From an uncultured Carboxylicivirga sp. (lineage in GTDB: Bacteria > Bacteroidota > Bacteroidia > Bacteroidales > Marinilabiliaceae), in assembly GCA_947503525.1 (NCBI GenBank), contig CANNEA010000010.1, forward strand, positions 1 to 64,000: 64,000 nt of DNA, in the 5' to 3' direction. Shown in pieces: positions 1 through 64,000 of the stretch. The notes beneath the pieces were generated by a model. The model was given only the letters and a program-made list of their open reading frames with translations, was not told the origin of the DNA and ran no database searches. The position numbers were made by a program, and so were the translations under genes. Positions within the stretch are counted from its first letter, which is position 1. Each line of letters starts with the position of its first letter.

Positions 1-71
1 TTTAGTTCCTTTATTCATAACATTACTTTTTGTGTAACGCTATTTCAGGACTAGACATTCAATAGATAAAA

Positions 72-103
72 AAAGCGGTGTACTAATTACAGTACACCGC
101 TTT
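72..103 (-). terminator. Intrinsic terminator after the small lipoprotein gene
   Basis: A perfect 13-bp inverted repeat (72-84 with 91-103, loop 85-90) is followed on the - strand by a run of T residues (71-68). It sits 20 bases past the stop codon of the lipoprotein gene that ends at 124, so it most likely ends that transcript. The symmetric sequence could also work for a + strand transcript. Confidence 0.85.
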
Positions 104-123
104 CTGTTAGGATAAACTTGGGC

Positions 124-498
124 TTAGTTTTGTAATCCTTCAAAATAGAGGTTTAACACTTTAATAGTTTTTGAATCCCGAACAAGTTCCTCTATATCAT
201 ACTTTACAAGTTTATTGAGATTATAATAGGTTTCCCCAATTTTCATAACTTGACCATCAATAGCGAAGACTTCTTCCCATTCATCATATCTAAGGTCCAC
301 TTCACCATTCGACCAAGTAGACATCATATAGCTAGTAGCATAATAAACACGTTGTTCTTGAGTGATCTTTACTAATTCCTGACCCAAAAGCTCACCTTCT
401 GTATAAACTAAAACTGGTTCAACCGGATCATCATCTGAGCAAGATACAAAGACGATTAGCATTAGAAATAGTGGCAAAATTGTCTTAAACGTTTTCAT
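124..498 (-). CDS. Small lipoprotein of unknown function
   Basis: The 124-residue product begins with a lipoprotein signal peptide: Lys near the N terminus, a hydrophobic core, then the lipobox VFVSC with the lipid-accepting Cys at about residue 20. An Asp/Glu/Pro-rich linker follows (SDDDPVEP), as is common at the start of mature Bacteroidota lipoproteins. The remaining 95 residues are a polar, mixed alpha/beta-looking domain that I do not recognise. It is probably anchored in the outer membrane or the periplasmic leaflet. It lies 160 bases beyond the stop of a secreted PL6 alginate lyase on the same strand and has its own strong terminator. A role in alginate use is possible from position only. 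Confidence 0.75.
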   Translation of the reverse strand: MKTFKTILPLFLMLIVFVSCSDDDPVEPVLVYTEGELLGQELVKITQEQRVYYATSYMMSTWSNGEVDLRYDEWEEVFAIDGQVMKIGETYYNLNKLVKYDIEELVRDSKTIKVLNLYFEGLQN

Positions 499-659
499 AA
501 ATAAAAGTTAAGGTTTGGTATTACAATTTAACACAATCCTTAACAACAATAAACATACCAGAAACATATATCTATTAAATAATTTAAGAATTAAAACGCC
601 TAAAACAGCCACCAAAATCAATTTAAAATCAAAAGTAATAAATCATCACCATAAATAAT

Positions 660-3590
660 TTATTGCGCTACCAATTTAAATCTACTAACGCTACCCTCAG
701 CCGATCGAACATTAAGTAGAAAGATGCCACTACTTGGAGCTGTCCACTCATAGGAATCCATCATTTCAAATTGCTCAACAAATTGCCCGCCAATTGTATA
801 AATTGATACATAGGTCTTTCCTTTGCTAACTATCTTAGTGCTACCTATAAATGGATTTGGATAAGCATAGGCAAGCTTCTCATTAGTTTTTAAAGGATTT
901 AGATCTGTTGAAGTAGACTCTACAAAATCAACGGCATCAGGACCCACGTGGGATGCATCCAGAACACCATTTGTAATTATATCGGTGCCATTAAACTCAT
1001 CTGCACCTAAGTCCCTTAAGCCAATAGCAGGCTGGCCTTCGCTATCCATTGTAACATAACTGAAGACTGTAGCTGTTGGGTCTATCGCGACACTTGTATT
1101 TGACAATTTGTAAGTAGCAGTTGGCACAACATTAATGTTCCCATCAACTCTCGCACTAGTCAGTACCAAGCCAGGATTAACATTTAGAGCTTCGCCTGCT
1201 TCAAAAGCAATATCGCCCCAAGAACCTGTCCCGGAAGTGTAAATGATATTGTTTTCAAAATGCACATCTGCATCGGTACCTGCAAAGTGAACTGTAGTTA
1301 CAGGATTTGCATCTTGTACAATGATATTATTAGCTACTAAACAGTTAATTGGATCTTTTCCCCAATCGTCTCTGTAACCAATTTCAATATCAGAAGAACA
1401 ATTTACCATTGTATTGTGTGTAAACTCAAGGTTTTCTACTACATAATGCTTTGTAAGATCATCACCGTTATCAACTCCTTCGTTTAAGGCATCACCCTGT
1501 GTAAGCGTTAAAGCAGCATCCCAGCGAGAACCCGTAAGACCTTCGAAATAGTTGTTAAACACCTTGTGGTCTTTACCATAAATTCTAACACCTCCACAAC
1601 CAATTGATTCGCCATCAAACTGGGCAGTTTTATTTTGGCCTAGAAAATAGTTGCCGCTAACTTCTGTGCGGTTACCATGACGCAAGGATACCGTTCCTAA
1701 ACACTTGACAAATGTATTATTGCGTATATAATTGTCACATGACTTGACTGATATAATTTCAGGATCACCATCACATTCTTCAAACAAGTTATTTTCAACC
1801 GTACAGAAAGCTGAACTTAATGATAAATCACTCATGCCAACACGGATGGTTTCTTTTTCGTTGTCCATTCTAACTTGATTAAACCTAAAATGGTTGTGGT
1901 CAATCCTATCATACTGAGATACCTGTGGATCTCCTCCACCATGGCTACCATCAATAACTACCCAAGCACCTTTATCTTGTTTACCATCAAATAAGTTGTG
2001 GTCAATACGGTTGTGGTGACTTGCACACGATGTACCGTCCCATTCACCACCAATTAGTATTAGTTTAGAACCCCCACTACCCGCATTTTTAAAAGTGTTT
2101 TGAGTAATTCTAATATTATTACAGTCGGTAAGTTTAAATAAAGTATAAATTTCTACATCAAAGTCGAAACCTTTGAAAGTGATATAGGCACTATTTTCAA
2201 GCGAAAGTCTTCCATCGCCTGTGATTTTTACTCCGCCTATGGTTTCTGCTTCAATAAGTACCGGATATTCTTCTGTTCCACCTTTTGTATCAAAATTATC
2301 TCCAAAACCATCGTAATTTCCATCGGCAACAATTATGTGGTCGCCAGGTTGCAGATCATTCACAGCATCTTCAAATTCCTCCACACTTGAAACATTAATG
2401 GTTCTTGGAGAATAGACCCCTGCAGTAAATACAGCACTAACTGTCAAGTTTTCACTAAGCGTAACACTAACATCGTCATCTGATCCTGTAATGCCATTCC
2501 AGGAAGTAAAATTATATCCAATTCCTGAATTAGCTCTGAATCGAACAACATCACCTTCATAATAAGGACCTTCATCTGGAGATACAGTAACTGTTCCTCC
2601 TGTTGTTTGAGTAATATCTATAGTATATTCTGTTGGAGGATCATTTGGATCGATAATAACATCAGCACCAATTGTAATAGTAGCATCTACTGTTAAGGAA
2701 TAAGGATTGTCAGTACCTGAAATACCGCCAGTCCAACCATCAAACATATAATGGTCTGCTATGTTTGTACAAGTTACTGTAACAACATCACCAAGTTCAT
2801 AAACATTGTCTGCCTTAACCGGGCTTAAAGTAATTTCTCCTTTTTCAGGTTGGTCAACATTTATCGTTCTTGTTGTTGCAGGCGCAGCAAATGCAATGTC
2901 AGCGATAGGATTTGTACCAACGTATACACTACCAATAGCTACATCAGCAATGGCCTCTTCAAACATATAACGAATCACGTGAAATTCCTTCGTATCAGTA
3001 GCTCGTCCTCTTTCACTGGCATCATAACTTTCTCTAAAATCCAAACCCGTAGCTACAATAGTGCCATTAAGAGCTGCATCATATGTTAATGCTCCATAAT
3101 CTACACTAAACGAAATACGTACCCATTCACCAAGTGCATAACTTCCACAAACCGTCTTACTACTACCGTTATAAACTCTAACGTCACCAGCAACTCCATC
3201 AATTGGCATAAACTCCACCATAAAATGGCGTTTATCACTATTGTTTGGTGTTAAATCCCGTCCGGTTATTTGAAAATATTCATCCACTGGTGAACTCACT
3301 AACTTTACCCAACAATCCATATATAACTGTTCGGATAAACCTGTTTCATCTTTTGTATAGGCCAGGTAATCGAGTTCAAAATCACCAGAAACCTTTACGC
3401 CTTGCTTGCCTTCTTTAATGTAATCAGCGGTAGTAACAACCTCAGCTGTGCCTCCATCCCATTTGGTTTGACCATCGAGGTTACCTAAAGCATAATCATC
3501 AAAATTTGTGTCAATAACAATTGTTTGTGCGTTCAATACATTACTTGCTATAATAAGTATAACAAGTGTTAATAAGTGTAGTTTTTTCAT
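660..3590 (-). CDS. T9SS-secreted PL6 alginate lyase with jelly-roll and InlB-type repeat domains
   Basis: This is a secreted polysaccharide lyase that probably cleaves alginate outside the cell. Domains in order are: signal peptide (1-21, ending NAQ); a concanavalin/LamG-like jelly roll (about 23-235); two divergent InlB B-repeat-type beta domains (about 240-312 and 320-390, each with a W-G or W-N-G motif); a PL6 parallel beta-helix (about 395-860); and a C-terminal T9SS sorting domain (about 905-976, starting AYPNPF and ending in a G-x-Y/F strand pattern). The family's catalytic pair is present: Lys616 in ISVKS and Arg637 in LRHG, 21 residues apart as in chondroitinase B and other PL6 enzymes. 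The gene is divergent from another PL6 gene across a 253-base control region. PL6 also includes chondroitin lyases, so alginate is favoured, not proven. Confidence 0.9.
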   Translation of the reverse strand: MKKLHLLTLVILIIASNVLNAQTIVIDTNFDDYALGNLDGQTKWDGGTAEVVTTADYIKEGKQGVKVSGDFELDYLAYTKDETGLSEQLYMDCWVKLVSSPVDEYFQITGRDLTPNNSDKRHFMVEFMPIDGVAGDVRVYNGSSKTVCGSYALGEWVRISFSVDYGALTYDAALNGTIVATGLDFRESYDASERGRATDTKEFHVIRYMFEEAIADVAIGSVYVGTNPIADIAFAAPATTRTINVDQPEKGEITLSPVKADNVYELGDVVTVTCTNIADHYMFDGWTGGISGTDNPYSLTVDATITIGADVIIDPNDPPTEYTIDITQTTGGTVTVSPDEGPYYEGDVVRFRANSGIGYNFTSWNGITGSDDDVSVTLSENLTVSAVFTAGVYSPRTINVSSVEEFEDAVNDLQPGDHIIVADGNYDGFGDNFDTKGGTEEYPVLIEAETIGGVKITGDGRLSLENSAYITFKGFDFDVEIYTLFKLTDCNNIRITQNTFKNAGSGGSKLILIGGEWDGTSCASHHNRIDHNLFDGKQDKGAWVVIDGSHGGGDPQVSQYDRIDHNHFRFNQVRMDNEKETIRVGMSDLSLSSAFCTVENNLFEECDGDPEIISVKSCDNYIRNNTFVKCLGTVSLRHGNRTEVSGNYFLGQNKTAQFDGESIGCGGVRIYGKDHKVFNNYFEGLTGSRWDAALTLTQGDALNEGVDNGDDLTKHYVVENLEFTHNTMVNCSSDIEIGYRDDWGKDPINCLVANNIIVQDANPVTTVHFAGTDADVHFENNIIYTSGTGSWGDIAFEAGEALNVNPGLVLTSARVDGNINVVPTATYKLSNTSVAIDPTATVFSYVTMDSEGQPAIGLRDLGADEFNGTDIITNGVLDASHVGPDAVDFVESTSTDLNPLKTNEKLAYAYPNPFIGSTKIVSKGKTYVSIYTIGGQFVEQFEMMDSYEWTAPSSGIFLLNVRSAEGSVSRFKLVAQ

Positions 3591-3669
3591 AGGAAAAGTT
3601 TTAGTTAAACTATTAATTACATTTTATCCGTAAAAATTTGGTTTTAATCAACAAACTGATCCTCTACAA

Positions 3670-3699
3670 TTTGACATTTTAAAAAAAATACTAAATTTG
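3670..3699 (+). promoter_or_regulatory. Promoter for the + strand PL6 lyase
   Basis: TTTG at 3670-3673 and TAAATTTG at 3692-3699 are separated by 18 bases, matching the Bacteroidota housekeeping promoter pattern (TTTG, 17-23 bases, TAnnTTTG). Transcription would start near 3706, directly at the operator-like half-sites at 3710-3731 and about 140 bases before the ATG at 3844. Confidence 0.6.
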
Positions 3700-3709
3700 A
3701 CACCAGTAG

Positions 3710-3731
3710 ACCAATCGATTGGTTGACCAAT
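3710..3731. promoter_or_regulatory. Triple half-site operator between two PL6 genes
   Basis: Three alternating hexamers occur with an 8-base period: ACCAAT (3710-3715), ATTGGT (3718-3723) and ACCAAT (3726-3731). They form two overlapping dyads, a perfect 14-bp palindrome at 3710-3723 and an ATTGGT-TG-ACCAAT dyad at 3718-3731. The GGT-n-ACC core resembles operators of FadR-type GntR regulators. GntR-type regulators of alginate loci are known in marine Bacteroidota, so a repressor of the flanking lyases is plausible, but the regulator's identity is inferred. The site overlaps the expected transcription start of the + strand gene. Confidence 0.55.
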
Positions 3732-3843
3732 TTAAAAAGAAACAATTGGATTAACAAATTTTAACAAGACCTAAGGTGGTGAGTTATTGATCCAATAGAC
3801 CTGTTTTCCTGCTTCAGTAAACGTGTTGCTGCTAAGAAAAAAA

Positions 3844-6312
3844 ATGAAAAAATCTATAAAACACTTTTCAAATATGACTAAGAGAAGTTATTTCCTAATG
3901 TTTGTTGCATTATTATGCGCAATCTCAACAAATGCCCAAACGGTACACAATCAAACTGAGCTAAATACAGCAATATCCAATGCCACAGCAGGCACTACAA
4001 TTGTTCTTGCAAATGGAACCTGGACCAATCTCCATATCAATATTAATAAAACAGGTACCAACTCAGATCCAATAACCATAAAGGCAGAAAGTACCGGAGG
4101 AGTGCTGCTTGAGGGTAACTCAAGAGTTAACCTTGGTGGTGAGTATATCTTTTTTGAAGGCGTCACCTTTCAGAATCCTTCTAATCTAAGTCTGGATCCC
4201 ATTATTGAGTTTAAATCATCTGACAGATGTAACCATTGTAAAGTAAGCAACGTGAAAATTGACAGCTATAACGGTACGGCTGCACAAGAAGAAGATGTTT
4301 TTAAATGGGTGCTTGTTCGTGGCCAATATAACGAAATTAGCTATTGCTCATTTATTGGGAAAAATGGCGTAGGAAGTATCATTAATGACAATAGAAACAG
4401 TTCAGACCCGGATTATACAAAAATACATCATAATTATTTCGGCAACAGAACTCCTGTAGGTGGCGTAGTTAATAATTTCAATGATCAGGATGCCATTCGA
4501 ATTGGATGGAGTGGCACATCATTATCCAGCTCCTATACCGAGGTATACAATAACTATTTTGATAATTTTCATGGTGAGGTTGAAATTATATCTAATAAAA
4601 GCTGTAACAATAAATATTACAACAACACATTTAACAATTACAGTGGCTCACTAACTCTGCGACATGGGGATGACTGTGAAGTTTATGGCAACTATTTTTT
4701 TGCTGACAACAATGTTTTTACCGCTGGCGTACGGGTGATGGGCGAAAACCATAAAATATACAATAACTACATTGAAGGTGTAAATTCAAAAAAGACAGAT
4801 GGTTCCACATCGAATGCCACCGGAGGAATTAACGTTTCGAATGGAGTTTTGGATTCAGAATTAAATGAATATTATCAGGTAAAAAACACTACTATTATTA
4901 ATAACACTTTCGTCAACTGTGATTATGCGATGCGAATTGGCACCACAGTTAAAAGCACCTGTACCGAACCGCCTGTTGACCTAAGCGTAGCTAATAACAT
5001 TATGCTTAACACCAGTGTTAATGCTTTTCAGGAAAAAACAGCAGCCATAGGAACATCTTCTTATACAGGCAATATTACTCAAGAAGGATCCTGGGATTTG
5101 ACCAGTGGTGTTGATCATAACCAAACAGTGAGTTCTGGCTTACTTGAAGCTGGAACCGACTTCTACAGAATAACAGAAGGTAGCCCTGCAATTGATGCCG
5201 GGCAAGGTTCCTATGCATTTTTAACAAGTGATATTTTAGGGGGTATTAGAACTGCCAGTTTTGATGCCGGTGCAGAAGAATTCAATGGTGGTGGCCAGAC
5301 AGGTCCTTATACGGCCGATGATATTGGCGTGGCTGTAGGATTTGGAGCTTCTTCAGAACCATATATCGTTGCATCACCAACCTCATTGCGTTACTTGCTT
5401 GAGGGAGGTAGTAAAACATTTAATATTATATCCAATACAAGTTGGACAATAAGTGATGATGCCGACTGGTTAAGTTATGATGTGCTTAGTGGATCAATTA
5501 ATGCAGAAATTACAGTTAGTGCAAGTGAGAATACAACAAATGCAATTCGTACTGCAACCATTACTATAAGTGGAGATGGCATTAATACAACAATTGCTGT
5601 ATCACAATCTGATGGAGTCTTTGTTCCTGAAGATGCTGTTGAGTTAACAGTTAGCGAAGTTACAGGGGTTGGCACACAAGAAGGAGGCGTTAACATTCCT
5701 GAAAACACAATAAATAATATTCTGGGCGACAGATGGTCTGGGCAATCTTCGGATGGATCAGCATACCTGACTTTTGATTTGGGTTGTAAACATACACTAA
5801 CCACTGTAAGCATTTACTTTCATAAAGGAGGTGACAGAACATCTGATGTTAAAATACTAAGCTCTGAAGATGGAGTTGATTACATAGACAGAACCGGAGT
5901 AATTACCAGTAATGGTCAGGAAGGGTATGAAGATTTTACCCTTGATATGATTAATGCTCGATTTATACGCATAGAAGGATATGGAAACTCCGAAGGTAGT
6001 GGCTGGAATAGTTACGAAGAAGTAAAGTTTTACGGAGATCCGGAATGTACGGAGGAAACAGCAATTTTTAAGAGACCAAATGTAGAAAACACTTTATTGA
6101 TCTACCCAATTCCAGTGGTAGGAAACCAAGTTAACATTTCCATTGATAAAAAAACCTTGGGAAGAGTCAGAGTATATGATTTAGCCGGAAAATTAGTACT
6201 TGAACAAACCATAAACTCTTCAAAAGGGATTTTAAATGTTGCTAGCTTACACGATGGAACTTATATCGTCATGGCTAGAGGAATGTCGAAATTATTAGTG
6301 AAGTATAAATAA
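3844..6312 (+). CDS. T9SS-secreted PL6 alginate lyase with BACON and discoidin-type domains
   Basis: This is a second secreted PL6 lyase. The open frame reaches back to a GTG at 3823, but the ATG at 3844 gives a normal signal peptide (MKKSIK, hydrophobic stretch, STNAQ). Domains (numbered from the ATG) are: PL6 beta-helix (about 32-480) with catalytic Lys252 (ISNKS) and Arg273 (LRHG), again 21 residues apart; a BACON-type beta domain (about 505-590); an F5/8 type C/CBM32-like domain (about 595-735, ending VKFYGDP), probably carbohydrate-binding; and a T9SS C-terminal sorting domain (about 750-822). Compared with its divergent neighbour, the accessory modules are C-terminal instead of N-terminal. 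Alginate or polymannuronate is the likely substrate. Confidence 0.9.
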   Translation: MKKSIKHFSNMTKRSYFLMFVALLCAISTNAQTVHNQTELNTAISNATAGTTIVLANGTWTNLHININKTGTNSDPITIKAESTGGVLLEGNSRVNLGGEYIFFEGVTFQNPSNLSLDPIIEFKSSDRCNHCKVSNVKIDSYNGTAAQEEDVFKWVLVRGQYNEISYCSFIGKNGVGSIINDNRNSSDPDYTKIHHNYFGNRTPVGGVVNNFNDQDAIRIGWSGTSLSSSYTEVYNNYFDNFHGEVEIISNKSCNNKYYNNTFNNYSGSLTLRHGDDCEVYGNYFFADNNVFTAGVRVMGENHKIYNNYIEGVNSKKTDGSTSNATGGINVSNGVLDSELNEYYQVKNTTIINNTFVNCDYAMRIGTTVKSTCTEPPVDLSVANNIMLNTSVNAFQEKTAAIGTSSYTGNITQEGSWDLTSGVDHNQTVSSGLLEAGTDFYRITEGSPAIDAGQGSYAFLTSDILGGIRTASFDAGAEEFNGGGQTGPYTADDIGVAVGFGASSEPYIVASPTSLRYLLEGGSKTFNIISNTSWTISDDADWLSYDVLSGSINAEITVSASENTTNAIRTATITISGDGINTTIAVSQSDGVFVPEDAVELTVSEVTGVGTQEGGVNIPENTINNILGDRWSGQSSDGSAYLTFDLGCKHTLTTVSIYFHKGGDRTSDVKILSSEDGVDYIDRTGVITSNGQEGYEDFTLDMINARFIRIEGYGNSEGSGWNSYEEVKFYGDPECTEETAIFKRPNVENTLLIYPIPVVGNQVNISIDKKTLGRVRVYDLAGKLVLEQTINSSKGILNVASLHDGTYIVMARGMSKLLVKYK

Positions 6313-6328
6313 ACTACAATACCAATAG

Positions 6329-6351
6329 ATCAGCTTGTTAAACAAGCTGAT
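6329..6351. terminator. Hairpin between convergent genes
   Basis: A 10-bp perfect stem (6329-6338 with 6342-6351) with a 3-base loop sits between the convergent PL6 and thioesterase genes. The T-tracts are poor on both sides, so it may be a weak bidirectional terminator or a transcript-stabilising hairpin. Confidence 0.45.
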
Positions 6352-6398
6352 GTAATTATACCGAATGGCTTTTAATCGCTAATAACCTTATTGCATAT

Positions 6399-6812
6399 TT
6401 ATTTAAGTTCTAACATCTCCTTGATATAAGGATCAACATATTCTCTAAGAACACTTCTAACTTGTATTGGCTTGCCTTTTTTATCAACTGCAACAAAGGA
6501 AAAAACGCCTTGTGTTACTTTGTATTCGGTCAGGTCCTCTTTTGAACGAACAATTAACTCAACCGCAATATCAATCGATGTATTTCCTATACGGTCAACC
6601 TTTGTATAAACCATAAATACATCTCCATTATGAATCGGTTTTAAGAAACTAAAGTTACTAACCGATACCGTTACCGCCGGACATTTAATGACTTCTTCAA
6701 TCTGAATTGAAGCTGCTTTATCCATTTTAGCCATTGCCCAACCGCCAAACACTGTTCCTGCATGGTTAAGATCTGCCGGGAATGTTCTTCCTTTTAGTGA
6801 GAGTTGTCTCAT
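6399..6812 (-). CDS. Hotdog-fold acyl-CoA thioesterase (YciA-like)
   Basis: This 137-residue single hotdog domain hydrolyses acyl-CoA thioesters to free acid and CoA in the cytoplasm. The N-terminal pattern HAGTVFGGWAM followed by MDKAAS matches the YciA/BACH acyl-CoA thioesterase family, with the catalytic Asp in the central helix. The VSVSNFSFLKPI strand is also typical. Length fits the family. The start is well set: a full AGGAGG (6817-6822 on the complementary strand) stands 4 bases before the ATG, which is unusual for Bacteroidota. The gene lies downstream of, and in line with, the SRPBCC gene, with a 112-base gap holding a hairpin. Chain-length preference cannot be told. Confidence 0.85.
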   Translation of the reverse strand: MRQLSLKGRTFPADLNHAGTVFGGWAMAKMDKAASIQIEEVIKCPAVTVSVSNFSFLKPIHNGDVFMVYTKVDRIGNTSIDIAVELIVRSKEDLTEYKVTQGVFSFVAVDKKGKPIQVRSVLREYVDPYIKEMLELK

Positions 6813-6816
6813 TTAT

Positions 6817-6822
6817 CCTCCT
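6817..6822 (-). promoter_or_regulatory. Unusually strong Shine-Dalgarno site
   Basis: The - strand reads AGGAGG, 4 bases upstream of the thioesterase ATG. Most genes here have no recognisable Shine-Dalgarno sequence, as expected for Bacteroidota, so a consensus site stands out and fixes the start codon. Confidence 0.7.
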
Positions 6823-6889
6823 AATAATTAATTATTAAATATCGCCCACACCCTAAAATTCTTCAACTCCTGAAGAAGAAATAGAGAAT

Positions 6890-6908
6890 CTGCCAAAAGG
6901 TTTGGCAG
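6890..6908. terminator. Hairpin between the SRPBCC and thioesterase genes
   Basis: An 8-bp perfect inverted repeat (6890-6897 with 6901-6908, loop of 3) lies 17 bases past the stop of the SRPBCC gene. No clear T-tract follows on the - strand, so termination would be weak. It may partly separate the two genes. Confidence 0.4.
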
Positions 6909-6924
6909 TTATTTCATCAAATCA

Positions 6925-7356
6925 TTACTCTGCTTTAGTAACAAACTTTACCAAACTCTGTTTAATAAAATACGTCCAACCCCCTTCACAGCTTTCTCTC
7001 GAAAACTCTGGAATTTCCTGTGGAAAAGAATCCATCCCCTCGCTAACCACACGCAGTAAACAGCCATTATCCTGAGTAACCAACTCAAATGTAACCAAGC
7101 CATTTCCAATATAGCCCTCGTAACGCCAATCGTAAACTATTTTGGCCTCATGTTCCACTTCAACTATTTCCCATAAATGCATAAAATCCCGCACACCGGC
7201 ATTCACATTAAAGCGGGTTTGAAAGCCTACTTCAGCCTTAAAATCGGGGATTTCAGCAAAAAACCATTGACGCATCAAATAAGGATCACTTATAATTGTC
7301 CAAAGCTCCCCCATGGGAATATTAAATTTTTGTTCTACAATTATCGGAGTTCCCAT
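6925..7356 (-). CDS. SRPBCC/AHSA1-type domain protein
   Basis: This 143-residue soluble protein has the SRPBCC (START-like, AHSA1) pattern: an opening EQKFNIPMGELWTIISDP that pairs a beta strand with the first helix, a WFFAEIPDFKAEVG segment, a central strand series, and a C-terminal helix with GGWTYFIKQSL. Family members bind small hydrophobic ligands or act as Hsp90 co-activator-like proteins, and no catalytic role can be assigned from sequence. It ends 112 bases before the thioesterase start on the same strand and begins 21 bases after the response regulator gene ends, so the three may be transcribed together. Confidence 0.75.
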   Translation of the reverse strand: MGTPIIVEQKFNIPMGELWTIISDPYLMRQWFFAEIPDFKAEVGFQTRFNVNAGVRDFMHLWEIVEVEHEAKIVYDWRYEGYIGNGLVTFELVTQDNGCLLRVVSEGMDSFPQEIPEFSRESCEGGWTYFIKQSLVKFVTKAE

Positions 7357-7377
7357 AGTAAAGGAATTCTAAGTTAC

Positions 7378-8736
7378 TTAATCATCAAATGCTTTAGCTT
7401 CGTCCTTATCCTTCTTAATTAAATTGTAAATGGTTGATTTACCCATCTCCAACTTATCGGCCACTTTTAATACGTTGTTATTGTACTTTTTTAAATAATG
7501 CCGAATTATTTTTTCGGTATATTCCTTAAGCGTCAAGTCCTCGTTAAATAATTCTTCGTCGGATTGGGTGGAGTTAAATATGATGTGCTCTTCATCAATT
7601 ATATTAGAATTGGTCATTACCGCACCCAATTCTACAATAGCCTTTAATTCACGCACATTACCAGGGAAGCGATACTTTAATATTTTCTTCTTGGCCTGAG
7701 GTGTTAACTCCAATCGTTTCAGGCCGTTTTCTTTACAAAAAGCCTTTATGAAAAATTGAGTTAATAAAATGGTATCGTTTCTACGGTCTTTTAAAGGGGG
7801 CAAATGAATAGGCAAACCCAAGAGACGATAGTATAAATCCTCACGAAAATTCCCTTCACGAACCTCCTCAGCTAAATCTTTATTGGTAGCCGTTATAATC
7901 CGAGTATTAATTTTAATTACCGTATTGCCTCCTACTCTTGTTATTTCACGTTCTTGCAATACACGGAGTAGTTTCACCTGTAAATCAAAATCCATCTCCC
8001 CTATCTCATCCAGAAATACAGTTCCTCCATCGGCCTCTTCAAATTTTCCCTTCTTTGAAGTTATTGCTCCTGTAAATGCGCCCTTCTCATGACCAAACAG
8101 CTCGCTTTCGATTAACTCCTTTGGGATGGCGCCCATATTAACCGCTATAAAAGGTTGATCTTTTCGAGGTGAATTATAATGAATAGTTTTAGCAATTAAT
8201 TCTTTACCCGTTCCTGTTTCACCATAAACCGATACATTAATATTAGGCACCTTTATGGCTTTATCAATTAATGAAAAAACAGTTTTGATGGCGGGGCTAT
8301 CACCAATAATGGCATTATTATATTCATATTTATTCCCAATCTCGCTTTTGAGCTGGGTAATTTCATTTTTTAAGCTCTTATTTTTGTTGATGTTTTGAAT
8401 ACTGTGTAAGAGCCTGTCTTTAATATTTTCATCCTTCGTTATATAATCGTAGGCTCCCTCTTTAAGCAATTGCACAGCCGTAGAAATATCATCCTGTCCC
8501 GAAATAACAATAACATCTATTTCCGGATTAAAGCGCTTGATTCGCTTAAGTATTTCATTTCCTGTAAAATCAGGCAATCCTAAATCCAAAGTAACCACAT
8601 CGGGTTCCCCATTTAAATTTTTTATAAAATCCTTTCCGTTGAAAAAGGACTGCACTTCATAATCAGGATTGAGTTTCAAAGTATGTTCAATCAGCTTATT
8701 AAACACCCTATCATCTTCAATAACATTAATCTTCAT
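7378..8736 (-). CDS. Sigma-54-dependent response regulator, NtrC family
   Basis: This transcription activator works with RNA polymerase carrying sigma-54. Domains (numbered from the ATG at 8736) are: a receiver domain (1-115) with phospho-acceptor Asp51 and a conserved Lys in YITKDE; an AAA+ domain (about 135-370) with Walker A GETGTGKE (172-179) and the sigma-54-contacting GAFTGA loop (219-224); and a Fis-type helix-turn-helix (about 405-448, KVADKLEMGKSTIYNLI). The frame is open to a TTG at 8745, but the ATG three codons later puts the first strand (KINVIEDD) in the usual place. No histidine kinase is adjacent, so the partner is unknown. It is divergent from sprE/porW across 172 bases, and a link to T9SS is possible but unsupported beyond position. 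Confidence 0.93.
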   Translation of the reverse strand: MKINVIEDDRVFNKLIEHTLKLNPDYEVQSFFNGKDFIKNLNGEPDVVTLDLGLPDFTGNEILKRIKRFNPEIDVIVISGQDDISTAVQLLKEGAYDYITKDENIKDRLLHSIQNINKNKSLKNEITQLKSEIGNKYEYNNAIIGDSPAIKTVFSLIDKAIKVPNINVSVYGETGTGKELIAKTIHYNSPRKDQPFIAVNMGAIPKELIESELFGHEKGAFTGAITSKKGKFEEADGGTVFLDEIGEMDFDLQVKLLRVLQEREITRVGGNTVIKINTRIITATNKDLAEEVREGNFREDLYYRLLGLPIHLPPLKDRRNDTILLTQFFIKAFCKENGLKRLELTPQAKKKILKYRFPGNVRELKAIVELGAVMTNSNIIDEEHIIFNSTQSDEELFNEDLTLKEYTEKIIRHYLKKYNNNVLKVADKLEMGKSTIYNLIKKDKDEAKAFDD

Positions 8737-8908
8737 ACACTTCAAGCTTTGGCAATTTCAACAAGCAATCGCTCTGTATGGTTTGCATTTCGGCGATTAT
8801 TGGTAAATTTAGAAATTGTTTTTACTCTGTATGGCAATTTTTGAAGATTAATGAAATATTTTTGTCTAAACAGAGTTTTATATCTTGATTAAGAAGACGT
8901 CGCATTAC

Positions 8909-11900
8909 ATGATATTTCGAAAAATTGGTTTCTTGCTTTTTCTATTGGTTATTTTTGGTTGCAGTACCAAAAAGAATACCTGGCTAAGCCGAAACTACCA
9001 TAACCTGACCGCCTATTATAATGTCTACTATAATGGTAGAGATGCACTTGACAATGGGGTGAAATCTATTCAAAAGAGTTACGAAAACGATTATTCCAAT
9101 ATTCTGCCCTTATTTGAGTCATCTGATCCCAATGCCATTGGTGTGGCTATGGGCGACATGGATAGAGCAATTGAAAAAGGCACAAAGCTGATTAAGAAAC
9201 ACTCGATGACAGCTAAGCCTAAAAAACGTTCAGGATCAAAAAATAGCCGCTCAGCTGATTTTTACTCTAAAAAGGAATACAACCTTTGGGTTGACAATGC
9301 CTATATGCTTATTGGTAAAGCTCAGTTTTATAAACATGAATTTCTTCCGGCCATTCGTACTTTCCAATATGTGATACGTGAATTCAACAATACTCCGGCA
9401 CAATACGAGGGCTTAATTTGGCTGGCTCGGGCTTATACTGAATATCAGGATTATATTGGTGCTTTATCGGCCTTGGAAAGTTATGATCTTGGTGGCAATG
9501 CTCCTGTGGAGCTGTATGGTGAATTTATGGCAGTGTATGCCAATCTATTACTGAAGCAAGGTAAAAACGTCGATGCCATCCCCTACCTTGCCAATAGTAT
9601 TAACAGTGCTAAAAAACGTCATCGTAGAATAAGGTTCTCATACATAATAGGACAATTGTATGTCGATTCGAATCAGAAAGAGAAAGCCATAGAAGCATTT
9701 GCTTATGTAGCCAAAGCAAGCCCTGATTATGAAATGACCTTTAATGCAAAGGTTAATCGCGCATCCATAATATATGCCGATGCAGATATTGAAGAAGTTA
9801 AAAAGCAACTTAACAAACTCCGTAAAGACAAGAAGAATAAGGATTTTCTGGATCGTATTTATTGGGCTTTTGGTCAGGTGGCCGAACAGGAAGGTAAGGA
9901 TGATGAAGCTTTAAGTTATTACAAAAAATCCGTTGCCAGCAGTGTTAGTAACGATGACCAAAAAGGCTTATCCTATCGCGATGCGGGTGAAATCTATTAC
10001 GATCGATTCGACTATCCCAATGCATTTTTTCATTACGATAGTGCCTTGACCGTTATCACAGATGAATATGAAAAATACGATGAACTCGTTGAACGTCATT
10101 CGGGTCTGAGCGGCTTAGTTGAAAATATGTTAATCGTAGAACGCGAGGACAGTCTGCAACGATTGGCTGACATGAGCGAGCCGGTTCTCCTGGCTTATTT
10201 AGATGGAATTATTGAGCTCAAAAAAGAAGAACAGCGATTGGCTCAGGAACGAGCCGAAGAAGATAATTTTAACGATCCTTTCTTTTACCAGAATAGCAGT
10301 AGCTCGACCATGGGGCAGCAAGCCGGTGGCAAATGGTATTTTTACAATCCGGGCTCAATGAGTATGGGAAAGATGGAATTTGAAAAACGTTGGGGCAGAA
10401 GAAAGCTGGAGGATAATTGGAGACGCAGTGATAAAAGCAAAAACTTTGATGAAGATCCCGATTCAGATGATCCATTTGGCATGCCGGATGATCCTTTCGC
10501 TACAGATGGTGCTGGAGAAGGTGGCAGCAACGAAGACAAACAAGCTAAAGACGAATCCTCATCGACAATTGCACCTGGTGAAATACCGACACGGGAACAA
10601 TTATTAGCCGATATTCCCCAAACGGAAGAACAACGCCAGGCATCGAATGAGCGTACCGAGGCATCATTAATGGAAATGGGCTTGTTATTTATGGATCGTC
10701 TGGCCAATTATCCAAAGTCCATCGAATCATTGGAAGATCTCTTGTCGCGATACCCTGAAGGTGAAATGCGTGATCAGGCTTTGGTGGCTTTATACAATGC
10801 TTACCGATTGTATGGTAATCAGGCCGGAATGGATTCGGCACGCAGACGTTTGGAAGCAGAATTTCCAGATAGTCGTTTCGTGGCCTACTTGAATGATCCG
10901 GAGTTTTTCGACAAATTAGATCAGGTACGTAAAGACCGTGAAGCAGAGTATCAATTGACCTACGAAAACTTCTTATTTGGCCGATTTGGACAAGTGGTAA
11001 ATGAAAGTACAAAGGCGATTACCATTGATGAGGACAATCCTCTGATACCTAAATATTATTTACTTCGAGCTTTATCTGAAGGAAAACAAGGTAATGTTGA
11101 GCTTTTCCGCAGCGATCTGGACACCCTAATTGCCCAAATGCCATCAAGCGAAGAAGCAGCAATGGCGAAAGCCTTACTACAGCATCTTGAAGATGGTAAA
11201 ACACCTGTACAAGGAACTTTATTCTCGGCATCACCATCCTTGCCTGGACAATCAATTAGTAGAGATCCTCAGGATGAAGATGGAGAATCACCGGACGATG
11301 TTTTAGACTTTGTGTATGTTGAGAAGGAGCCCTATGAATTAGTTGTTATTGGTATTGAACAATCGCATATGAATCGTGCGATATATAATGTTGCCGATTA
11401 TAACTTCTCTCGTTATCTCTTGCACGATTTTGAAATTAAAGAGCAAAAACTCATTACTGGTGAACCATCGATTGTAGTTTCCGGATTTAAAAACAAAGGA
11501 GAAGTAATGGATTATTTCTATTCCTTGCGTGAACGTCCTGAGTTCTTCAATTTCGACTTCTTTAAAGATAATATTGTTGTTATATCCGAATCGAATAAGA
11601 ACAAATTCTATCTGTCCGGATTGGTTTCTGAATATAAAACCTTCTTCAACACCTATTACTTGTCGGCAGTGGATAAGGCTGAATTAGAAAAGGTAAAAAA
11701 GAAAGTTGAAGAACCTCTAGAAGAAGTAACGGAAGATACAACTGTTGTGGCAGGTACTCAGGTTCCGCTCGAAACGGTGGTGATTCCTGAAACTATTCAG
11801 CAAGAAGAAGTTGTAGCTCCGGAAGCAACTGAGACTAAAGCAGAAATTGTAGAGCAAAAGGAAATAGAAGCAGAACCGGAAACTCCGGAAGAAATAAAAC

Positions 11901-12328
11901 CTGAACAGACAGAAGAAGTAGCAGTTGCCCCTGTTGAAGAAGCTCCTGTAGAGGAAGCTCCTAAACCGCTATATAATTATGAGGCAAGTGCTCCTCATAG
12001 CGCTCTGATTGTTGTCGTAAAAACAAGAATGGACTATAATCGTCTTCTGACTGTGTATACAAATTACACCCGAAACGGATATGGATCAGATCTGAAGGTT
12101 AAATTGGAGGATATCGGAGAAGAGTATAGGGCCATTCAGGTTGATGGTTTTAAAAATGCTGACGAAGCCAAAGCTTATATTGAAAAGGTGAGGACAACCC
12201 AATTCTTAACCCGCGATATTATTCGTAAAAAACATTTTATTTGGGTGATTTCAGAAGAAAATTTGAATGTTTTAACGAAAGATGGCAAGTTTATTGAATA
12301 CGATACGTTCTTTAAGAGTAACTACTAA
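8909..12328 (+). CDS. sprE: T9SS lipoprotein SprE/PorW with TPR repeats
   Basis: This is a periplasmic lipoprotein needed for type IX secretion and, in gliding species, motility. In the family it links the PorLM motor to the outer-membrane translocon. The frame is open to a TTG at 8885, but the ATG at 8909 gives a compact signal peptide with lipobox VIFGC. The N-terminal CSTKKNTWLSRNYHNLTAYY is a family hallmark. TPR-like helical repeats fill roughly residues 100-400 and resume at about 580-760. A low-complexity Asp/Ser-rich stretch lies near 510-570, and a long Glu/Pro/Val-rich linker sits at about 930-1020. The segments on either side of that linker (about 805-925 and 1030-1139) look like copies of one domain. 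porX follows after 28 bases, probably in the same operon. Confidence 0.92.
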   Translation: MIFRKIGFLLFLLVIFGCSTKKNTWLSRNYHNLTAYYNVYYNGRDALDNGVKSIQKSYENDYSNILPLFESSDPNAIGVAMGDMDRAIEKGTKLIKKHSMTAKPKKRSGSKNSRSADFYSKKEYNLWVDNAYMLIGKAQFYKHEFLPAIRTFQYVIREFNNTPAQYEGLIWLARAYTEYQDYIGALSALESYDLGGNAPVELYGEFMAVYANLLLKQGKNVDAIPYLANSINSAKKRHRRIRFSYIIGQLYVDSNQKEKAIEAFAYVAKASPDYEMTFNAKVNRASIIYADADIEEVKKQLNKLRKDKKNKDFLDRIYWAFGQVAEQEGKDDEALSYYKKSVASSVSNDDQKGLSYRDAGEIYYDRFDYPNAFFHYDSALTVITDEYEKYDELVERHSGLSGLVENMLIVEREDSLQRLADMSEPVLLAYLDGIIELKKEEQRLAQERAEEDNFNDPFFYQNSSSSTMGQQAGGKWYFYNPGSMSMGKMEFEKRWGRRKLEDNWRRSDKSKNFDEDPDSDDPFGMPDDPFATDGAGEGGSNEDKQAKDESSSTIAPGEIPTREQLLADIPQTEEQRQASNERTEASLMEMGLLFMDRLANYPKSIESLEDLLSRYPEGEMRDQALVALYNAYRLYGNQAGMDSARRRLEAEFPDSRFVAYLNDPEFFDKLDQVRKDREAEYQLTYENFLFGRFGQVVNESTKAITIDEDNPLIPKYYLLRALSEGKQGNVELFRSDLDTLIAQMPSSEEAAMAKALLQHLEDGKTPVQGTLFSASPSLPGQSISRDPQDEDGESPDDVLDFVYVEKEPYELVVIGIEQSHMNRAIYNVADYNFSRYLLHDFEIKEQKLITGEPSIVVSGFKNKGEVMDYFYSLRERPEFFNFDFFKDNIVVISESNKNKFYLSGLVSEYKTFFNTYYLSAVDKAELEKVKKKVEEPLEEVTEDTTVVAGTQVPLETVVIPETIQQEEVVAPEATETKAEIVEQKEIEAEPETPEEIKPEQTEEVAVAPVEEAPVEEAPKPLYNYEASAPHSALIVVVKTRMDYNRLLTVYTNYTRNGYGSDLKVKLEDIGEEYRAIQVDGFKNADEAKAYIEKVRTTQFLTRDIIRKKHFIWVISEENLNVLTKDGKFIEYDTFFKSNY

Positions 12329-12356
12329 GTTCAATTAAATTAGCCAATACATAATT

Positions 12357-13910
12357 ATGACCGATAGCAACACAATACTTTGGGTGGATGATGAGATAGA
12401 ACATTTGCGTGCGCATATCATGTTCTTGAAGGAGAAAGGATATAATGTTGAAACGGCTACCAATGGTCAGGACGCCTTGGATATGGTTGAGCAAAAATTC
12501 TACGACCTGATCTTCCTGGATGAAAATATGCCGGGCTTATCAGGCCTCGAAACATTGCATCAACTAAAGGAGATGCATTCCGAGATCCCGGTCATCATGA
12601 TTACTAAAAGTGAGGAAGAAGACATAATGGATCAGGCCATCGGAAATAAAATTGCCGACTACTTGATTAAGCCGGTTAATCCCCGGCAGATATTATCCTC
12701 AATTAAAAAAAATCTGGATAAGCGTGAGTTGGTAACCAAAACTACCACATCGGGCTATCAATCGCAATTTGGTCAGATAGCACTTAAAATAAATGATTCA
12801 TTCTCGCATGAGGATTGGATTGAAGTGTATAAACGAATTGTATATTGGGAACTGGAACTAGAGCAAGGCGATGGTGCGATGGACGAAGTGCTTCGCATGC
12901 AAAAAAACGAAGCTAACCAAGCCTTTACAAAGTTTATCAAACGTAACTATATCGATTGGCTACACAATAAAGATGAAGCTCCCTTAATGTCGAATCATCT
13001 GATAAAAGACAAAGTTCTTCCTTTACTGGATGATGGTAAGAAGGTTTTTTTTATTGTGATTGACAATTTCCGCTACGATCAATGGGAAGTTCTTAAACGT
13101 GTTATTTCTTCAGATTATTTAATCGAAGAAGAAAATCCTTATTACAGCATCTTACCAACCGCAACTCAGTATGCCCGTAATTCCATATTCTCGGGTTTAA
13201 TGCCTTCTCAAATCAAAGAAATGTATCCGCAATTTTGGGTAGATGAAGATGAAGAAGAAGGAAAAAATAAATTTGAGAAGGAGCTATTAGGCACATTACT
13301 TGATCGCTTTAGAAAAAAATACAGCTACAGCTACCATAAAATATCAGACAGTACAGGTGGCAAAAACTTGCTCGACAACCTTCATGAATTGTTGGCTAAC
13401 GATTTGAATACGGTTGTTTTTAACTTTGTAGATATGTTATCACATGCCCGCACCGAGGTTAAGATGATTAAGGAGTTGGCCCGTGATGAAGCTGCGTATC
13501 GCTCTTTAACTCAATCGTGGTATAATCATTCCCCATTGCACGAATTACTGCAACGCTTAAAAGACGAAGATATCACCATAGTACTTACCACAGATCATGG
13601 AACTACTCGTTCACAGAATCCCGTGAAGGTCATTGGAGATAGGAATGTGAATTCTAACTTAAGGTACAAACAAGGAAAAAACCTTAACTACAAGGCCAAG
13701 GAAGTATTTGAGATTAAAAAACCGCAAGAAGCATTTTTACCTAAGCTTAATGTCTCATCCACCTATATTTTTGCCTGCAATAACGATTTTTTTGCCTATC
13801 CTAATAACTATAATCACTACGTAAGTTATTACAAAGACACCTTTCAACATGGGGGTATTTCCTTGGAAGAAATGATTATACCTTGTGTTTCTTTAAAAGG
13901 CAGAAAATAA
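12357..13910 (+). CDS. porX: T9SS response regulator PorX (receiver plus PglZ domain)
   Basis: PorX controls T9SS genes or activity downstream of the PorY kinase in other Bacteroidota. It has a receiver domain (1-118) with phospho-acceptor Asp55 (FLDENMPG), a helical linker (about 125-215), and a PglZ/alkaline-phosphatase-fold domain (about 225-515). Metal-site features are visible: Asp236 in FFIVIDNFRYD, the candidate nucleophile Thr region LPTATQYARN (264-274), and TTDHGTTR near residue 415. PorX of this family is reported to be a zinc-dependent phosphodiesterase acting on oligonucleotide-type substrates, and not a plain DNA-binding regulator. It starts 28 bases after sprE/porW. No porY-like membrane kinase is in the window. 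Confidence 0.93.
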   Translation: MTDSNTILWVDDEIEHLRAHIMFLKEKGYNVETATNGQDALDMVEQKFYDLIFLDENMPGLSGLETLHQLKEMHSEIPVIMITKSEEEDIMDQAIGNKIADYLIKPVNPRQILSSIKKNLDKRELVTKTTTSGYQSQFGQIALKINDSFSHEDWIEVYKRIVYWELELEQGDGAMDEVLRMQKNEANQAFTKFIKRNYIDWLHNKDEAPLMSNHLIKDKVLPLLDDGKKVFFIVIDNFRYDQWEVLKRVISSDYLIEEENPYYSILPTATQYARNSIFSGLMPSQIKEMYPQFWVDEDEEEGKNKFEKELLGTLLDRFRKKYSYSYHKISDSTGGKNLLDNLHELLANDLNTVVFNFVDMLSHARTEVKMIKELARDEAAYRSLTQSWYNHSPLHELLQRLKDEDITIVLTTDHGTTRSQNPVKVIGDRNVNSNLRYKQGKNLNYKAKEVFEIKKPQEAFLPKLNVSSTYIFACNNDFFAYPNNYNHYVSYYKDTFQHGGISLEEMIIPCVSLKGRK

Positions 13911-13937
13911 TTAGTATTAATTTCATGATCAAATGAT

Positions 13938-13945
13938 TATTTTTG
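13938..13945 (+). promoter_or_regulatory. Possible -7 element for tsaE
   Basis: TATTTTTG matches TAnnTTTG and lies 18 bases before the tsaE ATG. No good TTTG box is seen about 20 bases upstream, so this is only half of a promoter. Confidence 0.35.
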
Positions 13946-13963
13946 TAGTCAAATTGATGTAGT

Positions 13964-14386
13964 ATGAATACTTTTTATATTGATTCCTTGGATCAAATCG
14001 ATCAGGTGGCCGAGGAGTTTTTGAACCATTATAAAACAGAACGTGTCATTGCCTTTTATGGTGAAATGGGAGTTGGCAAAACAACATTCGTGAAATCGCT
14101 TTGTAAGGCTCTTAAAATAGAAGACACAGTAAATAGCCCAAGTTTTGCCATTGTAAACGAATATCATACTCCGGAAGATAATATCGTTTATCACTTCGAT
14201 TTTTACCGTTTAAAAGAAGAGGAAGAGGCCTATGATATGGGTTATGAAGATTATCTCTATTCGGGTCATCACTGCATGATCGAATGGCCTGAAAAAATCG
14301 CATCCTTATTACCTAAAGGTCGCCTGGATCTTCATATCACCGAAGAGGAAGATGGCCGAAGAAAGCTAAGTGTATCAAAACAATAG
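13964..14386 (+). CDS. tsaE: tRNA threonylcarbamoyladenosine biosynthesis ATPase TsaE
   Basis: TsaE is the P-loop ATPase that works with TsaB and TsaD in making N6-threonylcarbamoyladenosine at position 37 of ANN-decoding tRNAs. The 140-residue length is usual. The Walker A motif GEMGVGKTTF lies at about residues 34-43, followed by NSPSFAIVNEY and the family motif HFDFYRL at about 82-88. The closing CMIEWPEK segment is also typical. It lies 53 bases after porX on the same strand, with a possible own promoter in between. The product is cytoplasmic and usually essential. Confidence 0.95.
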   Translation: MNTFYIDSLDQIDQVAEEFLNHYKTERVIAFYGEMGVGKTTFVKSLCKALKIEDTVNSPSFAIVNEYHTPEDNIVYHFDFYRLKEEEEAYDMGYEDYLYSGHHCMIEWPEKIASLLPKGRLDLHITEEEDGRRKLSVSKQ

Positions 14387-14463
14387 CAGTTCTGCTAATT
14401 CGGCTTTTTTTGTTATCTTGAAGCCAATTGGAAAGAATAGAAACTGGTAGTTAAATTAGAGTG

Positions 14464-15675
14464 ATGGGCGAAAAAACATCTTATTTTCCTATGGGACAAA
14501 CGCATTTGCTACCCCGGGAAGAAATGCTTGAAACAGGGAAGCGAAAGAAAAGAATAACTATTGGTATTCCTAAAGATTCTTCCAATTTTGAAAATAGAAT
14601 CCCCCTCACTCCTCAAGGAGTAGAACTTCTGATTGAAAACGGTCACACTGTTTTGTTTGAAGCAGGTGCAGGTGACAGAGCGCATTATTTTGATCATGAT
14701 TTCTCTGAATGTGGTGCTAAAATAGTTAAGCAAACTGAAGTTTATAAGGCAGATGTTATCCTAAAAATATCCGCTCTCACCGAAGCTGAAATAAACCTAT
14801 TGGATACTAATCAGGTAGTTATTTCTCTTCTTTATATGTATAACCAAACCCGATCTTCGATTCAAAAAATGATGGAAAAGAAGATCAATGCCATTGGTTA
14901 CGAATTACTAAAAGATGAGAACGATTGCTATCCAATAGTTCGTAGCATGAGCGAAATTGAAGGCTCAGCATCTGTCATGATAGCAAGTGAATATTTAAGT
15001 AAAGCGCATAATGGTAAAGGTGTATTACTCGGAGGCGTCACCGGTATTTCACCGGCAGAAATAGTGATACTTGGAGCAGGTACTGCCGGAGAATTTGCGG
15101 CGCGAGCGGCTCTTGGTCTCGGAGCATCTGTTAAGGTATTTGACAATTCATACCACAAACTAAGGGAGCTGGAGCATAATCTGGGACAGCGTATATTTAC
15201 TTCAGTATTACATCCTCCAGCCGTTACAAAAGCAATGCAAAGTGCAGACGCTATAGTTGGTAGCTTAAGATATATGCAATCGGGTCACACATTTATTGTT
15301 ACAGAAGAACAAGTTTCGCAAATGAAACCTGGCTCAATCATTATTGACTTGAGCATGGATCAGGGTGGTTGTATAGAGACCAGTAAGTGTACTAATTTTG
15401 ATCGTCCTGTTTTCCATAAACACGGTGTTATTCATTACTGTGTTCCCAATATTGCTTCACGTGTTTCACGAACATCCTCAATCTCGCTAAGTAATATTTT
15501 TGCGCCAATCTTGTTACGACTGGGTGAATCTGGTGGAATTCAAAACTTAATAAAAGACGATGTAGGGATAAGCCATGGTATGTACATCTACAAAGGAATA
15601 TTAACAAATAGTCTTATTGGAAATCGATTTAATATCCCATTCAAGGACATTGGTTTATTAATGGCTGCCTTCTAA
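14464..15675 (+). CDS. ald: Alanine dehydrogenase
   Basis: This enzyme catalyses NAD-dependent oxidative deamination of L-alanine to pyruvate and ammonia, reversibly. The 403-residue product has the AlaDH/PNT N-terminal domain (about 30-165, GIPKDSSNFENRIPLTP) and a Rossmann NAD domain (about 180-330, VILGAGTAGEFAARAALGLG, then VKVFDNS with an Asp that favours NAD over NADP). A GTG precedes the ATG by one codon, and I chose the ATG. It has an N-terminal extension of about 30 residues relative to the shortest bacterial AlaDH. PNT alpha subunits are related, but no beta subunit is next to it and the length fits AlaDH. It ends 4 bases from the convergent kinase gene, leaving no space for a terminator between them. 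Confidence 0.85.
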   Translation: MGEKTSYFPMGQTHLLPREEMLETGKRKKRITIGIPKDSSNFENRIPLTPQGVELLIENGHTVLFEAGAGDRAHYFDHDFSECGAKIVKQTEVYKADVILKISALTEAEINLLDTNQVVISLLYMYNQTRSSIQKMMEKKINAIGYELLKDENDCYPIVRSMSEIEGSASVMIASEYLSKAHNGKGVLLGGVTGISPAEIVILGAGTAGEFAARAALGLGASVKVFDNSYHKLRELEHNLGQRIFTSVLHPPAVTKAMQSADAIVGSLRYMQSGHTFIVTEEQVSQMKPGSIIIDLSMDQGGCIETSKCTNFDRPVFHKHGVIHYCVPNIASRVSRTSSISLSNIFAPILLRLGESGGIQNLIKDDVGISHGMYIYKGILTNSLIGNRFNIPFKDIGLLMAAF

Positions 15676-15679
15676 ATCT

Positions 15680-17068
15680 TTAGATTAAACTCGCATCGCT
15701 CATAGCTGAGCTCACTTTAGCCGGTTCATATGGAATTGTGAAATAGAAGCGTGCTCCTTGCTTGTAATTAGAATCTAACCATATTTCGCCACCTAAGGTA
15801 TCAACATACTTTTGAGAAATAGCCAAGCCTAATCCATTACCTCCGAACTCTCTGTTTAGTTCTGTGGTCACTTGACGAAACATATCAAAAATGATATTCT
15901 CTTTCCCTTCCGGGATTCCAATACCTGTATCCGTTACAAAAAACCTAAGCTGATCATTGACCACATCATATCCAAAATTAACCTCACCTTCGGCAGTAAA
16001 TTTAAGCGCATTATCCAATAAGTGTCGCAACACCTTCAATAAGCCATCCTGATCCGTAATAATAAAATCATTGCCATCCAATAGCCCCTTTTGGAGCTTA
16101 ATGGAAATTGGCTTTTTAATTAAATCCGCTTCATTGACATAATGCTTATGCAATTGCACCATCATGTCATTCAGAATGAATTTACTTGGCTCTTCCTGCA
16201 TTAACCTTGTTTGTAGTTTTGATATGTCAATGAGGTTATCCATTACTTTAAGTAATTGCAAACCATTCGCATTGATGATATTGACGTATTCATCACGCTC
16301 ATCAACACCAATAGCATCAGAACGTAATAATTCAAGAAATCCTAAGATAACGTTCATCGGTGTTCTTAACTCGTGGCTAAGGTTCGCAAGAAATGTCGTT
16401 TTTAACTGATCATATTCTTTAGACTTCAACTGAATCTTATTCAACTCAGCCAATGATTCATCAAGTTTCTTATTCTTATCCTTAAGCGCACGATGCATCA
16501 ACTCCAACTCTACATTTCGTTTTCCAATTTCAAGCTTAGCCAATAAATGTTCAATTTCGGTACTCATTCTTGGAGTAAATAAGTACATCAGAGATTCGAT
16601 CATTTTGGCGTCCTTAACAATTGGATCTTTAAACATAGCAACCAATATACCATTGGGTTCTTCGGCTGCATTATAGAGAGGAATTCCAACATAACCCTCG
16701 ATCAGTCTGTCTGACAAAGCCTCATCCTTAGGGAATTTCTCCCAGGTGCCTTCTTCACAAATGCGAGTTTCACTACCTATCACTCCTTCGCAAGGGGTAT
16801 GCCGTAAATCATAGATAATATTGTCAAGTATTTCAGGCCCTTCGGAAAACACCAAAGTCTCGATCTGCGATTGTTTTTTGTGGAAACGACCTATTAATAC
16901 ATAATCCGCTCCGGTAAGCTCGCATATTTTTGGTGCAATGAATTGGAAATATTCCTCACCGATATATCTATTTACAGGTGCAAATATTTCATAGATAGTT
17001 GGTTCTACCTTCTTGAAGCGTTTTAATATTGTTTTTTTATTTGGAGCAAAAAACTTCTTCCAACTCAT
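15680..17068 (-). CDS. Soluble GAF-domain sensor histidine kinase
   Basis: This 462-residue kinase has no signal peptide or membrane segment, so it senses something in the cytoplasm. Domains are: GAF (about 35-180, with a CEGV/Cys-containing stretch); a coiled-coil helix (about 165-222); HisKA with phospho-accepting His232 in FLANLSHELRTP; and HATPase_c (about 330-450) with the N box (LRHLLDNALKFT), DTGIGIP and GGNGLGLAISQK. No response regulator is adjacent. The NtrC-type regulator at 7378-8736 is 7 kb away and pairing is speculative. The gene is convergent with ald and is followed upstream by a 150-base AT-rich spacer. The ligand is unknown; the two Cys in the GAF domain could be redox or metal sensitive. 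Confidence 0.9.
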   Translation of the reverse strand: MSWKKFFAPNKKTILKRFKKVEPTIYEIFAPVNRYIGEEYFQFIAPKICELTGADYVLIGRFHKKQSQIETLVFSEGPEILDNIIYDLRHTPCEGVIGSETRICEEGTWEKFPKDEALSDRLIEGYVGIPLYNAAEEPNGILVAMFKDPIVKDAKMIESLMYLFTPRMSTEIEHLLAKLEIGKRNVELELMHRALKDKNKKLDESLAELNKIQLKSKEYDQLKTTFLANLSHELRTPMNVILGFLELLRSDAIGVDERDEYVNIINANGLQLLKVMDNLIDISKLQTRLMQEEPSKFILNDMMVQLHKHYVNEADLIKKPISIKLQKGLLDGNDFIITDQDGLLKVLRHLLDNALKFTAEGEVNFGYDVVNDQLRFFVTDTGIGIPEGKENIIFDMFRQVTTELNREFGGNGLGLAISQKYVDTLGGEIWLDSNYKQGARFYFTIPYEPAKVSSAMSDASLI

Positions 17069-17219
17069 TCTTAATCCATTAGGGGAGTCAAAATATAAAA
17101 TATATAGATATTAACATATATTTTTTGACCAGCTAACAGAAAACGTAGTTTGATCTTTATTTAATTGCCATTAAAATACAAGGTTTCATATAACATCTGA
17201 ACTAAGAAAGATCCCTTAT

Positions 17220-18905
17220 TTAATATCCAGCAGCGGCTCCATCTTTTCTGGATTCAGAAGCACCTATATATATTTTTCTGACAGCATCATACCATATAGC
17301 CTGATATCCTCCATAGCCTCCTGGTGATAAGCCAACTTTATGTCCCATTTTAGTCAGCTCTAAAAGCTGATTAGGATCAAATCCGGTTTCTACATATACC
17401 TCTCCTTTTCCAAGGCTTTTTTTACCGGTTGGCCCGGATGAACCTGAGTGGCCATATCTTGGTGCATCACCAGCTTCCTGAAGGTTCATTTCAAAATCAA
17501 ATAGATTCATTACTATTTGAGTATGTCCCTGGGGCTGAAAGTCCCCGCCCATAACTCCAAAACTCATAACAGGTTTTCCATCTTTAGTTACAAAAGCAGG
17601 TATGATGGTATGAAAAGGGCGTTTGCCTGGCTCATAAACATTGGCATCACCTTCATTCAAGGAGAAAAGCTCACCTCTATCCTGTAACATAAAACCTAAT
17701 TTTGGAGGTACCATACCCGATCCCATACCCCTATAGTTACTTTGGATAAGCGAAACCATATTGCCCCATTGGTCAGCAACAGTTAAATAAATTGTTTCAC
17801 CGGCACTAATCTGTCCGGCATTGTAGGTTCCGGCTTTATACTCATTAATCAAACTTCTTCTCTTATCTCCGTATTCATCTGAGATTAATTCGTCAACAGG
17901 AACCTGAGCCATTTGCATATCTGCATAATATTTAGCTCTATCCTCAAATGCTAATTTCTTTGCTTCTGTAACTAAATGTAAATGCCTGGCCGATCCATAT
18001 TCTTCGGGAGCAAACTCGTATCCTTTAAGTATTGATAACATCTGTAAAGCAGCAATCCCTTGTCCATTTGGAGGCAACTCCCACACATCAAAGCCCCTAT
18101 AATTTACTGCGACAGGATCAACCCACTCACTCTTATGAGCAGCCAAATCTTTTTCACTTAAAAAACCGCCCTGTTCTTTAATAAAATCGCCTATTGTTCT
18201 GGCCACTTCTCCTTTATAAAATCCATCACGCCCCTTCGAAGCAATTTTCTTATAGGTATTAGCCAAATATGGATTTCTAAAAACATCCCCTTTTTCAGGT
18301 GCTATTCCGTCACTAGTATAGGTATCAACTACATTGGGGTAATCCGCCAAATATTTTACCGATCGTCCCCAGTAATGAGCAATTAGTTCGCTTAAAGGAA
18401 AACCATTTTCGGCATAATGGATAGCAGGTTGCAATACACTTTCCATTTGTAACAACCCAAATTTCGAATGCAGCTCAAACCAACCGTCAACGCAGCCCGG
18501 AACACTAACAGGTAATGGGCCTAAGGCCGGAATTTTTTCATATCCATTATCAATAAAATAATCCAGACTAAGGCTTTGTGGTGAACGACCACTCCCGTTT
18601 AATCCATATAACTTTTGAGTTTTAGCATCCCACACAATAGCAAATATATCTCCTCCTATTCCACAACCCGTTGGCTCCATTAATCCCAAGGTTGCATTGG
18701 CTGCAATGGCTGCATCAATTGCTGTACCGCCCTTTTTAAGAATATCTATACCGACTTGTGTTGCTAAAGGTTGACTGGTACATACCATTCCTTTTTGAGC
18801 AATTACCTCGCTGCGTGTTGCAAAGTTTCGACCCGTAATTCTATCCTGAGCAAAAGAACTACTAATAAATAAAAGTAATATCAAAGCAATCAATGTGTCT
18901 TTCAT
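17220..18905 (-). CDS. ggt: Gamma-glutamyltransferase
   Basis: This secreted N-terminal-nucleophile hydrolase transfers or hydrolyses gamma-glutamyl groups, for example of glutathione. The frame is open to 18989, but the ATG at 18905 gives a standard signal peptide (MKDTLIALIL to SSFAQD), so I place the start there (561 residues). Family motifs are present: GGTAIDAAIAAN, EPTGCGIGGD, an NGQGIAALQML segment, and the self-processing site where Thr in GETIYLTVADQWGN would become the nucleophile of the small subunit. The C-terminal QPQGHTQIVMNL region is also conserved. It acts in the periplasm or outside the cell. It lies downstream of a small gene that ends with its own terminator, so it probably has its own promoter. 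Confidence 0.93.
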   Translation of the reverse strand: MKDTLIALILLLFISSSFAQDRITGRNFATRSEVIAQKGMVCTSQPLATQVGIDILKKGGTAIDAAIAANATLGLMEPTGCGIGGDIFAIVWDAKTQKLYGLNGSGRSPQSLSLDYFIDNGYEKIPALGPLPVSVPGCVDGWFELHSKFGLLQMESVLQPAIHYAENGFPLSELIAHYWGRSVKYLADYPNVVDTYTSDGIAPEKGDVFRNPYLANTYKKIASKGRDGFYKGEVARTIGDFIKEQGGFLSEKDLAAHKSEWVDPVAVNYRGFDVWELPPNGQGIAALQMLSILKGYEFAPEEYGSARHLHLVTEAKKLAFEDRAKYYADMQMAQVPVDELISDEYGDKRRSLINEYKAGTYNAGQISAGETIYLTVADQWGNMVSLIQSNYRGMGSGMVPPKLGFMLQDRGELFSLNEGDANVYEPGKRPFHTIIPAFVTKDGKPVMSFGVMGGDFQPQGHTQIVMNLFDFEMNLQEAGDAPRYGHSGSSGPTGKKSLGKGEVYVETGFDPNQLLELTKMGHKVGLSPGGYGGYQAIWYDAVRKIYIGASESRKDGAAAGY

Positions 18906-18953
18906 AGTGATGGAACAGTTTATTACAATATCTCTAAAAGTATAAAAACAAAA

Positions 18954-18979
18954 AAAGGAAGCCAAATCTGACTTCCTTT
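18954..18979 (-). terminator. Terminator of the 71-residue protein gene
   Basis: An 8-bp stem (18954-18961 with 18972-18979) is followed on the - strand by a T-rich run through 18945. It lies just after the stop of the small gene at 19010 and before the ggt start, supporting the small gene as a separate transcription unit. Confidence 0.7.
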
Positions 18980-19009
18980 CTGTGTTCATCTATTAATAAT
19001 CAGGTATTA

Positions 19010-19225
19010 CTATGCCCTTGCCAATAAACTTTCAGGTCTGTTTAAATAATTATAGAATATGCCCATTAATAAATTATCATCCATATCCGGACTTATGGGA
19101 ATAACCAGGTCTGCAAATGTATCGGTAAATGAAATTTGCAATTCGTTTGTCTTTGGGAAATCAATACTACCAACCTTGTTGTGTGTTCGAATTTCTCCTA
19201 ATGCCGTTACTAAACTTATAACCAT
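19010..19225 (-). CDS. Small protein of unknown function (71 residues)
   Basis: This short open frame looks real for three reasons: a purine-rich AAAGGAAAG stands 4 bases before the ATG on the - strand, a good terminator follows the stop, and the composition is protein-like. The product is soluble, with no signal peptide or membrane segment. A beta-rich first half (MVISLVTALGEIRTH, ELQISFTDTF) leads to an acidic middle (PISPDMDDN) and a helical end. I do not recognise a family. The overlapping + strand frame at 19059-19247 lacks these signals. Confidence 0.55.
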   Translation of the reverse strand: MVISLVTALGEIRTHNKVGSIDFPKTNELQISFTDTFADLVIPISPDMDDNLLMGIFYNYLNRPESLLARA

Positions 19226-19650
19226 TTTCTTTCCTTTAAGCGATTAATTACCGTCCGCTTTTTTGCTGTTTTCCGAAAGTAAAATTAGTGTGCCGGTTCA
19301 ATTCAACCAAAGGAATCTAAGCGTTTTCCACTAGTGGATTATTTCTGAGGGTTAAGCTAAATATTGGAGCTGATGAATGAAAATGAGCTTACATGAATGC
19401 ACTAAAAACAAGGATAAACGAACTGCCGCTTCATTAAAAACCCACCTTATCAACTGACTATCTGTTCACTACACTATTTTAAACCAAAAACAGAATGGCT
19501 ATTTTTCATTATTAACCCAAAAGACTGATTCATTCATCATAAATCAGGTTTCATTTAAACAAAATACCAATTACTCGCTTTGAAATAGGGTAGCAACATA
19601 ATTGAATATACATTTGCGCAGAATTACTAATTTAGATAAAGTAACTTTTA
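19226..19650. other. Non-coding stretch before the TonB receptor
   Basis: No gene or strong hairpin is seen in these 425 bases. They hold the leader of the small - strand gene at one end and the probable promoter of the TonB receptor at the other. The middle is AT-rich with no obvious repeat. Confidence 0.5.
19579..19616 (+). promoter_or_regulatory. Possible promoter of the TonB receptor operon
   Basis: TACATTTG at 19609-19616 matches the -7 consensus 34 bases before the ATG. The nearest TTTG (19579-19582) is 26 bases upstream, longer than usual, so the -33 assignment is uncertain. Confidence 0.45.
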
Positions 19651-21963
19651 ATGCAGAAAAAATTTATTTGGCTATTAATGCTTTTGTTTCCATTCTTCAC
19701 TTTGGAAAGTGCACAAAACCAAAACAAATATACGATTAGCGGAAGGGTCAGCGAGGCTAGCAGTGGAGAAGACCTTGTTGGGGTAACAATCTACACTAAA
19801 GATCAATCAAATGGAACCATGACCAATACCTATGGGTTTTACTCCATAACATTACCTGAAGGCGATTACGAAATAGTCTATAGCTTCATTGGCTATGAAA
19901 ACCTTATAAAATCAATATCCTTACATAAAAACTTGTCCTTGGATGTCGCATTAAACTCCTCGGATACCGAGTTAGATGAAATAGTTGTTAATGCTGAAAA
20001 AAAAGATAAAAACCTGACTTCAATAAACATGGGTGTTGAAAAGCTCGATATGAAAGAAGTAGGAAAACTTCCTGTCCTTTTTGGAGAGAGAGATATTTTA
20101 AAGACTATTCAATTACTACCTGGCATAAGCACTGTTTCGGAAGGAGGAAACGGCTTTAGTGTAAGGGGTGGATCCATTGACCAAAACCTAATCCTCTTGG
20201 ATGAGGCTCCGGTTTACAGTGCCTCTCACCTAATGGGATTCTTCTCCGTTTTTAATCCCGATGCCATAAAAGGAATGACCGTCTACAAAGGCGGAATACC
20301 TGCCAACTATGGAGGACGTGCAGCTTCAGTTTTGGATATCTCAATGCGCGATGGCAATAAGAAGAAAGTTAGTGCATCTGGTGGAATAGGCCTGATTTCA
20401 TCCCGACTAACTCTTGAAGGCCCAATCATTAAAGATAAGATGTCTTTCATTGTCTCCGGAAGAAGAAGTTATGCAGATATAGCAGCAAAGGGTGCAGGAA
20501 TATTAACCTCAGAAGCTGATCTATACTTTTACGATTTGAATGCCAAACTCAATTATAAGATAAATGATAAGAACCGCATTTTTCTGTCAGGTTATTTTGG
20601 TCAGGATGATTTTGGTTTTGATGATTTAGGCATGAGTTGGGGCAACACCACGGCAACCTTACGATGGAACCATCTTTTCAGCAGCAAATTGTTTTCGAAC
20701 ACTACAGGCATCTATAGTAATTACGATTACGGATTTAACTTAGGAGAAACCGGAAGCATGTCTTCGGGCATTCGTGACATCGGATTTAAGCAGGACTTTA
20801 GCTGGTATGCCAATCCCAAAAGCACCATTAAGTTTGGCTTTGATGGCACCTATCACACCTTCTTCCCCGGAGAATTTTTATTTAGTGATAATAGTATTTC
20901 CGACATTCAAATTGATCAAAAACAAGCTCTTGAAACAGCCGTATACATCACCAATCAGCATAAACTATCTTCAAAATTATCCGCCGATTATGGACTAAGG
21001 TTATCTATGTTTAATCAGTTGGGCAAAGGGAGCAACACCGTTTACGATGATGACAACATTATTATTGAGCAAGAAAATTTTGGCAAGGGAGAAATCATGC
21101 AAACCTATTTTGAACCCGAACCACGGATTGCACTTAACTACAGGTTAAATGATTTAAGTTCAGCTAAAATTTCTTACAATCGGATGGCTCAATACATGCA
21201 CATGCTCTCCAATAGTACATCCGGTCAACCAACCGACACATGGATGCCAAGTACCTCAAATATAAAACCAACAACCGTTAATCAATATTCTCTGGGTTAT
21301 TTTCGCAATTTTAAGGATAACCAATTCGAGTTTTCCATTGAATCCTATTACAAATCAATGAATGACATTACAGATTATAAGGATGGTACAGAAGTTATGC
21401 TGAACGAAGATATTGAGTCCTATATTCTGCAAGGCATGGGAAGAAGTTATGGTGCCGAATTTTATTTGAAAAAGAAATATGGCAAACTTACAGGTTGGCT
21501 CAGCTATACCCTATCCAAGACGGAAAATCAAATTGATGGAATCAATTATGGACAGTGGTATGATTCACCCTACGATAAAACACATGATATTTCAATTGTA
21601 GCAAGTTATCAGATTTCGAAACGCGTCTCGCTCTCAACCAACTGGGTATATTATACCGGCAATGCCGTGACTTTCCCAAGTGGTAAGTATGAATTTGATG
21701 GTAAACAAATTCCTTATTATACAGAAAGAAATGGATATAGAATGCCCGATTACCATCGTTTGGATTTAAACTTGCATTTGGACGGCAAAGGCAAAAAACG
21801 CTTTAGTTCGAGTTGGGATTTTTCAATTTATAATGTGTACAATCAAATGAACGCTTACTCAATTAACTTTCGTGAAAGCTCAACAGAACCAGGTACAACC
21901 GAAGCTGTTAAATTGAGTTTATTCGGCATTGTACCTTCAATAACCTGGAACTTTAAGTTTTAA
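19651..21963 (+). CDS. TonB-dependent receptor with carboxypeptidase-like N domain
   Basis: This is an outer-membrane active transporter. A signal peptide (1-21) is followed by a CarboxypepD_reg-like beta sandwich (about 28-115, YTISGRVSEASSGEDLVGVTI), a plug domain (about 120-235, with LPGISTVSEGGNGFSVRGGS), and a 22-strand barrel ending in an aromatic-terminated strand (TWNFKF). At 770 residues it is shorter than SusC proteins (about 1000) and lacks the SusD partner, so it is not a typical polysaccharide importer. The next gene, 16 bases on, is a DUF4249 lipoprotein, a pairing common in Bacteroidota. The substrate is unknown; siderophores, peptides or other small ligands are possible. Confidence 0.92.
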   Translation: MQKKFIWLLMLLFPFFTLESAQNQNKYTISGRVSEASSGEDLVGVTIYTKDQSNGTMTNTYGFYSITLPEGDYEIVYSFIGYENLIKSISLHKNLSLDVALNSSDTELDEIVVNAEKKDKNLTSINMGVEKLDMKEVGKLPVLFGERDILKTIQLLPGISTVSEGGNGFSVRGGSIDQNLILLDEAPVYSASHLMGFFSVFNPDAIKGMTVYKGGIPANYGGRAASVLDISMRDGNKKKVSASGGIGLISSRLTLEGPIIKDKMSFIVSGRRSYADIAAKGAGILTSEADLYFYDLNAKLNYKINDKNRIFLSGYFGQDDFGFDDLGMSWGNTTATLRWNHLFSSKLFSNTTGIYSNYDYGFNLGETGSMSSGIRDIGFKQDFSWYANPKSTIKFGFDGTYHTFFPGEFLFSDNSISDIQIDQKQALETAVYITNQHKLSSKLSADYGLRLSMFNQLGKGSNTVYDDDNIIIEQENFGKGEIMQTYFEPEPRIALNYRLNDLSSAKISYNRMAQYMHMLSNSTSGQPTDTWMPSTSNIKPTTVNQYSLGYFRNFKDNQFEFSIESYYKSMNDITDYKDGTEVMLNEDIESYILQGMGRSYGAEFYLKKKYGKLTGWLSYTLSKTENQIDGINYGQWYDSPYDKTHDISIVASYQISKRVSLSTNWVYYTGNAVTFPSGKYEFDGKQIPYYTERNGYRMPDYHRLDLNLHLDGKGKKRFSSSWDFSIYNVYNQMNAYSINFRESSTEPGTTEAVKLSLFGIVPSITWNFKF

Positions 21964-21979
21964 ACTAGAAATCAGTTTT

Positions 21980-22780
21980 ATGAAATATCTATATATCACA
22001 TCAGCAATAATATTCCTTATCTCCTTCTACGCTTGCGAAAATGTAATAGACATTGACCTGAACAGTTCTAATCCGGCATTGGTTGCTGATGCATTTATCG
22101 AACCCAATAAAGCGGCTTCTTTATCACTGAACTATACAGCTGACTACTTCGGAACAGATGAACCAAAATACGAAGGTAATGCTGAAGTTGTAATAACCAG
22201 TTCTAATGGCAATTCAGAAGCATTGCAACACCGAGGAAATGGTATATATACAGGTAATCTTCTAAAAGGGCAAGTTGGACAAAACTATGAATTGAGTATA
22301 AAACTTGGAGATGAAGAATATCTTGGATCAACGGAATTGTTAACTCCTACGTCCATTCTTGAACTTGACTTTGTAGAAGCAAGTGGCCCCGGGAGCACTC
22401 GAGGCGATGATGCGTATAATTTAATCATTTTATTTACTAACAACGTCGATGAAGAAAACTATTACCTTTTAAAGTACTTTATGAATGATGAGATCGTTGA
22501 ACATCAATTTACTGCACTACCCGCTGAATTTATCGGCAATACTGAAGTTGTCCAATATGATCCTCTTTTTCCGGTATATGAAAAAGGCGATAAGGTAAGA
22601 GTTGAAATTTTTTCAATTGACGAGGGCACCTATACCTATTACAGCCAACTCCAGGAAATTACTAGAGGACGAGGTGGAAGTTCCACACCTTACAATCCGC
22701 AATCCAATATGGGTAACGATATCCTGGGGTATTTTAGAGCCTGGTCGATGGATAGCAAAACCATTACAATAAATCCATAA
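21980..22780 (+). CDS. DUF4249 lipoprotein partner of the TonB receptor
   Basis: This 266-residue lipoprotein has a signal peptide ending in the lipobox SFYAC. The mature start CENVIDIDLNSSNPALVADAF is a DUF4249 signature, followed by Ig-like beta strands (VVITSSNGNSEALQ, GNGIYTGNL, YELSIKLGDEEY). DUF4249 proteins are found encoded directly after receptors of this type and are thought to sit on the outer membrane as accessory subunits. Their biochemical role is not established. The 16-base gap indicates co-transcription. It has no SusD-like TPR fold. Confidence 0.85.
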   Translation: MKYLYITSAIIFLISFYACENVIDIDLNSSNPALVADAFIEPNKAASLSLNYTADYFGTDEPKYEGNAEVVITSSNGNSEALQHRGNGIYTGNLLKGQVGQNYELSIKLGDEEYLGSTELLTPTSILELDFVEASGPGSTRGDDAYNLIILFTNNVDEENYYLLKYFMNDEIVEHQFTALPAEFIGNTEVVQYDPLFPVYEKGDKVRVEIFSIDEGTYTYYSQLQEITRGRGGSSTPYNPQSNMGNDILGYFRAWSMDSKTITINP

Positions 22781-22859
22781 GGCTAAATTTCTCCATCCAC
22801 AAAAGATATTTTTATATCGTATACACAGTTTATTTTTACTGAATTATGGGGAGTTTTTT

Positions 22860-22867
22860 TACCTTTG
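22860..22867 (+). promoter_or_regulatory. Possible -7 element for the M23 peptidase gene
   Basis: TACCTTTG matches TAnnTTTG and lies 26 bases before the ATG. No clear -33 TTTG is present at the right distance. Confidence 0.4.
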
Positions 22868-22893
22868 CTTCCATTGATTTTTTAAAAGAATAA

Positions 22894-23772
22894 ATGGCTG
22901 ATATAGATAAAAAGAAAAAACTGGTCGAAAAATTGCGATTCAAATATCGACTCGCCATTTTTAATGAACAAACCTTTGAAGAGGTGTTTGGAATGCGTCT
23001 CTCCAGACTTAACGTTTTCTTTTCCATTGGTGTTTCTTCTGTTTTGCTCATTATTTTTGTCATTTATTTAATTGCTTTCACCGGCCTAAGGGAATATATA
23101 CCAGGTTATCCATCAGGGCTGGAGCGACGATTAATCATTCAAAACTCACAACGTGTTGACAGCCTCATTCTCGAAATAGAAAAGCGTGATCGTTTTTTCA
23201 GAGATATCAGAGCCATCATGTCTGGTGAAACACCAGAAGGAGCAACATCTGAGGACGAGATTAAAAACAATCCCGTTAGTAGCAGCAAGGTTTCATTTAA
23301 AAAATCAGAAGAAGATTCCATTTTTAGAGAGCAAGTAGAACGGGAAGAGAAGTTTAATTTATCTGCCTTTGAGCCTGGCAATACTAATTTTGAACTTGAA
23401 CATCGCTTTTTATTTACGCCTCTCAAAGGTGTGGTTGTAAACAAATTTGGCGAATCGCAAGGCCATTACGGTGTTGATATCGTTGCTGAAGAAGGTGCCA
23501 GAGTAAGTGCAGTTCTTGATGGTACTGTAATATTTACGGGATGGACCGTCGAAACAGGTTATGTAGTTCAGATACAACACTCCAATAATTTAATCTCCTT
23601 TTACAAACATAACGAACGCTTACTCAAAAGCATGGGCGATAAAGTTCAGGCTGGAGAAGCAATTGCACATGTTGGCAATTCAGGAGAACTTACTACCGGA
23701 CCTCACTTACATTTCGAATTATGGTACAATGGTGTGGCCATTGATGCCGAACAATACATGTCGTTTGATTAA
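22894..23772 (+). CDS. Membrane-anchored M23 (LytM) metallopeptidase
   Basis: This 292-residue protein has a cytoplasmic N-terminal segment of about 45 residues, one membrane helix (about 46-68), a short coiled-coil-like periplasmic stalk, and a C-terminal LytM domain (about 170-290). Zinc ligands of M23 enzymes are visible: His and Asp in GHYGVD and the HLHF motif in PHLHFELW. It should therefore cut peptidoglycan cross-bridges or peptides, unlike the inactive LytM activators. It probably works in cell-wall remodelling. dxr follows after 29 bases and may be co-transcribed. Confidence 0.88.
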   Translation: MADIDKKKKLVEKLRFKYRLAIFNEQTFEEVFGMRLSRLNVFFSIGVSSVLLIIFVIYLIAFTGLREYIPGYPSGLERRLIIQNSQRVDSLILEIEKRDRFFRDIRAIMSGETPEGATSEDEIKNNPVSSSKVSFKKSEEDSIFREQVEREEKFNLSAFEPGNTNFELEHRFLFTPLKGVVVNKFGESQGHYGVDIVAEEGARVSAVLDGTVIFTGWTVETGYVVQIQHSNNLISFYKHNERLLKSMGDKVQAGEAIAHVGNSGELTTGPHLHFELWYNGVAIDAEQYMSFD

Positions 23773-23801
23773 CGACAAATATGAAAGTACAGATTTAGTT
23801 G

Positions 23802-24962
23802 ATGTTGAAAAAAATAGCAATTCTTGGATCCACGGGATCTATTGGCAAGCAAACTTTAGAAGTTATTGAGCAACACCCAGATAATTTTGTTGTTGAAGTT
23901 TTGACAGCAAACAATAGTGCAGAGCTCTTAATTGAACAAGCATTAAAATACCAACCTAATACGGTTGTTATTGCCAACAAAGAAAAATACAATCAGGTAA
24001 GCGAAGCATTAGCATCTACTGATATTAAGGTGTATGCAGGTAGTGAAGCCATTTCGCAAGTGGCTCAAATGGGTGAAATTGATATTGTATTAACAGCAAT
24101 GGTAGGTTTCTCAGGACTGCTACCAACAGTTAATGCCATTAAAGCGGGTAAACAAATTGCTCTGGCCAATAAGGAAACTTTAGTGGTGGCCGGTGATCTT
24201 ATCACAAAATTGGCTTTAGAAAATAAGGTTAGCATATTACCGGTCGACTCTGAGCATTCGGCAATTTTCCAATGCCTTGTTGGTGAGTTTCATAATCCTA
24301 TTGAAAAAATATATCTGACCGCCTCCGGGGGCCCATTTCGAGGAAAAGATGTAGAATTCCTTAGAAAAGTAACGCGTTGTCAGGCTTTGAATCATCCGAA
24401 TTGGACCATGGGCGATAAGATCACTATTGACAGCGCCTCATTAATGAATAAAGGGCTGGAAGCCATTGAAGCCAAGTGGTTATTCGATCTTAAACCCGAA
24501 CAAATTGAGATAGTAGTACATCCTCAGTCGATAGTACATTCATTAGTGCAATTTGAAGATGGATCGATGAAGGCACAAATGGGATTACCCGATATGCGCT
24601 TACCAATTCAATATGCACTTTCTTTTCCAAAACGCTTAAAAGTAAGTTTTGAACGGTTTAACTTCCTGGATTATCCTTCCTTGACTTTTGAAAGTGCAGA
24701 CATTAATGTATTCCGCAATCTCAGTCTGGCATATCAAGCCATGCATAAAGCTGGAAACATGCCATGCATCTTAAATGCTGCCAACGAAATTGCCGTTGAC
24801 AACTTCCTGAATAGAAAAATTGGTTTTATCGAGATGTCGGATATCATAGAAAAAACGATGGAGAAGTCAACATTTATAGCTAGTCCAACGTTTGATGATT
24901 ACCTACAATCCAATAGCGAAGCTCGTGAACTGGCGACGCAAATAATAATGAAAAAGAAATAA
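23802..24962 (+). CDS. dxr: 1-deoxy-D-xylulose 5-phosphate reductoisomerase
   Basis: This enzyme catalyses the NADPH-dependent conversion of DXP to 2-C-methyl-D-erythritol 4-phosphate, the committed step of the MEP isoprenoid pathway. Its 386 residues fit the family. The NADPH site GSTGSIGKQTLE lies near residue 8, ANKETLVVAG near 122, the metal-binding VDSEHSAIFQ near 148, and NHPNWTMGDKITIDSASLMN near 200. A TTG precedes the ATG by one codon, and I chose the ATG at 23802. It sits between the M23 peptidase and rseP genes on the same strand; the dxr-rseP order is common in bacteria. Confidence 0.97.
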   Translation: MLKKIAILGSTGSIGKQTLEVIEQHPDNFVVEVLTANNSAELLIEQALKYQPNTVVIANKEKYNQVSEALASTDIKVYAGSEAISQVAQMGEIDIVLTAMVGFSGLLPTVNAIKAGKQIALANKETLVVAGDLITKLALENKVSILPVDSEHSAIFQCLVGEFHNPIEKIYLTASGGPFRGKDVEFLRKVTRCQALNHPNWTMGDKITIDSASLMNKGLEAIEAKWLFDLKPEQIEIVVHPQSIVHSLVQFEDGSMKAQMGLPDMRLPIQYALSFPKRLKVSFERFNFLDYPSLTFESADINVFRNLSLAYQAMHKAGNMPCILNAANEIAVDNFLNRKIGFIEMSDIIEKTMEKSTFIASPTFDDYLQSNSEARELATQIIMKKK

Positions 24963-25064
24963 GGTATTTAACCAATATCTATCAATTAAACCTCACCATT
25001 TTTTAAAGACTCCAATTAAAAGTAATATGGTGCTTTATATAAGCGTGGTTTAATCTGAAAAAGA

Positions 25065-25072
25065 TATATTTG
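25065..25072 (+). promoter_or_regulatory. Possible -7 element for rseP
   Basis: TATATTTG is a perfect TAnnTTTG match 26 bases before the rseP ATG. The -33 box is not clear. Confidence 0.45.
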
Positions 25073-25098
25073 TTGCTTAATTTGAAAATAGACTATTA

Positions 25099-26418
25099 AT
25101 GGAAATTTTTATAAAAACTGTTCAATTAATACTTAGCTTATCCTTATTGGTGATACTTCACGAATTTGGACACTTCTTTTTTGCCCGGCTATTTAACACG
25201 AGGGTAGAGAAGTTTTACTTGTTTTTCAATCCTTGGTTTACACTCTTTAAATTCAAAAAGGGTGATACTGAATACGGTGTTGGATGGCTACCACTTGGTG
25301 GATATGTCAAGATATCCGGTATGATTGATGAATCGATGGACAAAGAGGCCATGGCACAACCTCCACAGCCTTGGGAGTTCAGAGCTAAACCTGCATGGCA
25401 ACGCCTGTTGATTATGGTAGGTGGTGTTTTAGTTAATTTTATTACAGCCCTATTTATTTTCTGGATGATTCTATACAAATGGGGAGAATCATATGTTCCC
25501 GTTGAATCAGCCAAGTTTGGACTGCATTATCATGAAGTAGCCAAGGATTTAGGCCTTAAGGATGGTGATTTAGTTTTAAAGGTAGATGATCTAGAGGTTG
25601 AGCGCACTAATGACATTGCTAAATTCATTCTTCTCGAAGATGCTTCAACGCTTACTGCACGACGAGGAAATGAAACCATAACCTTAAATATTCCTGAAGA
25701 TTACGATCAGAAAATGATTGCCAGGGAAGTCCGGGATTTTGCGGCAATACGTATCCCTACCGTTGTTGACGAAGTTGTTGACGGCTCTCATGCCAGTAAA
25801 GCTGGAATGCAGGTTGGAGATAGCATTGTTTCTGTAAATGGTCAAGCTACCGCCTTTTTTCATGAACTAACTACTTCATTAGGTGAAAACAGTGAAAAAA
25901 CCATTGACCTTGGTGTTTATCGGAATGGAGAATTGCTAACACTTCAAACAGAAGTAAGTAAACAAGGAACTCTTGGTTTTATCAGAAAAAACCCTGGTCA
26001 TTATGTTGAACTTCACACCTATGAATATGGATTTTGGGAAGCATTGCCAAAAGGAATTGACATGGGCTTCAATATTTTAGTTGGTTACGTTAAGCAACTA
26101 AAACTAATCTTCACCAAAGAAGGAGTAAAACAAGTAGGTGGATTTGGAGCAATGGGTAAATTGTTTCCGGCTACCTGGAGTTGGTACACATTCTGGTTTA
26201 ATACAGGCTTAATTTCATTGATCTTAGCCTTTATGAATATATTACCAATACCTGCCCTGGATGGTGGACATGTTCTGTTTTTATTCTATGAAATTATAAC
26301 CGGACGTAAACCGGGTGAAAAGTTTATGGAGTACGCTCAAATAACGGGAATGATTCTTTTATTAGGACTTCTATTATTTGCAAATGGAAATGATATCTTT
26401 AAAGCCTTCTTTAAGTAA
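25099..26418 (+). CDS. rseP: RIP site-2 metalloprotease RseP
   Basis: This intramembrane zinc protease (M50B) cleaves anti-sigma factors or signal peptides within the inner membrane. The zinc motif HEFGH is at residues 21-25 in the first membrane helix, and the third ligand is in NILPIPALDGGH near the C terminus. Two PDZ domains lie between (about 140-205 and 215-300). Hydrophobic helices flank them, including VGGVLVNFITALFIFWMIL. Length (439) fits. It has a probable own promoter and is followed after 40 bases by tatA. Confidence 0.95.
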   Translation: MEIFIKTVQLILSLSLLVILHEFGHFFFARLFNTRVEKFYLFFNPWFTLFKFKKGDTEYGVGWLPLGGYVKISGMIDESMDKEAMAQPPQPWEFRAKPAWQRLLIMVGGVLVNFITALFIFWMILYKWGESYVPVESAKFGLHYHEVAKDLGLKDGDLVLKVDDLEVERTNDIAKFILLEDASTLTARRGNETITLNIPEDYDQKMIAREVRDFAAIRIPTVVDEVVDGSHASKAGMQVGDSIVSVNGQATAFFHELTTSLGENSEKTIDLGVYRNGELLTLQTEVSKQGTLGFIRKNPGHYVELHTYEYGFWEALPKGIDMGFNILVGYVKQLKLIFTKEGVKQVGGFGAMGKLFPATWSWYTFWFNTGLISLILAFMNILPIPALDGGHVLFLFYEIITGRKPGEKFMEYAQITGMILLLGLLLFANGNDIFKAFFK

Positions 26419-26429
26419 GGGCAAATTAT

Positions 26430-26437
26430 TAAATTTG
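26430..26437 (+). promoter_or_regulatory. Possible -7 element for tatA
   Basis: TAAATTTG matches TAnnTTTG and lies 21 bases before the tatA ATG. The -33 region is unclear, so tatA may instead be read from rseP. Confidence 0.35.
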
Positions 26438-26458
26438 TAGTAACAAAAACTTATTATA

Positions 26459-26677
26459 ATGGATTCAGCTAACGTAATATTGTGGGCACTGCCAGGTGGA
26501 CCGGAATGGATATTAATCATATTGGCTTTAGTACTTTTATTCGGAGGTCGCAAAATTCCTGAATTAATGAAAGGACTTGGACAGGGAATGAAAGAGTTTA
26601 AGAAAGCCCGTAATGAAGAAGCCACAGATAAATCATCGGATAAGAGTGAAAAAATTGATGATAAGTCTGCTGAATAA
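26459..26677 (+). CDS. tatA: Twin-arginine translocase subunit TatA/TatE
   Basis: This 72-residue component forms the oligomeric pore of the Tat system for folded proteins. It has one N-terminal membrane helix (about 15-33, [14 protein letters not shown]), the hinge [20 protein letters not shown] with the conserved FG and a Lys-rich amphipathic helix, and a charged, disordered tail rich in Lys, Asp and Ser. TatB-like proteins are longer, so TatA is preferred. No tatC is in the window. A good terminator follows at 26715-26741. Confidence 0.93.
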
Positions 26678-26714
26678 GGCAGACAATTGTCTATAAACCA
26701 TTTATCAGATATTT

Positions 26715-26741
26715 AGGCCGGCCCTCAATGAGGATTGGCCT
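26715..26741 (+). terminator. Intrinsic terminator after tatA
   Basis: A 5-bp outer stem (26715-26719 with 26737-26741) and an inner 4-bp stem (CCTC/GAGG) joined by G-U pairs form a long hairpin followed by TTTTT. It ends the tatA transcript, so the next gene starts separately. Confidence 0.75.
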
Positions 26742-26785
26742 TTTTGCATAATTAAGGACTGGCGTTTAAATTAATGCTTAAGTAG

Positions 26786-27985
26786 ATGAGGATTATTGTT
26801 GCGTTAATATTTTGGTGTGCCATGCAAGCTGCAGTTGGGCAAGTGAGTAGTGGAGATGCATTACCGCATTACCCGGATTGGATGTACCAAAAGCGACTGG
26901 AAGAACTAGGTAAAAAAACATCCATTCAGCTGGATTACAACGCACAAATCCAAGCCTATATTGAAGTATATACAGTAAAGCGCCGCGATCACCTCGCTAA
27001 TATTATTGGTCGTTCCGAATTGTACTTTCCTTTATTTGAGGAATATTTGGCCAAATATGATCTTCCACTTGAATTAAAATATCTGGCAATAGTTGAGTCA
27101 GCATTAGACCCTAAGGCTAAATCAAAATCAGGTGCCATGGGGCTTTGGCAATTTTTATATCATGCCTCTCGCATGTTTGATCTTAAGATCGACACATATG
27201 TTGATGAACGTTGCGATCCGGTCAAAAGCACTGAAGCTGCCTGTAAGTATTTACGTTACCTCTACCAGAATTTAAACGATTGGCAGTTGGCTCTGGCAGC
27301 CTACAATGGTGGAATAGGCGTTGTTCAAAAAGCCATTGAGCGCTCAGGTGGAAAAACTAATTTTTGGGAACTACAACCCTACCTTCCGGCCGAAGTTAAA
27401 AGTTATGTACCCGCCTTTATTGCTGTCAATTATGTGATGAATAACTATAGCCGTCATGATATTGTAGCAAAAGCACCACCCATCAGGTTCAATGAGGTTG
27501 ATACAGTATTTGTAAATAAACCGCTTAACTTTAAGCAGATTAGCAGTGCTTCTGGAACATCAATTGATATTATTCGGTGGCTCAATCCATCCTTTTCAAA
27601 AGACTATATTCCGAGTTCCGAACAACCAGTTCGTATCTTCCTCCCTAAAAAAGACATTGTAAACTTTGTTAAGGCCGAAAAAGATTTAAAAGAAGCGAAA
27701 GGACCTTTGGTACATGTAAGACCTGTTGGCGATAAACAAGGCCGTGAACAAGTCATACATAAAGTCAATAAAGGGGAATTTTTTCATAAAATAGCCATTA
27801 ATTATCAATGCCGGATAAGTGATGTTATGCTTTGGAATAAAATGAAATCCAGAAAACTATTGGTTGGACAAAACCTTACAGTTTGGCAACCTCAGCAAGA
27901 GGAGCGCTACTTTTTTGTAATCAATGAATATCTGGAGCCTGAAAAGCTAATGTGGAAAGAAAGCTTACTGGCTAAAGAGAAATAA
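26786..27985 (+). CDS. Lytic transglycosylase with LysM domains (MltD-like)
   Basis: This periplasmic muramidase cleaves peptidoglycan glycan strands to give 1,6-anhydromuramyl ends. A signal peptide (1-18, AAVGQ) is followed by an SLT domain (about 85-215) with the catalytic Glu in VESALDPKAKSKSGAMGLWQ and the AAYNGG motif. A weak LysM-like segment (about 245-295) and a clearer C-terminal LysM (about 328-372, VNKGEFFHKIAINYQCRISD) bind glycan. The layout is that of MltD-type enzymes but without a lipobox. The next gene, a DUF4837 lipoprotein, begins 32 bases later. Confidence 0.9.
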   Translation: MRIIVALIFWCAMQAAVGQVSSGDALPHYPDWMYQKRLEELGKKTSIQLDYNAQIQAYIEVYTVKRRDHLANIIGRSELYFPLFEEYLAKYDLPLELKYLAIVESALDPKAKSKSGAMGLWQFLYHASRMFDLKIDTYVDERCDPVKSTEAACKYLRYLYQNLNDWQLALAAYNGGIGVVQKAIERSGGKTNFWELQPYLPAEVKSYVPAFIAVNYVMNNYSRHDIVAKAPPIRFNEVDTVFVNKPLNFKQISSASGTSIDIIRWLNPSFSKDYIPSSEQPVRIFLPKKDIVNFVKAEKDLKEAKGPLVHVRPVGDKQGREQVIHKVNKGEFFHKIAINYQCRISDVMLWNKMKSRKLLVGQNLTVWQPQQEERYFFVINEYLEPEKLMWKESLLAKEK

Positions 27986-28017
27986 CAATACGGGTTAAAT
28001 CATTATACTAAACTATT

Positions 28018-29010
28018 ATGACGACACAATTCAAACAATACAGCCTACTTTTATTAATCGCATTACTTCTTTCATCGTGTAAAGATAAAGCCAGTGGTTT
28101 CAAACCAAATGTTGCCGGTAAAGCCGGAGAACTTCTTATCGTAATGGATGATAAAATTAAGAAATCGGAAGGTGGAAAAGTATTGCAGCGTGCCATGATA
28201 CAAACTTATCTTGGGCTTCCCCAGGAAGAACCACACTTTGATATGTTGGTGACTCCACACAGAGGATTTTCTTCTCATATGAAAACCTTTCGAAATTTAA
28301 TAGTTACTGAAATATCACCCAAAGCTAAATCTGATACCATTCGCTATTTCAAAGACTTGTGGGCCAAACCACAATCGGCCATTCGCATTATAGCCAAAGA
28401 TACGATTGGCTTAAGAAAGTTGGTTGAGCAACATGAGTTGCGTATTCTTAGTTTCTTCAATAGGGCAGAACGCGAAAGAAATATGGCCTACTACAAAGCA
28501 ACCCCTAATGCTGAAATGATAGAAGCGGCCAAACAGCAGTGGAAAATTAACCTCACGATTCCGGCCAATCTTAAAAAGCGCAAAAGCAACGAAAATTTCA
28601 CCTGGCTTGGTGAAGATACAGATTGGGGAAGTCAAGGTGTAATGATATACGAATACCCTTATATTGGAGAGGGTACCTTCTCTAAAGAATACATGTTAAA
28701 CAAAAGGGATTCAATGCTTCATAAAAATGTACCTGGCCCATCTCAGGGATCTTTTATGACCACTGAGCACAATTATCCTATCATTTACAAGGAAACCAAA
28801 CTAAATGACATTAAGGTGGTTGAGATGAGGGGACTTTGGAAAGTTCAGAACGATATGATGGGAGGTCCATTTATTATGCAGGCCCGCCACGATGTTGAGA
28901 ATAATCGGGTAATAGTGACGGAAGGATACGTTTATTCTCCTGAGAATCCTGACAAACGTGATAAAATCAGACAGCTTGAGGCTTTAATGTATACATGTAA
29001 AGTTTTATAA
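28018..29010 (+). CDS. DUF4837 family lipoprotein
   Basis: This 330-residue lipoprotein has a signal peptide ending in the lipobox LLLSSC at about residue 21, followed by KDKAS. The body matches DUF4837, a Bacteroidota-specific family: an early GKAGELLIVMDD segment, FRNLIVTEI, a QWKINLTIPAN stretch and a C-terminal GYVYSPENPDKRDKIRQLEAL. Its function is unknown. The following gene begins at the base after the stop codon, so the two are translationally close. Confidence 0.85.
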   Translation: MTTQFKQYSLLLLIALLLSSCKDKASGFKPNVAGKAGELLIVMDDKIKKSEGGKVLQRAMIQTYLGLPQEEPHFDMLVTPHRGFSSHMKTFRNLIVTEISPKAKSDTIRYFKDLWAKPQSAIRIIAKDTIGLRKLVEQHELRILSFFNRAERERNMAYYKATPNAEMIEAAKQQWKINLTIPANLKKRKSNENFTWLGEDTDWGSQGVMIYEYPYIGEGTFSKEYMLNKRDSMLHKNVPGPSQGSFMTTEHNYPIIYKETKLNDIKVVEMRGLWKVQNDMMGGPFIMQARHDVENNRVIVTEGYVYSPENPDKRDKIRQLEALMYTCKVL

Positions 29011-29418
29011 ATGCTCCCTCAACTTAACAGACAAGCATTACAGCAGGCCTGCACACGCGAAGATTTAATTCGTAAAACCGCGGCTCAAATCATTAAAGAT
29101 TTTGCTGAATTCGGATTAGACGTTTCATTCTCCGGTGACATTAGCAATTTTTATGAAGAGCTATTCGGGCAGATGAAACCGCATATTCAAAACATCTTAA
29201 GTGAACATTATACACGTTTTCTAAATTTTCTGTATCGCATTGACGTCACAGAGAAGCAAGTGCTCCATTATCAAAAGGAGATGAATGATGCCTCATATGA
29301 AGATGCCTTGACTGAATTAATCATTCACAGGGAAATGAAAAAAGTGATGATTCGGGAATATTTTAAAGCGCAATCATCAGCAACAGAGGATAAGAACGAT
29401 AAATATTTAGATGCATAG
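29011..29418 (+). CDS. Uncharacterised helical protein
   Basis: This 135-residue protein has no signal peptide or membrane helix and is predicted mostly alpha-helical (long amphipathic runs such as REDLIRKTAAQIIKDFAEFG and ALTELIIHREMKKVMIREYF). Its ATG directly abuts the TAA of the DUF4837 gene, so translation is probably coupled. I recognise no catalytic motif. The central stretch IQNILSEHYTRFLNFLYRID could be a protein-contact surface. It resembles small conserved Bacteroidota proteins without assigned function. The 3' neighbour is an M17 aminopeptidase 39 bases downstream. Confidence 0.8.
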   Translation: MLPQLNRQALQQACTREDLIRKTAAQIIKDFAEFGLDVSFSGDISNFYEELFGQMKPHIQNILSEHYTRFLNFLYRIDVTEKQVLHYQKEMNDASYEDALTELIIHREMKKVMIREYFKAQSSATEDKNDKYLDA

Positions 29419-29457
29419 GCATGCTTCTAAATCCATATATATTTAATTACAAGTAAT

Positions 29458-30891
29458 ATGAAACTATCAATAAAACACACTGGCGATAGACCAGAAGACG
29501 TTCGCAACCTCTTCCTGGTTAAAGACACAGCTGTACTAAAAGATTTTGGTTTTAATGAAGAGGCTTTAGCTTTGGTAAAAGAAAAAGTTGAAGCCGAAGA
29601 AAAACTAATTACAATTACCGCCTACAACATAACCTATTACGTAAGATTAGTAGAAGGCGGTGACCATTGCAATAAGACCATTGAAAAACTCCGAAAGGAT
29701 GGGCATACTATTTCTTCCGGTATGCGAAAAGATAAAAAGGATGCCATTTGCGTATACGATTTAGTTGGTGACAAAACAGCAATCTTAGCACTTTCTGAAG
29801 GATTAGCATTATCCACCTATAAATTTGACAAATACTTTAGCAAAAAAGAAAATAGCTTTAGTGAATTCACAATCTGGATAGCTTCGGCAGCTCTTAATCA
29901 AGGCGACTTGGATGAATTAACTAATTTATGTGAAAGTGTATTTATCACTCGAGATTTGGTTAATGAACCTGTATCAACAATGGATGTGGCTGAATTGTCG
30001 AAAACAATTACTGACTTAGGCAAAACCCATGGTTTCGGTGTTGAAATATTTAACAAGTCGAAACTGGAAACTTTAAAGTTTGGTGGCCTCTTGGGCGTTA
30101 ATAAAGGAAGCATCGACCCTCCTGCTTTTCATATATTAGAATGGAAACCGGATAATGCCACAAATTCAAAACCTGTGGTTTTAGTTGGTAAGGGAGTCGT
30201 ATTTGATACCGGGGGCATCAACCTAAAAACACCTCCCGGAAGTTTAGACGATATGAAAGCTGATATGGGCGGAGCTGCTTCGGTTGTTGGAGCCTTGGTT
30301 GCAGTTTCATCAAATCAATTACCGGTTCACGTCATAGGACTAATTCCTGCTACTGATAACCGTCCTGGAGGCAACGCAATAGTACCGGGTGATATTCTAC
30401 ATATGCACAACGGAAAAACGGTTGAAGTATTAAATACGGATGCTGAAGGACGCTTGATCTTAGCCGACGCCCTAAGCTATGCAAAGAAATATGATCCTGA
30501 ATTAGTTATTGATTTAGCAACACTTACCGGAAGTGCTGTAATGGCTTTGGGTAGCTATGCCTCTGTTGGAATGGGTACTGCAGATGAAAGTACATTCGAA
30601 GCTATTTCCAATTCAGGCTTTAGAGTAAATGAGCGTGTTGTTCAATTTCCGTTTTGGGAAGATTATGACGAACTGATTAAATCAGAAGTCGCTGATATTA
30701 AGAATTTAGGGAGCCGTGAAGGAGGTGCCATTACAGCTGGGAAATTCCTAAGCCATTTCGTAGAAGCGCCATGGGTACATCTTGACATTGCAGGCCCGGC
30801 CTTTGTTCGCAAAGAGGACTCATACCGGGGCTATGGTGGTTCTGGTGTTGGAGTGCGCTTACTCTACGACTTTTTGAAAAATAGAAGCTAA
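29458..30891 (+). CDS. pepA: M17 leucyl aminopeptidase
   Basis: This cytosolic enzyme removes N-terminal residues from peptides using two metal ions and usually acts as a hexamer. The N-terminal macro-like domain spans about 1-150 and the catalytic domain about 165-470. Metal ligands and active-site residues are visible in LVGKGVVFDTGGINLK (Lys, Asp), MKADMGGAASV (Asp) and the M17 signature NTDAEGRLILADAL (Asp, Glu, Arg). Its 477 residues fit the family. The DNA-binding role known for E. coli PepA cannot be assumed. Confidence 0.92.
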   Translation: MKLSIKHTGDRPEDVRNLFLVKDTAVLKDFGFNEEALALVKEKVEAEEKLITITAYNITYYVRLVEGGDHCNKTIEKLRKDGHTISSGMRKDKKDAICVYDLVGDKTAILALSEGLALSTYKFDKYFSKKENSFSEFTIWIASAALNQGDLDELTNLCESVFITRDLVNEPVSTMDVAELSKTITDLGKTHGFGVEIFNKSKLETLKFGGLLGVNKGSIDPPAFHILEWKPDNATNSKPVVLVGKGVVFDTGGINLKTPPGSLDDMKADMGGAASVVGALVAVSSNQLPVHVIGLIPATDNRPGGNAIVPGDILHMHNGKTVEVLNTDAEGRLILADALSYAKKYDPELVIDLATLTGSAVMALGSYASVGMGTADESTFEAISNSGFRVNERVVQFPFWEDYDELIKSEVADIKNLGSREGGAITAGKFLSHFVEAPWVHLDIAGPAFVRKEDSYRGYGGSGVGVRLLYDFLKNRS

Positions 30892-30963
30892 TTGGGCTTT
30901 TTATGTTACTTTTAGTCTGAATTATGAGCTTATCTCTAGTTCAGATTGTCAAAACACAACAAT

Positions 30964-32070
30964 ATGAATGATAAAATAAAAGTTGGTATTAGCCACGGCG
31001 ACATTAATGGCATTGGTTATGAAGTGATCTTTAAAACACTTGCCGACACCCGTATATTCGATTCTTTTATTCCAGTTATTTATGGTTCGTCAAAAGTGGC
31101 TGCTTACCATCGCAAGGCACTAAATATTCCTAATTTTAGCTTGAATAGCATTCGGAATATTGATGAAGTACATACAAAACGTATTAACATCATCAATTGC
31201 CTGGATGATAACGTACGTGTTGAATTAGGCAAATCAACCAGCATTGGTGGAGAGTCAGCTTTAAAAGCTTTGGAATTGGCTGTCGAAGATTTAAAAAATG
31301 GCAAGATAGATGTATTGGTTACTGCTCCTATCAATAAAAAGAATATTCAGTCGGAAGCCTTTAATTTCCCGGGACACACTGAATTTCTTCAGCAAGCAGC
31401 AGGAAAGGGTGAAGCCTTAATGCTAATGGTTTCTGAGAATATGAAGGTTGGTGTGGTTGCAGGCCACGTAGCAATCAAAGATGTGCCTGAAAAAATCACC
31501 AAGGATAGCATTTTAAGCAAGCTTCGTACTTTAAACGACACCTTGGCTTTGGATTTTTCAATACGCAAACCACGAATTGCCGTCTTAGGATTAAACCCGC
31601 ATGCAGGTGATGAAGGTGTTTTAGGTACCGAAGAACAGGAGATCATTATTCCAGCTTTAGAAGAGGCCAAAAAAGAAGGCATTATGGCACTAGGACCATA
31701 TCCTGCCGATGGTTTGTTTGGAAGTGAGCAGTTTAAGAATTTCGATGCTATTTTAGCCATGTATCACGATCAGGGCTTAGCACCATTTAAGGCCTTAACT
31801 TTTTCGAAAGGGGTTAATTATACGGCAGGATTACCATTTATCCGTACATCGCCTGATCATGGCACTGCTTTTGAAATTACAGGTCAGGATAAAGCTAATC
31901 ACGAATCATTCCGACAAGCGGTTTATTTGGCCATTGATGTATGTAAAAACAGACAACAAAATAAGGAATTGGCTAAAAATCCTTTAAAACCTCAGGATTT
32001 AAACGAATTTGAAAGTAAGGAACAAAGGCAGCAGGAAAGAAGAGAACCAAGACAAGAAAGAAAAGCCTAA
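30964..32070 (+). CDS. pdxA: 4-hydroxythreonine-4-phosphate dehydrogenase
   Basis: PdxA oxidises 4-phospho-hydroxy-L-threonine in the DXP-dependent pyridoxal 5'-phosphate pathway. The frame is open to a TTG at 30946, but the ATG at 30964 places GISHGDINGIGYEV at the usual N-terminal position. Conserved parts include TAPINKKNIQ, FPGHTEFL, GHVAIKDVP, LGLNPHAGDEG and AMYHDQGLAPFKAL (metal-binding His and Asp). The last 30 residues are a Gln/Glu/Arg-rich tail not needed for the fold. It is followed by a strong terminator. The pathway also uses DXP, the substrate of the Dxr encoded 7 kb upstream. Confidence 0.95.
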   Translation: MNDKIKVGISHGDINGIGYEVIFKTLADTRIFDSFIPVIYGSSKVAAYHRKALNIPNFSLNSIRNIDEVHTKRINIINCLDDNVRVELGKSTSIGGESALKALELAVEDLKNGKIDVLVTAPINKKNIQSEAFNFPGHTEFLQQAAGKGEALMLMVSENMKVGVVAGHVAIKDVPEKITKDSILSKLRTLNDTLALDFSIRKPRIAVLGLNPHAGDEGVLGTEEQEIIIPALEEAKKEGIMALGPYPADGLFGSEQFKNFDAILAMYHDQGLAPFKALTFSKGVNYTAGLPFIRTSPDHGTAFEITGQDKANHESFRQAVYLAIDVCKNRQQNKELAKNPLKPQDLNEFESKEQRQQERREPRQERKA

Positions 32071-32098
32071 TTAGTTTATAGTTTACTGTAAAATATAG

Positions 32099-32123
32099 AA
32101 GCAGCTAATTAATTTAGCTGCTT
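32099..32123 (+). terminator. Intrinsic terminator after pdxA
   Basis: A 10-bp perfect stem (32099-32108 with 32114-32123) is followed by T residues to 32128. It ends the pdxA transcript just before the convergent lipoprotein gene's stop codon. Confidence 0.88.
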
Positions 32124-32132
32124 TTTTTATTT

Positions 32133-32852
32133 CTAAGGTAACCAATCTACAATAAGATAAATTTCATTTCCATTATTATCCCGTACCTGAAGTTGATTAT
32201 TAAATCTAGGTCTATGGATATAATAGGAGTCTTTCAGATTAAACATCCCTCTAAAACCATTATTAACCTGATCATTATTATAAATAGATACGTTAAATAT
32301 GCATTGACTTTCGATATCCGTACCTAAATCCTTAACTTCTAGGCGGAGAGGCTCATCAAACCATAAAGTATCATTACAAAACTCTTCCTCAGCAAATATG
32401 TCTTCCTTTACAGAAATATACTCTTCCCTATTATTATAGCTTAGGTTTACACTTAAATATCCTCCGTTAAACACTACGCCACACGGTTCTTTAAAGTAAA
32501 CACCATTAACAACAAACTGACTAGCCAAAGGGAGTTGCTCAACTACGGTTTCCCCAAAAATCAATTCTCCATCATTTGTAGATGCTTTAAATTTAACCAC
32601 CCACGCATGTGAATTATCAAATACATGAAGGAACTGACCCATCTCAACAGGTGAATCCGGATAATAAGCACTTCCGTCATCAAGCCTCCATTCCGACGCA
32701 TGTAGATCATGATCAACACTTAATTGCACCTTTACTGGTGAGACATCATCCAGGTATTCCACCTTGATATCAGTTGCCGAAGCGGGCACTTTCTGATTGC
32801 AAGCAATTAGAACTAATAAAGGTAAGCAGAGGATTAACTTAAGTAAGTTCAT
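32133..32852 (-). CDS. Lipoprotein of unknown function
   Basis: The open frame reaches 32915, but the ATG at 32852 gives a proper lipoprotein signal peptide (MNLLKLILCLPLLVLIAC). The mature part, about 220 residues, begins NQKVPASATD. It looks beta-rich: an opening Ig/PKD-like strand set (VKVQLSVDHDL, ASEWRLDDGSAYY, HAWVVKFKAST) and a second half with acidic loops and closing strands. The first part resembles a PKD-like fold, but the match is loose. It has no operon partner: the infB terminator precedes it and pdxA is convergent. Confidence 0.7.
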   Translation of the reverse strand: MNLLKLILCLPLLVLIACNQKVPASATDIKVEYLDDVSPVKVQLSVDHDLHASEWRLDDGSAYYPDSPVEMGQFLHVFDNSHAWVVKFKASTNDGELIFGETVVEQLPLASQFVVNGVYFKEPCGVVFNGGYLSVNLSYNNREEYISVKEDIFAEEEFCNDTLWFDEPLRLEVKDLGTDIESQCIFNVSIYNNDQVNNGFRGMFNLKDSYYIHRPRFNNQLQVRDNNGNEIYLIVDWLP

Positions 32853-32920
32853 AGTATTGATATTGTTGTATTTATAAAAATAAGAATTATTTTTTATATC
32901 AATAAACCTTACCAAAACAA

Positions 32921-32945
32921 AAAAACCGGCTCAAGGCCGGTTTTT
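32921..32945 (-). terminator. Terminator of the rimP-nusA-infB operon
   Basis: A 10-bp perfect stem (32921-32930 with 32936-32945) with flanking A and T runs lies 25 bases after the infB stop. It is symmetric and could work in either direction, but only the - strand has a gene ending here. Confidence 0.9.
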
Positions 32946-32969
32946 AATATATACTGAGCATTTAATCTC

Positions 32970-35900
32970 TTATAGTTTTCTACTTACTTCAACTTCTTCA
33001 TAAGCTTCAATAATATCACCTACTTCAATTTCGTTGAATTTCTCGATGTTCAATCCACATTCGTAACCTGCAACAACTTCTTTTGCATCATCCTTAAATC
33101 GTTTCAATGAACCAAGTGTACCCGTGTGTACTACAATACCCTCGCGTATAACACGTACTTTATTGCTACGTTTCACTTTACCTTCCTTCACCATACAACC
33201 GGCAATGGTTCCGACTTTAGTAATCTTAAAGGTTTCGCGAATCTCAATCGTTGAAACAATCTCCTCTTTAATTTCAGGTGATAACATACCCTCCATAGCC
33301 GATTTGATCTCTTCGATGGCATCGTAAATGATAGAATAAAGACGAATGTCAATTTCTTCTTTCTCAGCAATTCGACGAGCAGTTATTGACGGTCGAACCT
33401 GGAAACCAAGAACAATTGCATTAGATGCAGCAGCTAACATGATATCAGATTCGGATATTGCTCCAACAGCTTTATGAATTACATTAACCTGTATTTCTTC
33501 TGTTGAAAGTTTAATTAATGAATCGGATAGTGCTTCAATGGAACCATCCACATCACCTTTCACAATTACATTTAATTCCTGGAAGTTACCAATTGCAATA
33601 CGACGACCAATTTCATCAAGCGTAATGTGTTTCTTGGTACGCATACCTTGCTCACGCTGTAATTGCTCACGTTTAGTTGCAATATCTTTCGCTTCCCGCT
33701 CATCTTCCATCACATTAAAACGCTCACCCGCTTGCGGTGCCCCATTTAATCCAAGAATCAATGCTGGTTCAGAAGGACCAACTTCTTCAACTTTTTGGTT
33801 ACGTTCGTTGAACATCGCTTTAACGTGTCCAAAATGCGATCCGGATAATAACATATCACCTACACGCATGGTTCCCGATTGAACCAAGACAGTTGTTAAG
33901 TAACCACGTCCCTTATCCAATGATGATTCAATAACACTACCAACAGCACGCTTATTGGCACTGGCTTTAAGCTCTAAAAGATCGGCTTCAAGCAATACTT
34001 TTTCAAGAAGCTCGTCAATATTTACACCATTCTTAGCTGAAATTTCCTGGCACTGGTATTTACCACCCCAGTCTTCAACCAAGTAATTCATATTGGCTAA
34101 CTCTTCTTTTATACGATCAGGATTAGCTCCCTCTTTATCAATTTTATTAATTGCAAATACCATTGGTACTCCGGCCGCTGCCGCGTGATTAATTGCCTCT
34201 TTTGTCTGAGGCATCACATTATCATCAGCCGCTACAATAATAATAGCAATATCAGTTACCTGAGCACCACGAGCACGCATCGCTGTAAAGGCTTCGTGAC
34301 CCGGTGTATCTAAGAATGTGATCTGACGACCATCTTCACGAGTTACACTATAAGCCCCAATATGCTGGGTAATTCCTCCGGCCTCACCTGCAATTACATT
34401 GGCTTTACGAACGTGGTCAAGTAATGATGTTTTACCATGATCGACATGTCCCATTACGGTCACAATAGGCGGACGATCTTTGATATCCTCTTCTTTATCC
34501 TCTTCCTCAATTATCGACTCAACAACTTCGGCACTTACAAACTCAATTGTATAACCAAACTCTTCAGCAACTAATGATAAAGTTTCAGCATCAAGGCGCT
34601 GGTTGATCGAAACAAACATTCCCAAACTCATACAAGTTGAGATAATCTGATTGACCTGAACGTCCATCATGCTAGCCAATTCGTTGGCAGTAACAAATTC
34701 TGTTACTTTCAAAATTGACTTTTCCTTTTCTTGTTGTTCTATATCCGCTTGCTGACGCTGAGACTGAGCCTCACGCTTCTCACGACGGTGTTTAGCACCT
34801 TTATTTTTACCTTTCGATGTTAAGCGAGCAAGTGTATCCTTAATCTGCTTTTGTACATCTTCCTCGTTGATTTCCGCTCTTACAGGACGCTTTCTTACCT
34901 TAGGAGCTCCTTTTTTGCGTATTTCCTTCTTCACACCGCTAGCCGCTGCTCCTCCTTGCGGACGTTTTGCTCCCGGTGATGCAGGTTGTTGCTTTTGGTT
35001 GATATCAACCTTCTCTTTATCTTTTCTTATACGCTTACGCTTGCGCTTCTTATTTCCTGCTTTGTTTTCGTCTTTATTACCCTCAGTTTTAACAGGAGCT
35101 TTTGGTAGTTCAATCTTACCAACAACTGTAGGTCCAGATAATTTCTTAACCTGAGTAGGACGGAACATATCCTTTTTAACTTCGCCTTCTTCGCTTGTAG
35201 CTGTCGGAGCTTCCGGCACAGCCTTCTCTTCAGTTTTAGCTGCCTCCTTTGGCTTTTCAACAAGCTCTTTATCAACCTTTGGCTTTTCTTCCTTGACCGC
35301 TTTAGGTTTTGGACTAGCAACTTCTTCCTTTTTAACAACCTCTTTCTTAGTTGTCGCAGGTTTAGGAGTTTCCTTTTTAGGCTTATCCAAATCGATTTTC
35401 CCAACCACCTTTGTTTCTGCTATTGGCTGAACTTTTGTCGGAATATGCTCAGGTTTTTTCTCAACCTTCGGTTTCTTCTCAACAGGTTTCTCCTCTTTAG
35501 CAACAGGCTTAGGAGCTTCTGCTTTAGGGGCTGCAGGTGCTTCCTTTTTTGGTACCTCTTTTTTAGGAGCTTCCTTCTTAGGCGCTTCTTTCTTCTTTGG
35601 ATTTATAGCATCCAAATCGATTTTGCCTAATACGGTAGGTCCTTTGTCTTCTTTTTTAGGCTCCTGAACAGTTGGAGTCTCTTTTTTAGGCTCGCTTTTT
35701 TCATTAGCTTCAACCTTAGGTTCAAGATCATCACGAATATCTTCTATCGATATTGACTCTTTTCTTGAGTTATCCTTAAGTTTGGCTAACTTTTCTGATT
35801 CCTTTTTTACATTAGAATCACTACGGTATTCTTTTTCAAGTACCGAATACATGTCATCAGACACTTTGGTATTAGGGTTCCCCTCAACCTTAAAACCTTT

Positions 35901-35981
35901 TTTATGCAGGAATTCCACAATGGTGCTAATTCCAACATTGAATTCACGAGCTACTTTACTAAGTCTTTTTCCAACTGCCAT
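32970..35981 (-). CDS. infB: Translation initiation factor IF-2
   Basis: IF-2 is the GTPase that brings initiator tRNA to the 30S subunit and promotes subunit joining. The 1003-residue protein has an IF2_N domain (1-55), a long Lys/Glu/Pro/Ala-rich disordered region (about 60-400), a second IF2_N-like segment (about 430-490), and the GTPase core with G1 [10 protein letters not shown]3 DTPGHEAF and G4 NKID, then domains II, III and IV. Three copies of a short motif, V(V/L)GKI(D/E)L, recur in the disordered region near residues 115, 195 and 285. It is the last gene of rimP-nusA-infB, 67 bases after nusA. Confidence 0.97.
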
Positions 35982-36048
35982 ATAACAGGACTAAATCTAT
36001 TCGTTTATTTTGTTCGGATACAATTCTTTGGGAGGCAAATATAGCGAA

Positions 36049-37284
36049 TTATTCAAATTCAGCATTTAATACACCCCTAATCTCACGAATGGTTTCTTCT
36101 TCCAAATCAGTTCGTTTGACCAAATCCTCAACAGACAGATCCAGAACCGATTTAGCTGTATCACAACCAATCGCTTTTAATTCATCAAGTACCCAAGCTT
36201 CAATTTCATCAGAGAACTCATCCAATGTAACATCTTCGTCGTCCTCATCCATTTCTCTATATACATCCAGCTCATACCCGGTCAACTGACCTGCCAAACG
36301 TATATTTAAACCACCTTTACCAATAGCCAATGACACTTCTTCAGGGCGCAAGTACACTTCCGCACGACCGGTTTCTTCAATCAACTTAATGTTGATGATT
36401 TTAGCCGGGTTAAGTGCCCTTTGAATAAATAATTGTGTATTAATGGTAAAGTTGATTACATCAATATTTTCATTTCGTAATTCACGAACAATACCGTGAA
36501 TACGAGAACCTTTCATTCCAACACAAGCTCCTACAGGATCAATACGCTCATCGTATGACTCAACAGCCACTTTAGCACGTTCTCCAGGAACACGTACTAT
36601 TTTCTTAATCGTAATTAAACCATCAAAAATTTCCGGCACTTCCAATTCGAACAGACGTTCAAGGAATACTGGAGAGGTACGTGATAATATAATTAACGGA
36701 TTATTGTTACGGATTTCAACCTTCACAACTACCGCACGTACTGTATCACCTTTACGGAAAAAGTCAGATGGAATCTGCTCCGCTTTCGGTAAAATCAGTT
36801 CATTGCCTTCGTCATCAATAATCAGAATCTCTCTTTTCCAAATTTGATAAACTTCACCGGTAACAATCTCACCAATTCTATCTTTATATAAGTGGTAGAT
36901 ATTATCCTTCTCCAATTCAAGAATCCGAGCAGATAAGTTTTGGCGAAGACTCAAAATGGCACGACGTCCGAAATCAAGAAATTTAACTTCATCAGTTACT
37001 TCCTCACCTAATTCGTAATCCGTATCTATTTTCTTAGCTTCTGTAATAGAAATCTGCAAATTTGCATCTTCTAAATCTTCATCTTTAACTACTTCTCTGT
37101 TACGCCATATTTCAAAATCACCCTTATCATCATTGATGATTACATCGAAGTTTTCATCCGTCCCAAATCGTTTTATTAAAACGCTACGGAATGAATCCTC
37201 CAAAACACTGATCATTGTAGCGCGATCAATATTTTTTAGTTCTTTGAACTCTGAAAACGTATCTATCAGATTCATATTTTCCAT
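36049..37284 (-). CDS. nusA: Transcription termination/antitermination factor NusA
   Basis: NusA binds RNA polymerase and nascent RNA and modulates pausing, termination and antitermination. The 411 residues hold the N-terminal polymerase-binding domain (about 1-125), S1 (about 135-205), KH1 and KH2 (about 225-345, with GACVGMKGSRI and LAIGKGGLNIRLA), and a C-terminal Glu/Asp-rich helix-hairpin tail (about 360-411). A second ATG three codons on (MNLIDTF) is also possible. It lies 12 bases downstream of rimP. Confidence 0.97.
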   Translation of the reverse strand: MENMNLIDTFSEFKELKNIDRATMISVLEDSFRSVLIKRFGTDENFDVIINDDKGDFEIWRNREVVKDEDLEDANLQISITEAKKIDTDYELGEEVTDEVKFLDFGRRAILSLRQNLSARILELEKDNIYHLYKDRIGEIVTGEVYQIWKREILIIDDEGNELILPKAEQIPSDFFRKGDTVRAVVVKVEIRNNNPLIILSRTSPVFLERLFELEVPEIFDGLITIKKIVRVPGERAKVAVESYDERIDPVGACVGMKGSRIHGIVRELRNENIDVINFTINTQLFIQRALNPAKIINIKLIEETGRAEVYLRPEEVSLAIGKGGLNIRLAGQLTGYELDVYREMDEDDEDVTLDEFSDEIEAWVLDELKAIGCDTAKSVLDLSVEDLVKRTDLEEETIREIRGVLNAEFE

Positions 37285-37296
37285 GCTTCGGAATAT

Positions 37297-37761
37297 TTAA
37301 AAAGATATAATGTCTTTAATCTGTTTAATCTCACTAAAATTATAATTCACCTCTCGAATCTGCAATTCCTTCCTCTTCTTTCCTTCTAGTTTTACCATTT
37401 CTTCCAATTTCATGGTAAATCCTTCTTCACTCACTGTAATTAGCTTACCAGTTAATTTCTTCCCTTCGGCAGTCAAAACTTCAACCTCACGGCCTATATT
37501 TTTATGATACTGACGAATTACCTTAAATGGCTGCCCGATTCCAGCAGAAGAAACCTCAAGCTCAAAATCCTCAACTTCACGGTCCAGATTCGATTCAATC
37601 AATTTACTAATTTCAATACAATAACTAATAGGGATACCTTTATCACTATCGATGACTACAACAATTTTATTGCCCATTCTAACCTCAAGTTCAACGATGA
37701 ATACATCGTCTTGCTCAAACTTATCGACTATAAAACTTTCTATGCGTGCTGTCTCAATCAT
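37297..37761 (-). CDS. rimP: Ribosome maturation factor RimP
   Basis: RimP is needed for 30S subunit maturation. The 154-residue protein has the N-terminal alpha/beta domain with the family motif DSDKGIPISYC and LDREVEDFELEVSSAGIGQP, and a C-terminal SH3-like barrel (about 85-150). It is the first gene of the rimP-nusA-infB operon. The leader of about 60 bases carries a terminator-like hairpin and is preceded by a near-perfect promoter. Confidence 0.95.
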   Translation of the reverse strand: MIETARIESFIVDKFEQDDVFIVELEVRMGNKIVVVIDSDKGIPISYCIEISKLIESNLDREVEDFELEVSSAGIGQPFKVIRQYHKNIGREVEVLTAEGKKLTGKLITVSEEGFTMKLEEMVKLEGKKRKELQIREVNYNFSEIKQIKDIISF

Positions 37762-37779
37762 TTTTTTATTGTAATAAAA

Positions 37780-37803
37780 TAGGGGACTAAAATGCGTCCC
37801 CTA
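37780..37803 (-). promoter_or_regulatory. Leader hairpin upstream of rimP, attenuator-like
   Basis: An 8-bp perfect inverted repeat (37780-37787 with 37796-37803, 8-base loop) lies between the predicted transcription start and the rimP ATG. On the - strand it is followed by TTTTATT, so it resembles a weak intrinsic terminator inside the 5' leader of the nusA operon. NusA-controlled leader termination is known for this operon in E. coli; here the role is inferred. Confidence 0.45.
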
Positions 37804-37826
37804 TACCTTTCTTCGGTAAATCAGCG

Positions 37827-37858
37827 CAAAGATAACTATTAATCAGTATTTATCCAAA
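37827..37858 (-). promoter_or_regulatory. Promoter of rimP-nusA-infB
   Basis: On the - strand, TTTG (37855-37858) is followed after 20 bases by TATCTTTG (37827-37834), a full match to the Bacteroidota promoter. The start point would be near 37820, giving a leader of about 60 bases. Confidence 0.75.
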
Positions 37859-38032
37859 CCTTTAAGTAGACAACAAACATTAAATCTTTGATTACTCTTA
37901 GCTTTATGATTTCTGATTGATATTTCAATTAGCAAAAAGGCTGCTTCACTCAGATTATTCCCCTTTACCGATAGCTTATTTGTATATTGCAAGCTTTATA
38001 GCCTGAAAAGATAATAAATATGGCCCCTGATT

Positions 38033-39271
38033 ATGTCTAAAATGAATAAGAGAAAGATCATAAACGATCCAGTCTATGGTTTTATAAAAGTACCTTTTGA
38101 TCTCATATATGATCTGATAGAACATCCTTTCTTTCAAAGATTACGAAGAATAAAACAGCTTGGGCTAACACATATTGTATATCCGGGAGCAATGCATACG
38201 CGCTTTCAACATGCATTGGGTGCCATGCATCTAATGAGTTCGGCTGTGGAAACATTAAGATCAAAGGGCCACGAAATTTCAAAAGAAGAATCATTGGCCG
38301 TGCATGCTGCAATTCTTTTGCACGATATAGGTCATGGTCCGTTTAGCCATGTTCTCGAAAACACGCTTCTTGAGGTAGAACATGAAGCCATCTCAAAACT
38401 GATGATGCAGAAATTAAATGATGAATTTAATGGCGAACTCAGCATGACCATTCAGATCTTTGAGAATAGTTATCACAAAAAATTTCTGCATCAATTAGTT
38501 TCAAGTCAATTAGACATGGATCGATTGGATTATTTGAAACGTGACAGTTTTTTTACAGGTGTTTCAGAAGGTGTAATCGGATCCGATCGTATTATTAAAA
38601 TGCTCAATGTAAATAATGATGCCCTGGTTATTGAATCTAAGGGGATCTATTCCATTGAAAAATTTCTCGTTGCCAGAAGGTTAATGTATTGGCAAGTATA
38701 TCTACACAAAACAGCACTTGCTTCAGAACAAATGCTTATTCATATTCTGAAGCGAGCAAGAAAAGTAGTCTCGAAAGGTCAGGAGTTATTTGCGCCACCT
38801 CACCTTAAATTTTTTATGACTAAAAAACCAACTCTGGAAGACTTTTTTGAAAGTGATAAAATCGTTGAAAACTTTGCCTTATTAGATGATGATGACATTA
38901 TGAGTTGCATTAAAACATGGACAGCGCATCCTGATGCAATATTATCTAAATTGTCGAATGACTTTGTTAACCGAAGATTATTTAGAGTCGAGTTCTCAAA
39001 TACTGCATTTAAAAGCTCGACAATCAAAGACTTGAAAACTCAAATAATTAAAGAGATGCAATTGCAAACGAAAAAAGATGCCGATTACTTTGTTTTTTCT
39101 GATCATATAACCAATAATGCCTATAATATTAGCGATGAACGAATTAAAATACTATACGGTGATGGTGAAATAAAAGATATAGCTAAAGCATCGGATATGC
39201 TTAATCTTTCTGTCCTGTCAAAGACAGTCAAAAAATATTATATCTGCCACCCAAAATCAATTCATAATTAG
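38033..39271 (+). CDS. HD-domain phosphohydrolase
   Basis: This 412-residue cytoplasmic protein belongs to the HD superfamily related to dGTPase and SAMHD1. Metal-binding motifs are present: an early His in RFQHALGAMHL, HDIGHGPFSHVLE with the HD pair, and the distal SQLDMDRLDYLKRD with the closing Asp. The C-terminal half (about 230-412) is an all-helical extension. The substrate may be dNTPs or another nucleotide and cannot be told from sequence. It precedes lpxD by 152 bases, but two promoters lie between, so it is a separate unit. Confidence 0.85.
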   Translation: MSKMNKRKIINDPVYGFIKVPFDLIYDLIEHPFFQRLRRIKQLGLTHIVYPGAMHTRFQHALGAMHLMSSAVETLRSKGHEISKEESLAVHAAILLHDIGHGPFSHVLENTLLEVEHEAISKLMMQKLNDEFNGELSMTIQIFENSYHKKFLHQLVSSQLDMDRLDYLKRDSFFTGVSEGVIGSDRIIKMLNVNNDALVIESKGIYSIEKFLVARRLMYWQVYLHKTALASEQMLIHILKRARKVVSKGQELFAPPHLKFFMTKKPTLEDFFESDKIVENFALLDDDDIMSCIKTWTAHPDAILSKLSNDFVNRRLFRVEFSNTAFKSSTIKDLKTQIIKEMQLQTKKDADYFVFSDHITNNAYNISDERIKILYGDGEIKDIAKASDMLNLSVLSKTVKKYYICHPKSIHN

Positions 39272-39337
39272 CAACATCAAGTGACAGCGCTCAATTTTAA
39301 TAAGTAAATATATTTACTAGCTTTGCAGCAAATTTTT

Positions 39338-39370
39338 TTTGAAGTATAGCTATATTATAACGTATATTTG
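39338..39370 (+). promoter_or_regulatory. Promoter of the lpxD-lpxC/fabZ-lpxA operon
   Basis: TTTG (39338-39341), 21 bases, then TATATTTG (39363-39370) is a full match to the Bacteroidota promoter, starting transcription near 39377, 47 bases before the lpxD ATG. A second -7-like element, TAGCTTTG, lies at 39318-39325. Confidence 0.75.
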
Positions 39371-39423
39371 CGGTTTAAAATATTGCCCACTTGAAAGAAA
39401 TGATCAACAAAGCACCATAAAGA

Positions 39424-40458
39424 ATGAAATTTACTGCAGGCCAAATTGCTGAACTGATCAGTGGTAAGATAGAAGGAAATAAGGAAACGGTTATAACCGG
39501 TGTTTCTAAGATAGAAGAAGGCAAACCGGAAACGTTAACTTTTCTTGCCAATCCTAAATATACGAGTCATATATATACTACCCAGGCGGATGTTGTTATT
39601 GTTAACGACTCATTTGTGGCGGAAAAAGAAATAAGTGCTACTTTGATCCGTGTGCCAAATGCATACGAAGCTCTTGCATTACTATTGGAAATGTATGAGC
39701 AAAGTCAGCCCAAGAAGACTGGAATTGAGCAACCTTCATTTATCGACAAATCAGCTAAAATTGGTGACTTTGCGTACATTGGCGCTTTTAGTTACATAGG
39801 AGAAAATGTTGTGATCGGAGAAAATGTTCAAATTTTCCCGCAAGTATATATAGGTGACAATGTTAAAATTGGAGATAATACCATACTTTTTCCAGGGGTA
39901 AAAGTTTACAAAAACTGCATAATTGGAAACAGTTGTACTCTACATGCCGGTTCAATAGTTGGAAGTGATGGTTTTGGTTTTGCTCCATCAGCCAGTAATG
40001 AATATAAAAAAGTGGCTCAGATAGGTAATGTTATATTAAAGGACCACGTTGAAATTGGTGCAAACACTACCATCGATAGAGCTACAATGGGTTCTACCAT
40101 TATTAAAAAGGGGGTTAAACTCGATAATTTAGTTCAAATAGCACACAATGTTGAAGTAGGCGAGAACACTGTTATAGCAGCGCAGGCTGGTATATCCGGA
40201 TCTACAAAAATTGGAGATGATTGCATGTTTGGTGGACAAATGGCATGTACCGGACATATTAAAATTGCCAACAAAACTAAAGTTGGCGGACAAGCTGGAA
40301 TAACAAAAACAGTTTCAAAAGAAGGTACAATTCTGTTGGGCTCTCCAGCCATGGAAGTTGGAAGTTTCAATAAATCCTATGTTGTTTTCCGTCGATTACC
40401 GCAAATGAAAAAAGAATTGGACGAATTAAAAAAGAATGTTTCAGAATTAAACTCTTAA
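39424..40458 (+). CDS. lpxD: UDP-3-O-acyl-glucosamine N-acyltransferase LpxD
   Basis: LpxD adds the N-linked hydroxyacyl chain to UDP-3-O-acyl-glucosamine in lipid A synthesis. The 344-residue protein has an N-terminal uridine-binding domain (1-100), a left-handed beta-helix of hexapeptide repeats (about 105-300, e.g. [14 protein letters not shown]), and a C-terminal helix. Catalytic His is in the [12 protein letters not shown] repeat region. It is the first gene of an operon with lpxC/fabZ 21 bases later. Confidence 0.96.
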
Positions 40459-40479
40459 ATTCTGAGAAAGTGAAGTAAT

Positions 40480-41877
40480 ATGGTTGAAAAACAAACAACA
40501 CTAAAAAAGTCCGTTACTCTTCAAGGTACCGGTCTACATACTGGAGCTAAAGTGAATTTCACTTTAAATCCTGCTCCTGAAAACCATGGATATAAATTTA
40601 AACGTATCGATCTTGAGGGGCAACCCATAATTGATGCTTTAGCTGATAATGTCTCATATACTCAACGCGGAACTGTATTGGGTAAAGATGAAGCAAAAGT
40701 TAGCACTATTGAACATTGTCTTTCTGCACTAACGGCTTTTAAAGTTGATAATTGTCTTATCGAAGTTGATGGCCCTGAAGCCCCAATAATGGATGGCAGT
40801 GCCAAATATTTTGTTGAAGCCATTAAAGAGGCTGGCATCGAAGAACAAAAAGAGGAGCGCAAGTATTTTGTCGTTAAAGAAAAGATGGTTTATGAGAATG
40901 AGGAGCTAGGCATTAAAATAGTGGCTCTTCCTGATGATGAATTTAGCGCTGATGTAAAAATATCATTTGATCAATCTTTATCATTGTCCAACCAATATGC
41001 AACGCTTGATGGTTTTGATGAATATGAAAAAGAGATAAGTGCATGTCGTACTTTTGTTTTTCTTCACGAGTTGGAACCATTATTAAAAAATAACTTAATA
41101 AAAGGTGGTGATTTAGACAATGCTATTATCATTATTGATCGAGAAATCACACAAGAAGAATTAGATAAGTTAGCCGACCTATTTGATAAACCAAGAGTTG
41201 AAGTTCAACCAACAGGTATACTTAACAATTTGGAATTGGTTTATTCAAATGAACCAGCGCGCCATAAACTTTTGGATGTAATTGGTGATCTCGCTTTATG
41301 TGGCTTACCAATTAAAGGACGTATTATAGCAACTCGTCCAGGGCATATGGCTAATGTTGAGTTTGCTAAATTAATTCGTAAAGAAATTAAAAAGAGGGCT
41401 TTAAAGCCGGAAACTCCATTTTACGATCCTAATAAGCCACCTATCTATGACATCAACGACATTAAGAAAATGCTACCACACAGGTCGCCATTCTTATTAG
41501 TTGATAAAATCATTGAGTTAAATGACAAGTCGGTCGTTGGGGTTAAGAATGTAACTATGAACGAACCCTTCTTTACCGGTCATTTTCCTGATGAACCTGT
41601 AATGCCAGGGGTACTTCAAATTGAAGCTATGGCTCAAGCTGGTGGAATTTACATACTAAATCAGTTGGATGATCCTAGTGCCTATAGTACATACATCCTT
41701 AAAATTGACAATGTCAAACTAAGGAAAAAAGTTGTACCTGGAGACACTATTTTATTCAGACTTGAATTGGCAAGTGAATTCAGAAGAGGAATGGCAAATA
41801 TGAAAGGCACAGCTTTTGTAGGTGACTCTATTGTTGCTGAAGGTGAACTGGTAGCCCAGGTAATTAAGAACAAGTAA
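40480..41877 (+). CDS. Bifunctional LpxC deacetylase / FabZ dehydratase
   Basis: This is a fusion of two enzymes. The N-terminal LpxC part (about 1-300) removes the acetyl group from UDP-3-O-acyl-GlcNAc, the committed lipid A step. Its zinc ligands are in IEHCLSAL and HKLLDVIGDLALCG. The C-terminal FabZ part (about 315-465) dehydrates 3-hydroxyacyl-ACP in fatty acid synthesis, with MLPHRSPFLLVDKI and the catalytic Glu in PGVLQIEAMAQAGG. The fusion is typical of Bacteroidota and couples the enzymes that compete for hydroxyacyl-ACP. It lies between lpxD and lpxA. Confidence 0.96.
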   Translation: MVEKQTTLKKSVTLQGTGLHTGAKVNFTLNPAPENHGYKFKRIDLEGQPIIDALADNVSYTQRGTVLGKDEAKVSTIEHCLSALTAFKVDNCLIEVDGPEAPIMDGSAKYFVEAIKEAGIEEQKEERKYFVVKEKMVYENEELGIKIVALPDDEFSADVKISFDQSLSLSNQYATLDGFDEYEKEISACRTFVFLHELEPLLKNNLIKGGDLDNAIIIIDREITQEELDKLADLFDKPRVEVQPTGILNNLELVYSNEPARHKLLDVIGDLALCGLPIKGRIIATRPGHMANVEFAKLIRKEIKKRALKPETPFYDPNKPPIYDINDIKKMLPHRSPFLLVDKIIELNDKSVVGVKNVTMNEPFFTGHFPDEPVMPGVLQIEAMAQAGGIYILNQLDDPSAYSTYILKIDNVKLRKKVVPGDTILFRLELASEFRRGMANMKGTAFVGDSIVAEGELVAQVIKNK

Positions 41878-41940
41878 GATAATAAAATTGCTCAGCACGC
41901 ACAGCCAGGCAAGTTTAATGATGCAATAAACAAGTAATAG

Positions 41941-42729
41941 ATGAAACAACCGTTAGCATATATCCATCCGGAAGCGAAAATTGCTCCTAACGTGGTTATC
42001 GAACCGTTTGTAACTATCGACAAAAACGTTGTTATTGAAGAAGGTACAAGAATTGGTTCCAATGTAACAATACTGGAAGGTACCCGAATTGGTAAAAACT
42101 GTAACATATTTCCAGGCGCCGTAATTGGTGCTGTTCCTCAGGATTTGAAATTTGTTGGAGAAGAGACAACTGTAGAAATAGGAAACAACACCACAATTAG
42201 AGAATTTGTAACGATCAACAGGGGCACAAAAGCCAAAGGAAAGACTGTTGTTGGTAACAATTGTCTTTTAATGGCCTACGTTCATGTAGCACATGATTGC
42301 CTAATTGGTAATAACGTGATTTTAGTAAATACTGTTCAGGTTGCAGGTGAAGTTGTAATTGATGACTTTGCAATTGTAGGCGGTATGTCAGCTATTCATC
42401 AGTTTGTGCATGTTGGTGCACATGTAATGGTTGCTGGTGGCACATTAATCGGAAAGGATGTTCCTCCATATGTTAAAGCTGGTAGGGCACGAATTTCATA
42501 TGTCGGAGTAAACTCAATAGGTTTACGTCGTCGTAATTTCACAAATGAACAAATACGTGACGTTCAAAACATTTATCGTTATTTGTTCCAGATGGGGTTA
42601 AATAACTCAGAAGCGATTGAACGTATTGAAGCGGAGCTTCCAGCATCGAAAGAACGTGACGAAATTATTCTATTTGTTAGAAGTTCACAGCGAGGAATCA
42701 TAAAAGGATATTATCCTGACAATGTTTAA
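41941..42729 (+). CDS. lpxA: UDP-GlcNAc acyltransferase LpxA
   Basis: LpxA transfers the first hydroxyacyl chain from ACP to the 3-OH of UDP-GlcNAc. Its 262 residues form a hexapeptide-repeat beta-helix (about 1-185) and a helical C-terminal domain. Recognisable parts are the catalytic His in MAYVHVAHDCLIG, AIVGGMSAIHQFVHVGAH, and NSIGLRRRNFTNEQI. It ends the lpxD operon and is followed by a strong terminator shared with the convergent gcvH gene. Confidence 0.97.
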   Translation: MKQPLAYIHPEAKIAPNVVIEPFVTIDKNVVIEEGTRIGSNVTILEGTRIGKNCNIFPGAVIGAVPQDLKFVGEETTVEIGNNTTIREFVTINRGTKAKGKTVVGNNCLLMAYVHVAHDCLIGNNVILVNTVQVAGEVVIDDFAIVGGMSAIHQFVHVGAHVMVAGGTLIGKDVPPYVKAGRARISYVGVNSIGLRRRNFTNEQIRDVQNIYRYLFQMGLNNSEAIERIEAELPASKERDEIILFVRSSQRGIIKGYYPDNV

Positions 42730-42750
42730 GATCAGGAAAAAATGATATAA

Positions 42751-42775
42751 AAAAAGCGGCTTATAGCCGCTTTTT
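42751..42775. terminator. Bidirectional terminator between lpxA and gcvH
   Basis: An 11-bp perfect stem (42751-42761 with 42765-42775, loop of 3) is flanked by A and T runs, giving a U-tract in both directions. It serves both convergent genes. Confidence 0.92.
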
Positions 42776-42795
42776 TTATTTTATGTTGGCGAGAA

Positions 42796-43173
42796 CTAGC
42801 CAATAAGTTCTTTGTATTGATCAGCTGACAATAGCTCGTCCAATTCGGCTGTATCAGCCACTTGAATCTTAATCATCCATCCGCCTGCAAACGGATCTTT
42901 ATTCACCAAGTCAGGTTGACCTTCCAACTCAGGATTAACCTCAACAATTTTACCAGATAGAGGCATATACAAATCAGAAACTGTTTTAACAGCTTCAATT
43001 GTTCCAAATACCTCTTCCTTATCCAGTTCTTCGTCTTCGGTTTCGATCTCAACGAAAACAATGTCGCCAAGCTCACCTTGAGCAAACTCAGTGATACCAA
43101 CTGTAGCTATATCACCATCAACAAGGATCCACTCGTGATCCTTTGTAAACTTTAGATTTTCAGGAACATTCAT
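42796..43173 (-). CDS. gcvH: Glycine cleavage system H protein
   Basis: GcvH carries the lipoyl arm that shuttles the aminomethyl group between the P, T and L proteins of glycine cleavage. Its 125 residues fit. The lipoyl-Lys lies in FGTIEAVKTVSDLYMPLSG (conserved ESVK/EAVK context). KFTKDHEWI at the N terminus and NKDPFAGGWMIKI near the C terminus are typical. A -7-like TACATTTG lies on the - strand at 43203-43210. It is downstream of sprA on the same strand; ruvA-sprA-gcvH order is also seen in Flavobacterium. Confidence 0.95.
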   Translation of the reverse strand: MNVPENLKFTKDHEWILVDGDIATVGITEFAQGELGDIVFVEIETEDEELDKEEVFGTIEAVKTVSDLYMPLSGKIVEVNPELEGQPDLVNKDPFAGGWMIKIQVADTAELDELLSADQYKELIG

Positions 43174-43353
43174 TATAGTACTAGTTTTAATTTACTATTC
43201 ATCAAATGTAAATAATTTATTAAAGAAATTCTACGACATTATGTAATCAATAGAATGGCCTATAAGCCCTAAATTACACTATGCGCTGAAGTACTGAATC
43301 TTACACTAACAAAGCGAGATTCAACACTAATAAAAATCATATTTTTTTTTAAT

Positions 43354-46300
43354 CTATTGCGCCAAAGAGAAGCGGAAACTAACACCAAAGTTGGTATTTG
43401 TAGTAGGATATGATAGCGAGATGTATGGATTATTAACATTCGTATCGTAGAAGATTTGCATATTAAAACGATCACTTAAGGCATAATCAGCAGTAAACTT
43501 AACCGTCGTTATTTTCTGACCTGAAGTAAGCTGATTGTACTCCTCTTCCACTTTACGTATGATACTAGTGTTATCTCTTATCGAGAAATCAGCTCTAATG
43601 TTTAAATCATTACTGATTGACTTTTGACTGCTTCCATTTCCAAAGATCAGATTCATCTTATCAAATCGATATCCTAATCCAATAACAATCTCATCATTAT
43701 AATTCTCTATTACCTGATTGTTACCCATACTCAAACTTAAGGTTCGTCCTTTTTTAATTTCGGCACGTGTAGTTAATGAATTTATCCAGGTAATATTAAA
43801 TTGAATTAAAGGATTAAACTGTTCCGAAACGGTAATCGTATTAATATCGTACTCTAACACGGGATCTGTGGCATTTTCAGGTGTTCTCGATACATACGAT
43901 CCCATATTGTAAGTTGATCGATACGCATGTGAAATATCAAATGATTTGATAATATTTTTAAATGCCTTAATGCGTGACAATCCATCATAGGTCACACGCC
44001 AGTTTGGTTGTATCTGCGTTAGACTTGGGAATGTTTTTGTGAATATTGAGTTAGCACTTTTTCCAGAGTAGGCAGCTAAGAAAGATGGTATAAGTACCTC
44101 CTGACTATTTATATCTGATTTGCCGATACGATTCGCTACAATCTGTCTGTTATTTTTAAAATCTTCGAAGGTTTGAGAATAAAGCGCACCGGTTTTCTCC
44201 ACATCCCTGAATGCAGTTCGGAATACATTGTAACTCATTGAAAAGTTACCAGTTTCAGAACGGCCTTCCGCATCTTTTGTTCCGCCTATATAATACTCGT
44301 TCAGATTCTTTGCATAGCTCCTATCCGCATTAATATCCATTCTCAAACCTTTTATCGGTTCCAGGGTGAATTTAATGGAGAAATCTTCCCTATGTGTCAT
44401 TACATATGGATTAACCATGGATACATCATCAGTCAACCAACCATTATCCGATGCTTTAATTGCAAAATCACGATTCTGCCATCCCAATATAAAAGGAACA
44501 CCCGGTGCTGTATAACTTTCTGAAGTTCCCATAAAACCTGAAGAAGGTGTATAACCCGGTAATATAGTTCCATTATTTTCCGAGTACGATACAGTAGCCG
44601 ATTTCAAAGATGTAAGAAGCAAAGTTGTATAATCCAAGGCCAACTTAAATGCTGAATTATTTTCAACAATCGTACCGGTAACCATCACTCTGGCCGTTTC
44701 GGACGATTTCTCAGGTATAAATTCAACTTTGTTTTTCCCAAGCACGTTAACCTCACCTCTCACAGGTCTTCCACTACTATCAAACACACGTACTGATGTT
44801 TCCATCGTTTTTAGTTTGTGATTGATAACTATCGCCTTATCCTTCTCCAATTTGATATTGGATTTGTTAAAACGTACCGTTCTTTTTCCATCCTTTGATT
44901 GATTTGAGCGGCGCGTAGAACGATACTTCTTATCTAACTCACTTAAATAAGGCACTTTTTTATAAAGTGTGGTCATGTTCAATTGACCGTTACCTTGTAT
45001 GGTATTTGAATTACGAATGGTATTTCCCCAATTAGGCGCATCAGCATCTGCTCCATTAAATAGTGGTGCCGTCTCCCATTGATACATGGCACGGTATTGG
45101 ACATTAGCAGATGTAAAATCCAATAACGGAATCTTATTAATTGGGATGTTATAACTTACGTCAAAATTATGCTGGTAGGTTGTGGTACGGCCCATACTCG
45201 TTATATTACGCCACACCTGATCACGCCATTCGTAATAGGCATCCCGATCATAATCCTTATTCACTGCACCTTCAGGCTCATCGATACGCGCATTGGTAAC
45301 CGCCTTAAAATTAAGCTTAAGCGACTTGGTTAAATTGTATCTTAAATCAAAATAGCGATTCCAATCAAAATCTTTCGAAACCGTTAATTCAGGCGTGATG
45401 GTTGACCCTGTATTATTACGTAACTGCGACTCACGATACTGACGACTAAACTCCCATCTGTATGAAATCTGACTTGGTAAATAATAAAAATTGAAATCTT
45501 TAATCAATGCTAAAGATTTACTCTTAACTGAATTCTTAAATGGCTCAACTGCCTTAGGTCGCGTTGAATAATTATAAGCTAAAATTCCACGGTAACTCTT
45601 ATCGGTTGCATGATCAGTGTTTACATCATGTTTACTTGTTTCGTTAAAAGAATAGGTGGCTGAAATATTTGAAGGATCATAAAATTGCACCTTCTCCTTT
45701 TTCGAATTTACCTTAACATTAGTAAAGTTGATACTTTTTCGTTTAACTACATTTTGAGATAATTCTTTAATCGAATCACGTGCCGCCTCATTCTCCGCAT
45801 TTTTTAATGCTACATCCAAAGGTATATCGGGATCAAGCGGATAATATTTTGGATTGGCAACCGACTTAGAATAACCAAAATAAAAAGGCATACTCAAGAT
45901 CGACTCCGGTCCTAAAAGTTTACCCAGCTCCATATTGGTAGCAATATCATACTGGAAAAAATCTTCCTGGCTACGTTCCTGAACATTCTGATCGATACTA
46001 CCCCAACCTATTGTACTTTTCTTACCTGCAATGGAAACATTACCAATATCCGCTAATTTCACCGACATTCTGGCATTGGCTGCCCATCCACCTTTTTCAT
46101 CAAAATCCGTTAAACGCAATTCATTTAACCACACCTCAACAGACTTATTTTGAGAACCTCGTGTACGCACTCCCATAGTAATGGTTCTTACATTACTTAA
46201 ATTAGGATTACCTTTTACGGACACAAAATTTGTTGGCTTATCAGGATCCGGTGCGGTATAAACTTTATTAAATGTTACATCCGATCCTTCCTCTCGTTTG

Positions 46301-49300
46301 GCATCGTTGCGCCTAAGTTTGATGGTTTGAAATAGCTCAAGCGGAATATCAAAATCATTCTCCTCAGGCCAAACCATCCGCTTTTCTTCATACGAATCAC
46401 CGTATCGGCCAGGCTCAGTCAATTTTAACGGGATCTCATATTCATAAAAGTTATCGTTATAATCACTACCAATACGAATAAAGGCCATCATTTCATTATC
46501 TTCCAGATCACCATCAATGGCCTCGGCGTGAGCAAACATTTTCAAACGCTTGTATTGACGAATATCTATGTTCATGGTTTTATACACTGCACGCGCATCT
46601 CCACCGGCTAAATCCTGAACTTTCAATAATAATGATTGCTCATTCAACTCACGTAATTGCGGGTTGGCAGGATCAATCACTCTATCAATTCCCGGAGGAA
46701 GTACATAGTTGACCGGCTCTTTTTCTGAATTCTCCTCAATATTAACAGCCGAAACCTCAAATGAAGTATTTGGATTTGTTCCGGCATTATCATACAAAGC
46801 ATCTTGAAATTTACGCCAGTCTCCTTTAATTAAATCAAGGGTTGCTAAACGTAAATTAGTGGTATCTCTAAATCCACGCATAAACATTCGCATAAAGCGA
46901 ACACTACGCAGGTCAGAAATGGCTCCAACTGTTCTGTCAGGATTTTGAATTGGAATACGGAATAAATACCAATTAGCCGTTCGTCCATTTTTATCCTCAA
47001 TGGTGCTTTCTCGTTTATCAACTATGTATTTGTTAGTCCCAATTTCCATTGTAGTTCGCGAAATAGGCACCTCATATTGATAATAACTCTCATTCTCACT
47101 TAATGTATTATCACGATTTATATCCTCAGCATCAGGTAAAGACTTGGCAGCAGTCGAGAAGGATTCACCGGAATATTCCGACGGTCTGGAGTTACCTTCC
47201 GGATTATTAAATCTTTCGTAGCGCTTCAATATACTCGCTTGTTCTTCATCCAAAACAGCTCCTCTGAAATATTGAAAATCATCTGAAGCCGGATCATCCA
47301 GGGCAGCCTGTAAGGCATCAGGATTCAAATCAGCCATTGCTCTCATGTCCTCAACATATTGCGCATAAAATTCAAGCTCTCGCTCCGAATTCATTCCGTT
47401 TAACCCTACATCCTGTGCCAATCGTGTTGCCGGATCATTACTAAATCCATTTACTAAGTTTTGTTTCCGCGAAACAAATCCCCAAGCTGTTGTATCTACA
47501 TCAAATGGTTCATCCGGTCCAGGCAAGCCATGCTCAAATGACTTTCGCGAATCTCTTAATATATCTTCCGAAATATTACCAAGGTTAAAATAAATGGTAC
47601 CATCATTCGGCAAAGCTCCTTCGTCGTATACATATGGATCCATCATCCAGAACTCAATATACTCGATATTAGCTGCCTCAAAATCATTTACATCAATTTG
47701 ACGCACCATACCTCCCCAACGTTCTTCCGGATTTTTCAATGTACCATCCGAATTGATACCAGCAGAATAATCGGTGCCAAGTTCGCCCACATCAAAGTTA
47801 TAAGGCCCTCTTTGCATCGGATAATATGAGATATTTAAAACCGGGATATTCGTTGGCTGACCATATGCCGACTGGCGGTTTGGAAATAATTCCTGCTCAT
47901 ATACTTCACGAACAAAATGGTTCAATTTCTGCTCCTCATCATCCTTAATGTGTTGCGGAGTTCGTGAATCTTTTCTTAAAAACAATGGATCAATACTGTA
48001 CCAGGCAAATCTGGCTCGGTTAATACCGTAGTTTAAATCATTAATTAAAGCTGCTTCTCTGAATATATCCTCCTGACCTTGTGGAGTACTGGCCAATTGC
48101 CAGGCCGTCCAGTTACGCATATCGTACGAAATGCGCGTACCTTCAAAATCATCTAAATATGATGTACCAGTTTCATCAATCACTTTTGGGTGTCCAGGAA
48201 TTAGTTGGGCAAATTCACCTTCAAAAGTCACACTCGACATCTCTTTCGTTTGAACCAGAGGTAAGGCATCAATTAATTCAGTTATACCCATTGATTCTGT
48301 ATAGAACGATGTATTTAATCCCCATATCGTATTGGCAATAGGCTCATCTCCAATATTCACTTTCTGGGTTAATGGTCGTTCTCGTAAATGCATCAAAGTA
48401 CCACCAACGTTAAAATTATCACTAAACTGATAATCTAAATGAGTTCCCATCAGTGTCTTGGTCTGCAAATTAAATAAGGACTGGTTCTCAAGCGAAACCT
48501 GAATAGGTGTACCGGAAGATAAAATGCCCTGATTTATAATTCGAACGCGCCCAAGCGTATAATCTACCGTATAATCCTGATTCTCCACCAGGCGAATTCC
48601 ACCAGCAGTTACCACAACAGAACCTTCTGGAACATTCATGGCATTCAAGGAGATTTCAGATCCTGAACTGGATTTATAACGTCCCTTAAGCTTATACTTA
48701 TTACGAGACGCATCTTGTTCCGCAATTATCTGTGTGCTATCATATAAAGACTGAAATACATATTTATCAATCAATGCTGTTTCATTGCCCAATCTTTTCT
48801 TAAGATCCGATCCGAACGGTTCCAGAACCGGAAATATAACACGTCCATTGTCCGGACGAATTGTTAAGCCGTCAACGAAGTCAAAGATACCATCCGGCTG
48901 ATAATCATTCCGTGTGTTCAGATTATCTAAATTCATTAATCGAATAAACAACTCTCCATTTAAGGGATCACCATTTACTTCTGTAGGTCCTTCCGGGAAA
49001 TAATTAATGTCACTACCCGTACTATCATTAACGTAGGTCACATTTAAAATAAAATCTTCTCTATTTACCTGATAGGCATTTATAGAGTAGATATTCTTCA
49101 TCATTAAGTCCCAGGTAGGAATGCTTGGCGAAAGGTTGGTTCCTTTAAGTAACTTTAAGTAAAGCGTTTTTTCAGCCTCATTTTGCTCAGTTGTAAATTC
49201 ACCAACTCTAAATGTTTGACCATTATAAGTATATTCATAAGCTATACTTAAGACCTCATCAGAGTTAAGTGCGGTATTCAACGAGATATATCCAAGCTTT

Positions 49301-50655
49301 GACTGAATCGTATATTCCGTCTCTGATAATTTACGTGCATTCTCAAGCTTTTCGTAATCAACAGCATTAAAAAAGTCACTATTTCTCAAAGGATCTAAGG
49401 TTTCTGTCACCTTATTTATATCTCTAACATCCGAATAGGTGGAATTCATCTCTGCAAACAGATTGTTAGATGCATTGGCAGGTGGTGCACCTGGTATTCC
49501 ACCCCATAGCGTTTTATTCCATGTTCCTTCCTGGTTTTCTGCTAAATCGACGAAGGCCACAACGTTACGCGATTCATTAACGTCACTTCTTCTGTTTGTC
49601 ACCCACACCTCAACACGGGTAATGTTAATTGGACTATTTACAAGCGGTAATCTCTCCAGCGCCTCATTATATCTATTACGAAAATATGTACTTAAGAAGA
49701 AATGTCGGTTTCGATCATATTGATCCGCGTGAATTTCAAAGTCTTGAGTTTCTGCCCCTCCTTCAATATTCATTACTGAGGTTTCACCACGTTGTTGAGA
49801 AAAAATACCCGTTACGGTTAACTTACCAAATTGCATCTCGGTTTTAACACCAAACAAACTTTGACTACCGGTAATTAAAGTACCTGGTAGAGGTAAGGTC
49901 ACATTACCCGCCTCAACTTTTTTAAGAATATCATCTTCACCACCTTCATACTCCAGATTAATCTGGTTCTCAAAATCGAAAGTAGCTTCTGTATTGTAGT
50001 TAACTCCCAACTTTAATTTCTCCCCAATACTTCCGGAGATATTCATTTGAATTTTCTCCTGGAAATCAAAAGTTGTGGTTTTCCTAAGTCGTTCCTGAAG
50101 GGTTGGGTTATCAATTTTTGTACGCTGAACACCAATACGTAATTCAGCCATACCTTGCAGCCGGACATTAATATTGTTACTTCCAAAGACTCCTTCGAAA
50201 GCATCACCACCAACATTCTGCCACATCTTGTTAAATACCGAGTTATCACCAAACCTTTCAGCATCTTCAATCTGCTTGGTTCGCCAATAGGACATAATTG
50301 ACCTTCTGGTATCAACATCAAGATATTCCTCCAACGACATTGTGTAAGGTAATTTCACATCCAGACTACCCATCTTACGATAGATGGTCACATTACCCGA
50401 TTCATAATTATATTCAGCTTTATAATCAAGGTTGGATGGATCACTCAGGTTCAGGCCAGACTTTTCTTCCTGTTCCAAATATGGGTTTCCACTTTTATCC
50501 TTTATACGATACTTTAAGTCTAAAGAATCAGGCTGCTGCTCTACCGTTTCGGGCAATAGCAATACATTATCCCAACTGATCGTGGTAGCTTCAGCCACCC
50601 ACATCGATCCGATAATGGAGAGTAATACAATGCTATTTCGTAGAATTTTCTTCAA
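43354..50655 (-). CDS. sprA: T9SS outer-membrane translocon SprA (Sov)
   Basis: SprA is the very large 36-strand barrel that forms the protein-conducting channel of the type IX secretion system. The 2433-residue length is typical (about 2300-2500). A signal peptide (1-24, SMWVAEA) is followed by repeated SprA-family segments with barrel strands and large plug-like insertions, including long Asp/Asn-rich periplasmic or surface loops and a final aromatic-ended strand (FRFSLAQ). The start must be TTG at 50655: no in-frame ATG lies between it and the upstream stop, and the signal peptide begins there. ruvA ends 23 bases upstream on the same strand, so they are co-transcribed. It would export the PL6 lyases with T9SS tails encoded in this window. 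Confidence 0.95.
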   Translation of the reverse strand: MKKILRNSIVLLSIIGSMWVAEATTISWDNVLLLPETVEQQPDSLDLKYRIKDKSGNPYLEQEEKSGLNLSDPSNLDYKAEYNYESGNVTIYRKMGSLDVKLPYTMSLEEYLDVDTRRSIMSYWRTKQIEDAERFGDNSVFNKMWQNVGGDAFEGVFGSNNINVRLQGMAELRIGVQRTKIDNPTLQERLRKTTTFDFQEKIQMNISGSIGEKLKLGVNYNTEATFDFENQINLEYEGGEDDILKKVEAGNVTLPLPGTLITGSQSLFGVKTEMQFGKLTVTGIFSQQRGETSVMNIEGGAETQDFEIHADQYDRNRHFFLSTYFRNRYNEALERLPLVNSPINITRVEVWVTNRRSDVNESRNVVAFVDLAENQEGTWNKTLWGGIPGAPPANASNNLFAEMNSTYSDVRDINKVTETLDPLRNSDFFNAVDYEKLENARKLSETEYTIQSKLGYISLNTALNSDEVLSIAYEYTYNGQTFRVGEFTTEQNEAEKTLYLKLLKGTNLSPSIPTWDLMMKNIYSINAYQVNREDFILNVTYVNDSTGSDINYFPEGPTEVNGDPLNGELFIRLMNLDNLNTRNDYQPDGIFDFVDGLTIRPDNGRVIFPVLEPFGSDLKKRLGNETALIDKYVFQSLYDSTQIIAEQDASRNKYKLKGRYKSSSGSEISLNAMNVPEGSVVVTAGGIRLVENQDYTVDYTLGRVRIINQGILSSGTPIQVSLENQSLFNLQTKTLMGTHLDYQFSDNFNVGGTLMHLRERPLTQKVNIGDEPIANTIWGLNTSFYTESMGITELIDALPLVQTKEMSSVTFEGEFAQLIPGHPKVIDETGTSYLDDFEGTRISYDMRNWTAWQLASTPQGQEDIFREAALINDLNYGINRARFAWYSIDPLFLRKDSRTPQHIKDDEEQKLNHFVREVYEQELFPNRQSAYGQPTNIPVLNISYYPMQRGPYNFDVGELGTDYSAGINSDGTLKNPEERWGGMVRQIDVNDFEAANIEYIEFWMMDPYVYDEGALPNDGTIYFNLGNISEDILRDSRKSFEHGLPGPDEPFDVDTTAWGFVSRKQNLVNGFSNDPATRLAQDVGLNGMNSERELEFYAQYVEDMRAMADLNPDALQAALDDPASDDFQYFRGAVLDEEQASILKRYERFNNPEGNSRPSEYSGESFSTAAKSLPDAEDINRDNTLSENESYYQYEVPISRTTMEIGTNKYIVDKRESTIEDKNGRTANWYLFRIPIQNPDRTVGAISDLRSVRFMRMFMRGFRDTTNLRLATLDLIKGDWRKFQDALYDNAGTNPNTSFEVSAVNIEENSEKEPVNYVLPPGIDRVIDPANPQLRELNEQSLLLKVQDLAGGDARAVYKTMNIDIRQYKRLKMFAHAEAIDGDLEDNEMMAFIRIGSDYNDNFYEYEIPLKLTEPGRYGDSYEEKRMVWPEENDFDIPLELFQTIKLRRNDAKREEGSDVTFNKVYTAPDPDKPTNFVSVKGNPNLSNVRTITMGVRTRGSQNKSVEVWLNELRLTDFDEKGGWAANARMSVKLADIGNVSIAGKKSTIGWGSIDQNVQERSQEDFFQYDIATNMELGKLLGPESILSMPFYFGYSKSVANPKYYPLDPDIPLDVALKNAENEAARDSIKELSQNVVKRKSINFTNVKVNSKKEKVQFYDPSNISATYSFNETSKHDVNTDHATDKSYRGILAYNYSTRPKAVEPFKNSVKSKSLALIKDFNFYYLPSQISYRWEFSRQYRESQLRNNTGSTITPELTVSKDFDWNRYFDLRYNLTKSLKLNFKAVTNARIDEPEGAVNKDYDRDAYYEWRDQVWRNITSMGRTTTYQHNFDVSYNIPINKIPLLDFTSANVQYRAMYQWETAPLFNGADADAPNWGNTIRNSNTIQGNGQLNMTTLYKKVPYLSELDKKYRSTRRSNQSKDGKRTVRFNKSNIKLEKDKAIVINHKLKTMETSVRVFDSSGRPVRGEVNVLGKNKVEFIPEKSSETARVMVTGTIVENNSAFKLALDYTTLLLTSLKSATVSYSENNGTILPGYTPSSGFMGTSESYTAPGVPFILGWQNRDFAIKASDNGWLTDDVSMVNPYVMTHREDFSIKFTLEPIKGLRMDINADRSYAKNLNEYYIGGTKDAEGRSETGNFSMSYNVFRTAFRDVEKTGALYSQTFEDFKNNRQIVANRIGKSDINSQEVLIPSFLAAYSGKSANSIFTKTFPSLTQIQPNWRVTYDGLSRIKAFKNIIKSFDISHAYRSTYNMGSYVSRTPENATDPVLEYDINTITVSEQFNPLIQFNITWINSLTTRAEIKKGRTLSLSMGNNQVIENYNDEIVIGLGYRFDKMNLIFGNGSSQKSISNDLNIRADFSIRDNTSIIRKVEEEYNQLTSGQKITTVKFTADYALSDRFNMQIFYDTNVNNPYISLSYPTTNTNFGVSFRFSLAQ

Positions 50656-50678
50656 CGGTAAATTATTCCCTTACTGTC

Positions 50679-51260
50679 TTACATAATTTTAAGAGCCTGC
50701 TTTATCACCACTTCCACTTTTGCAGTTGGAGATTGACTCAATATCTTGTCGATAGCCTTTTGCGCTGTATTCTTGGCAAAACCTAACATCACTAATGCAG
50801 ATAACGCTTCCTCTCGTATAGTATTGTCTTGCTCAGCAAAAATTTTCTGATCAAGAGGTTCCTTTCCAAGCTTATCTTTAAGATCAACAATAACACGCTG
50901 AGCCGTTTTTGCTCCAATTCCTTTTACACTCTTTATTTGATTAACATTGCCAGTTAAAATAGCACCTTTCAATTCTTGGGGAGTTAATGAAGATAACATC
51001 ATTCGGGCAGTATTGGAACCAATACCCGATACAGATATTAAATGCCTGAATAAATCACGCTCTGAAGGTTCCGCAAAACCATATAATTGATAGGCATCCT
51101 CACGAATGTTCTCATGCACAAAAAGCTGTGCTTCTGTTTTGCCTTCAATGCGGCTGTATGTATTTAAGGAAATATTAAGTAGGTAACCAACTCCATTAAC
51201 ATCAACGACGATATGAGTAGGTCCGGCTTCGGCAATTCTTCCGCTTATGTATTCGTACAT
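50679..51260 (-). CDS. ruvA: Holliday junction DNA helicase subunit RuvA
   Basis: RuvA binds four-way DNA junctions and loads the RuvB motor for branch migration. The 193-residue protein has an N-terminal OB fold (1-63, MYEYISGRIAEAGPTHIVVDV), tandem helix-hairpin-helix motifs (about 70-140, LISVSGIGSNTARMMLSSL and IKSVKGIGAKTAQRVIVDL), and the flexible C-terminal domain III (about 150-193) that contacts RuvB. It is followed by sprA, and a terminator after thiL separates it from upstream genes. Confidence 0.96.
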   Translation of the reverse strand: MYEYISGRIAEAGPTHIVVDVNGVGYLLNISLNTYSRIEGKTEAQLFVHENIREDAYQLYGFAEPSERDLFRHLISVSGIGSNTARMMLSSLTPQELKGAILTGNVNQIKSVKGIGAKTAQRVIVDLKDKLGKEPLDQKIFAEQDNTIREEALSALVMLGFAKNTAQKAIDKILSQSPTAKVEVVIKQALKIM

Positions 51261-51324
51261 CTGAATTTGGGTTAAAGCGTAAATATAGCAAGGAATTCAG
51301 TCAACTGAAAGCCTAATAAAAAAA

Positions 51325-51349
51325 AGCTGGAAGATATAATCTTCCAGCT
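51325..51349 (-). terminator. Intrinsic terminator after thiL
   Basis: An 11-bp perfect stem (51325-51335 with 51339-51349) is followed on the - strand by eight or more T residues. It ends the thiL transcript, so ruvA-sprA must start from its own promoter within the 96-base spacer. Confidence 0.9.
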
Positions 51350-51356
51350 GCAATAT

Positions 51357-52400
51357 TTATTCTTTAATGGTATTCCAACCTTGTGCTTGCAATTCTACTT
51401 CCTGATCAGCATTGGTTACAAGGTAACATCCTTTACTTTCATCAGTTATATGCCCTACTATATAAATTTTAGCATCTTCCTGGCCTCCAAATTTTTCATA
51501 ATCCGCCTGACTTATAGTAAATAAGAGTTCATAATCCTCTCCTCCATTCAACGCGGCTACAATTGGATTAATCCCCATTTCTTCAGCTAACATGGCTGTA
51601 GTTGGATCAACAGGCACTTTATCTTCATAAATACGACAGCCGGTTTTTGATTGATTACAAATGTGCTTTATTTCACTTGACAGTCCATCTGAAATATCAA
51701 TCATAGAAGTAGGTACAACATCAAGTTTAGCGAGAAGCTCGGTTATTTCCTTACGTGCTTCCGGTTTTAATTGACGACCTAGTAAATAATCATAACCTGA
51801 TAAATCAGGTTGAACCTCAGGATTATCAGAATACACACGTTTTTCACGCTCTAATAGTTGAAGTCCCATATATGCCCCACCTAAATCGCCTGAAACACAT
51901 ATTAAGTCATTCGTCTTTGCCCCATCTCTATATGCCAGTTTTTCCTTATCAGCAACGCCCATGGCCGTAACACTGATGGTTAAACCCGTTAATGAAGAAC
52001 TAGTATCTCCTCCTACTAAATCCACATTATAATGCGCACATGCGGCATAAATACCTTCATAAAATTCATCTAATGCTTCAACCGACATTTTTGAACTTAA
52101 ACCTAAAGATACAGTTACCTGAGTAGGTGTTGCATTCATAGCATAAACATCACTCACGTTTACAACTATAGACTTATATCCAAGATGCTTAAGTGGTGTG
52201 TATGTTAAATCGAAGTGAATGCCCTCCAATAGTAAATCAGTAGTAACAACAGTCTTCTTATTCTGAAAATCGATTACCGCAGCATCATCGCCAACACCCT
52301 TAATAGTACTCTCTTGTTTTAGTTTTATATTCTCAGTTAAATGTTTGATTAATCCGAATTCACCAAACTGTCCTAATTCCGTCTTTTGTACTTTACTCAT
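51357..52400 (-). CDS. thiL: Thiamine-monophosphate kinase
   Basis: ThiL phosphorylates thiamine monophosphate to thiamine diphosphate, the last step of cofactor synthesis. The frame is open to a TTG at 52424, but the ATG at 52400 (MSKVQKTELGQFGEFGLI) fits the family's N terminus. Typical parts are GVGDDAAVIDFQ, TTDLLLEGIHFDL, NVSDVYAMNATPTQVTVSL, VGGDTSSS and DISDGLSSEIKHI, the metal and ATP sites of the PurM-like fold. No TPP riboswitch is visible upstream. A -7-like element TACTTTTG lies at 52422-52429 on the - strand. Confidence 0.95.
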   Translation of the reverse strand: MSKVQKTELGQFGEFGLIKHLTENIKLKQESTIKGVGDDAAVIDFQNKKTVVTTDLLLEGIHFDLTYTPLKHLGYKSIVVNVSDVYAMNATPTQVTVSLGLSSKMSVEALDEFYEGIYAACAHYNVDLVGGDTSSSLTGLTISVTAMGVADKEKLAYRDGAKTNDLICVSGDLGGAYMGLQLLEREKRVYSDNPEVQPDLSGYDYLLGRQLKPEARKEITELLAKLDVVPTSMIDISDGLSSEIKHICNQSKTGCRIYEDKVPVDPTTAMLAEEMGINPIVAALNGGEDYELLFTISQADYEKFGGQEDAKIYIVGHITDESKGCYLVTNADQEVELQAQGWNTIKE

Positions 52401-52601
52401 TGCATAGTTTCTTATGGTTTGCAAAAGTAAGCATAATCACCTTTACATGCGTGTATTTTAAGCGTCTTGAGCCAATAAATTCAGATTTATTTCGCTTCAT
52501 CAGTTTGCAACCTGGAATTAATCGTCATTAAACCAACTAAACTACTGAGCCAAATTCAGTTTTATTCCTTTTTGTTCACATCTTTTAAATCAATCTACTG
52601 A

Positions 52602-52706
52602 TACTTTGGCAGCATTGTTGCAATTCAAACGGCATAGATTTTTTTTCATAGATTTGGGTTTAGGTTATTGAAAAGCCAGTTTGCAAACGAGCAAGCTGGC
52701 TTTTTC
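52602..52706 (+). ncRNA. Possible small RNA ending at an orphan terminator
   Basis: A near-consensus -7 element (TACTTTG, 52602-52608) precedes a terminator hairpin by about 65 bases, so a transcript of roughly 90 bases is possible. The -33 spacing (27 bases to TTTG at 52571) is poor. No known RNA family is recognised. This is a low-confidence proposal based mainly on the orphan terminator. Confidence 0.25.
52672..52703 (+). terminator. Orphan intrinsic terminator
   Basis: A 13-bp stem (52672-52684 with 52691-52703, one G-U pair, loop of 6) is followed by TTTTT-C-TTTT on the + strand. No annotated + strand gene ends here. Confidence 0.75.
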
Positions 52707-52841
52707 TTTTAATTCTGTTCAAAACTATCATTTCACCCAAACTATTTAAAAAAGTAAAATATTTTTCATCTTTCATTCAATTGATATTATACACATTAGA
52801 CTTCTTTACACACGAAACTCTTTGCTTAATTACAAAAAACA

Positions 52842-52873
52842 TTTGCAGGTTATAATAAAGAGATCTATATTTG
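52842..52873 (+). promoter_or_regulatory. Promoter of the initiator tRNA
   Basis: TTTG (52842-52845), 20 bases, then TATATTTG (52866-52873) is a full match to the Bacteroidota promoter. Transcription would start near 52880, about 37 bases before the mature tRNA. Confidence 0.85.
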
Positions 52874-52916
52874 CACCCGCAATAACGAAGAAAAACACAC
52901 GTGTTTTAAGATATAT

Positions 52917-52989
<73 letters not shown>

Positions 52990-52994
52990 CTAGT

Positions 52995-53022
52995 AAGCCG
53001 AAAAACTTTCGTTTTTCGGCTT
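52995..53022 (+). terminator. Terminator after the initiator tRNA
   Basis: A 12-bp perfect stem (52995-53006 with 53011-53022, loop TTTC) is followed by further T residues. It lies 6 bases after the tRNA's last base. Confidence 0.92.
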
Positions 53023-53248
53023 TTTTGTTCCATCTATTTTGATGCAAAATTGAATTTATATAGCTGTTACAATTTATCGTTCAGAGGTCAGCCGTAAAAA
53101 TTAGCTCTAAGAGTAGTTCCAATCCAATCTTGGCAGGAATCGTTTATCATCTTAAAACGAATTCATTCAAACCTCTAAACAAAAAGGTTAAATACTACAA
53201 TTAAACACACCTCAATAAAAATTCATATTCCAGAATTACCGGTTTTTA

Positions 53249-53292
53249 TTTGAATTATTCAAAATGTTTTATCTACTTTGTATTGCAAAGTA
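53249..53292 (+). promoter_or_regulatory. Probable promoter with inverted repeat, XrtN system
   Basis: TTTG (53249-53252) is followed after 21 bases by TACTTTG (53274-53280), a near match to the -7 element. TACTTTG also forms one arm of an inverted repeat with CAAAGTA (53286-53292, 5-base gap), so a regulator could bind over the start site. Confidence 0.45.
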
Positions 53293-53309
53293 CTTTTAAT
53301 ACTTACAAC

Positions 53310-55790
53310 ATGAAAACAAACTTAACCCACATTCAGCAACTTGGAATAGGACTATTCATTGTCTCAATCTTCATCTATTTTTTAGTTCCTTCATCACAGT
53401 TAGAATTTGAAGGCTTATCCTTAATAAATTATGCCTTGGCCGGCTTCTATTTCTTAATCTCCTTTGGTGACACGAAAAAAGGTTCAAAATTCTACAAGCT
53501 TAAAATACCCAAACTAAACTGGCATCTCACATTAGCAATAATGTTTATTAGTTGCTTTACACTAAACAAGAGCATTAAAATATTTTCACCTGCAGCCAAT
53601 TGGCTTAATGTCTTTATTGTTATTATTTTAATAGCCTATATTATTTCAGCCATTTGCCTACAAATTCCTTCTTGGGCAAGACATCTTGCATCATTACTTT
53701 TAGGCTTTAGTATCGCCTTATATACTTATTACACCATTGCCCTATTACCCTACTCACCAATTGGAGTTATTGGTTTATTTTTACTTGGTATATCCATTCA
53801 TTTATTAATTCCTGCATTTTTACTTGGCACATCAATTTCCGTTGCGCTTAGCAAAAAACATACAAACATCTCAAGTCTATACACCTTAATAGGACTCATC
53901 CTTGCTTTGGTATTCACCATTATCTATTCCAGTCTTTACCACTATAATTTCAAACAAATTGAATCTGCTCAAAAGGAGATAGTTTTAAACGAAGTTCAGG
54001 AATTCCCGGAATGGGTGAATTATGCTCAAAAGTGTTCTTCACCCTTTTGGGCTAATCGAATAATTGGCGAAGGCTTTTTGTATGATACCTACAGTAAAGG
54101 CTGGTGGAGTTGGGACCTTAATAACACTTCCTTTAGAGAAATAAAAAGACATGATCCACTCGTGGCTACAGCAGCTTTATTTACCAATAAAGTGAGCTTA
54201 AGTTTTAAAGAAAAATCAAAAATCCTGGATGCGACTTCTAATACACGTCATTATTCATATGAAAAACTTTGGTCAGGAAAGGACTTAATAGTAACTAAGG
54301 AGCTATCAGATATTAGGTTATACCCTGATTACAGATTGGCTTACTTAGAGAAAAATATTTGGATAGAAAACACAAATACATGGGAAGGGAATCAACAAGA
54401 AGCTCTATTCACATTTTATTTACCTGAAGGTGCGGTAGCAACATCCTTATCCCTATGGATTGATGGGGTTGAAGAAAAGTCAAGATTAAGTACTCGAAAA
54501 AAAGCAGATACTGCCTATAAGACTATTGTAGGTCAGGAAAGACGAGATCCGGTAGTGCTACATTGGCAGGAAGGAAATCGTTTAACGGCAACGGTATTTC
54601 CTTGCACGCCAAAAGAAGCTCGTAGGATGAAATTAGGGCTTACCATTCCTCTTAACAAAAACAACAATGACTTAATGTTCAACAAACTTAAAATCCAAGG
54701 TTCGGATAATGCTTTTGCAAATGAAACAATTCATCTTAAAATTATTGGTAAAGCCGAACAAGTAAAGCTGCCATACTATTTCTCCAAGGAAAAAGATAAT
54801 CAATTCTACTACGAAGGCAAGACAATTGAAGATTGGACCTGCACTGTAGCTTCTGTCCCATTGAGTACAAAAGCCTTCCTTTTCAATGGTTACTCCTATC
54901 AAGTGGAAAGTCAAGAAACTATTTCATCCTTCACTCCAAATGCCATTTATTTGGATCTTAATTCAGAATGGTCAATAAATGAAGTTGAAACCATTCTACA
55001 AAGAGCCAATGGGATTTCGGTCTATATTTATGACAATACGTTTACTGAAATCAATTCCAAAACGTATTATAATATAGTCAAGCCTCTTCTTCGTAAACCG
55101 TTTAGCTTATTTCCAACTCATAAAATAAGTGATCGAGGAAATGCCTTATTAATTAGTAAAGGCAAAACAAATTCTCCAATTCCATCCGACTTAAAAAAAT
55201 CGAAATTCTATAACGACTTTGTCCTAAGTATGGGTAAGTTACCTATCCCTATTGCAAGCCTAATAATAGACGATAAAAAATCATCATATGTCAGTTCCCT
55301 GGAACAATACAACTTATTGAGATGCCAAACAACAGATTTAACTACTTTCGGCAGCACTCCGGTTTCAAAATGGTTCAGCCTTAATACTAAGGATTATGGT
55401 GCATCCTTGCCCATGGCACAAATGAAAATTACGCGCAGCAAATCAACTACTAATAATGATGTAAATGTGGCCCCTTCACACTTGATGCGTTTATATAATT
55501 ATCACACCATATTGCAAGAAGCCGGTCACTTGTTTCTTCAGGATAAAGAAGACATCCCCGATAACATTTACGAGCTTTGCAACGCAGCCTTTATTGTAAC
55601 TCCAATTTCAAGTTTAATTGTTTTAGAGACTATTAAAGATTATGAGCGTTTTGACATTGCGAAGAACAAAAACAGCCTTCACAATGCAAGTTTACAAGAC
55701 TCTGGTGCTGTTCCTGAACCCGGAGAATGGGCCTTAATTATTTCTTTAATTGTAATCGTAGGCTTCACTTATTTTAAATTCCGCAAATAA
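53310..55790 (+). CDS. XrtN-system VIT-domain membrane protein with PEP-CTERM-like tail
   Basis: This is the probable substrate of the exosortase encoded next. The frame is open to a TTG at 53250, but the ATG at 53310 gives 826 residues. The first 230 residues hold about seven or eight hydrophobic membrane segments. A vault/inter-alpha-trypsin (VIT)-like domain follows (about 280-440, with TLYLPEGAV-like FTFYLPEGAV and the repeated strand pattern). A large extracytoplasmic region (about 440-790) lacks recognisable enzyme motifs. The C terminus has GAVPEPGEWALIISLI, one hydrophobic helix and the basic end KFRK: a PEP-CTERM-type sorting signal. The layout matches the known family of XrtN-associated VIT proteins. 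The biological role is unknown. Confidence 0.85.
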   Translation: MKTNLTHIQQLGIGLFIVSIFIYFLVPSSQLEFEGLSLINYALAGFYFLISFGDTKKGSKFYKLKIPKLNWHLTLAIMFISCFTLNKSIKIFSPAANWLNVFIVIILIAYIISAICLQIPSWARHLASLLLGFSIALYTYYTIALLPYSPIGVIGLFLLGISIHLLIPAFLLGTSISVALSKKHTNISSLYTLIGLILALVFTIIYSSLYHYNFKQIESAQKEIVLNEVQEFPEWVNYAQKCSSPFWANRIIGEGFLYDTYSKGWWSWDLNNTSFREIKRHDPLVATAALFTNKVSLSFKEKSKILDATSNTRHYSYEKLWSGKDLIVTKELSDIRLYPDYRLAYLEKNIWIENTNTWEGNQQEALFTFYLPEGAVATSLSLWIDGVEEKSRLSTRKKADTAYKTIVGQERRDPVVLHWQEGNRLTATVFPCTPKEARRMKLGLTIPLNKNNNDLMFNKLKIQGSDNAFANETIHLKIIGKAEQVKLPYYFSKEKDNQFYYEGKTIEDWTCTVASVPLSTKAFLFNGYSYQVESQETISSFTPNAIYLDLNSEWSINEVETILQRANGISVYIYDNTFTEINSKTYYNIVKPLLRKPFSLFPTHKISDRGNALLISKGKTNSPIPSDLKKSKFYNDFVLSMGKLPIPIASLIIDDKKSSYVSSLEQYNLLRCQTTDLTTFGSTPVSKWFSLNTKDYGASLPMAQMKITRSKSTTNNDVNVAPSHLMRLYNYHTILQEAGHLFLQDKEDIPDNIYELCNAAFIVTPISSLIVLETIKDYERFDIAKNKNSLHNASLQDSGAVPEPGEWALIISLIVIVGFTYFKFRK

Positions 55791-55798
55791 AACGACCA

Positions 55799-57130
55799 AT
55801 GTTAGAATTCAGTAACATAGTCAACACTAATCGCAAATTCCTAAATAGGACTTTGCGGTTCTTTCCATTGATTGCGCTAGGTGCAATAGCCTTCTTAACA
55901 ATCAATCGTTTTGGCGGTTTACGTTTTGAGCAATACCTTTTTATACTCATACTGCCATTTACTTTGCGCAAAGCTCATGGCCAAGGCCAGCCAATGATTT
56001 TCATAAGTCTTTCCTTTGCTTTATTCTTGTTGTTTTTTCTTACTAATGTCTATAGTATTTTTTACCTAGCCGTTGGAATGGGTTTGTTTGCCTCTGTATT
56101 TTTAATCCAGCTCAGACCAAGTCTCTTATCCATCATACTGCTTGGATTAACAACACCAGCCGTTAAATATTTACTAAGTGTCTTTAGTTTTCCCATCAAA
56201 CTACAGCTTACTAGTTGGTCGGGTAGTATTCTCTCTATACTTTATTCAGATATTGAAATCGCAGGGAATTGTATTTACAATGGAGGCATTGAATTTACGG
56301 TTGCCCAAGAATGCCTTGGTTTAAGTATGATAAGTACAGCTTTGGCTTTTGCCATATTTATCATGGCTTTTATATCAACCAATACTCACAAAAAACCACC
56401 CTTTTATCTCATTGTACTGTTTTTAATTAGCTCTGTTTTATTGGTTACACTAGCTAACCTATCTCGCATAGTTTTAACAATAAGTTTAAATGCCATGCCT
56501 GATACATTCGTCCACGAGTTAATCGGCATTCTACTATTCATTAGTAATTGCTGCCTCCCACTTATCGTTTTAGGAAGATATACAAAGCGGTATTACAAGA
56601 CGATCAGAACTGAAAAATTATATAAAATCTCGAATAGCTATTGGTCAATCATCCTACCTGTGCTTGCCTTATTTAGCCTTCTTATTGAAGAAAATAAGTT
56701 AGCCCCTGATTTTAATTCCGATAACATAGAGTTAACAGGCTTCTCAAAAGAAACCAGAAAAGATGGTATCGTTAAATTTCGGAATAAAGAATCACTTATC
56801 TATGTCAAGCCGCCCGCATTCACTTTAGGTTCGGATCACAATCCGTTTATTTGCTGGAAGGCAAGTGGTTATTCTATTAAAAACGAGCAAGAAATAAAGC
56901 TTGGCCAGTTTATGGCCTATACCTTTGAACTCCACAAAAAGGACGAACAAACACTTTACTCGTGCTGGTGGTATAGCAATGGGTACAATAATACAATTAG
57001 TCAGTTAGATTGGCGCCTAGCCATGCTAAATGGTGAAAAACCCTATTGTGTTATTAATACTACAAGTACTGAAAAATCCCAAACAGTAGAACTCACAAAA
57101 CTTTTGATGAGTCAAAACTTTATAGATTGA
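55799..57130 (+). CDS. xrtN: Exosortase N with C-terminal extension
   Basis: Exosortases are membrane transpeptidase-like enzymes that recognise PEP-CTERM-type tails. This 443-residue protein has about eight membrane helices (residues 20-260). The catalytic triad of the family is visible: Cys172 in QECLGLSM, Arg223 in LANLSRIVL and His239 in FVHELIGILLF. A further helix (about 283-297) leads to a soluble C-terminal domain (about 300-443) that looks like the EpsI/DUF3485-type domain often joined to exosortases (GYSIKNEQEIKL, WWYSNGYN). It begins 8 bases after its likely single substrate. I place it in the XrtN type from this pairing. Confidence 0.88.
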   Translation: MLEFSNIVNTNRKFLNRTLRFFPLIALGAIAFLTINRFGGLRFEQYLFILILPFTLRKAHGQGQPMIFISLSFALFLLFFLTNVYSIFYLAVGMGLFASVFLIQLRPSLLSIILLGLTTPAVKYLLSVFSFPIKLQLTSWSGSILSILYSDIEIAGNCIYNGGIEFTVAQECLGLSMISTALAFAIFIMAFISTNTHKKPPFYLIVLFLISSVLLVTLANLSRIVLTISLNAMPDTFVHELIGILLFISNCCLPLIVLGRYTKRYYKTIRTEKLYKISNSYWSIILPVLALFSLLIEENKLAPDFNSDNIELTGFSKETRKDGIVKFRNKESLIYVKPPAFTLGSDHNPFICWKASGYSIKNEQEIKLGQFMAYTFELHKKDEQTLYSCWWYSNGYNNTISQLDWRLAMLNGEKPYCVINTTSTEKSQTVELTKLLMSQNFID

Positions 57131-57357
57131 AATAATAATTGGTCTTCAGGTTGATGCATAATCTCAATATGCACTAAACAATTCGATTGACATTTCGCGA
57201 TTTGAATACCAAAAAGTAATAAAAACTACCCCTATAAATCTTTTCGATAAGATCTTGATTCTTTTCAGTAAAGAAGTCAAACTTCTATGGCTCACCTTTG
57301 TACCGTGATTATATCACACAAACAAAAAGCAATTATTAATATTAAAACTTAGAAGTC

Positions 57358-57540
57358 ATGAAAACATTATTAAGAACATTTGCATTTGCCTTTATTTTAG
57401 GAATTACGTTCACAGCCTGTTCAAACGATGATACGTATACACCTGCAACAGACAATCCGGTTGAACGTCCTTTACCAAATGATCCTGATACAGATTATGC
57501 GCCAGGTCGTCCAACACCAGGAGGTCCAAATCCTGAATAA
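57358..57540 (+). CDS. Micro-lipoprotein, copy 1
   Basis: This 60-residue lipoprotein has a signal peptide (MKTLLRTFAFAFILGITFTAC) and a mature part of about 40 residues rich in Pro, Asp and Asn that ends RPTPGGPNPE. It has no folded domain of obvious type. It is the first of two tandem copies 258 bases apart (ATG to ATG), each with the same leader sequence (AAGCAATTATTAAT) before the start. It lies 227 bases after the exosortase gene on the same strand, with no terminator between them that I can see. A role as a small partner of the exosortase system is a guess from position. Confidence 0.7.
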   Translation: MKTLLRTFAFAFILGITFTACSNDDTYTPATDNPVERPLPNDPDTDYAPGRPTPGGPNPE

Positions 57541-57615
57541 ATAGCAACGTTTATTACAAACCAACAAGTATAGAGAATCAACACAAGCAATTATTAATAA
57601 TTAAACACAGAAATC

Positions 57616-57798
57616 ATGAAGACTTTAATGAAAACATTTGCCATTGCATTTATTGTAGGAATAACATTCTCAGCATGCTCAAGTGACGACAATTACACGC
57701 CTGCTACCGACAATCCGGTGGATCGTCCATTCCCAATAAACCCAGATACTGAATATGCACCAGAGCGCCCAACACCAGGAGGTCCAAACCCTGAGTAA
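57616..57798 (+). CDS. Micro-lipoprotein, copy 2
   Basis: This copy is the same length as the first and about 75-80% alike by eye. The signal peptide ends FSAC, the linker is SSDDNYTPATDNPVDRP, and the last ten residues (RPTPGGPNPE) match exactly. Differences are mostly conservative and concentrated in the signal peptide and middle (for example LPNDPDTDYAPG versus FPINPDTEYAPE). Equal length without indels suggests that both are kept by selection. A hairpin downstream (57899-57923) may end the transcript. Confidence 0.7.
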   Translation: MKTLMKTFAIAFIVGITFSACSSDDNYTPATDNPVDRPFPINPDTEYAPERPTPGGPNPE

Positions 57799-57898
57799 AC
57801 CAGTCTCAATTATAACATACCAAAAAGAATCATGATCCTTAACTAACCTTTCAAAAAATTCATGATTGCTTTGTTTGCTGAGAAGCTCAATTTTCAGC

Positions 57899-57923
57899 AG
57901 CCCAAACACCTGGTGTTTGGGCT
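57899..57923 (+). terminator. Hairpin after the micro-lipoprotein genes
   Basis: An 11-bp perfect stem (57899-57909 with 57913-57923, loop of 3) followed by TTT is about 100 bases after the second copy's stop. The T-tract is short, so termination efficiency is uncertain. Confidence 0.5.
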
Positions 57924-57980
57924 TTGGTATATAATTACATAATGTCCAGGGATAATATGCAATTACAGTAGTAAAATCCC

Positions 57981-58190
57981 ATTTTCCCCAATCAAATCTG
58001 GTTTTCCCCGATTGCAATCGTATTTTCCCCTACTTCAATCCTGAATCTCCCTATTACAATTCCATTTCTCCCTATTACAATCGCATTTCTTTCCAATGCA
58101 AATGTAATTCTACCTAGCTCAATCTCGTATTTCCCTATCACATTCACGGTTTTATCCAGTGCAATGCCATTTCTAATTACTACATTTCCA
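57981..58190. repeat. Ten in-register 21-bp tandem repeats
   Basis: Ten units of exactly 21 bases run without indels from 57981 to 58190, with an approximate consensus (+ strand) TTTTCCCCTATTACAATCC. Units differ by many substitutions, yet the period never breaks. Two neighbouring units (58044-58064 and 58065-58085) are closest to each other. On the - strand the array translates as heptads of the form xVIGRNGI within an open frame of 72 codons (58210 to 57992). The array lies in the gap between two convergent transcription units. Confidence 0.85.
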
Positions 58191-58202
58191 TCATTAAAAA
58201 AC

Positions 58203-58230
58203 AAAGCCACAACCCTTTGGTTGCAGCTTT
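58203..58230 (-). terminator. Terminator of the second alginate operon
   Basis: A 12-bp stem (58203-58214 with 58219-58230, loop of 4) is fully paired in - strand RNA when two G-U pairs are counted, and is followed by T residues (58200-58195). It lies 64 bases past the alginate lyase stop codon. Confidence 0.7.
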
Positions 58231-58293
58231 ATCAAGAATAACTATCAATACATGTCAGTTTAAATCAAACGTTATTCCTATCGAACTATTTTT

Positions 58294-60513
58294 TTATTTA
58301 ATCTGATAAGTATCACCCGGTTCAAGTACTTTTGTTATCACTTGCCCTTTGGATGTAATTTCTAATTCAACGGCTTCCGGACTTAATAAATATACTTGCC
58401 AGTAATCAGCCAACTTATTCAGGTAGATATCAGCAATAGCTGATAGCTGAATACTATTATCTTCTATGCTTAGGTTTTGGACATTAAACAAATAATGTTG
58501 AGATCCTTTTGAAAGGCTTTGCACTTGTTTGCCACCCGCATTAAGCAAAGCACTGTTTCGTTCCCAATCTTTAAGTCTGTAATTATCGCTTTCGTCAATT
58601 CTGCTGCTATATCCTTTATATGGGTAGATAACAGTGATAAACGAAAATGCTTTTTCATCAATTTTTGAAACTATATTCCACTGCTTTCCTCTGGAACCAG
58701 ATGATTTGATACTATCTGTGGGAATCAGTTGCCATATATCACATCCACTGGCATCCGAAAAACTACTTCGCAATAAGTCAGATCCATTTTCGGAGGAATA
58801 ATGACCTTGCCACACCTGTTTGTAACTATGCTCAGTATCTGACTGGAAATTATCTTTCACAATCCAGAATTCATCCTTCACATAAATCACTTGTCGGCTA
58901 TACTCAACACCAATATCTTCAAAACCGTCGTGTGAACCTATATGTAAATCAAAATTAGTATTGCTCTGCCATGCTATTGTTGTGGGTTGAGGCAGTTGCT
59001 TAAACTTACCAAAACCACTTCCACCCTTATTGGATGTCCATTTTTTTCCCTGCAATTCATCATCTACGAGGGCTACATTTTTTACTAAAGAGTTTTTAAA
59101 CAGCTCAAAATCACTTAGTGAATAACGCACTTGATAATTGGGCAAAATGCATTGTCCATTAGCCATGGCCTGCACACCCAGCATATCGCCATGTTGATGA
59201 TCCGGTTTTTTCTCATCCAAACCAGCACTAATGATCATCATTTTATCGTTCGTACTCCAACCTTCCCGCATAATGTAATAATGCGTATCCGGAAAGCTTA
59301 AGGAACCATATGACGGTAGTTTAGCATTAAGGTGGCTCAAACTTTCAAGCTGGCTTTGCCTTAAAAACCAATACATCTTTGGGCTTACTTCTGGCTCTGA
59401 AAAATAAGCTATTTCATCATCTTCGAACAATATGTATCCAAGAGACATTGTGCTCGCAATGGCATTCTTTTCAGCCCAGGGATTATCTGTATCGTCTTGT
59501 AATACAGGAGCACTTTTATCTGGATATGCCACTTTTGCCAAAGTTGTAAAAAGTGATTTCAGTTGAGCTTCCCATAAGGGATCAACTTCAATTTCACTGT
59601 TCTTCACCAATTGATATACATAGAAATAGTTGCCTATATCGCTCATGTGGTAATGCACCGAACGTTCAAACTGGAAACCATCTGGATTAATTTCTTTTTG
59701 CATATGTGCTTTTAATAGCTCCATAGCATGTTGATACCACTGATCTGTTCCTTCAAAATCACGAAATAAAATAGCTAGCATAGCCAGAGCTGACATTCCA
59801 CGGGTTTGATGATTGCCTGATTTAAACTTAGCATTAGTATGATATAAATGCGCACCATGCTGCAATAGTGTTGCTATTGTTTGCAACTGCATCTTGTCAG
59901 TATAAGCCTCTTCACCCAAAAATAAGTTGTGAATACTTAACCAATTCAAAACACGATACCCCGAACGAAATGCTTCATACACCCCATTGCCATCTTCAAT
60001 ACTTTCGAATTTGTTGGTATGAAAAGCAGTATTTAAAGATCTTAACTGTGTGTGCCAGTAATGAATGTATTTTGGGTCTTTATCTTCATAAAAATAAAGA
60101 TATGCAATATCCATCATTTTATGCTGACGTGCCAAATGACGCAAGGCATACGAATTAACCGGCGATCCATTTAAATAATTAAATGGCAGTTTCCAGATGG
60201 TCGAATCCGCATATTTACCCATGTGGTCTTGAGCTCTATCACGATGCCCATTTTCATTTACGTAAAGCTGGTTATAGAGTTCAAAACGCTCATTTACATT
60301 TTGATAATCATAAAAGAATCGCTTGGTAAACTGCTCTCGATAATAAACAGCCAAATCCTTGTCATTCTTTAGCTTCCCTTTAAATTCTTGCTTAAGGTAC
60401 TTCGACAATTCAGACGTCTCCAACACTTTATCATGCGGAATTTTTTTAGCCGACACTGAAACTGCCACGCAAGCAACAATAATAAATCCAAGTAATCTTT
60501 GCCAGTTCATCAT
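58294..60513 (-). CDS. Heparinase II/III-fold alginate lyase (PL17/PL39-like)
   Basis: This is a probable exolytic oligoalginate lyase. A signal peptide (1-22, VSVSA) is followed by an alpha/alpha-toroid domain (about 30-370) and a C-terminal beta-sandwich heparinase II/III domain (about 400-700). Candidate catalytic residues match the PL17 layout: Asn234-His235 in KSGNHQTRG, Tyr288 in RSVHYHMSD, and His441 in HQHGDMLG. Spacing is close to, but not the same as, PL17 enzymes. Without a search I cannot decide between PL17 and PL39. It ends the cluster and lies 6 bases after a PL6 gene, so both are in one operon. In such pairs the PL6 enzyme supplies oligomers that this enzyme cuts to monomers. 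Confidence 0.82.
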   Translation of the reverse strand: MMNWQRLLGFIIVACVAVSVSAKKIPHDKVLETSELSKYLKQEFKGKLKNDKDLAVYYREQFTKRFFYDYQNVNERFELYNQLYVNENGHRDRAQDHMGKYADSTIWKLPFNYLNGSPVNSYALRHLARQHKMMDIAYLYFYEDKDPKYIHYWHTQLRSLNTAFHTNKFESIEDGNGVYEAFRSGYRVLNWLSIHNLFLGEEAYTDKMQLQTIATLLQHGAHLYHTNAKFKSGNHQTRGMSALAMLAILFRDFEGTDQWYQHAMELLKAHMQKEINPDGFQFERSVHYHMSDIGNYFYVYQLVKNSEIEVDPLWEAQLKSLFTTLAKVAYPDKSAPVLQDDTDNPWAEKNAIASTMSLGYILFEDDEIAYFSEPEVSPKMYWFLRQSQLESLSHLNAKLPSYGSLSFPDTHYYIMREGWSTNDKMMIISAGLDEKKPDHQHGDMLGVQAMANGQCILPNYQVRYSLSDFELFKNSLVKNVALVDDELQGKKWTSNKGGSGFGKFKQLPQPTTIAWQSNTNFDLHIGSHDGFEDIGVEYSRQVIYVKDEFWIVKDNFQSDTEHSYKQVWQGHYSSENGSDLLRSSFSDASGCDIWQLIPTDSIKSSGSRGKQWNIVSKIDEKAFSFITVIYPYKGYSSRIDESDNYRLKDWERNSALLNAGGKQVQSLSKGSQHYLFNVQNLSIEDNSIQLSAIADIYLNKLADYWQVYLLSPEAVELEITSKGQVITKVLEPGDTYQIK

Positions 60514-60519
60514 TTCCCT

Positions 60520-62832
60520 TTAATAAACTAATGTAAGCTTAAGGTTTTCTTCTACACGTATTTGCCCTGAATTAGTCACTTTATTATTAGAGTGTGAATT
60601 ATTCTTGGCTCCCCAGAGAAGAGCAACCAACTTCACTTTATTATTTTTAAAGGTATTGTCTCTAATATCCACATTTACAATTCCACGTGAATTTACTAAA
60701 ATGCCATTTGCTTCTTTATGACCACAGTTTTCGAATGTGCTATTGCTTAGAATTAGATTACCGCCTATTGTTGACTCGTCATATCCTCCGCGATAATAAT
60801 CAATTACATTTGCTGCCACATTCTTAAATTGACAATTATCAATCCTTAAGAATTCAACATTATAGTCCCCTTTATCATTGGTTTCTTCTGATAATTCAAA
60901 GCCATTATTACAATCCGAAATCACGGTTGAATTTATATTAATCTCATCAGCAAAAGTTTGTTTGTAAGCCTTTAGCGCAAAATCGAAATTAGATATCTCA
61001 ATGCCCTTTACATTCAAATTATATTTACTAAACATGTTTTCTTTCAGGCTGGCAAAAGCGTATTGCGTTTTTTCACCTGATAGAATTAGGTTTGTAAGGT
61101 GTAGGTCTCCTTTCGGATGCATCGCGAAAGCTGGTGTTTCTGCTTCACCTGAATACTTAAGCACGGCTTTGTCAGCAGCATCTTTCGAACGTAGGGTAAG
61201 TGCCTTATTAATAATCAAAGATTGATTAAACTTATACGTACCAGTAGCCAGTTCAAGGATATCACCAGCATTGGCTTCAGCAATAGCATTAGCTAAATTG
61301 GCTGATGCTTCAATTGACCAAACTTTAGCCTCACCGGCCTCTTCTATATCCGAAAACCATGATGGCCCGTAGTTCTCTTTATTGATCAGTTCCACTGGAG
61401 TTGATCCATTAGTCACCACAGCTCCCGGCATTGCAACAATCGATCTTTCATGATTCAAGAGATCGCGATCAATAGTTTCAAAACCATAACCCTTATAAAT
61501 TTCCATTCCATCAAAGGAAGAAGGAACAAATACAGATGAACCAAGAGGATTCATTTCAAAGGATAATTCTTCTAAGCCTTTACGAGCATTGAACATGACA
61601 TCTGCATTATTAATGTAGTTATTGGCAAAGATGACACCATCAGCCTTATCGTGTTCAACAATCAATTGAGGATCGCCAACCTCGTTATAAATGATATTAT
61701 TGGCCACTTCCATTCGAATAGGTCGTGCAGAACGAATTTCTGATTTAGGTAAAACTTCAGCTTGCGATATATTAGTACCAACACCAAATTGCCAAGGGGA
61801 TTTACAATTCATATACGTATTGTAAGCCACTACCACATCTGTTACTTGATTATAACGGTTTAAAGGTGATTTAGGAATACCATTCATTACCGCCAGAGGA
61901 CTTCTAAAGCTCTTACCAATTAGATTATAAAAGAAGTTATTGGTAACCCAATGGCCGGTATTAATAATTCTTATTCCACCTATATTTTCTGATTCACCAT
62001 CTCCTAGAAACAGATTACCGTCAATTTTACAATAATTACCATGACGCATCACAACCGAACCTTCGCAACGGTCGAACACATTGTCATTAAATTCATTAAA
62101 ATTTGTTTTATTGGAGATTACTTCAACTTCACCATTACATTCTTCAAAATAGTTATTCGCTACAGTAGTGTAACCGGGCGACATTGAACTAAAACTATCT
62201 CCCAATTGAATGGTTTCCGCTTTAGGTCCACCCTTTCGCGGACGTGGCCCAAAATGGTTATATACAATCTGGTGGTAGTTATTAATATTTCGATTACCCT
62301 TTATATCAACTCTTAATGTAGGTCCCTCATTTGATTTCCCACTCAGGTAACAATGATCCATTTGATTAAAACGACCAAAGAACTCCACCCAGTGGTCTGA
62401 ACGATCACGGCTCATCTGATTGAAATCTTCAATAACACATTCTGTAATGCGACAATGATTAGCCACTTTGGTTTTAGAAATCTTATATTGGATAACATTT
62501 TTAGTTGGTGTGTAACCATTTCTAAAATACAATCCTTTTACCACCAGGTAATCGCCACCTAATTCCAAATTAGATTGTCCCTCAATAAAAACTTCCCCTA
62601 TGGTTTCGGCTTGTAAGGTTATCGGGTTTGCCTCTGTGCCTTTGCCAAAGAATTCAATCTCTACATCCGTCCACACACCATTGGCCATAACAATGTTATC
62701 GCCAGCCTTAGCCTCTTTAATAGCTTTATGCAGTTCATCTGCATTGTTAACTAATATTTCATTTTTGCCTGGCTGACATGCAAGCATTAATGGTAATAAA
62801 ACTCCAATGAAAAACACTTTTTTAATCATCAT
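60520..62832 (-). CDS. Two-domain PL6 alginate lyase lipoprotein (AlyGC-like)
   Basis: This 770-residue PL6 enzyme is a lipoprotein: the signal peptide ends at lipobox LMLAC (Cys19), so it is anchored to a membrane, most likely the outer one. The N-terminal beta-helix (about 27-420) has the catalytic Lys242 (ISNKT) and Arg263 (MRHG), 21 apart. A second parallel beta-helix fills about 500-770 (ALTLRSKDAADKAVL, repeated N-S-x-F strands). This double-helix build is that of AlyGC-type exolytic PL6 enzymes. It lacks the T9SS tail seen on the other two PL6 proteins in the window. It is between a jelly-roll protein and the heparinase-fold lyase on one strand. Confidence 0.9.
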   Translation of the reverse strand: MMIKKVFFIGVLLPLMLACQPGKNEILVNNADELHKAIKEAKAGDNIVMANGVWTDVEIEFFGKGTEANPITLQAETIGEVFIEGQSNLELGGDYLVVKGLYFRNGYTPTKNVIQYKISKTKVANHCRITECVIEDFNQMSRDRSDHWVEFFGRFNQMDHCYLSGKSNEGPTLRVDIKGNRNINNYHQIVYNHFGPRPRKGGPKAETIQLGDSFSSMSPGYTTVANNYFEECNGEVEVISNKTNFNEFNDNVFDRCEGSVVMRHGNYCKIDGNLFLGDGESENIGGIRIINTGHWVTNNFFYNLIGKSFRSPLAVMNGIPKSPLNRYNQVTDVVVAYNTYMNCKSPWQFGVGTNISQAEVLPKSEIRSARPIRMEVANNIIYNEVGDPQLIVEHDKADGVIFANNYINNADVMFNARKGLEELSFEMNPLGSSVFVPSSFDGMEIYKGYGFETIDRDLLNHERSIVAMPGAVVTNGSTPVELINKENYGPSWFSDIEEAGEAKVWSIEASANLANAIAEANAGDILELATGTYKFNQSLIINKALTLRSKDAADKAVLKYSGEAETPAFAMHPKGDLHLTNLILSGEKTQYAFASLKENMFSKYNLNVKGIEISNFDFALKAYKQTFADEININSTVISDCNNGFELSEETNDKGDYNVEFLRIDNCQFKNVAANVIDYYRGGYDESTIGGNLILSNSTFENCGHKEANGILVNSRGIVNVDIRDNTFKNNKVKLVALLWGAKNNSHSNNKVTNSGQIRVEENLKLTLVY

Positions 62833-62872
62833 TGCACTTATTTTTGAATCTTTATCAAAAGAATATAATCAA

Positions 62873-63925
62873 TTAGTAGACACACATTTTCCCAGTTTGA
62901 TAGCTAGCGTCTTCCGAAACCAAGGTTACGAAATACATACCTTTTTCAAACCCACTTAGCGCCAATCTATCCTTATCACTATTTACTACGCTTTGCACCA
63001 AAACACCTGTTTGATTGTATACATAAACATCTTGCCCTCTAACATTTGATAACTCAAAGCTCCCCTTATTGGGATTTGGCATAATGTTAAAATCTGGCTT
63101 TACCCTTGTTTTACCAATCGAGGTATTATCCAATTCATGAATTGAAAAGTTAGCAAATAATACTTGTTCATCTTTCAGGTCAACCGCATTATTCAAACTA
63201 CGGTAAATGCCCCACTTGGGACGCAGAAAATCAGCATCCGTTTTCCACATTCTAATGTCGTCATTACTATAATCAAACAATACTTCAGCATCCGGAAATG
63301 CTTTAATCAATATTTTATAACTACCGTCTTCACCAAAAACAACTTCTTCTATTACCTCAACCCACTGTCCTTTAAAATCCTCCAAATCCACTTTAGTAAT
63401 GGTGGTTTGGCTGGTAAATTCGGCATATCTCAATTCTAATTTATCAGGAGTTCCTTTACGTGCCGTTAAAGTAATTAGTGGCATACTTTCTTCGGAACCT
63501 CCAACCGCCTTAAGTTGATGCAAATGTGTAAAACTAGAGCTGGCTGCAAAATCCGAAGCCAGCTTGAATTTCCATTTATACTCTACCTTTTCACCTTCTA
63601 TGGCCTTTAAATTATCTGGCGATTTATCGTAGGTCTTTATTTCAACCCTTTGTCTGTCGTAATTTTTGCATCTGTCTGAATCCTCATCTTTATGAATATG
63701 AAATCGGAATACATATTGGTCAAGTGTATTATCAAACACTTGATCAATGTGTGGTCCAAATTCTACATGATCACAATCAGGCACTTCAACTACATCGTAG
63801 CCTGGCGCCAAAACAGAATTAATCAAACTATAAGTATCCGTTTGACCATCAGCATCGAGCATTACTTGCGCAAACAAGCCTGAACAAATACAACTTAAAG
63901 TAAAAAAAGCACAAAGTAATTTCAT
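62873..63925 (-). CDS. T9SS-secreted jelly-roll protein, probable polysaccharide lyase
   Basis: This 350-residue secreted protein has a signal peptide (1-19, GLFAQ), a concanavalin-like jelly-roll domain (about 25-265), and a T9SS C-terminal sorting domain (about 280-350, MPNPNKGSFELSN and a closing GKMCVY). The jelly roll shows the strands of the heparin lyase I / PL20-like family (RQRVEIKTYD, YKWKFKLASDF, FTHLHQLKAVGG, KWGIYRSLN), with Arg, His and Gln residues on the putative catalytic face. It could also be a binding protein. Its 40-base spacing upstream of the PL6 gene suggests one operon, whose promoter is near or beyond the window edge. Confidence 0.75.
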   Translation of the reverse strand: MKLLCAFFTLSCICSGLFAQVMLDADGQTDTYSLINSVLAPGYDVVEVPDCDHVEFGPHIDQVFDNTLDQYVFRFHIHKDEDSDRCKNYDRQRVEIKTYDKSPDNLKAIEGEKVEYKWKFKLASDFAASSSFTHLHQLKAVGGSEESMPLITLTARKGTPDKLELRYAEFTSQTTITKVDLEDFKGQWVEVIEEVVFGEDGSYKILIKAFPDAEVLFDYSNDDIRMWKTDADFLRPKWGIYRSLNNAVDLKDEQVLFANFSIHELDNTSIGKTRVKPDFNIMPNPNKGSFELSNVRGQDVYVYNQTGVLVQSVVNSDKDRLALSGFEKGMYFVTLVSEDASYQTGKMCVY

Positions 63926-64000
63926 CGTTTTCCCTTAAGCTTACTAATTAAACATCCACAACTTAAAAGCCATAATTACAATGGCCAATAATAATATACG

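Follow-up and report, generated by a model that had tools for sequence, protein, structure and literature searches.

A run of ten 21-bp repeats between the 3' ends of a lipoprotein gene pair and a lyase gene raises the question of what holds so strict a period in units that have drifted so far apart in sequence. The window analyzed is a stretch of 64,000 nucleotides (G000:C10:1-64000, from a genome of 6.56 Mb), in which ten 21-bp units lie in register at 57989-58198. The mean identity at lags of 21, 42 and 63 bp is 0.559; across 1000 dinucleotide shuffles, the highest value at any lag from 10 to 44 was 0.397. The periodicity is far beyond chance, and the description given by an earlier sequence-only reading, of ten tandem 21-bp units set apart by substitutions, is borne out with the register now placed. 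The units have diverged strongly, Tandem Repeats Finder recovering just 2.1 copies, at 58046-58090, and the best-kept letters in plus orientation are an A, a CAAT block and the Ts of a TTTCT block. On the minus strand, the gene-sense orientation of the family, the unit is approximately GATTGNANTAGGGAGAAATNN. The features around the array are as follows.

57616..57798, plus strand: 60-aa lipoprotein-like ORF, paralog of that at 57358-57540 (ORF list)
57900..57922, plus strand: inverted repeat after the lipoprotein genes, a likely terminator (read from the sequence; absent from the consensus terminator scan output)
57968..57988, minus strand: weaker eleventh unit (unit list; weak model match at 57970-58009, E 1.3)
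57989..58198, minus strand (family, or gene-sense, orientation): core array of ten 21-bp units (register, unit comparison, shuffles, held-out family profile)
58200..58233, minus strand: terminator-like hairpin of the lyase gene, abutting the array (consensus scan; 2 sites in the region, 2.4 expected by chance)
58294..60513, minus strand: heparinase II/III-type (alginate-lyase-like) gene, its 3' end beside the array (Pfam Hepar_II_III N and C)

The two tandem paralogous lipoprotein-like ORFs (57358-57798) come after a region, 53250-57130, that holds an exosortase N gene and an XrtN-system VIT-domain protein. The lyase locus of two relatives (L042 and L043) carries no array; these 5.2-kb loci provide no clean empty site, because the XrtN and lipoprotein neighbours of the window are missing there as well.

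A coding array, either read-through or a small heptad protein, had been suggested first, and both the open frames of the window copy and a period that is a multiple of 3 speak for it. The 72-codon minus-strand frame exists (57992-58210), an 88-codon stop-free frame spans the scanned core, and frames are open on both strands. As a sign of coding the claim fails, since the units show no codon-phase bias: pairwise differences at the three codon positions are 0.419/0.514/0.435 in the window array and 0.381/0.442/0.415 in the copy on contig C1 (L002), with no third-position excess in either. Of the 95 related arrays described below, 76 have a stop in each of the six frames and 19 keep a stop-free frame, which argues against read-through coding and against selection on the heptapeptides. 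A YadA-head or beta-roll repeat protein was likewise rejected, the sole repeat-protein hint in the profile search being YadA_head at E = 0.35 over 10 residues, which is not significant. The open frames are thus no evidence for coding, the window array does not look coding, and we regard a coding role as extremely improbable.

The sequence-only reading had held that coding or functional selection would be unlikely if there were neither transcripts nor a second copy in the genome. Such a copy was found: a 291-bp query against the own genome (E < 0.01) recovers a second site, C1:269.8k (E 0.0056), which is a 21-bp array of the window unit. A model built from three-unit windows matches the window and C1 arrays, with no third match at E ≤ 0.01 among the 150 of 1985 candidates scored. 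Just 3' of the C1 array is a gene for 217 aa, which scores 151 bits against NF052641, 'PQLLE family protein' (cut-off 80). The window array is an orphan copy without an adjoining PQLLE gene, the nearest NF052641 match on contig C10 being at 172.3 kb (genome search, E ≤ 1e-5).

The C1 PQLLE protein returned seven matches in its own genome, representing six genes at five places, and a 21-, 42-, 61- or 63-bp lag is present at each of the seven loci. The array is found on the 5' side of the PQLLE gene on C1, C7, C2 and C9 (about 400 bp away on C9); on C3 a slipped array, missed by the own-genome period scan, lies between two PQLLE genes. The array units of these paralogs differ from each other, C1 and the window excepted. 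The period scan covered 1.59 Mb in stretches partly chosen for PQLLE-type genes, at periods 13-60; seven of its 15 matches have period 21, three are a 42-bp harmonic at the same loci, and the rest have periods of 18 (two), 15, 41 and 54. Five of the seven 21-bp arrays are 5' of a PQLLE gene or of a relative under the cut-off (C10:172 kb), a count that leaves out the C5 locus, which is some 1.4 kb 3' of a weak relative. The orphans among the seven are the window array and C7:241.5k. The latter (L206:1486-1737) consists of about 11 units of sequence unlike the window unit and lies 5' of an ORF of 123-124 aa that has a helix-turn-helix look on reading and no NCBIfam match.

Beyond the own genome the window unit itself found few matches. 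Its model, R1, matched 1 of 14 genus genomes (the own genome), 6 of 71 family genomes (the own genome included) and 2 of 393 order genomes, in searches that scored 13 to 150 candidates per genome, so that misses are likely. Among the five other family genomes, G070 has a 42-bp array of two 21-bp halves and G017 a short 21-bp stretch; the remaining three matches are no clean 21-bp arrays on reading. The array in G070 (L031:1240-1786, contig C352) is long, alternates its two halves and runs off the contig end. At a separate locus, L032:1300-1690 (G034:C439), a 23S_rRNA_IVP gene, coding for a four-helix bundle, is preceded by a pyrimidine-rich array with a phasing of about 10-11 bp.

Because the C1 copy of the window unit adjoins a PQLLE gene, PQLLE loci were examined across the phylum. 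All 14 genus genomes, and none of 14 control genomes, have NF052641 matches over the cut-off; in a phylum sample the family was patchy, found in 9 of 395 genomes and over the cut-off in 6. In named genomes, scanning confirmed 108 relatives and the top 80 were retained, most of them from Bacteroidales/Marinilabiliales and Flavobacteriales; single MAGs carry the labels Ignavibacteria and Lentisphaeria. Four loci with less than 250 bp upstream (L103, L120, L127 and L147) were dropped and 76 were tested.

The top lag, of all those from 10 to 63, within 800 bp upstream was 42 in 33 loci, 21 in 26 and 63 in 9, or 68 of 76. A strict test, combining a top lag of 21, 42 or 63 with an identity of at least 0.5, was passed upstream of the PQLLE gene at 66 of 76 loci, a count inflated by near-identical cassettes (L087, L094-L096, L099-L101, L104, L150 and L151). 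The same test was passed in tiles further out at the same loci in 9 of 144 and 2 of 126 cases (together 11 of 270), in 0 of 57 other own-genome tiles and in 1 of 79 window tiles, taken to be the window array itself; these control tiles are largely coding and thus not matched to the upstream regions for sequence type. Five of the failures (L079, L109, L112, L116 and L124) have a top lag of 21 or 42 downstream, L074 and L075 show a weaker 42 or 41 downstream, L123 and L145 have 62 or 61 upstream, and L119 has neither an upstream nor a downstream signal.

In the genus set, 16 of 32 loci passed, partly because tandem PQLLE pairs carry one array between the genes. In a further 16 loci, 21, 42 or 63 came out on top in 11 and 41 or 61 in three (L156, L166 and L168); L161 is short and L167 showed nothing of note. 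The lags of 41, 61 or 62 bp are small slips: 'indel-free', as the window array had been described, is right for the window copy and does not extend to all of its relatives. A typical array has about 11 units of 21 bp and ends at a median of 50 bp before the PQLLE start codon. The 21-bp arrays are therefore linked to PQLLE genes across Bacteroidota, on the 5' side of the gene. Nothing was found for a transcription-collision buffer, which had also been proposed, and the related arrays sit 5' of genes.

By threshold, 95 of 108 upstream regions (32 + 76, with some loci in both sets) had an array; removal of 17 duplicate or weak ones left 78 for motif work, and 77 were used for comparison of units and proteins. 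A degenerate gene-sense core, C..[TG]AAG[GC]AA..CA, is common to the 78 arrays at 3.05 bits, against a null mean of 1.47 and maximum of 1.52 bits (40 starts on the real arrays; 10 null runs of 10 starts each). In 69 of 78 arrays the sense strand is the better match to this core. A family profile from which the window and its C1 sister array were both held out scored 5.71 on the minus strand of the window array and 4.16 on the plus strand, for a family mean of 5.46; the minus orientation of the window unit is the one that matches the family core.

Over all pairs of the 77 loci, binned by protein identity from below 25% to above 80%, same-strand unit similarity runs 0.28, 0.27, 0.31, 0.37, 0.38, 0.54 and 0.70 (null 0.27), and opposite-strand similarity stays flat at 0.24-0.31. 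The array unit thus co-diverges with the PQLLE protein. Below about 35% protein identity no likeness between units is detectable, and the 21-bp period remains.

Nine near pairs, which share branches, show how the arrays change. Internal indels of a length other than 21 bp number 3 per 291 substitutions in the arrays against 15 per 174 in the 3' flanks, two gaps of 60 being excluded as padding artefacts (5 printed, 3 counted). The L131 and L132 arrays differ by exactly one unit. In 8 of the 9 pairs, substitutions are as many in the arrays as in the flanks or more. In a pairwise comparison of core with other unit positions, in which several pairs align poorly, the core is barely slower (0.27 vs 0.31), a difference given no weight as support. 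Between L087 and L095, L096 and L099, array substitutions exceed those of the 3' flank about three to four times (28 v 9, 38 v 10 and 40 v 10); L131/L132 runs the opposite way, with 11 array and 62 flank substitutions. The proposal of selection on spacing gains support here, from a period common to loci with unlike units and from the scarcity of small indels relative to substitutions. The same persistence of period supports two helical turns as its natural length.

At the RNA level, the purine fraction of the gene-sense strand is 0.61 in the arrays against 0.51 in the 5' flank, and a simple scan found a terminator-like hairpin between array and gene at 0 of 78 loci. Folding gave a mean z of -0.47 for the sense and -0.45 for the antisense strand, indicating no consistent RNA fold. 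A structured RNA repeat was rejected on these means, though 12 of 78 sense-strand arrays have z < -2. Rfam returned a single match in 8 loci, at 28.6 bits and thus under the gathering score of 55.

Structure prediction makes the PQLLE protein a rod of helices with an internal duplication. The AlphaFold2 model (58 sequences; pLDDT 95.4, pTM 0.80) is all-helical and consists of two similar halves with a 56-residue helix in each, the duplication being read from helix order. Foldseek found no fold match in PDB and BFVD at E ≤ 0.001; the best-ranked PDB entries are stretches of coiled coil, SMC arms among them. PADLOC had no match for two PQLLE proteins, and Pfam nothing of note for four; the C1 paralog touches Pfam DUF494 at 4e-5. 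No literature on the family name was found, NF052641 being named without a function.

The commonest Pfam families in neighbouring genes are those of restriction methylases (MmeI_Mtase, Eco57I and N6_Mtase, 4 each, and Methylase_S, 3; partly the same proteins, with 107 of 129 neighbour ORFs scanned), and PADLOC gave a similar picture. These raw counts are a hint that PQLLE genes may lie in defence islands. The array-gene unit moves between lineages: Lutibacter and Balneicella, which we take to be of different orders, share 84% over 1054 columns covering the array end, the gene and the 3' tail. No PQLLE relative was found on phages or plasmids (one query protein each; 72,556 plasmid records) or viral contigs (one alignment).

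Several transferred units (L087, L095, L096, L099 and L104) share a sharp right boundary near 3408, about 250 bp after the PQLLE stop. Past it, L087 and L095 have a long imperfect attC-like palindrome, where a consensus attC scan returned no site; L096 folds differently, and L099 and L104 show an apparent group II intron end. An origin as integron gene cassettes is possible for some PQLLE units, judging by these sequences. Just 3' of PQLLE genes, at about 22 places (e.g. L082:3182 and L087:3189), is a conserved hairpin TTGGCAAG...CTTGCCAA within a longer GTAAGC...GCTTAC stem; it was not seen after the PQLLE genes of the own genome. In L104, L136, L150 and L151 the PQLLE reading frames are broken in otherwise conserved units, and intact copies exist elsewhere.

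We favour an explanation in which the repeats of the window are an orphan member of a class of non-coding arrays acting in cis, each with about ten sites placed every two turns of B-DNA (21 bp) and normally found just 5' of a PQLLE-family (NF052641) gene. The PQLLE protein or its oligomer may bind such an array co-operatively, with about one protomer or dimer per unit; spacing would be the constrained property, and unit sequence a cognate code drifting with the protein. Self-regulation, or the nucleation of an assembly beside its own gene, would be the likely use. Because the window unit matches the C1 array unit, the C1 PQLLE protein is the predicted binder of the window array, in trans. Duplex DNA would be the most likely target, since 21 bp is two turns and the length is the property that is kept.

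A protein-binding array was one option of the sequence-only reading, and the period and indel evidence supports it as a reading. The C1 copy 5' of a PQLLE gene, the 66/76 linkage, unit-protein co-divergence, the shared core, scarce indels, lack of a consistent RNA fold and the confident rod-like model were also counted in its favour. Against it were counted a model that resembles no DNA-binding fold, the 12/78 arrays that fold with z < -2, a core only slightly slower (0.27 vs 0.31) and controls that are largely coding. The linkage is observed and the binding we infer; the reading of the array as sites bound by its cognate PQLLE protein, with their spacing under constraint, has, in our judgment, an even chance of being correct.

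The sense-strand purine excess and the lack of a hairpin before the gene fit an RNA leader equally well, and an RNA-level role is the main rival. Here the repeats would be transcribed together with the gene, in a purine-rich 5' leader or a small RNA, and their RNA motif would be bound by the PQLLE rod or by a factor associated with the ribosome; repeat-RNA antidotes and TRAP-type regulators offer parallels. An RNA array that is transcribed and unstructured is a live alternative because the sense strand is purine-rich, the median distance to the start codon is 50 bp and hairpins intervene at 0/78 loci, and the tie of the motif to the gene-sense strand in 69/78 arrays agrees with it. The folding scores and the lack of an Rfam match at gathering score in 8 loci weigh against it, as does the strict 21-nt spacing, less natural for single-stranded RNA, and we consider it rather unlikely. 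Since 2 of the 7 own-genome 21-bp arrays have no PQLLE gene, the array may serve another protein too. In the stronger form of that idea, the sites would belong to a regulator or nucleoid protein of the host, and PQLLE would be just a gene that often lies nearby or is a target; orphan arrays (the window; C7:241.5k 5' of its helix-turn-helix-like ORF) are what it predicts, but units that differ between paralogs in one genome and co-diverge with PQLLE are unlike the sites of one shared host protein, which makes it improbable. A neutral or mutational tandem repeat, spread by duplication and by hitch-hiking with mobile genes, would account for whole units gained and lost (L131/L132) and for array substitutions that equal or exceed the flank in 8/9 pairs. 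It sits poorly with a single period where units are unrelated, with the rarity of small indels, with the core common to the arrays and with their constant position ahead of a single gene family, and is very unlikely.

The linkage ties a DNA element to a protein family so far named but not studied, whose function thereby becomes directly testable. Many unrelated units under one period allow selection on spacing to be separated from selection on sequence, and natural protein/site pairs over a wide divergence are useful for studying joint change of a binder and its sites. Tentatively, and with somewhat more doubt than belief, the whole may be a widespread, horizontally moving two-part system of Bacteroidota, in which a helical rod is paired with a cognate molecular-ruler array whose spacing is kept and whose recognition sequence is rewritten with the protein. 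It would represent a novel type of device for self-recognition or for nucleating an assembly, might have its home in defence islands, and would use orphan arrays such as that of the window as remote docking sites.

A title-level literature search found no earlier description of NF052641 genes paired with strict 21-bp arrays. The genes beside the related arrays belong to the NF052641 PQLLE family; the window copy differs in having no such gene. Iterons and parC are familiar examples of direct repeats placed ahead of the gene whose product binds them. Iteron arrays are direct repeats of about 20 bp before the Rep gene of their binder, with a unit specific for the cognate protein. PQLLE arrays resemble them in having repeats of about 20 bp before a gene; cognate specificity is an iteron feature that we infer here. 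Unlike iterons, PQLLE arrays are chromosomal, with no match to one PQLLE query in 72,556 plasmid records, and an iteron replicon was rejected for want of a plasmid, phage or viral-contig relative and of any Rep-like family or fold match. Type III toxin-antitoxin loci of the ToxIN kind also have tandem repeats directly before a protein gene, and PQLLE loci share this layout; the ToxIN units are longer and near-identical, whereas PQLLE units are diverged and 21 nt long and the protein is predicted to be all-helical. A type III system was rejected, as two PQLLE proteins matched no ToxN/CptN/TenpN-type toxin in Pfam or PADLOC and the simple scan found a terminator between repeats and gene at 0/78 loci. 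In the ParR/parC centromere, a small protein encoded at the locus reads about ten phased repeats. PQLLE loci differ from it in that no ParM or ParR homologue was seen and the fold is a predicted helical rod, and resemble it in combining about ten phased repeats with a small protein at the same locus.
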